Shown here in pieces: positions 1 through 21,574 of a DNA stretch of 21,574 nucleotides. Location: the IMG/VR virus record IMGVR_UViG_3300022939_000171, positions 1 to 21,574 of that record; one strand, 5' to 3'. Under the pieces are notes generated by a model that saw only the letters and a list, made by a program, of their open reading frames with translations, made no database searches and was not told the DNA's origin. Position 1 is the stretch's first letter. The number at the start of each line of letters is the position of its first letter. Origin of the DNA: a virus. The translations under genes were made by a program, and so were the position numbers.

Positions 1-743
1 ATGTTTTGTGTGATGACCATGTGTTGATTCTCGTCTCTGGCGATAAGGCTAATGATTTTAGCCGATCCCTCCATAAGCTTAAGCTCTCCAAATGCGAACG
101 AACATGCGAAGGAGACATAGAACCTAATTCCTTCCAGGATGTTAACGGTTGCGACAGCTCTAAAGAGTTTTCTTTTGAGTTCATACCTTGCTTTGTGTGC
201 GTAATCAACACCTTCCAAAGCGTGTACCCACTCTTGTGAATTGTCATACTCGTGGGCAAGATTGATAAATTCATCATAGGCAGCGGTGACCGATGCTGCT
301 CTCTCCATGATTTGTGGATCTTGTAAGATCGTATCAAATACTTCAGAGGTGTTTGGATAGACGTTCTTAATGATGTATGTGTAAGAACGTGAGTGGATCA
401 TCTCCATAAACTCCCACACACCCATACATGCTTCCAATTCTGGAAGGGAGCAGTAGGGGGTGAATGCCATACCAGGACCACGACCCTGAACAGAATCAAG
501 CATAATCTGATACTTCAGATTAGAAGTAAAGATGTGCTTCTGCTCAGGACGAAGTGTTTGGTAATCGGAGCGATCCTTTTGAAGGGAGACCTCCTCAGGT
601 CTCCAAAAATAACTTAGTTGTTGTTGGGTTAACTTTTCAAAAACTGGATATTTGTAGGAGTCGTATCTCTGAACTCCAAGTGGTTTGCCAAAAAACATTG
701 GTTGCTTCTTGGTGTCAACTTCTTCAGCATTGAAGACGGTCAT
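1..743 (-). CDS. nrdB: Ribonucleotide reductase class Ia small subunit NrdB (partial, C-terminus beyond the window)
   Basis: Translating the minus strand from ATG 743 gives 247 residues open to the window edge. They match the radical-generating beta subunit of class Ia ribonucleotide reductase. The di-iron ligands are all visible: D83, E114, H117, E204, E238 and H241. The radical tyrosine is Y121 in HSRSYT. With NrdA the enzyme reduces ribonucleoside diphosphates to dNTP precursors for phage DNA synthesis. The gene follows nrdA after 34 bases. An AGAGGGG stretch lies about 17 bases before ATG 743, which is rather far, and the frame stays open upstream, so a slightly longer start with an unusual initiation codon is possible. 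About 140 residues of the usual ~390 are missing off the left edge. Confidence 0.96.
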   Translation of the reverse strand, partial: MTVFNAEEVDTKKQPMFFGKPLGVQRYDSYKYPVFEKLTQQQLSYFWRPEEVSLQKDRSDYQTLRPEQKHIFTSNLKYQIMLDSVQGRGPGMAFTPYCSLPELEACMGVWEFMEMIHSRSYTYIIKNVYPNTSEVFDTILQDPQIMERAASVTAAYDEFINLAHEYDNSQEWVHALEGVDYAHKARYELKRKLFRAVATVNILEGIRFYVSFACSFAFGELKLMEGSAKIISLIARDENQHMVITQN

Positions 744-777
744 TGCTTGTACTGCTGACCCCTCTTTAATATTCTTT

Positions 778-3084
778 TTAAACTGCACAGGACTCACAAG
801 TATCCTCCTCTGTGGTTAAAATTTCGTTTAGCAGACTATCCAGTTGTTGATTAGTTTCCTTGGTTTCTTCTACCTCATCTGACTTTAGATCGTGGGTGTT
901 TTGATAGTAGGAAGTTTTCCAACCATACTTATATGTAGTTAGAAAATCATTTGCCATCACACTCACTGGGACTTCATTATCTGGATACTGTTCTGGGTTG
1001 TAACTCCAGTTTCCACTGATGGCTTGATCGAAGAATTTCTGCATGACTGCAACCACATTGATGTAGCCAGTGTTATTAGGCATGTCCCAAAGAAGAGTGT
1101 AACTATTCTTGAGCGTATTGTATTGAGGTACAATTTGCTTGAGGGGACCTTTCTTCGACTTCTTAATGGACAAGTATCCACGAGGAGGCTCGATTCCATT
1201 GGTAGCGTTTGACACAACGGAACTGCTCTCCGAAGGCATCTGTGCGGACAGAGTGCTGTGTCTGAGCCCATAGAGTTGGATACAATTCCTAAGATACTCC
1301 CAATCATAGTTTAACTTGTTCGGAACGATTTCGTCTACGTCTTTTTTATATGTATCAATAGGAAGAATACCTCTTGAATACTTGGTTCTTTCAAATCCTT
1401 CACAGGGTCCCTTCTCTCTAGCAATCTCACATGAAGACTTGAGAAGACAGAACTGGAAGACCTCTGTCAAATCATGAACTAGTTGCCATGCTTCAGGATC
1501 ATCATACTTCACACCATGCTTGGCAAGGTAATGTGCCAAACCAATGTATCCAATGCCCAGAGAACGACGAGCAAGGGTGCTTCTCTTAGCAGCCTCTACA
1601 GGATAGTTCTGATAGTCAATCAACTCCTCCAGACCCCTCACAGCGAGGTCACAGAGTTCTTCCAAATCTTCTAGCTGTTTCAACTTACCAACGTTGATAG
1701 CAGACAGAATGCACAGAGCAATCTCACCTTTAGAATCATCAATATGATCAACTGGTTCTGTAGGGAGAGTGATCTCCTGGCACAAGTTACTCATGTTCAC
1801 TTTATCATCAAAGGAACTATGAGAGTTGCAGTGGTCGATGTTCATGATGTACAAACGACCAGTCTCTGCACGTTCCTTCAGGATGTCAAGGATGAGTTTC
1901 TGTGCTCCGATAGTCTTGCGAGGAATAGACTCGTCTCGTTCATAACCCACATAGAGATCGTCAAATGAATCAGTACCAAAAGCGTCATAGAGACCTGGTA
2001 CGTCATGCGGTGAGAAGAGGCTAATCTCTTCATTCTTAATGAAACGTTCGTAGAAAAGTTTTGAAATCTGGATTGAGTAGTCAAGTTTTCTAACACGGTT
2101 ATCCTCAGTGCCTTTGTTGTTCTTCAGAACAATGATGTCTTCTATCTCTTGGTGCCAGATTGGGAAGTGGACAGTCGCTGAGCCACCACGAATTCCATTC
2201 TGTGTACAGCAGCGGACAGTTGACTCAAACTTTTTAAGGAATGGTACAACACCTGTGTGTTGAACTTCTCCCCCTCGGATCTTAGCGTTGATGCCACGGA
2301 TTCTGCCTGCGTTGATACCGATGCCCGCCCTTTGTGCAACATATCTGCCGATAGCCATATCAGAACTAAAGATGCTATCGAGGGTGTCATCAACATCAAC
2401 AAGCACACAGCTAGCAAATTGTCGAAGTGGAGTTCGCACTCCTGCCATGATAGGTGTGGGAATGTTGATTTTGTGTCTGGAGATTGCGTCATAGTATCTC
2501 TTAACGTAGTCCAGTCTTGTCTCTACAGGATACTTGGCAAACAAGGTTGCAGAGATCAGCAAATACATGAACTGAGGTGTCTCATACACTGCCCCAGTGC
2601 TTCTATCCTGCACTAGGTATTTATCTACAACCTGCCTCAAACCAGCATAAGTGAACAGCAAATCACGATCGTGGTCGATGAATGTTTGCATCTTCACAAA
2701 ATCTTCTTCTGTGTAAGATTTCAGAATAGCTTGGTCATAAACACCATTTTCTACACACTTCTTGGTGTGAGCGTAGAGTTCAGGAGTGTCATGCATACGA
2801 CCATACAGACTCTTCCTCAATGCGAACAGAAGCAAACGTGCTGCAACAAATTGATAGTTGGGTGTTTCCAAATCAATCAAGTCACTAGCAGCACGAATCA
2901 GGATCTCCTGAATTTCTGCTGTTGTAATACCGTCATAGAACTGAATACCAGACTTCATCTCAACCTGACTGGCAGAGACACCTGCAAGTCCTTTACATGC
3001 CTCGTCAACCATGAGATGCATCTTCTCTAGATCCAGAGATTCAATGCGACCATCTCTCTTCTTAACCTTGATCCCGTTGCTCAT
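778..3084 (-). CDS. nrdA: Ribonucleotide reductase class Ia large subunit NrdA
   Basis: This 768-residue protein is the catalytic alpha subunit of class Ia ribonucleotide reductase. An N-terminal ATP-cone is present (KKRDGRIESLDLEKMH and following), so dATP/ATP activity control is possible. Catalytic motifs match E. coli NrdA: the SCVL cysteine, NLCQE (Asn, Cys and Glu of the active site), the second redox cysteine in EIALC, and the YY radical-transfer pair in SYYQNT. The C-terminal redox pair is CESC, a CxxC, whereas E. coli has CxxxxC. ATG 3084 is preferred over GTG 3096 because it overlaps the primase stop as ATGA and has AAAAAGG just upstream. The gene lies between primase and nrdB, fitting early expression and dNTP supply. 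Confidence 0.97.
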   Translation of the reverse strand: MSNGIKVKKRDGRIESLDLEKMHLMVDEACKGLAGVSASQVEMKSGIQFYDGITTAEIQEILIRAASDLIDLETPNYQFVAARLLLFALRKSLYGRMHDTPELYAHTKKCVENGVYDQAILKSYTEEDFVKMQTFIDHDRDLLFTYAGLRQVVDKYLVQDRSTGAVYETPQFMYLLISATLFAKYPVETRLDYVKRYYDAISRHKINIPTPIMAGVRTPLRQFASCVLVDVDDTLDSIFSSDMAIGRYVAQRAGIGINAGRIRGINAKIRGGEVQHTGVVPFLKKFESTVRCCTQNGIRGGSATVHFPIWHQEIEDIIVLKNNKGTEDNRVRKLDYSIQISKLFYERFIKNEEISLFSPHDVPGLYDAFGTDSFDDLYVGYERDESIPRKTIGAQKLILDILKERAETGRLYIMNIDHCNSHSSFDDKVNMSNLCQEITLPTEPVDHIDDSKGEIALCILSAINVGKLKQLEDLEELCDLAVRGLEELIDYQNYPVEAAKRSTLARRSLGIGYIGLAHYLAKHGVKYDDPEAWQLVHDLTEVFQFCLLKSSCEIAREKGPCEGFERTKYSRGILPIDTYKKDVDEIVPNKLNYDWEYLRNCIQLYGLRHSTLSAQMPSESSSVVSNATNGIEPPRGYLSIKKSKKGPLKQIVPQYNTLKNSYTLLWDMPNNTGYINVVAVMQKFFDQAISGNWSYNPEQYPDNEVPVSVMANDFLTTYKYGWKTSYYQNTHDLKSDEVEETKETNQQLDSLLNEILTTEEDTCESCAV

Positions 3085-4049
3085 ACCTTTTTCCACTCAG
3101 TAAATTTTAATTTTGCTTCTAACCCAGAATATGTATTTGATTCTACCAGAGATTGAACATCGTGTCCAGCAAGAACCATATCATTGATGTCTTTTTCTTT
3201 TATGTTACTTGGCCAGATGACGACCCTTTGCCCTCCTGATATGCATTTGTCAATACGATTAACAATTTCTCGATTACGGGGTTCGTTATCGTAAACAAGA
3301 ACAACATCGCTTCCTTCAAGACAACTAACGTCACCGTCACTGCCACACAGAGCCACACTATTGTTGAGGAAAGTGCTGTCAAAGGGTCCTTCGACCACAT
3401 AGACTGGTAGTTTTTTATTGATACCGTCAAGTCCATAAATTTTTGGTTCATCCTCATCCAACATGATGGTAATATATTTAATCGAGTTCTTTCTTAGAGA
3501 TCTTCCTTGAAATCCGATTAGGTTTTTATTTCGATATAAAGGAATTACAATCCTAGGCTCTTCAAGAACATTGTCTGCAAAAGTTTGTTTATATGAATTA
3601 ACAAACTCCTTAAACTTCTCAGCAAAATAAAATTGCTTCGGGTCAATCTTTCGTTTCTCAAGATAGGTTCTACCACTTTCCACTTCAGAGCATAAAGGGA
3701 GAACGATACTGGTCTTAAACGTAGGTTTCTTAAAATCAAATTTAGGCTCATCTGCAACGAAATTCTTACCTGTGAATCCTTCCTTAAACTTTTCCATGGT
3801 GTATTCACCATGAAGCGTTGAGTCAACCTTCTTCAGAAAGTTATTAAACGACATTGAAGCACCACAATTATGGCACTTGAAATTAGTGTTTGTTTTTACT
3901 GCGTAAAGATAACCCCTAGCTTTGTTCCTATTCTTCTGAGAATCTCCACAGATAGGACACCTAAAATTATAGAGGTTAGGTTTTACTCTCTTAAATTTTT
4001 GAAGTCTTGCTGATATAAGACCAACGTATTTCGAATCAATTAGATCCAT
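3081..4049 (-). CDS. 61: DNA primase gp61
   Basis: This 322-residue DnaG-type primase makes RNA primers for lagging-strand synthesis with helicase gp41. An N-terminal zinc ribbon is visible (C31, C34, C59, C62), followed by a TOPRIM-like core with E220 in VVEGPFD and the acidic cluster D254-N-E256 in LVYDNEPR. T4 gp61 is of similar length (342). The start overlaps the preceding coiled-coil/membrane gene by 14 bases and the end overlaps nrdA by 4 bases, suggesting translational coupling. It lies some 8 kb from the helicase gene, separated by a late-type gene block. Confidence 0.9.
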   Translation of the reverse strand: MDLIDSKYVGLISARLQKFKRVKPNLYNFRCPICGDSQKNRNKARGYLYAVKTNTNFKCHNCGASMSFNNFLKKVDSTLHGEYTMEKFKEGFTGKNFVADEPKFDFKKPTFKTSIVLPLCSEVESGRTYLEKRKIDPKQFYFAEKFKEFVNSYKQTFADNVLEEPRIVIPLYRNKNLIGFQGRSLRKNSIKYITIMLDEDEPKIYGLDGINKKLPVYVVEGPFDSTFLNNSVALCGSDGDVSCLEGSDVVLVYDNEPRNREIVNRIDKCISGGQRVVIWPSNIKEKDINDMVLAGHDVQSLVESNTYSGLEAKLKFTEWKKV

Positions 4050-4440
4050 TCACCAGAGTATTCCCTGGCACTATCATACTCGTTTGTACTGGTGGTGTCA
4101 AGACTTGAGATAAAATCCTTTGTCCAATGGGGGAGAGCATCACACTAACAACTGCTAATGCTCCTGCGATGCTCCACATCTTTTTTTCTAATACCCTCAA
4201 CCTATCATCAATAAGACGGATATCTCTTTCACATCCTTTCTTGATTATATTAGTTTCTCTCTTTACTTGCTCGGATAATCTATCTAACTTCTCAAATAAA
4301 ATTTCGTCTACTCTATCTTGCTTATCTAATTTTTCATTATGTACTGCAAGAAGTTTCCCCATTTGAATGGAGTTTTCTTGGAGACTATCTACAACTTTTT
4401 CTAACCTTTCAATTATTGCTGTGTTAAGATTTTGATCCAT
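4036..4440 (-). CDS. Small coiled-coil protein with one membrane segment
   Basis: A 134-residue protein. Residues 1-87 are highly charged and heptad-like (repeated Leu/Ile with Glu/Lys/Asp), predicting a long coiled coil. One hydrophobic segment follows at about residues 88-104, and the tail after it is short and polar. This layout resembles XhlA-type lysis-associated proteins, where a cytoplasmic coil is anchored by a C-terminal membrane helix, but sequence identity to that family is not evident and a lysis role is only an analogy. It overlaps the genes on both sides. The function is unknown. Confidence 0.75.
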   Translation of the reverse strand: MDQNLNTAIIERLEKVVDSLQENSIQMGKLLAVHNEKLDKQDRVDEILFEKLDRLSEQVKRETNIIKKGCERDIRLIDDRLRVLEKKMWSIAGALAVVSVMLSPIGQRILSQVLTPPVQTSMIVPGNTLVNGSN

Positions 4441-4624
4441 CCTTCGTCATCCACATTTTACGATATCCCTTCCCGTAAATGTATCTTTTCTTTTTCTTTT
4501 TTACTGGTGGTTGATCTGGTGGGAGTCCTGCAATAGCACCTCCGCTGGCATTGTTGGTAGGAGCACCAGCAAATCCAGCATCTTCATGAAAATATTCGAT
4601 TATCTTTTGCAGTCTCTTATCCAT
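4424..4624 (-). CDS. Conserved small protein with a basic tail, 66 aa
   Basis: The start is placed at ATG 4624, which overlaps the upstream stop as TAATG. An upstream in-frame ATG at 4651 lies inside the preceding gene. The N-terminal 20 residues (DKRLQKIIEYFHED) look helical. A Gly/Pro/Ala-rich linker follows and then a strongly basic, aromatic tail (VKKKKKRYIYGKGYRKMW). It resembles a small protein that I recall recurring in T4-like cyanophages beside the 123-residue upstream gene. No function is known to me; the basic tail could bind nucleic acid or a virion surface. Confidence 0.7.
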   Translation of the reverse strand: MDKRLQKIIEYFHEDAGFAGAPTNNASGGAIAGLPPDQPPVKKKKKRYIYGKGYRKMWMTKDGSKS

Positions 4625-4995
4625 TAGATTAATTGCAATTGCTCTAAGCAATAATCATCTTGTAAGATATTATCCAAATCAGAACGTGGATGCTCTGGAA
4701 TTCTATTCAAAAATATTAAAAAACTTTTTGTTGATGACCAAAGTTCTTCGTCAAGTTTAAAGAATAAAAGAGGAACAGCGGCATCTCCAAATACATTAAA
4801 AAGAACAATCAGGTGATTGAGAATCAAATGTGTCCTCAACTCACCCGTGTTCTTATATCTTTTCAACAACCTCTTGACGTACTTGATACGCTTCAAGTCG
4901 TCTTCAAAGTCTTCCTTCGTGATTGCCTGGGGATTTTCGTAATTTTTAATAGCAAAAAGGAGATAGTTATTATCGTTCAAATCATCAAATCTCAT
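4624..4995 (-). CDS. Conserved cyanophage protein of unknown function, 123 aa
   Basis: An all-helical-looking protein starting MRFDDLNDNNYLLFAIKNY, rich in Leu, Asp and Lys. It contains a hydrophobic stretch at about residues 56-80 (LILNHLIVLFNVFGDAAVP) that looks more like a buried core helix than a membrane anchor. The start lies 4 bases after the structural-protein stop, so the two are probably co-transcribed late. No catalytic motif is visible. I recall this family as widespread next to tail or structural genes in T4-like cyanophages, but the role is not known to me. Confidence 0.72.
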   Translation of the reverse strand: MRFDDLNDNNYLLFAIKNYENPQAITKEDFEDDLKRIKYVKRLLKRYKNTGELRTHLILNHLIVLFNVFGDAAVPLLFFKLDEELWSSTKSFLIFLNRIPEHPRSDLDNILQDDYCLEQLQLI

Positions 4996-4999
4996 TTAA

Positions 5000-5989
5000 T
5001 CAGACATCAGTAGGATAATTAATACCGAATGCACCAGTTTGAATACCAGACATAGCAACCAGAGTTTCTTTCTTGACTCTCAAGTTACCGTGCATATCAA
5101 TATATGTAGTAACACCGACCCATCCTTGATCTGCTCCTTGATAGGCAACAGAGTTTCCAGAAGTGTCTGTGGAAATACCATAGACGATTCTATCGTATCC
5201 ACCAGCAAGTGCTTGGAATTCAATCAGAGCACCATCAGCAATCTCAGCAGTGACACCAGATGCTAAGGAAATAACCTTATCGCTAGTGAATGTCAGTTGA
5301 TCACCTGCACTGATTGCAGAAGAAATTGTGGAAGCAATACTGATTGTAGTAGCACCGATACTAAGGATCGTTGCCGAAACATCAATACCACCAACTTCAA
5401 CATCAACACTGTCACTAGCAACGACACCAGCGGGAGCAACGACAGGAATCAAATCAGTACCAATACCAGCAGCCTGGTCAGCACTTGCAAGTGCAGTTCC
5501 AAGTCCAGCAAACTGAATGACAGATCCATCATTCAGAACACCTTGTCTAGCATGACCACCAACAGTCAGATTCAGACCAGCAACAGATTGGTCAATTGCA
5601 ATATTGGCAGTACCAATAGCAACAGTTCCATTGACGGTTGCTTCTGCAATCGTTCTGTAAGATGGTTGAGTATCGTGCTTTTGACTATATTGATGATCCA
5701 GAACACTAGATTTTGGAAGTTCACTTACACCATACTGTGTAGCACCTGCACCGATAAGAGCAGGATTCAATCCAGCAGTTGAACCAATTGTAAGAACACG
5801 ATCACTAGTAATACCGATAACAACGGCATCACCATAATATGTTCCTACTCCACCACGAACACCGAAACGGATAAGTTGTCCAACTGTAATATCAGTCGAA
5901 AAGGTTGTACCAGTTCCCGTTACGGTATTACCAGAAAGGCTTACGGTTCCAAAAGTCTGGATGTTATCGTCGTTACCCCAGAGAGCCAT
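5000..5989 (-). CDS. Glycine/threonine-rich virion structural protein
   Basis: A 329-residue protein very rich in Gly, Ala, Thr, Ser, Val and Ile and poor in Cys. It has alternating beta-type patterns such as VSLSGNTVTGTGTTFS near the N-terminus and repeated VAIG/ISIAS/VISLAS strands. This composition and the MALWGNDDN start are typical of cyanophage virion structural proteins (fibre, neck or decoration type). A perfect T4-type late promoter, TATAAATA, lies 34 bases upstream of the ATG, supporting late expression. There is no enzyme motif. Which virion part it belongs to cannot be told from sequence alone. Confidence 0.8.
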   Translation of the reverse strand: MALWGNDDNIQTFGTVSLSGNTVTGTGTTFSTDITVGQLIRFGVRGGVGTYYGDAVVIGITSDRVLTIGSTAGLNPALIGAGATQYGVSELPKSSVLDHQYSQKHDTQPSYRTIAEATVNGTVAIGTANIAIDQSVAGLNLTVGGHARQGVLNDGSVIQFAGLGTALASADQAAGIGTDLIPVVAPAGVVASDSVDVEVGGIDVSATILSIGATTISIASTISSAISAGDQLTFTSDKVISLASGVTAEIADGALIEFQALAGGYDRIVYGISTDTSGNSVAYQGADQGWVGVTTYIDMHGNLRVKKETLVAMSGIQTGAFGINYPTDV

Positions 5990-6022
5990 GTCTTAACTCG
6001 CAATTACGTTTTACCTAAGGAT

Positions 6023-6030
6023 TATTTATA
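6023..6030 (-). promoter_or_regulatory. T4-type late promoter TATAAATA
   Basis: The minus strand reads TATAAATA, the exact T4 gp55-dependent late consensus, ending 34 bases before the ATG of the structural protein at 5989. Transcription would be expected to start near 6017. It lies in the short intergenic gap after the 67-residue gene. Confidence 0.85.
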
Positions 6031-6031
6031 A

Positions 6032-6235
6032 TCAACCAGCTTCACGATTTCTGATTGCAGCAGCAACAGCCTCAAGGAGTTTGTCGTCTGCATCGGTTTT
6101 GGTCAGTTTAACTGCCTTACCGAGAATATGCAAACAAATTTCGATAAGTTTTTCACCAAGTTCCGCATCATCGGGAATCTTAGCAATGGCAGCGTCAACA
6201 ATCTTAGATGCTAATGGAAGTAAAAATGCCAACAT
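6032..6235 (-). CDS. Small amphipathic-helix protein, 67 aa
   Basis: Begins MLAFLLPLASKIVDAAIAKIP, a moderately hydrophobic N-terminal helix, followed by an acidic/Leu-rich helical region (DDAELGEKLIEICLHILGKAV) and a short charged end. It has its own late promoter motif (AATAAATA) 25 bases upstream and lies just ahead of the structural protein. Candidate roles are a small virion component or a membrane-active protein, but nothing in the sequence settles this. Confidence 0.7.
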   Translation of the reverse strand: MLAFLLPLASKIVDAAIAKIPDDAELGEKLIEICLHILGKAVKLTKTDADDKLLEAVAAAIRNREAG

Positions 6236-6258
6236 GATTTTAAGAGCAGATAGCGCTC

Positions 6259-6393
6259 CTATTTATTCATCTCACTATTTGCTAAATCAATTATTGTATA
6301 CACATAATACGAAACACCTGCCAAGAGAATGATCAACATGATGATCACACTCCAGACAGGTTCGTCAGTAATTACTTTCTCTGGGAAAGTCAC
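6259..6393 (-). CDS. Small single-pass membrane protein, 44 aa (GTG start)
   Basis: A 44-residue reading frame starts at GTG 6393, overlapping the previous stop codon (GTGA). It encodes [14 protein letters not shown], then a strong hydrophobic segment at about residues 13-34 and a short polar tail. The tight overlap and the good membrane segment argue that it is real. No spaced Shine-Dalgarno is seen beyond the purine run AAGAAGAA directly before GTG, so translational coupling is likely. The last codons contain the late promoter motif for the next gene. Function unknown; a holin-like or envelope role is possible. Confidence 0.6.
6260..6267 (-). promoter_or_regulatory. Late promoter motif AATAAATA
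   Basis: The minus strand reads AATAAATA, fitting the NATAAATA late consensus, 25 bases upstream of the 67-residue gene start at 6235. It lies inside the last codons and stop of the 44-residue membrane-protein gene. Confidence 0.7.
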
Positions 6394-7256
6394 TTCTTCT
6401 TGATTGACTTTCTAATAGCTTCGATTCTTTTTGCCATAGAGTCAACTTCAGGTACTGGTTCCGACTTTGACTTTGGATAACTACCAAGTCTTTTATCCTT
6501 CAGATTATCATATGATTCTTCGTCAAACTCCTTTTTAGCATATCCCATCTTGGAACCATAGGGACGACGACCAGATGCTTTGTCCTTAGCACGAATTTCT
6601 GCCTGAGCACGGGCAGCTGCTGCACGACCTTCTTTGGTCTTTGGACGACCATACTTATCCCAGGATGCTTCCTTCATTGATCCACGAGTTCTTTCAGCCT
6701 TATCATGATCAAAGTTTGGATCCTTCATGGGATCATAATCCTTGAATAATTTAACTTTCTTACCCTTATATTTCGATGTTACTCTATCAGCGTATTCTTT
6801 AGGTGACTCACCAGGTTCTCTTGCCTCATCAACCTTTTTCTTCTCTAATTTATCAAGTGCTTTTTGATTTGCCTTGATTGCTTTGTCATATCCACCACCT
6901 GGTTTGCCAACACCACCATGCTTTCCACCAGGTCTACCGAATGGATCTTTCTCTTCTTTAACTTCAGGGTTGATGACGACCTTATTCTTTACCTTCTTTT
7001 CGGTAATTTCTTTCTCGTCATCAGTGCTCGCAACCGCAGTCGCTGCTTCCTCCTTTAGTTTTTTTTTTCGCGCAATAGCAGCACCAACTGCCTTGCGACG
7101 ATTCAGGAGATACTTATCTGTCTTGTCATGATCACCGTCATTATCGATGTCCTTATCTTCCTTGCCCACAGCATCAAGTTTTTCGGACATGAAAACGTTT
7201 GCCATCGCACGAAGAGTGATGGTCTCAGAGTTTTCTTGGATAAAGTTATCAGACAT
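6390..7256 (-). CDS. Highly charged, largely disordered protein with an EF-hand-like loop
   Basis: A 288-residue protein dominated by Lys, Glu, Asp, Arg and Gly, probably mostly disordered. Near the N-terminus residues 36-47 ([12 protein letters not shown]) match a complete EF-hand/dockerin-type calcium loop with acidic residues at positions 1, 3, 5, 9 and 12 and Gly at 6, followed by [17 protein letters not shown] Gly-rich stretch ([16 protein letters not shown]) and a basic, Ala/Arg-rich C-terminal third follow. A late promoter motif lies 31 bases upstream. Context and composition suggest a virion or assembly protein; no enzyme motif is seen. The start overlaps the nucleotidyltransferase gene by 8 bases. 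Confidence 0.75.
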
Positions 7257-8463
7257 TTCTACCAGATCCAGTCTTGTATATGTTTTTATTTATGAGGGAT
7301 TTAACTTTGTCGTTAGGAGTCAACTTCTCAACGTACTTACGATAAGAATCAGTGCCCACTCCACGTTGGGAAGCGGGAACACCTGCCCTGTCAGTAAATG
7401 TTTCTGTGATATCACGAATCCAGGACTTAAACATCAGTCCCTCTTTGGTCACTGCGATGATGTGGTTAGCACCTTTACGAATAACACGACCAATCAAACC
7501 AGTATTGAGACTCTCAACAAGAGTTCCTACATTGAATACTTTTTCATTAATATAGTTCTCACGAAGACTCTTCCAATCAAACTTAGGAGCAATCTCCCAA
7601 GTCTCTGCCTTAACAGACATACTCTTACGAACAGTATTGAAGAGTTGTTGTGCAAGTTTTGGTTTTGTTCCTGGTGGAAGACCAGCAGCAAATCCTTCTG
7701 CGTCACCATCAATTGCTAACTTTCTAAGTTTAGATGCAGACATACCTTCGACGCCTTCAGCATCGGGGTCCCGCTCTCCTGCAGAGATGACGTTAATCTC
7801 ATCAAAATTATAGAGTTGCCCGTTGTACTTATTTGCGAGGGTCTCAAACTCTTTCTGTCTATCAGCACCAACCACGATGTTGACACTGGCAAATCCTTCG
7901 ACATCTGCTTGCTTCAATGCATCAAGAATAGTTTTAATGCTAGCATCAAATACAATGTTGTTAGCATGATCAGGGAACAACTGCTTCATGAACTCTACTT
8001 TAGTCTGAGAGTCCAGAGGATTTTTCTTTGCGTCCTGAGAGTGAGAGGGATAAACGTAATACTGTTCACCATCAGCAGTATCTGCAATGGTGTCTAAAAG
8101 TTTTGCGTGTCCAGCAGTTGGAGGATTGAAACGACCGAAACCAAGAGTGACTACCCCTCTAGTCTTTTCGACCTCCTGCTCAGGTTCGGCTTCTGGTGCA
8201 GCTTGTTGCGCTCCCTGATCATTGCCAGCAGGGGGTTCGTCGGGGAGTGCTTGTCTTGCTGCTGCTCCTGGTTTATCAGGATCTGTTCCAGCAGAGGGTC
8301 TCCTTCCACTGGAGAAAACCAATTTGCCATCGACTGTCCTCGCAACTACTTTACCGCTTGGATCTACCCAACCACCATGACCATCACCAGAAAGACCTAA
8401 CCTCTTGGCTTGTCTGGCAGCTTGAGTAACACTTTCAGATAGAAATCTAGAAAAACTTTTCAT
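7249..8463 (-). CDS. Cytidylyltransferase-like nucleotidyltransferase with extra N- and C-terminal modules
   Basis: A 404-residue protein with three parts. Residues 1-55 (with [23 protein letters not shown]) form a small module, followed by a Pro/Ala/Glu linker to about 100. Residues 103-285 are a HIGH-type nucleotidyltransferase core: [13 protein letters not shown] at 108-120 supplies the (T/H)xGH nucleotide-binding motif, VVGADRQKE lies at 197-205, and [10 protein letters not shown] at 241-250 corresponds to the ISSTxxR motif. Residues 308-353 ([20 protein letters not shown] and following) look like a small beta-barrel add-on. Family members join a nucleotide to a phosphorylated acceptor, such as NMN or a polar headgroup; the substrate here is unknown. 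It overlaps the ligase-like gene by 4 bases (ATGA). Confidence 0.82.
7287..7294 (-). promoter_or_regulatory. Late promoter motif CATAAATA
   Basis: The minus strand reads CATAAATA (NATAAATA consensus), 31 bases upstream of ATG 7256 of the EF-hand-loop protein. It lies inside the 3' end of the nucleotidyltransferase gene. Its spacing agrees with the other late motifs in this block. Confidence 0.65.
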
Positions 8464-9641
8464 TTATCCCAGGACTTCACAAGAGTAACATTGGCACGAC
8501 GGAACTTATCATCTACTAGTTTGTAAGCACGATCATTGACGACAACATAACCCTCAGGATCACTGTGAACGAATCCACGATCAGTCTTCATGAAAGTGTC
8601 AATGGTGCGAACTTTATTGAGTTGATTTATGATGAGTTTCTTTACAGCACGAATATTGATATAGGATGCTACCGTGAAATAGATAGCGTTCTCATTTGCT
8701 GCGATGAACTTGAGTCCATCAGTTTTCATCTGTAAATATTTAGCCTTTGCAGCACTGGACTTCTTAGACAGCATCTCCTCGTTCATGCGGGCAGCAAAGA
8801 AACGTGCGAAGTCAGCAGCAACTCCACGAGTATTGACAAGTGCCTTACCTTTACGGACTTCTTTGTTGAAGAACTGTTTGAACATAACAGACATGACGAA
8901 ACGAGATTCACCAGTCTGACCCAGAAGATCAAGGAAAGAAGATGCCTGCTTGAGAGAACCGATGGTACGGTTGATCTGACTCATGAACTTCCTAGCTTCA
9001 CCAGGGGTAAAGCGAGAAATACCAGAAGCATCAGTGAAGTTGGCACTAGCAACAAACACATCCCTGGTGCTGGTAATCTCAGGTGCTTCGTATGCGACTT
9101 GAGCAGTCTGGATAGAAGGACCAGCATAGGTAGTGTGGAACACAATACCCATCTTTGCAATCAGAACTTGCTTGGCAAGTGGTGAGGAAAGAGGAACAGA
9201 GTATGTAACTGTATTAGGAGTGAAGGTGACAACCTTACCCTTACGGGTCAGTCCCAGTTGCAGGTCATCAGTGTAGAGAAGGTCACCCTGAACAATACCA
9301 CTGATATTCAGTTGTGGAAGATATGCAAGACATGTCTTGAGTTTCTCTGCAAGAGCACCCTTGTACCAACCATCGATGTCAGCATCGGAGAAGCAGACCT
9401 TGGGGTTGGTCTTGTTGAATACAGACTTGGTGCCGACAAAGAACTTGCCAGTCTGAGGGTCGGTGCCGCAAACAACAGCGGGAGCACCGTCCCACTTGGT
9501 GGTGATGCCAAGATTACTCTGCTTACCTGACAGGAAACTACCAGCATCCTGAAGGACTTTGACCACATCCATACCACCGTCACTGCCACGGTTCAGGATC
9601 TCGTCTTCCAGGTGTTCGAGGTGGGTGTTTTTCATACCCAT
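8460..9641 (-). CDS. KxDG-motif ligase/nucleotidyltransferase-like protein
   Basis: A 393-residue protein. ITTKWDGAPAVVCG at about 46-59 contains KWDG, the motif I of the covalent nucleotidyltransferase superfamily (DNA/RNA ligases and capping enzymes), with K49 as the candidate AMP-accepting lysine. FFVGTKSV (67-74), VQGDLLYTDD (117-126) and KMGIVFHTTY (163-172) are plausible later motifs, but weaker. The C-terminal half is helical, basic and unfamiliar. I recall this N-terminus (MKNTHLEHLEDEIL) as a cyanophage family named DUF6267, unverified. Start choice: M9641 or M9635; a start at 9740 would overlap the upstream gene by 53 bases. No good Shine-Dalgarno is seen. Confidence 0.78.
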   Translation of the reverse strand: MGMKNTHLEHLEDEILNRGSDGGMDVVKVLQDAGSFLSGKQSNLGITTKWDGAPAVVCGTDPQTGKFFVGTKSVFNKTNPKVCFSDADIDGWYKGALAEKLKTCLAYLPQLNISGIVQGDLLYTDDLQLGLTRKGKVVTFTPNTVTYSVPLSSPLAKQVLIAKMGIVFHTTYAGPSIQTAQVAYEAPEITSTRDVFVASANFTDASGISRFTPGEARKFMSQINRTIGSLKQASSFLDLLGQTGESRFVMSVMFKQFFNKEVRKGKALVNTRGVAADFARFFAARMNEEMLSKKSSAAKAKYLQMKTDGLKFIAANENAIYFTVASYINIRAVKKLIINQLNKVRTIDTFMKTDRGFVHSDPEGYVVVNDRAYKLVDDKFRRANVTLVKSWDK

Positions 9642-9687
9642 ATTATACAGCGTATTCTGCTGGAGTAGGGAGGGAGTGGACACTTGT

Positions 9688-10551
9688 TTATCCGACCACC
9701 TTAAATGCAGGATCGAGGAAGTATAACGCATCATCATCACTCAGTTGATCTAGATCAAAATTACTTACTGATGGTTTTCTATCAATAAGAAGAGCAGTGG
9801 AAAATCTATACTTCCATGGTTCAGTTCTACTACCACTTGGCTTTCTTCTTATTCTTAGTTTCAGTGTACCATCAAATTTTTTCACACCAATGGTAGATAG
9901 TCCAGCTGGATCAGAAGACATATAATACAAACCATATCCACCAATTTGAATATAGTGTGTACTTTTAGTACCATAATAACTGAATAGTGTTTGAACCTGT
10001 GGGGCATCACTACCTTTCAAAATAATATCTTTAAAATTTTCTCTGTCATAGTCAAGGTCTCTCTGCGACATATTTTGAGCTGGTCCAGTATGAGAATAAA
10101 TTTTTGGTCTTCCAGCTGAACCCCATTCCCTCTGGACGATTCTAGGAACTCCCATAGCATTGAGGAGTGATCTCATCTGCCTACCCTCTGGACTATCTTG
10201 ACCAGCAAGATACCAAGTTCCATCAGGTTTACACTTAAGTCCACTCTGACCAAAGTCAGCAGCAGTATCTAATTTAACTTCTAATTTTATTCTCTTCTTT
10301 GCTTTCGCTGGAGTTCCTCCAGCAGCATTAGATGATGGTGCTACCTCCAACATCAAATCTGGAAGATCATTAGCAGCTCCAGCAGGAACAAAAGATGGTG
10401 GAACTAAACCAATCTGTTTGTATTGGTAATACAGTTTATCTTCATACATGAATCCCCCACCACCAGACTTGAAGTAGTGAGCCATACCTTTGGCTTCGTA
10501 CATATCATAATAGTCTGGATCAGAATTAGGTTCAGAGATTTCTCTAGGCAT
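9688..10551 (-). CDS. Conserved protein, possible PD-(D/E)XK nuclease fold
   Basis: A 287-residue protein, first gene of the late block. The N-terminal half shows spacing expected of a PD-(D/E)XK nuclease: a helix with E37 (MYEDKLYYQYKQ), PD at 64-65 (NDLPDLMLEV) and E91-V-K93 (IKLEVKLDTAADFGQ) 26 residues later, with a following Gln. The C-terminal half is beta-rich (HYIQIGGYGLYYMS, TLKLRIRRKP) without a motif I know. The nuclease reading is an inference from a short, permissive motif. It starts directly after the U-tract of a terminator, with a CTAAATA late motif 27 bases upstream and no Shine-Dalgarno nearby. Confidence 0.68.
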   Translation of the reverse strand: MPREISEPNSDPDYYDMYEAKGMAHYFKSGGGGFMYEDKLYYQYKQIGLVPPSFVPAGAANDLPDLMLEVAPSSNAAGGTPAKAKKRIKLEVKLDTAADFGQSGLKCKPDGTWYLAGQDSPEGRQMRSLLNAMGVPRIVQREWGSAGRPKIYSHTGPAQNMSQRDLDYDRENFKDIILKGSDAPQVQTLFSYYGTKSTHYIQIGGYGLYYMSSDPAGLSTIGVKKFDGTLKLRIRRKPSGSRTEPWKYRFSTALLIDRKPSVSNFDLDQLSDDDALYFLDPAFKVVG

Positions 10552-10578
10552 AAAAAAGAGGGACTATTCTTCCCTCTT
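10552..10578 (-). terminator. Intrinsic terminator directly before a start codon
   Basis: The minus strand forms an 8-bp perfect stem, AAGAGGGA / TCCCTCTT, with a 7-base loop (AGAATAG), followed by a T run that ends at ATG 10551. It would end the early operon that runs through gp43, uvsX, 41 and mazG. Confidence 0.8.
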
Positions 10579-10584
10579 ATTTAG
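10578..10584 (-). promoter_or_regulatory. Late promoter-like motif CTAAATA
   Basis: The minus strand reads CTAAATA, a close relative of the T4 late consensus, 27 bases upstream of ATG 10551. It includes the TAA stop of the preceding gene and its last base is the first base of the terminator stem. With T4-like spacing, transcription would start near 10572, nearly past the 5' arm of that stem. Confidence 0.55.
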
Positions 10585-10787
10585 AGCAAATTTTCAGTAT
10601 TGTATATGGGATTTTCATTTACTACTGCTTGAATCATTTTGGAATGTTCATCTACACACTTACCCCAGAGTTCTCTATATTCTTTTGCTTTTTCTTCATC
10701 TTTCAAACCAAACTTATAGTTATACCATTCTCTCCAAAGCGCAGCACACTTATCACTTTTTCTCTGTAGGTGTGGTTCCCTGTACAT
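10581..10787 (-). CDS. Small charged protein, 68 aa
   Basis: The start at ATG 10787 is chosen because AAGGA lies about 11 bases upstream. A longer frame from 10844 would sit almost wholly inside the preceding gene. The protein (MYREPHLQRKSDKCAALWREWYN and on) is helical, charged and Trp-rich, with no motif I recognise. It overlaps the upstream small membrane gene by 35 bases in another frame. It is the last gene before the early-operon terminator, and its stop codon is part of a CTAAATA motif. Confidence 0.65.
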   Translation of the reverse strand: MYREPHLQRKSDKCAALWREWYNYKFGLKDEEKAKEYRELWGKCVDEHSKMIQAVVNENPIYNTENLL

Positions 10788-10971
10788 TGGAAAGATATTC
10801 CTTTTCTGATTGATAGGGATGCTTTTGTTTTGTCCAGATTTCATATCCTTCCATAATATCAGGTATTAACCACTGGTCCACACGGTAACAATATTTCCAA
10901 TTGACTGGTTGAATGCAGTTCACCACGACGACTTGGAAAAATGCTACCACATGAATCCAGACCGTATACAT
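10753..10971 (-). CDS. Small protein with an N-terminal membrane segment, 72 aa
   Basis: Residues 2-20 (YTVWIHVVAFFQVVVVNCI) are strongly hydrophobic and would form a membrane anchor or uncleaved signal. The rest is polar (VDQWLIPDIMEGYEIWTKQ and on). The ATG overlaps the previous stop as TAATG, which supports this start by translational coupling. No family is recognised. Confidence 0.65.
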   Translation of the reverse strand: MYTVWIHVVAFFQVVVVNCIQPVNWKYCYRVDQWLIPDIMEGYEIWTKQKHPYQSEKEYLSNVQGTTPTEKK

Positions 10972-11201
10972 TACTCTTCGTCGTCTAGAAAGTTTCCAAA
11001 CAATCCACTGCTACCAGGTTCACGATTCTCTAGTTTATCTAGGATATCATCAGCGTGTTGCATTGTTGCAATCTGTTTGATCATGTCTGCAATTGCAGTG
11101 CAGACCATTGGACGTTCTTGCCTAGCAGCAAAGGAAAGAGCATTTCTCAGATGAGATTCTGCTTCTTCCAAACTAAATTTTACTGAATCAGACAGTGCCA
11201 T
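10971..11201 (-). CDS. Conserved small helical protein, 76 aa
   Basis: A soluble helical protein (MALSDSVKFSLEEAESHLRNALSFA, then ADMIKQIATMQHADDILDKLENRE) ending in an acidic tail FGNFLDDEE. The start has an excellent Shine-Dalgarno, GGAGG, 9 bases upstream inside the previous gene, with which it overlaps by 14 bases. I recall similar small proteins in the same gp41-mazG cluster of cyanophages. The acidic C-terminus is reminiscent of partner-recruiting tails on single-strand DNA-binding proteins, but that comparison is speculative. Confidence 0.72.
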   Translation of the reverse strand: MALSDSVKFSLEEAESHLRNALSFAARQERPMVCTAIADMIKQIATMQHADDILDKLENREPGSSGLFGNFLDDEE

Positions 11202-11370
11202 CAGTTACTTCCTCCAGATGTTTTTCGATAGATTCTATCACTTCACGGACAACGACAATCCGATCAGGCACACACTTTGGATCTTGTGTGAATCCTTTCT
11301 GTGTTTCCACCAACGCTTCATGAACCAAGAAAGCTTGAATGGGTGAAAGTTCTAAGTTGAATGTAGTCAT
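11188..11370 (-). CDS. Small conserved protein, 60 aa
   Basis: MTTFNLELSPIQAFLVHEALVETQ... is a short, mainly helical acidic protein with no recognised motif. The start overlaps the upstream stop as ATGA, and the gene overlaps the next by 14 bases. Its position in the compact early operon between mazG and the terminator supports it being real. Function unknown. Confidence 0.68.
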   Translation of the reverse strand: MTTFNLELSPIQAFLVHEALVETQKGFTQDPKCVPDRIVVVREVIESIEKHLEEVTDGTV

Positions 11371-11573
11371 TTGCTATAAGTGTCGTAATTTAATTTATCA
11401 TCAATTTTCTTTTGGTCTCTAGCATCATCGACCAGTTTAACTTTGTAAATGGTTTTACGAGCAAACTTTTGATCGAGTTTTAGTTTACCAAAATACAATG
11501 CTGCGATCCAAACGGTGAAAAGAAACCCGTCGAACCAAGTCATTGTGTTCCATGCTTCTACTGCAGCGTCCAT
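11367..11573 (-). CDS. Small single-pass membrane protein, 68 aa
   Basis: Residues about 13-30 (WFDGFLFTVWIAALYFGK) form a hydrophobic, aromatic membrane segment. The following half is basic and polar (LDQKFARKTIYKVKLVDDARDQKK), predicting a cytoplasmic tail under the positive-inside rule. The start overlaps the mazG stop as TGATG and has AAGGAG about 9 bases upstream, within mazG. Function unknown; it is co-expressed with the early replication genes. Confidence 0.7.
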   Translation of the reverse strand: MDAAVEAWNTMTWFDGFLFTVWIAALYFGKLKLDQKFARKTIYKVKLVDDARDQKKIDDKLNYDTYSK

Positions 11574-11977
11574 CAGACATCTCCTTCTTTACGGTTTTCA
11601 GAATAGTGAGCATCAAACTCACCACCAGGATAACGTGCTTTGAGTTTATCAATATTCATCTGCACGATTTCATCAAGAGAGATATCAAGACCCATACATG
11701 CCTGCATAACATACCACATGATGTCACCCAGTTCACGCTTCAGGTGAAACAGGTTATCTTCGTTGACAGGTTTGCCTTGGAAAATAATCTTCTTAATGAT
11801 TTCAGTAAACTCACCTGCCTCAGCACACATGCCTACAGAAGCAGTAAGCAATCGCTCGACAGGAAAGTTGTCTTTTTCGATGAGATCGACAACTCTTGCA
11901 CCGAAATCGTAACTGTCTTTACTTTCTTTTGACGTGACGGCATTGACAAACTCTTTGTACTTTTCGTAATCAATCAT
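11573..11977 (-). CDS. mazG: MazG-like nucleotide pyrophosphohydrolase
   Basis: This 134-residue protein has the MazG/all-alpha NTP pyrophosphatase metal site, EAGE at 53-56 and ELGD at 82-85 (ExxE...ExxD). Such enzymes hydrolyse (d)NTPs to NMPs plus pyrophosphate. MazG is a common auxiliary gene of cyanophages. It was first proposed to lower host ppGpp, while later biochemistry on cyanophage enzymes pointed to dGTP and dCTP as preferred substrates, which would help recycle host nucleotides. The single-domain length fits phage MazG. It overlaps its upstream neighbour by 8 bases and sits two genes after helicase gp41. Confidence 0.92.
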   Translation of the reverse strand: MIDYEKYKEFVNAVTSKESKDSYDFGARVVDLIEKDNFPVERLLTASVGMCAEAGEFTEIIKKIIFQGKPVNEDNLFHLKRELGDIMWYVMQACMGLDISLDEIVQMNIDKLKARYPGGEFDAHYSENRKEGDV

Positions 11978-12317
11978 GATAAGTGGGAATAAATGGTTCT
12001 TGTTGGGAATCAGGCAAGTATTTTTCTTGCTTTGGTTCTATAAGATCGGGGTGTGGAGCATAGAGTGGTCCTTCATAATCTCCTGCAAATTCAACTCCGT
12101 CCCAAGTAACAACTTCGCTAGTAGGGAGTTCTTTGGGGATTTCAATATCAACTACAGGACCCATCAAATGATTTGTGCTTTTCACATACTCTCTATTTTC
12201 AGGATCGTAACTGACCAGCATGATGGCATCACTTTCCCACCCACAATCAGCAATCTTCCTGCCATCTTTTTTTGAAATTACTGAGTAATAAACAGCAGGG
12301 TTATACTTTTTTAACAT
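11970..12317 (-). CDS. Conserved cyanophage protein, 115 aa
   Basis: Starts MLKKYNPAVYYSVISKKDGRK at an ATG overlapping the gp41 stop (TAATG). It appears beta-rich in the first half, with acidic and Pro-rich stretches after residue 80 (GPLYAPHPDLIEPKQEKYLPD). No membrane segment or catalytic motif is visible. Placement between helicase and mazG suggests early expression. I do not recognise a function. Confidence 0.72.
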   Translation of the reverse strand: MLKKYNPAVYYSVISKKDGRKIADCGWESDAIMLVSYDPENREYVKSTNHLMGPVVDIEIPKELPTSEVVTWDGVEFAGDYEGPLYAPHPDLIEPKQEKYLPDSQQEPFIPTYHD

Positions 12318-13693
12318 TAGAAGTTTAGTTTAGCAAACTTATCTTTAAGTGGTGTCTCTTCATTGTATTCGATTTCATCACCCCTGTCAAGGATATCATC
12401 TTGCGCTGATTGTTCACAATCATACAGACGCATCTTTGCCCTATCAATGCCAACAACAAATCTCTTGAAGACACTAAGGTCATTATAACGGTTTTTCAAC
12501 TGTTTGACCATGATTTGATTTAGTCCTTCCAACTCCTCGGTGCTAATAAGGGCAAACATAAGATCAGCAGTAGCAGGGAGACCAAAGGACTCAGAAGTGT
12601 CAGTAAGGTCAACGTCACTGCTACTATAACCGCTACGAGTGGTCTGGGTGGCAGATATGATAGGGACCTCGGCTTCGCAAGCCAATCCTCTAAGCTCTTC
12701 TGCAATAGACTTAATATAGCTATATGAATTGACAGAACCAAGTTTGCTATAGCGGGAACTAGCACAAATATTGAGATAATCAATAAAAATGATGTCTGGT
12801 TTAAATGACCGCTTAAGTTGAAGTTCATTCAAAAGTGCTCTGAAGTGACCTTCATGAGCAGCAGCAGTAGGGTACTCTTTAATTATAAGAGTTCCCTGAG
12901 TCTTCTTGGTAAGGTTGGTTACCTTGCTTTCAAACATCTGTTTTGGAAGGTCACCAATATCCTGAATATTTACGTTAAGGAGATTAGCGTCAATTCGTTC
13001 TGCAATTTTTTCTTCAGCCATCTCAAGCGTGATATAAAGCACATTCTTCCCCTGTAGTAAGACGGAAGATGCGACATGGCACATAAAGAGACTCTTACCG
13101 ACACCAGTGCCAGCCAAAGCAATGTTAAGAGTTTTATTCGGGAGACCACCCTTTGTAATCTTGTTAAAGAATTCGAGATCAAAGGGAATCTTGTCTTCTT
13201 TCTGGTGATAGAAATCATATCGTTCCTCATAATCTTCCAAGTAATCATGACCAACGTTGTTGTCAAAACAGACCGCTAAGGCATCCTGAAGAATTGTTGG
13301 GATAGCATCCCTACTCTTCTTCTCGTCACCACCATCCGCAATACGGATAGACTCCATCAATGCCAAATAAATGGCACGATCCTTACACCACTTCTCTGTA
13401 CTATCAAGCAACCAACTCTGATTAATCTCTTGTGGAACTAGAAGACTTACAATCTTCAATGCATCAGAGTATTCATCCTGAGTCAAATCAGTTCTATTCT
13501 TAATCTCAATAGAAATAATTTCCTGAGATGGAAGCTTATCATATTTTGCAATGAACTGTGAGACCTCTTCAAACAAGACTCTCTCAATCCTATTGTCAAA
13601 ATAATCTGGTTCAATATGAGGCAGAACCTTTCTCAGGTATTCTTCATTGTAAATCAGATTAGTAAGGATTGTACTTTCGATTCTGTCCTTCAT
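12317..13693 (-). CDS. 41: Replicative DNA helicase gp41 (DnaB-like)
   Basis: A 458-residue DnaB-family hexameric helicase that unwinds the replication fork and works with primase gp61. The N-terminal domain (1-150) is helical. The RecA-like core carries Walker A AGTGVGKS (194-201), Walker B IIFIDYLN with D305, and the downstream SATQTTRSG motif. Its length is close to T4 gp41 (475). The start overlaps the 2OG-Fe(II) oxygenase stop by 4 bases (ATGA). It belongs to the same early operon as gp43 and UvsX. Confidence 0.95.
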   Translation of the reverse strand: MKDRIESTILTNLIYNEEYLRKVLPHIEPDYFDNRIERVLFEEVSQFIAKYDKLPSQEIISIEIKNRTDLTQDEYSDALKIVSLLVPQEINQSWLLDSTEKWCKDRAIYLALMESIRIADGGDEKKSRDAIPTILQDALAVCFDNNVGHDYLEDYEERYDFYHQKEDKIPFDLEFFNKITKGGLPNKTLNIALAGTGVGKSLFMCHVASSVLLQGKNVLYITLEMAEEKIAERIDANLLNVNIQDIGDLPKQMFESKVTNLTKKTQGTLIIKEYPTAAAHEGHFRALLNELQLKRSFKPDIIFIDYLNICASSRYSKLGSVNSYSYIKSIAEELRGLACEAEVPIISATQTTRSGYSSSDVDLTDTSESFGLPATADLMFALISTEELEGLNQIMVKQLKNRYNDLSVFKRFVVGIDRAKMRLYDCEQSAQDDILDRGDEIEYNEETPLKDKFAKLNF

Positions 13694-14253
13694 AGGTAAT
13701 GAAAATAACCACTAACGATATACTTGTCTCCGCTCACTGGGGGTAAACCAGAATGTGGAAACATCCAAAGAGGAGGAAATACGACCATTCTACCACTCTT
13801 TGGTTTGACGTGGTTCATGTCACCATTATAACCACTAAAGAGAGTTTCACCACCTTCATCAACATCATTCAGATAGATGAAGAAAGCGAGATATCTCTTG
13901 GCAGATTTGTAATCAGCAACGTCTACATGCTCATCAAATCTTTCCTTGCCACCAGGAACATATTTTTTTATGCGAAACATTTCCCAAGAATGTTTCTTTG
14001 GTAGAAACTTGATTCTTAGATCTTCTGCATACTTTTGAGTATGTTCTTTACATGCACTAGCAAGTTCTTTTGAGAATGGATGAGAAGCTCCAAGACTTTC
14101 TGTAAGATTATATTGAGTAAAAGTAGGAAGTCCTCCATGATCTACTGGATCATGAAAGACTTTATTTGCCTCAAAGAAACTAACTAGTTTCTTACAAAAT
14201 TCTGTATCTAGAGCATCATCATATACTCTAACGTAATCAGACAGAAGCTCCAT
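13690..14253 (-). CDS. 2OG-Fe(II) oxygenase (prolyl 4-hydroxylase-like)
   Basis: A 187-residue oxygenase with the full iron and co-substrate site: H109-V-D111 (DEHVDVADY), distal H167 in MFPHSGL, and basic K177 ten residues later for binding 2-oxoglutarate, in a double-stranded beta-helix pattern (RYLAFFIYLNDVDEGGETLF). Such enzymes hydroxylate protein or nucleic-acid substrates; the phage substrate is unknown. Start ATG 14253 is chosen because AAGGAG sits 7 bases upstream. In-frame starts further up (14283) lie inside uvsX without such a site. It overlaps uvsX by 17 bases and gp41 by 4. Confidence 0.9.
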   Translation of the reverse strand: MELLSDYVRVYDDALDTEFCKKLVSFFEANKVFHDPVDHGGLPTFTQYNLTESLGASHPFSKELASACKEHTQKYAEDLRIKFLPKKHSWEMFRIKKYVPGGKERFDEHVDVADYKSAKRYLAFFIYLNDVDEGGETLFSGYNGDMNHVKPKSGRMVVFPPLWMFPHSGLPPVSGDKYIVSGYFHYL

Positions 14254-15247
14254 AAGCAAACTCCTTCTGTGCAGTTTCATCAAGTGCCTGCATTACTTCT
14301 GCAGTAAAATACTTTTCTGGTTCGGCAAGGATTTGTTTTGCATAGAGTTTCTTACCATCAATTTCATATCGTCCTGCGACGTTCTTCCAAAGTCCGCCAA
14401 CCTCACCGAGTTCAAGAAGACCGTAATAACGATCAAGACCACGCTCATCGTAATAAAGACGCACTTCCACATCTTGGTTCTCCTTGCTCAGACGTGACTT
14501 AGCAGTCTTTGCCTTGATAATGTTTCCGACGATATCTGTTCCAACTTTTTCTTTTTTCTTGCTGAGATATATGATGGTAGAGGCAGCATACTTAAGACCA
14601 CTACCACCACCCATCTCTTTAGTAGGAACATAAGAACCGATGACATCATAAGTGTGGTTCGTGACAATCATAGGTATGTTAGCCTGTCCCAACTTCAATG
14701 TCAACATACGAAAGGCACCTTTGACCAGTTGTGATTTTGTCATATCACGAACTTGCTTATCGTTCAGAGCATCGGTAATCTCCTTCTCGGTAGACAACAT
14801 GCCAAGAGAATCCAACACAAACATACAAGGTTTGCGTTCGTCAGCATCTTTCTTCAGATAGATATCAACCGCTTTGAGTGCCTTGGCACGAAACTCTTCA
14901 ATGGTAACAACATTGACTACGACAACCCTGCTAAGGTCAATGCCTCTGGACTCAAGTAATCCCTTATTAACAGCTGCCTCAGTATCAAAATAGAGACAAT
15001 AACCATCGGGATTGGAATCGAGAAAATTCTTAACCACGGCGAGACTGAAGAAAGTCTTTCCAGTAGAAGACTCTCCAGCAATAGCAGTAATCTTATTCCT
15101 AGATACACCACCAAATACACTACCTGATACGAGTGCATTAAAAATGTACGAACCTGTGTCAACAAATTCTTCATTCTCTTCAATGTCTGCTGCTAGTTTG
15201 GTGTATTCATCACCAATCTCTTTTACAATATCCTTTAGAAAGTCCAT
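14237..15247 (-). CDS. uvsX: Recombinase UvsX (RecA-like)
   Basis: A 336-residue RecA/RAD51-type strand-exchange protein for recombination-dependent replication and repair. Walker A is GESSTGKT at 58-65 and Walker B is CMFVLDSLG with D146. The segment MGGGSGLKYAASTI downstream matches the RecA-family L2-flanking region. It is shorter than T4 UvsX (391), as usual in cyanophages. The start is ATG 15247, overlapping the upstream stop as TGATG. A TTG codon directly before it could be read as a start but is less likely. The gene sits downstream of gp43, as in T4. Confidence 0.95.
   Translation of the reverse strand: MDFLKDIVKEIGDEYTKLAADIEENEEFVDTGSYIFNALVSGSVFGGVSRNKITAIAGESSTGKTFFSLAVVKNFLDSNPDGYCLYFDTEAAVNKGLLESRGIDLSRVVVVNVVTIEEFRAKALKAVDIYLKKDADERKPCMFVLDSLGMLSTEKEITDALNDKQVRDMTKSQLVKGAFRMLTLKLGQANIPMIVTNHTYDVIGSYVPTKEMGGGSGLKYAASTIIYLSKKKEKVGTDIVGNIIKAKTAKSRLSKENQDVEVRLYYDERGLDRYYGLLELGEVGGLWKNVAGRYEIDGKKLYAKQILAEPEKYFTAEVMQALDETAQKEFAYGASV
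14261..14266 (-). promoter_or_regulatory. Shine-Dalgarno AAGGAG for the oxygenase gene
   Basis: AAGGAG on the minus strand lies 7 bases before ATG 14253, inside the last codons of uvsX. It decides the start of the 2OG-Fe(II) oxygenase. Confidence 0.8.
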
Positions 15248-15417
15248 CAAATAACAAACCCAAACTGTTCACGAATAATTTTCTTATAAGGACCACCAGG
15301 ATTTTCTTCACGAACTTCTTTGATGATCTTTAGTTTCTGATAAAGAGCAGCGTCACCACCCAGTCGCAATGCACTTACAATAGTTGCGAGTTCCTCATCA
15401 TTAATAGGCAAATCCAT
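15247..15417 (-). CDS. Small conserved protein between gp43 and UvsX, 56 aa
   Basis: A 56-residue frame begins MDLPINDEELATIVSALRLG and ends EQFGFVI. It is linked at both ends by TGATG overlaps, to the 65-residue gene upstream and uvsX downstream. The tight coupling on both sides is the main evidence that it is real. It looks helical and charged (YQKLKIIKEVREENPGGPYKK) with no known motif. Function unknown. Confidence 0.7.
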   Translation of the reverse strand: MDLPINDEELATIVSALRLGGDAALYQKLKIIKEVREENPGGPYKKIIREQFGFVI

Positions 15418-15614
15418 CAATGCCACCTCAATGTCTTTAGGTATTCTAGCACATTCTCACGAACATCCATCAATTCATGGAAACATTTTTGATTGTGAGC
15501 GCAGGCTCTGAGAGTAGGATCTGGTTCAATAACAGACTCAATGAAAATATCAAGACCTCTGTTCCACTTGTCTTGTTTAGTTTCACCATCTGGGATAGTG
15601 TTTTGGTCTTTCAT
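15417..15614 (-). CDS. Small conserved protein after DNA polymerase, 65 aa
   Basis: MKDQNTIPDGETKQDKWNRG and following, containing two cysteines and two histidines in the middle (RACAHNQKCFHEL). CxHxxxC-H spacing like this could bind a metal, but it does not match a standard zinc finger. The start overlaps the gp43 stop by 4 bases (ATGA) and the stop overlaps the next start as TGATG. Function unknown. Confidence 0.7.
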   Translation of the reverse strand: MKDQNTIPDGETKQDKWNRGLDIFIESVIEPDPTLRACAHNQKCFHELMDVRENVLEYLKTLRWH

Positions 15615-18106
15615 GCGAAGAATAGTTCGAGGTTTACAGTCTTCTCAATGTTCCATCCGATAACATCAAGAATAATTTTTAAAGGATCTAAGAAAGATTT
15701 TTCAAATTGCAATTCGTAATCTATATACTTGTTCAGATCCAGTTCTTTAGGAAAGTCTTGAATGAATGAAATTACATTCTCATGAATGGGGTTTGGACTT
15801 TTCAAGTAGCAGAACTTGATCTTCTCACCGTTATCAATCAGGGAGTATTTATTTGTAAGCTTTCTCTCTTTGATAAGGTGATTGAACATTAAAGCACCAC
15901 GACAATGGATAGGAGTTCCCTTCACATAAATGCTACTGCTACTCTTATACTTCTGAACATCAGAGACCGATCTAGGAAAAGAAACGTCCTCTGGTGGGAG
16001 CGATTTGAATTTAGTTCTACACTTATCAATATAATCAATCACATCATCTTCTGTGCCCGTCATCATAAGTTTCAGGGCTTCCTTAATCATAACACGACAT
16101 GCAGCAGGAGTCGATGACTTGACTGCCTCAATGCCCATAATCTTTAGTTTTGGTTCAGCATATGCCACACCCTCACTGTTCCATACGTTGAGAATATACC
16201 GTTTCTTGGCAGTCCAAATACCACGATCGGCAATATTCTCACGTTTCATGCTCATCTTCTGATCATACGCATTAACATACGTTGCCAGATTTTGATATGA
16301 TGATTCGATAAAAGGTTCCAGTTTTTCTTGGCAGATCTTATCAAGTATGGAAACAATTGCTGCTTTGTCGCCAGACTTAGCACCAAAAAATTCATCAACG
16401 ATAGGTCCAAGATTAAGATAGATCGAATCAGTATCTGATGCGATAACATAGTCCTCGTTTTCTGTGGACAAGAGTTTATTTAGGTATTCATTCATACGGT
16501 TCTCAATCCAACGAATTGAGACTTGACCCGAGAGTGTGATTGCTTCTGCGTTTGCTAGTTTGTAATACCTGAAATATTGATTACCAATAGCACCATAAGC
16601 AGAGTTAAGAGCAATCTTCTTCGCCATTTGAATGTTGTTACATCTGGAGATCTCCTTTTTAAGTGCATCAGTAGGAGTCTTCTCGTACTCCTGCTTTGCC
16701 TTGAGCATCCTTTTCTTGAAGATGACACGTTCACCATACATCTTGTCCATTAGTTCTGGCAAGAAACCACGCACGTCCTTACGATACATTGCACCGTTAG
16801 CACAGACAGCATAGTCCTTGTGCATCTCAAAATTTATCTCCTCATTAAGTACACGGTCAACGTTTGCTGTTGGATGCCGCTCCTCCACCAGGGTTTCTGG
16901 GGAGATGTTGTACTGCATGATAAGATGAGGGTACAGGGAATTAAGGTCAAAACTGACCACCCAATCATAACGCCCAGGAATCGGTTCTTTAACGTAGGCA
17001 CCAGCATACTTGTCACTCTTAGATGAATCCTTTTTAGGAGGAATAACGATGTTGTTTTTCTTCAGGTAGTTGTAGATGATGGTGTCCCACATCCGTACCT
17101 GGTAGAAAACATCATTATAGTTCACCTTGGCATCATATGCCATAGTAATTGCAAGTTCGATAAGTTTCATCTTGTCTTCCAGACGGTCAACAAGTTCCAC
17201 GTCAATGATGTTGTATTCTACGAACTTCTGCCAACCATTAGTGTAGAAGTCTTGGAAAGTATCGAACTCAGAGTGATCAAGTTTCTTCTGTCCCAGTTCT
17301 ACGCTTGCAATATAATCCAGACGATAAGATTCCTGGTTGGTGTAAGTAAACTTACGATACAACTCAAGGTAATCCAATTGAGTGATACCACCCACGTCAT
17401 AGGTCTTGTATTGCTTACCTTTGATATACAGTTCTTTCTGACTCACCAGACCCCAGGGAGAGAACCTACGGCACCTCTTCTCCCCTAGAACACGGTCAAT
17501 ACGTCCCACAAGGTATGGGATATCGAACAGTTGAATATTCCACCCAGTGACCACATCAGGCATGTTCTCTTCCCACCACTGACTGAAGTCGGAGAGCATA
17601 TCATACTCATTGTTGAACTGCTTGTAGTAGTGGTTACCTTGCTTCAGTTTGAAAGGTCCAACACCCCAAGTGATAATCTCTTTAGTGGTATAGTCCTGCA
17701 CCGTGATGAGAAGAATCTCCTGGTCAGCGGACTCGACATCAGGAAACCCGTTCTCTGAACGGGTCTCAATGTCAATCGTCAGAAGACGAATCTTGCTAAT
17801 ATCAAACTTAATCTCTTCTTCAGGGTATTTCTCTGCAATGTATTGATAGATATATCTCTCGTTACCATAGATCTCAAATCCGTCTACACCGTCATACTGC
17901 TTGAAAAACTCACGACATTCCCGAACGGTGCCAGGTTTTACAGACTGTACATACTCACCCTCAAGCGTTTTATAGTTGGTCTTCTTTTTAGAAGGCACAA
18001 AAAGAGTCGGTTGAAATTCCTCACGGACCATGAAGTGTTTGCCATCTTCATAACCCCTGACAAGAAACTTGTCCCCGACCATCTGAACGTTAGTGTAGAA
18101 CTTCAT
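15611..18106 (-). CDS. 43: Family B DNA polymerase gp43
   Basis: An 831-residue replicative polymerase. The 3'-5' exonuclease motifs are present: Exo I D112-I-E114 (LLTIDIETRS), Exo II around D195 (WNIQLFDIPYL) and Exo III with D302 (VEYNIIDVELVDRL). Polymerase motif A is SFDLNSLYP with D387, motif B is KKIALNSAYG (K497 region) and motif C is DTDS at 558-561. Proofreading and synthesis should both be intact. It is somewhat shorter than T4 gp43 (898), and the end (NLELFFA) is a plausible short clamp-binding tail. It overlaps its neighbours by 4 bases on each side. Confidence 0.97.
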   Translation of the reverse strand: MKFYTNVQMVGDKFLVRGYEDGKHFMVREEFQPTLFVPSKKKTNYKTLEGEYVQSVKPGTVRECREFFKQYDGVDGFEIYGNERYIYQYIAEKYPEEEIKFDISKIRLLTIDIETRSENGFPDVESADQEILLITVQDYTTKEIITWGVGPFKLKQGNHYYKQFNNEYDMLSDFSQWWEENMPDVVTGWNIQLFDIPYLVGRIDRVLGEKRCRRFSPWGLVSQKELYIKGKQYKTYDVGGITQLDYLELYRKFTYTNQESYRLDYIASVELGQKKLDHSEFDTFQDFYTNGWQKFVEYNIIDVELVDRLEDKMKLIELAITMAYDAKVNYNDVFYQVRMWDTIIYNYLKKNNIVIPPKKDSSKSDKYAGAYVKEPIPGRYDWVVSFDLNSLYPHLIMQYNISPETLVEERHPTANVDRVLNEEINFEMHKDYAVCANGAMYRKDVRGFLPELMDKMYGERVIFKKRMLKAKQEYEKTPTDALKKEISRCNNIQMAKKIALNSAYGAIGNQYFRYYKLANAEAITLSGQVSIRWIENRMNEYLNKLLSTENEDYVIASDTDSIYLNLGPIVDEFFGAKSGDKAAIVSILDKICQEKLEPFIESSYQNLATYVNAYDQKMSMKRENIADRGIWTAKKRYILNVWNSEGVAYAEPKLKIMGIEAVKSSTPAACRVMIKEALKLMMTGTEDDVIDYIDKCRTKFKSLPPEDVSFPRSVSDVQKYKSSSSIYVKGTPIHCRGALMFNHLIKERKLTNKYSLIDNGEKIKFCYLKSPNPIHENVISFIQDFPKELDLNKYIDYELQFEKSFLDPLKIILDVIGWNIEKTVNLELFFA

Positions 18107-18351
18107 TCAATCTGTTTTAAGTATTTGTCAAGTAGTTCACCCTTAGGGTCAACGAAGGTCAGGACATCATCTGACCTAATCATTATATCATTTTGGTTGG
18201 TGAAATCCAACCAGTCTGTAATCTCAAGTGAAGGTCTCTCAACCAAATATGGTTTGATTAAACGACAATCTGGTTCACCAATCTGTCCGATTACTTCTTC
18301 AACTGTGGCAATCAGCAGCGTATTATTCTTCAGTAAAAGACACTTCACCAT
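18103..18351 (-). CDS. Small protein, paralogue of the upstream gene, 82 aa
   Basis: Start ATG 18351 is preferred over 18381 because a strong purine site (GGAGGAGAAGAAG) precedes it. The sequence MVKCLLLKNNTLLIATVEEV ... LEITDWLDF ... DDVLTFVDPKGELLDKYLKQ aligns along its length with the upstream 113-residue protein, so the two are tandem paralogues. It is beta-rich and lacks catalytic residues. It overlaps the upstream gene by 29 bases and gp43 by 4, so it is coupled to polymerase translation. Function unknown; an Sm-like fold is conceivable. Confidence 0.72.
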   Translation of the reverse strand: MVKCLLLKNNTLLIATVEEVIGQIGEPDCRLIKPYLVERPSLEITDWLDFTNQNDIMIRSDDVLTFVDPKGELLDKYLKQIE

Positions 18352-18664
18352 CTTCTTCTCCTCCATCTGTACATTCCTCATACATGTCTAAAAGTTCTTT
18401 GATTGGATCTACATAGGTGACAATCCAATCTTTTGAAATTACCATCTTTTTGTCTGCACTCAAAGCGATCCAAGACTCTAAACGCACACCCAACTTATCT
18501 GGTGTTTGGACACCATCCTCTGTCAGGAGGAGATTGCCAACATCAGTATGAACAACCAGAGGATTCTCAAACAAGAACCCATTGACTTTCTCTCCAGAAA
18601 AAATTTGTTTTACATCAGAGATTACTTGCTCACCAGACTTGAGCAAAACAAGTTTTACAGACAT
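18323..18664 (-). CDS. Small beta-rich protein, first gene of the polymerase operon, 113 aa
   Basis: MSVKLVLLKSGEQVISDVKQ ... LESWIALSADKKMVISKDWIVTYVDPIKELLDMYEE. The opening strand-turn-strand pattern (V-K-L-x-L-L-K-S-G-E) resembles Sm/LSm-type small beta barrels, an inference only. The acidic C-terminus (CTDGGEEDGEVSFTEE) is probably flexible. Close relatives recur in T4-like cyanophages near gp43, as I recall. It is the first gene behind a consensus sigma70 promoter, so it should be one of the earliest expressed genes of this operon. Confidence 0.75.
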   Translation of the reverse strand: MSVKLVLLKSGEQVISDVKQIFSGEKVNGFLFENPLVVHTDVGNLLLTEDGVQTPDKLGVRLESWIALSADKKMVISKDWIVTYVDPIKELLDMYEECTDGGEEDGEVSFTEE

Positions 18665-18685
18665 GAGATACTTTAACCTTTACTT

Positions 18686-18714
18686 ATTATACCAATGAAA
18701 AAGGGAGGTGTCAA
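18686..18714 (-). promoter_or_regulatory. Consensus sigma70 promoter of the gp43 operon
   Basis: The minus strand has TTGACA (18714-18709), a 17-base spacer and TATAAT (18691-18686), the perfect consensus in all twelve positions with optimal spacing. Transcription should start near 18679 and lead into the 113-residue gene at 18664 and then gp43. The -35 box lies within the hsp20 terminator hairpin. Confidence 0.93.
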
Positions 18715-18737
18715 CTGGAGTGTGCCAGTTACCTCCC
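18698..18737 (-). terminator. Intrinsic terminator of hsp20, overlapping the next promoter
   Basis: On the minus strand an outer 7-bp stem GGGAGGT / ACCTCCC encloses a 6-bp inner stem AACTGG / CCAGTT with a 3-base bulge (GAC), and is followed by TTTTT. The bulge and its flanks form the TTGACA -35 box of the downstream promoter. Confidence 0.88.
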
Positions 18738-18762
18738 TGTCTGCGCCGACGATAGTCAGTTG

Positions 18763-18769
18763 TATTTAG
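18763..18769 (-). promoter_or_regulatory. CTAAATA late-type motif over the hsp20 stop codon (uncertain)
   Basis: The minus strand reads CTAAATA and its TAA is the hsp20 stop. No gene starts within 90 bases; the hsp20 terminator follows. It may be chance, or may drive a terminated RNA of about 60 bases. Confidence 0.25.
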
Positions 18770-19194
18770 AGATAATCCTTTCGTTGATGATGTTCTGGAA
18801 TTACTTTTCCGAGTTTGACCACCAATAGTCCGTCTTCGAACGTGACCTCTTGGATTTCTGTGTCGTCGGATATAGTCCAGACTCGTTCAAAACTTCTTTG
18901 AGCCAGACCCTTGTGGACAAACGTTCTGTCCTCCCCTTCCACCTTTTGCCCTTTGATAAAAAGTTTTCCATACTCTGTGAAAACATTTACCTCCTCCTTT
19001 TTAAATCCTGCTAATGCAATTTCTAAAATAGACTCATGATTATTTAACTGAATCAGATTGTATGGAGGGTAATTAGATGAAGTTGTTTGTTCAAAGATTC
19101 TTTCAAAGTAATCATCCAGACCAATACTGTTCCTTGTAATCCTATCAAGGAGCGCAGGAAGATCGGCAGTGTGATAACGTGCGAGGTTAGTCAT
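18766..19194 (-). CDS. hsp20: Small heat-shock protein Hsp20 (alpha-crystallin domain)
   Basis: A 142-residue small heat-shock protein, a signature gene of T4-like cyanophages that probably holds unfolded proteins during infection or assembly. The alpha-crystallin domain spans about 42-131, with EIALAGFKKEEVNVF, LFIKG, and the conserved C-terminal FEDGLLVVKLGK strand. The VIP at 131-133 may substitute for the usual I-x-I tail motif. ATG 19194 is chosen over an in-frame start at 19245 because AAGGAG lies 8 bases before it. The gene is a one-gene unit bounded by terminators on both sides, so it has its own promoter, probably in the repeat-bearing region upstream. Confidence 0.94.
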   Translation of the reverse strand: MTNLARYHTADLPALLDRITRNSIGLDDYFERIFEQTTSSNYPPYNLIQLNNHESILEIALAGFKKEEVNVFTEYGKLFIKGQKVEGEDRTFVHKGLAQRSFERVWTISDDTEIQEVTFEDGLLVVKLGKVIPEHHQRKDYL

Positions 19195-19202
19195 TTGTAC
19201 TT

Positions 19203-19208
19203 CTCCTT
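19203..19208 (-). promoter_or_regulatory. Shine-Dalgarno AAGGAG of hsp20
   Basis: AAGGAG on the minus strand, 8 bases before ATG 19194. It fixes the hsp20 start and excludes the 17-residue longer frame. Confidence 0.85.
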
Positions 19209-19249
19209 TTAAAGCGAGATTAGATTGTGTGGTCCCAGAAGGCAACCGT

Positions 19250-19302
19250 TATTAAAGGATAATACATAAACCTTTAATAAGACAAATCTATATTAAAGGT
19301 TT
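19250..19302. repeat. Three copies of TATTAAAGG (two direct, one inverted) upstream of hsp20
   Basis: Plus-strand TATTAAAGG occurs at 19250-19258 and 19291-19299, and its inverse CCTTTAATA at 19271-19279. Copies two and three extend to a perfect 12-bp inverted repeat (19268-19279 and 19291-19302) with an 11-base spacer. Gaps between copies are 12 and 11 bases. The cluster lies 56-108 bases upstream of the hsp20 ATG and spans a weak -10-like TATTAT (19264-19259). It could be an operator or a pair of alternative hairpins. Confidence 0.7.
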
Positions 19303-19333
19303 AGATATCCACTACTATTTAACCATAAAACAT

Positions 19334-19363
19334 AAAAAAGACGGGTGTGGTAACCCGTCTTTT
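19334..19363 (-). terminator. Intrinsic terminator of the gp62-regA run
   Basis: An 11-bp perfect stem (19336-19346 with 19353-19363; core GACGGGT / ACCCGTC) with a 6-base loop, followed on the minus strand by an uninterrupted T run. It separates regA from hsp20. Confidence 0.9.
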
Positions 19364-19412
19364 AGTAGCGTATATTCCGTATGTAGCGTGTCACGCACGA
19401 AGGGTGACATTC

Positions 19413-19420
19413 TATTTATT
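19413..19420 (-). promoter_or_regulatory. Late promoter-like AATAAATA over the regA stop codon
   Basis: The minus strand reads AATAAATA (NATAAATA), including the regA TAA stop. The terminator lies about 45 bases downstream of the expected start, with no gene between, so it could drive a short terminated RNA or weak read-through into hsp20. Confidence 0.4.
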
Positions 19421-19856
19421 CGGTTACCTCTACCTTCTTACGACCAATGTTATATTTCGTTTCCAAAATCCACTCACCCTTATCTTTGAACGATAAGACT
19501 TTAATCTGATTCAAAGGTGCAAGATCTGCAATCTTTTCTTGCCCAAGAGAACAGATTTCAACCAGTCCCCAGTCAGCAAGTAACTGAACAATACGATTAC
19601 GACGTTGAACATCGTTCACCGTAAGGTTTGCTCTCTTGCCATCCAAGGCAAACAGTTCTTTAAAGTGGACAATATAATACTTGCCCTGCTTATGAAGGAT
19701 ATGACATGACTGATATAACTTCTTTTCCTTGCGAGAAGCAACACCAATACGAGTTAGGGTTTCACGAACCTTAAGAAAATCATCTGGTTCAGATAGGACA
19801 ACCTCAACCATTTGGCTAGGATCCCAGTTGACTTCAGGTTCTTGCACGACGCTCAT
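19416..19856 (-). CDS. regA: Translational repressor RegA
   Basis: A 146-residue protein very close to T4 RegA (DFLKVRETLTRIGVA, LYQSCHILHKQGKYYIVHFKELF, LLADWGLVEI, WILETKYNIG). RegA binds early mRNAs over their start codons and represses translation, including its own and that of clamp and clamp-loader genes in T4. An extension of about 15 residues at the N-terminus (SVVQEPEVNWDPSQ) precedes the T4-equivalent start at MVEVVL, so M16 is a weaker alternative. The start overlaps gp62 as ATGA and GGAGG lies a few bases before it, inside gp62, an arrangement allowing autogenous control. Confidence 0.95.
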   Translation of the reverse strand: MSVVQEPEVNWDPSQMVEVVLSEPDDFLKVRETLTRIGVASRKEKKLYQSCHILHKQGKYYIVHFKELFALDGKRANLTVNDVQRRNRIVQLLADWGLVEICSLGQEKIADLAPLNQIKVLSFKDKGEWILETKYNIGRKKVEVTE

Positions 19857-20227
19857 TTCATTCCTCCAGTATCAAGTCTAGACTTGATGTATTCAAGTTG
19901 ATCTTTGTTTAGAATTTTAAGTGCTTGCTGCGCCTTCTCATTACTATAACCATAATAAGATTTAACAGCATCAAGATCTTTCACTTTCTCCTTGCGAAGC
20001 CAGGGAGAGAATCTTTTCTTTTTACGCAAACTATTTAGAAAAAAATCATATTGAAGTTTAAGATCCAATGAATGATGCTTATTCATCTCATTAGCAAACA
20101 TCAGAGAATCAATAGATCCCGACAGACATTTGTTCACGATGAAGGCAGGATACTTCTCTGTCGGATCCTCGTCTAAGATATTCTTTTTGGTCTCGTTGAT
20201 TGATTTGAGCCAGTCCTTTAGTTCCAT
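19853..20227 (-). CDS. 62: Clamp loader small subunit gp62
   Basis: A 124-residue protein placed directly before regA, as in T4 (44-62-regA). The conserved section FFLNSLRKKKRFSPWLRKEK corresponds to YLMAAVPRGKRYGKWAK in T4 gp62. Cyanophage versions are shorter than T4's 187 residues. With the ATPase subunit gp44, encoded outside this window if present, it loads the gp45 sliding clamp for gp43. The start ATG 20227 has GGAG about 13 bases upstream, a somewhat long spacing. Confidence 0.85.
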   Translation of the reverse strand: MELKDWLKSINETKKNILDEDPTEKYPAFIVNKCLSGSIDSLMFANEMNKHHSLDLKLQYDFFLNSLRKKKRFSPWLRKEKVKDLDAVKSYYGYSNEKAQQALKILNKDQLEYIKSRLDTGGMK

Positions 20228-20239
20228 TCCAGTGCCTGA

Positions 20240-20338
20240 TTACTCCAGATATAATAAAAGTGTTAGTGACCAAGTAACTAATAAAAATACAGGTACGGAT
20301 GCCAGCAATAAAATTTGCTTCTCGATCATTTCGTCCAT
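20240..20338 (-). CDS. Tiny membrane protein, 32 aa
   Basis: A 32-residue frame starting at ATG 20338 encodes MDEMIEKQI followed by a membrane segment at about 9-31 (ILLLASVPVFLLVTWSLTLLLYL). A Shine-Dalgarno-like AGGTG lies 6 bases before the start. It fills the gap between the 46-residue gene and gp62, ending 12 bases before gp62. The membrane segment and ribosome site make it likely to be real despite its length. Function unknown. Confidence 0.6.
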   Translation of the reverse strand: MDEMIEKQILLLASVPVFLLVTWSLTLLLYLE

Positions 20339-20374
20339 CCTTCTCACCTAAGGCTTTGCACCAAAGTCTCCACA

Positions 20375-20515
20375 TCACATCTTTGCATTGATACCAACAA
20401 CTGTAGCTCCAGGATTTCTAGCAAGAGCGATTTGTCTTGCGTGTTGATAGTCACGGGCATAAACTTCTTCCTTGAAGACCTGACCAGCGACATAGAGTTT
20501 AACTTCGCATTTCAT
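20375..20515 (-). CDS. Small conserved protein, 46 aa
   Basis: MKCEVKLYVAGQVFKEEVYA...DYQHARQIALARNPGA...VVGINAKM. The start overlaps the methyltransferase stop as ATGA. The pattern is beta-strand, loop, helix (DYQHARQIALARNP), then strand (ATVVGINA), a compact alpha/beta fold. I recall near-identical short proteins in many T4-like cyanophages. Function unknown. Confidence 0.75.
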   Translation of the reverse strand: MKCEVKLYVAGQVFKEEVYARDYQHARQIALARNPGATVVGINAKM

Positions 20516-21366
20516 AAAAAGTTCTCCAAACTATTGACTGCATTCTTATAGTTAGTCACTAACAATTCTTTCTTCACATTATCTTTAGTTCCCTTGTCAC
20601 CACGGTGAACCATGGAATAACGGAGATCAAACTCACTACACTCGTAATCTTTATACAGTTCCAAGAGTCTGTCGTTCACGTTGTAGGTAATCATGAACTT
20701 GTTATTGATCTTGTAAACCTCTTCAGCAAATCGTTCATGGTCAAAAGACTTGTGCATCTCACGGTTCTTTCCATACAGAAAGTCTTTGATGTCATAAGGA
20801 GGATCCAAGAAGATAAAGGTATCATCATCCTCACCACCAAGAAGATTGGAATAATCAATATTGGTGATCTTCCAATTCCTAATTAGATTGGAAAACTTTC
20901 TGAGTTTCTGTGCTCCTACAAGAGAGAAGTTCGCTCTGGAAGCAGTTACAGAGAAACTACTATTCTGAGTAAGACCAGAATAAGAGCACTTATTCATGAT
21001 GAAGAAACTGATCGCTTGGTCTACACCAGTCTGACTATCAATAGACTCAGAAATCTCTGTGAAGAGTTTCTCATGGGCTTCATCATCATTGATGATCTTA
21101 GATTTAATTTCATAGATCCTCTCTGACAATTCCTCACCATTGTCCCTCAACTGTACCCAGAAGTTGTACAGAGGAACGTACAAGTCATTGATCCATATAT
21201 CGGCACTGGGATATGCCTGGGCAACATAGATTGCCATTGATCCACCACCAATGAATGGCTCACGATAATGCTTCAGAGTAGACGGAAGCAGAGGTGCGAG
21301 TGTTGGGATTGCCTTCGACTTACCGCCAGGATATCGAAGGGGTGTCTTCAATGGATATTTTGCCAT
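20512..21366 (-). CDS. dam: DNA adenine N6-methyltransferase (Dam/D12 class)
   Basis: A 284-residue D12-class N6-adenine methyltransferase that transfers methyl from S-adenosylmethionine to adenine in DNA. Motifs: the N-terminal RYPGGKSK (11-18), the AdoMet-binding FIGGGS (38-43) and the catalytic DPPY (188-191). The family typically modifies GATC, but the target cannot be read from sequence. Likely roles are protecting phage DNA from host restriction or marking it. No partner restriction enzyme is adjacent, so it is an orphan. It lies within the replication cluster next to gp62. The start overlaps the upstream stop by one base. Confidence 0.93.
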   Translation of the reverse strand: MAKYPLKTPLRYPGGKSKAIPTLAPLLPSTLKHYREPFIGGGSMAIYVAQAYPSADIWINDLYVPLYNFWVQLRDNGEELSERIYEIKSKIINDDEAHEKLFTEISESIDSQTGVDQAISFFIMNKCSYSGLTQNSSFSVTASRANFSLVGAQKLRKFSNLIRNWKITNIDYSNLLGGEDDDTFIFLDPPYDIKDFLYGKNREMHKSFDHERFAEEVYKINNKFMITYNVNDRLLELYKDYECSEFDLRYSMVHRGDKGTKDNVKKELLVTNYKNAVNSLENFL

Positions 21367-21574
21367 CAGTTACGGAGGGGAGTTTCTTCAATAACAAATG
21401 ATCCTCTCATCACAACACATTCTTCATCGGAAGTGTAGAATGGGAATGATTGAAGAAGAACACTAGAGGGATATACTAGTATAGTCCCCTCGTCTGCTTT
21501 TGTAAAGATAAAATCTCTAGTAGAAATCTTACCAATAGGATTGGCATAGATCATTTGAGTTTTAGCAGCACATG
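21366..21574 (-). CDS. C-terminal part of a gene cut by the window edge; possible 2OG-Fe(II) oxygenase end
   Basis: The frame is open through the right edge, giving 68 residues ending in IEETPLRN. An internal Met at 21554 has no Shine-Dalgarno, so it is probably not the true start. The pattern DEGTILVYPSSVLLQSFPF...EECVVMRGSFVIEE resembles the end of phage 2OG-Fe(II) oxygenases, where G-x-L-x-hFPS-x-L-x-H precedes a final R-x-S strand. The expected distal His is replaced by Gln (LLQSF), so it may be a degenerate or unrelated beta-barrel. The start lies outside the window. Confidence 0.45.
   Translation of the reverse strand, partial: CAAKTQMIYANPIGKISTRDFIFTKADEGTILVYPSSVLLQSFPFYTSDEECVVMRGSFVIEETPLRN

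Follow-up and report, generated by a model that had tools for sequence, protein, structure and literature searches.

Three neighbouring minus-strand genes in a marine T4-like phage raise the question of what a nuclease-like, a ligase-like and a nucleotidyltransferase-like protein do, and where they act. In the 21,574-nucleotide stretch of DNA analysed here (the window), an ORF check placed NUC at 10551–9688 (287 amino acids), LIG at 9635–8460 (391 amino acids) and CYT at 8463–7249 (404 amino acids). This confirmed the initial annotation of three consecutive genes with a 4-base overlap between the last two (ATGA, 8463–8460). CYT also overlaps the next gene downstream, P4 (7256–6390, minus strand), by 8 bases. 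The conserved start of LIG reads MKNTHLEH; position 9641, two codons upstream, offers another ATG in the same frame. We consider it reasonably likely that the trio forms a head-cargo operon, probably late, with an interchangeable nuclease slot, LIG and CYT. This reading is based on folds, motif residues, tags, the presence of CYT in virions and exchange of the slot gene, each established from sequence, models or published data.

The structure of NUC was predicted with AF2 at modest confidence (pLDDT 66.3, pTM 0.69). The top VIA match of the model was HhaI (6uke; Z 9.3, rmsd 3.9, 177 positions aligned), and two other restriction enzymes, HinP1I and MspI, scored Z 4.8 and Z 4.3. Residues D65, E91, K93 and Q102 are invariant in all 15 aligned rows of relatives. 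By its fold and its D...ExK triad, NUC models as a PD-(D/E)xK enzyme of the Type II restriction-endonuclease-like kind. Searches of Pfam, NCBIfam and PADLOC with NUC gave no match to a restriction-enzyme family, and Foldseek against the PDB (E ≤ 0.001) gave no match for the NUC or LIG model. PDB profile searches with LIG, NUC, CYT and two slot alignments returned nothing significant, as did single-sequence PDB searches with CYT and LIG. Searching BFVD with NUC (E ≤ 0.001) returned six entries: three were uncharacterised proteins of phages, with P-SSM2 in first place, and the remaining three bore no name. CCGG is absent from the window (0 versus 13.0 expected) and GGCC occurs once (13.6 expected). 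We dropped the idea that NUC drives self-avoidance of these sites because carriers of other slot genes also avoid them and some NUC carriers do not; avoidance in the window does not track nuclease type.

LIG matches PF19782 (DUF6267; E 6.3e-116) and is T4-GC 71 by comparison. We aligned 85 relatives (the profile-covering ones among 88 matches, some near-identical), and none of the 85 shows a substitution at the K, D or G of K-x-D-G, at the Q or D of the QGD motif, at either residue of EG or at the lysine of the last motif. Motifs III–V were assigned by eye, by comparison with the motifs of ligases. The AF2 model (pLDDT 83.0) had a Naegleria RNA ligase as its top VIA match (Z 8.5, 179 positions aligned). 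LIG models as a minimal RNA-ligase-like nucleotidyltransferase, carrying the KxDG lysine and motifs III, IV and V on a nucleotidyltransferase fold. A helical insertion (about residues 205–345) precedes the fourth motif; it is absent from some relatives, and in others a stand-alone ORF matches it. A second domain, either an OB-fold or a family-specific C-terminal domain, was sought in the model and none was found after motif V; the chain ends 19 residues past the motif V lysine (K372 of 391).

CYT matches PF01467 (E 1e-7) and phrog_395 (E 3e-98) and is T4-GC 190 by comparison. Across 23 diverse rows, the HIGH-family signature elements GRFNPP.GH and S.S..R show either no variation or conservation of at least 90%. 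On these sequence features CYT is an NMNAT-like HIGH-family nucleotidyltransferase, with an N-terminal tag, a variable linker and a small C-terminal domain. The motifs of the initial annotation are therefore real and beyond chance, being conserved in 85/85 LIG, 15/15 NUC and 23 diverse CYT rows; K49, E91 and K93, which it had singled out, are kept in relatives, invariant in the alignments. The three proposed fold types also held up, through HhaI for NUC, the Naegleria ligase for LIG and NMNAT-like profiles for CYT.

We then considered whether these proteins travel in the particle, as had been suggested. Published proteomics places CYT homologues in purified virions of S-SM1, S-SZBM1, S-CREM2 and S-SCSM1; for the S-PM2 virion a failure to detect CYT was reported, and two of the virion studies point out that CYT could be carry-over after CsCl purification. 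The CYT N-terminus (8434–8463, minus strand) matches the T4 capsid-targeting sequence MKTYQEFIAE/A (slash, cut site) at positions 4, 7, 8 and 10, the T4 comparison proteins being IPII/IPIII (MKTYQEFIAEA). In T4, positions 4 and 7 serve targeting and 8 and 10 processing, and gp21 cuts at L/I-x-E; in the window CYT the predicted gp21 cut falls after E10 (L-S-E). We recognised a tag by an aromatic residue at 4 and 7, a hydrophobic residue at 8 and E at 10, a combination found in the window CYT and in over half of the distinct CYT ORFs. All 23 CYTs aligned keep F4 and E10, although the stretch from tag to catalytic core is not conserved. The strict pattern occurs in 54 of 91 CYT ORFs (counted as distinct by their first 80 residues) versus 6 of 1069 other ORFs, and the general pattern in 26 of the 41 CYT 70% clusters with a complete start. 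Among S-CREM2 ORFs, the general pattern marks 4/49 detected by MS versus 1/154 others (Fisher p 0.013) and the strict pattern 2/49 versus 0/154 (p 0.057). With annotated starts, five of 50 scored S-CREM2 virion proteins fit the general pattern, including a SAM hydrolase, a kinase and CYT; this count omits 2 of the 52 listed proteins, which span fetched pieces.

The tag is not confined to CYT. In 38 mostly divergent loci (some near-identical, as L134/L135 and L136/L137), it is present on 18/38 LIGs, 11/24 CYTs and 7/29 upstream slot proteins, the last class being any upstream ORF of at least 220 amino acids, nuclease-like or not. A set of 35 loci was drawn from bacterial and archaeal genome collections; to judge from their genes, they are phage contigs. 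Carriage in the particle is supported for CYT homologues by published proteomics, and for all three protein types by tags in relatives. None of 83 cyanophage-type LIGs has the tag. Neither NUC nor LIG of the window shows a recognisable one, which counts against the head-cargo reading. We had entertained the idea that LIG is not cargo at all, and abandoned it after a control count revealed tagged LIGs in divergent phages. In the window lineage LIG lacks a tag, so it is probably either active in the producing cell or delivered by some other means. Around CYT, the next gene downstream encodes a listed virion protein in S-SZBM1 (SSZBM1_139) and a flagged one in S-SCSM1 (SSCSM1_92), each a counterpart of P4 by position. 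The S-SZBM1 virion list does not include the slot protein SSZBM1_142, which also weighs against the head-cargo reading.

These data bear on a reading, in our view rather unlikely, in which superinfecting phages or host DNA are the targets of a nuclease active late within the infected cell, LIG seals stray cuts in phage DNA and CYT alone is packaged. The untagged NUC and LIG of the window are consistent with it, as are the virion data for LIG, which is missing from the S-SZBM1 and S-CREM2 lists, both containing CYT, and carries no virion-protein flag in S-SCSM1, where CYT does. But slot proteins and LIG are tagged in divergent relatives, and the S-SCSM1 slot protein SSCSM1_90 is annotated as a virion protein.

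To a second possibility we assign a similarly low probability. CYT delivered with the virion could act as an NMN adenylyltransferase and restore the NAD+ of the new host, either to serve metabolism or to counter a defence that depletes NAD+; LIG and the nuclease would be separate passengers. This has been proposed in print for S-SCSM1 and S-CREM2, and the NMNAT-like motifs point the same way; the best weak NCBIfam matches of CYT are NMN/NaMN adenylyltransferase models, all under cut-off, and a PDB profile search matched the NMNAT 9rpk weakly (E 0.51). However, CYT falls far below the curated NMNAT cut-offs, with 23.4 of 112.45 bits for TIGR00482 and 20.7 of 341.15 for TIGR01526. The same head tag is found on LIG and slot proteins in relatives, and one PHROG profile, phrog_455, joins LIG and CYT, which argues for joint action.

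What, then, is the nuclease position? Unrelated proteins occupy it in close relatives. Identity between the window and locus L002 is 95.6% on the side that ends at the NUC start codon and 96.9% on the side that begins just after the NUC stop, and exactly between these flanks of about 96% identity L002 has a different gene. More than one slot family was found in 5 of 18 groups of at least two loci with LIG at least 90% identical. To judge from these alignments, the slot is a swap site where near-identical phages exchange the entire nuclease gene. All four members tested of the L002-type slot family match a PADLOC Type II restriction-enzyme model (E 1.7e-12 to 4.7e-8), and two of these four carry the tag; the other 20 of the 24 slot proteins tested matched no PADLOC model. 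D and S-x-K are among the few invariant columns of the L002-type family and of two other slot families. Using hhalign on the shallow slot-family alignments, no pair rose above 20% and no homology was detectable between families; a single weak PHROG link joins slot families (E 4e-4).

Replacement of the slot gene preserves the start codon and the block right before it. The element TCTAAATA ends 26 bases before the NUC ATG, inside a conserved 37-base block (10549–10585, minus strand) that runs through a hairpin to the ATG. This block is 100% identical in L004 and 98% in L005, and the DNA just upstream no longer aligns; it is likely the late promoter and start of the slot gene. Sites resembling TATAAATA (at most one mismatch) number 29 in the window versus 22.6 ± 4.8 by chance and are not in excess, and the count of CTAAATA sites is not above chance either. 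Late timing, as originally proposed, is accordingly favoured indirectly by the TCTAAATA block and by CYT homologues in virions, but not by the TATAAATA-like sites.

The trio is not obligate. In 50,697 phage records NUC was found in 9, LIG in 471 and CYT in 536; together with the replacement of NUC in close relatives, this speaks against the expectation that the three genes co-occur across phages. CYT was lacking within 4 kb in 18 of 56 LIG clusters judged, a count in which three of the 18 are short LIG cores of phages with CYT elsewhere and one contig enters twice because its LIG is split; clusters that lack CYT and have less than 2.5 kb of downstream sequence are omitted. Six long fragments, chosen for a CYT-less LIG, have no CYT anywhere. 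The first interpretation of this locus is therefore supported in part: its folds, invariant residues and particle carriage find support, whereas obligate co-occurrence does not.

Such variability could mean that the slot is a mere landing place for selfish nuclease genes, functionally unconnected to LIG and CYT, and that these two are ordinary late genes. Whole-gene replacement fits this idea, as do the lineages in which no slot nuclease or CYT adjoins LIG and the 26 unrelated blastp families upstream of LIG, some clearly non-nuclease (2OG oxygenases and other unrelated genes among them). We nevertheless find it unlikely: the promoter block and start codon are kept on replacement, slot proteins carry the head tag in 7/29 loci, and of 31 NUC loci, counted with duplicates, 25 have CYT after NUC and the other 6 lie on contigs that end too soon. 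Proteins with D...(S/E)xK also recur, although this crude pattern is only mildly enriched (10/22 slot families versus 14/74 others). It is very improbable that LIG and CYT mend or re-cap RNA such as tRNA cut by host defences beside an RNA-processing slot nuclease. In favour of this reading, RNA ligases are the closest structures to the LIG model, phages use RNA ligases against tRNA-cutting defences, and a tRNA ligase is annotated in P-SSM2 four genes downstream of CYT. Against it, the NUC model most resembles restriction enzymes that act on DNA, a slot family has matches to Type II restriction enzymes, and LIG has no C-terminal domain like that of classical ligases.

Returning to the head-cargo operon, we propose the following course. 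The tag would direct the proteins into the prohead core, gp21 would cut it after E10 at the predicted site, and the cargo would be ejected together with the DNA. The injected nuclease may then cut DNA already in the cell, whether host chromosome, resident elements or rivals, and its specificity would be replaced through gene exchange. The 5'-phosphate ends left by such cuts, or the NAD/AMP pool of the cell, may be what LIG and CYT act on. A more specific version, which we consider improbable, is a cut-and-cap kit injected by T4-like phages: the swappable restriction-enzyme-like nuclease would cut DNA inside the freshly infected cell, and LIG, a ligase core without a joining domain, and the NMNAT-like CYT, both transferring AMP to a 5'-phosphate, would block or tag the ends against host repair. 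Restriction, normally a bacterial defence, would thereby become a virion weapon whose specificity changes by a one-gene swap.

If the tag reading is true, a ten-residue signal known from T4 can be used to predict head cargo throughout the marine T4-like phages, consistently with one published virion proteome, and virion proteins of unknown role become testable injected effectors. LIG and CYT match hundreds of cyanophage records, mostly named 'hypothetical protein' and 'cytidyltransferase' among the matches listed. An exchangeable restriction-enzyme-like nuclease in the cargo would be the counterpart of restriction on the phage side and account for a fast-changing gene within an otherwise conserved replication region.

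How does this locus compare with known systems? NUC resembles the Type II endonucleases HhaI, HinP1I and MspI in fold (HhaI over residues 26–280) and in the invariant D and ExK; unlike them, it has no restriction enzyme among its sequence-profile matches and no directly adjoining methylase gene, and it lies in a phage operon. LIG shares with the RNA ligases (Naegleria Rnl, T4 Rnl1, T4 Rnl2) the nucleotidyltransferase core and the KxDG, EG and K motifs, but it lacks their C-terminal partner domain, has the helical insertion and carries D rather than E in the third motif. CYT is a homologue of the virion-associated NMNAT-like cytidylyltransferase of cyanophages (T4-GC 190; S-SM1, S-SCSM1, S-SZBM1, S-CREM2). 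A virion-borne protein of this kind is already in print. The tag on CYT, its occurrence on LIG and slot proteins of relatives, and the slot exchange are new here; the tag, the ligase-like partner and the nuclease slot are not mentioned in the portions of those publications available to us. With T4 IPI–III and Alt, CYT shares the N-terminal tag of about ten residues, with like residues at 4, 7, 8 and 10 and the L/I-x-E cut site, and diverse cargo likewise stands behind one tag. Set against those T4 proteins, the trio sits among replication genes (gp41 to gp61), and its cargo would be an enzyme module of nuclease slot, LIG and CYT rather than a restriction inhibitor or an ADP-ribosyltransferase.

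The window, a 21,574-base IMG/VR virus record, originates from a T4-like cyanophage. Its genes, named by comparison and in some cases by Pfam, follow the order DNA polymerase, UvsX, 2OG oxygenase, gp41, MazG, NUC-LIG-CYT-P4, primase and ribonucleotide reductase. Named Kyanoviridae share this order. Inspection of the ORFs confirmed the three minus-strand genes of the initial annotation: the nuclease-like NUC (10551-9688), the ligase-like LIG (9635-8460) and the nucleotidyltransferase-like CYT (8463-7249), the last two overlapping by 4 bases. P4 (7256-6390, minus strand) lies downstream of CYT. The window also encodes a D12-class N6-adenine DNA methyltransferase (20512-21366, minus strand; PF02086, E 1.7e-30). 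Against expectations of 13.0 and 13.6, the window has no CCGG and a single GGCC, an avoidance common to many related phages and independent of the gene upstream of LIG.

NUC had no match in a curated-family search and matches phrog_26930, a PHROG of unknown function; D65, E91, K93 and Q102 are invariant in an alignment of 15 rows. The top structural match of its AlphaFold2 model (pLDDT 66.3, pTM 0.69) was the HhaI endonuclease (Z 9.3, rmsd 3.9, 177 residues), followed at Z 4.3-4.8 by an archaeal Holliday-junction resolvase, HinP1I, a SPARDA complex and MspI. These matches are PD-(D/E)xK enzymes.

LIG belongs to DUF6267, and its relatives in P-SSM2 and Syn33 belong to cluster T4-GC 71. The motifs K-x-D-G, Q-x-D and E-G and the lysine of the last motif are invariant in 85/85 rows. 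For its model (pLDDT 83.0) the top match was a Naegleria RNA ligase, with Z 8.5 over 179 residues; lower in the ranking came T4 Rnl1, archaeal RNA ligases, T4 Rnl2 and DNA ligases, interspersed with helical entries that are unrelated. A helical stretch lies between motifs three and four; Syn33 LIG lacks it. The core was present in all seven phages checked, and a short version (~300 aa) sits at another genome place in P-SSM2, S-SCSM1 and S-CREM2. In five viral contigs (L095, L098, L099, L100 and L101) NUC is followed by a 70-81-aa ORF whose match is confined to the helical insertion; CYT comes next in the four contigs long enough to show it. P-SSM2, with its short core elsewhere, has a 67-aa gene at the equivalent position (locus L081, 6675-6878).

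CYT matches PF01467 and phrog_395; its nearest curated models are NMN/NaMN adenylyltransferases, with scores far under their cut-offs. The single profile phrog_455 combines parts of LIG and CYT and so points to a putative natural LIG-CYT fusion. The small C-terminal domain of CYT (residues 298-354) also matches phrog_4808 and, in Synechococcus phage Sf-FR1, a stretch that is annotated as NrdB. In Syn33 (locus L084, 6001-8701), two adjoining genes are both annotated cytidyltransferase (T4-GC 190 and T4-GC 715).

Fifty-six LIG clusters could be judged: CYT was adjacent in 21, within 4 kb in 17 and neither in 18. These 18 include three short cores whose phages have CYT at another place, and a split LIG that counts twice. 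Whole searches of six contigs chosen for having no CYT beside LIG, all fragments, found none, and searches of three control contigs found CYT in each. CYT follows NUC in 25 of 31 NUC loci, duplicates included; the remaining six contigs end too early. Records labelled Synechococcus, Cyanophage or Prochlorococcus were similar in number for LIG (456) and CYT (462), not paired by record and with some CYT matches spanning only the C-terminal domain.

Many families occupy the position before LIG, hereafter the slot. DNA identity between the window and a related locus, L002, is 95.6% as far as the NUC start codon and 96.9% again just beyond the stop codon; the genes in between differ. When loci were grouped by LIG identity of 90% or more, 5 of the 18 groups with at least two loci held more than one slot family. 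All four L002-type members tested, among them that of Stenotrophomonas phage DLP6 and two proteins with the head tag described below, matched the PADLOC Type II restriction-enzyme model (E 4.7e-8, 1.7e-12, 1.7e-10 and 1.9e-9); the other 20 of 24 slot proteins tested had no PADLOC match. In this and two other slot families, whose alignment rows are only 20-50% identical to the first, D and S-x-K belong to the small set of invariant columns. Compared with one another, the slot families showed no demonstrable homology, save one weak link.

At positions 4, 7, 8 and 10 the N-terminus of CYT corresponds in residue type to MKTYQEFIAEA, the start of T4 IPII and IPIII. In T4, targeting is directed by residues 4 and 7 of this capsid-targeting tag, residues 8 and 10 act in processing, and the prohead protease gp21 cleaves after L/I-x-E (PMC9026906). 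F4 and E10 are invariant across 23 CYTs; the stretch from tag to catalytic core is unconserved or absent. With ORFs counted once per distinct 80-residue start, the strict tag pattern fitted 54/91 CYTs, 14/116 LIGs, 7/100 slot proteins and 6/1069 other ORFs. In a set of 38 loci, made up of three named phages and 35 contigs drawn from genome collections, 18/38 LIGs, 7/29 slot proteins and 11/24 CYTs fitted the general pattern. Tagged LIGs typically read tag-KNTH.EH; cyanophage-type LIGs start at or near MKNTHLEH. Judged by sequence, then, each of the three protein types can carry the tag.

An independent test of the pattern came from the S-CREM2 virion table, as excerpted from PMC10665884. With a single ORF-calling rule throughout, the general pattern fitted 4/49 detected versus 1/154 undetected ORFs (Fisher p 0.013), and the strict pattern 2/49 versus 0/154 (p 0.057). 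With annotated starts, 5/50 scored proteins fitted the general and 3/50 the strict pattern. The five include a SAM hydrolase, an APH/ChoK-like kinase and CYT, all three of which belong to the six proteins that the paper terms non-structural. Besides CYT, ORF6, ORF13, ORF14 and ORF136 of S-CREM2 (OR473000), the hydrolase and kinase included, are virion-detected and fit the pattern; the tag may therefore predict cyanophage head cargo. The consulted parts of the virion reports place CYT in S-SM1 (PMC3037559), S-SZBM1 (PMC9146016), S-CREM2 (PMC10665884) and S-SCSM1 (PMC9602691), and leave it undetected in S-PM2. LIG is missing from the S-SZBM1 and S-CREM2 lists and has no virion-protein flag in S-SCSM1. 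Among slot proteins, SSCSM1_90 carries a virion-protein annotation; SSZBM1_142 is missing from the S-SZBM1 list (PMC9146016). Such virion proteins may be carry-over, as the S-SCSM1 and S-CREM2 authors caution (PMC9602691, PMC10665884). The tag distribution, with cyanophage-type LIG tagged in 0/83, fits virions in which CYT is present and LIG is not listed.

Within the literature collection searched, DUF6267 had no mention, titles and abstract openings held no description of the module, and the word NMNAT was absent from two surveys of phage conflict systems, whose consulted passages made no mention of it either. Cyanophage and capsid targeting came together in a T4 review only. What such cargo would attack or protect is an inference. 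The anatomy supports reading the module as an operon for head cargo whose restriction-like nuclease is exchangeable.
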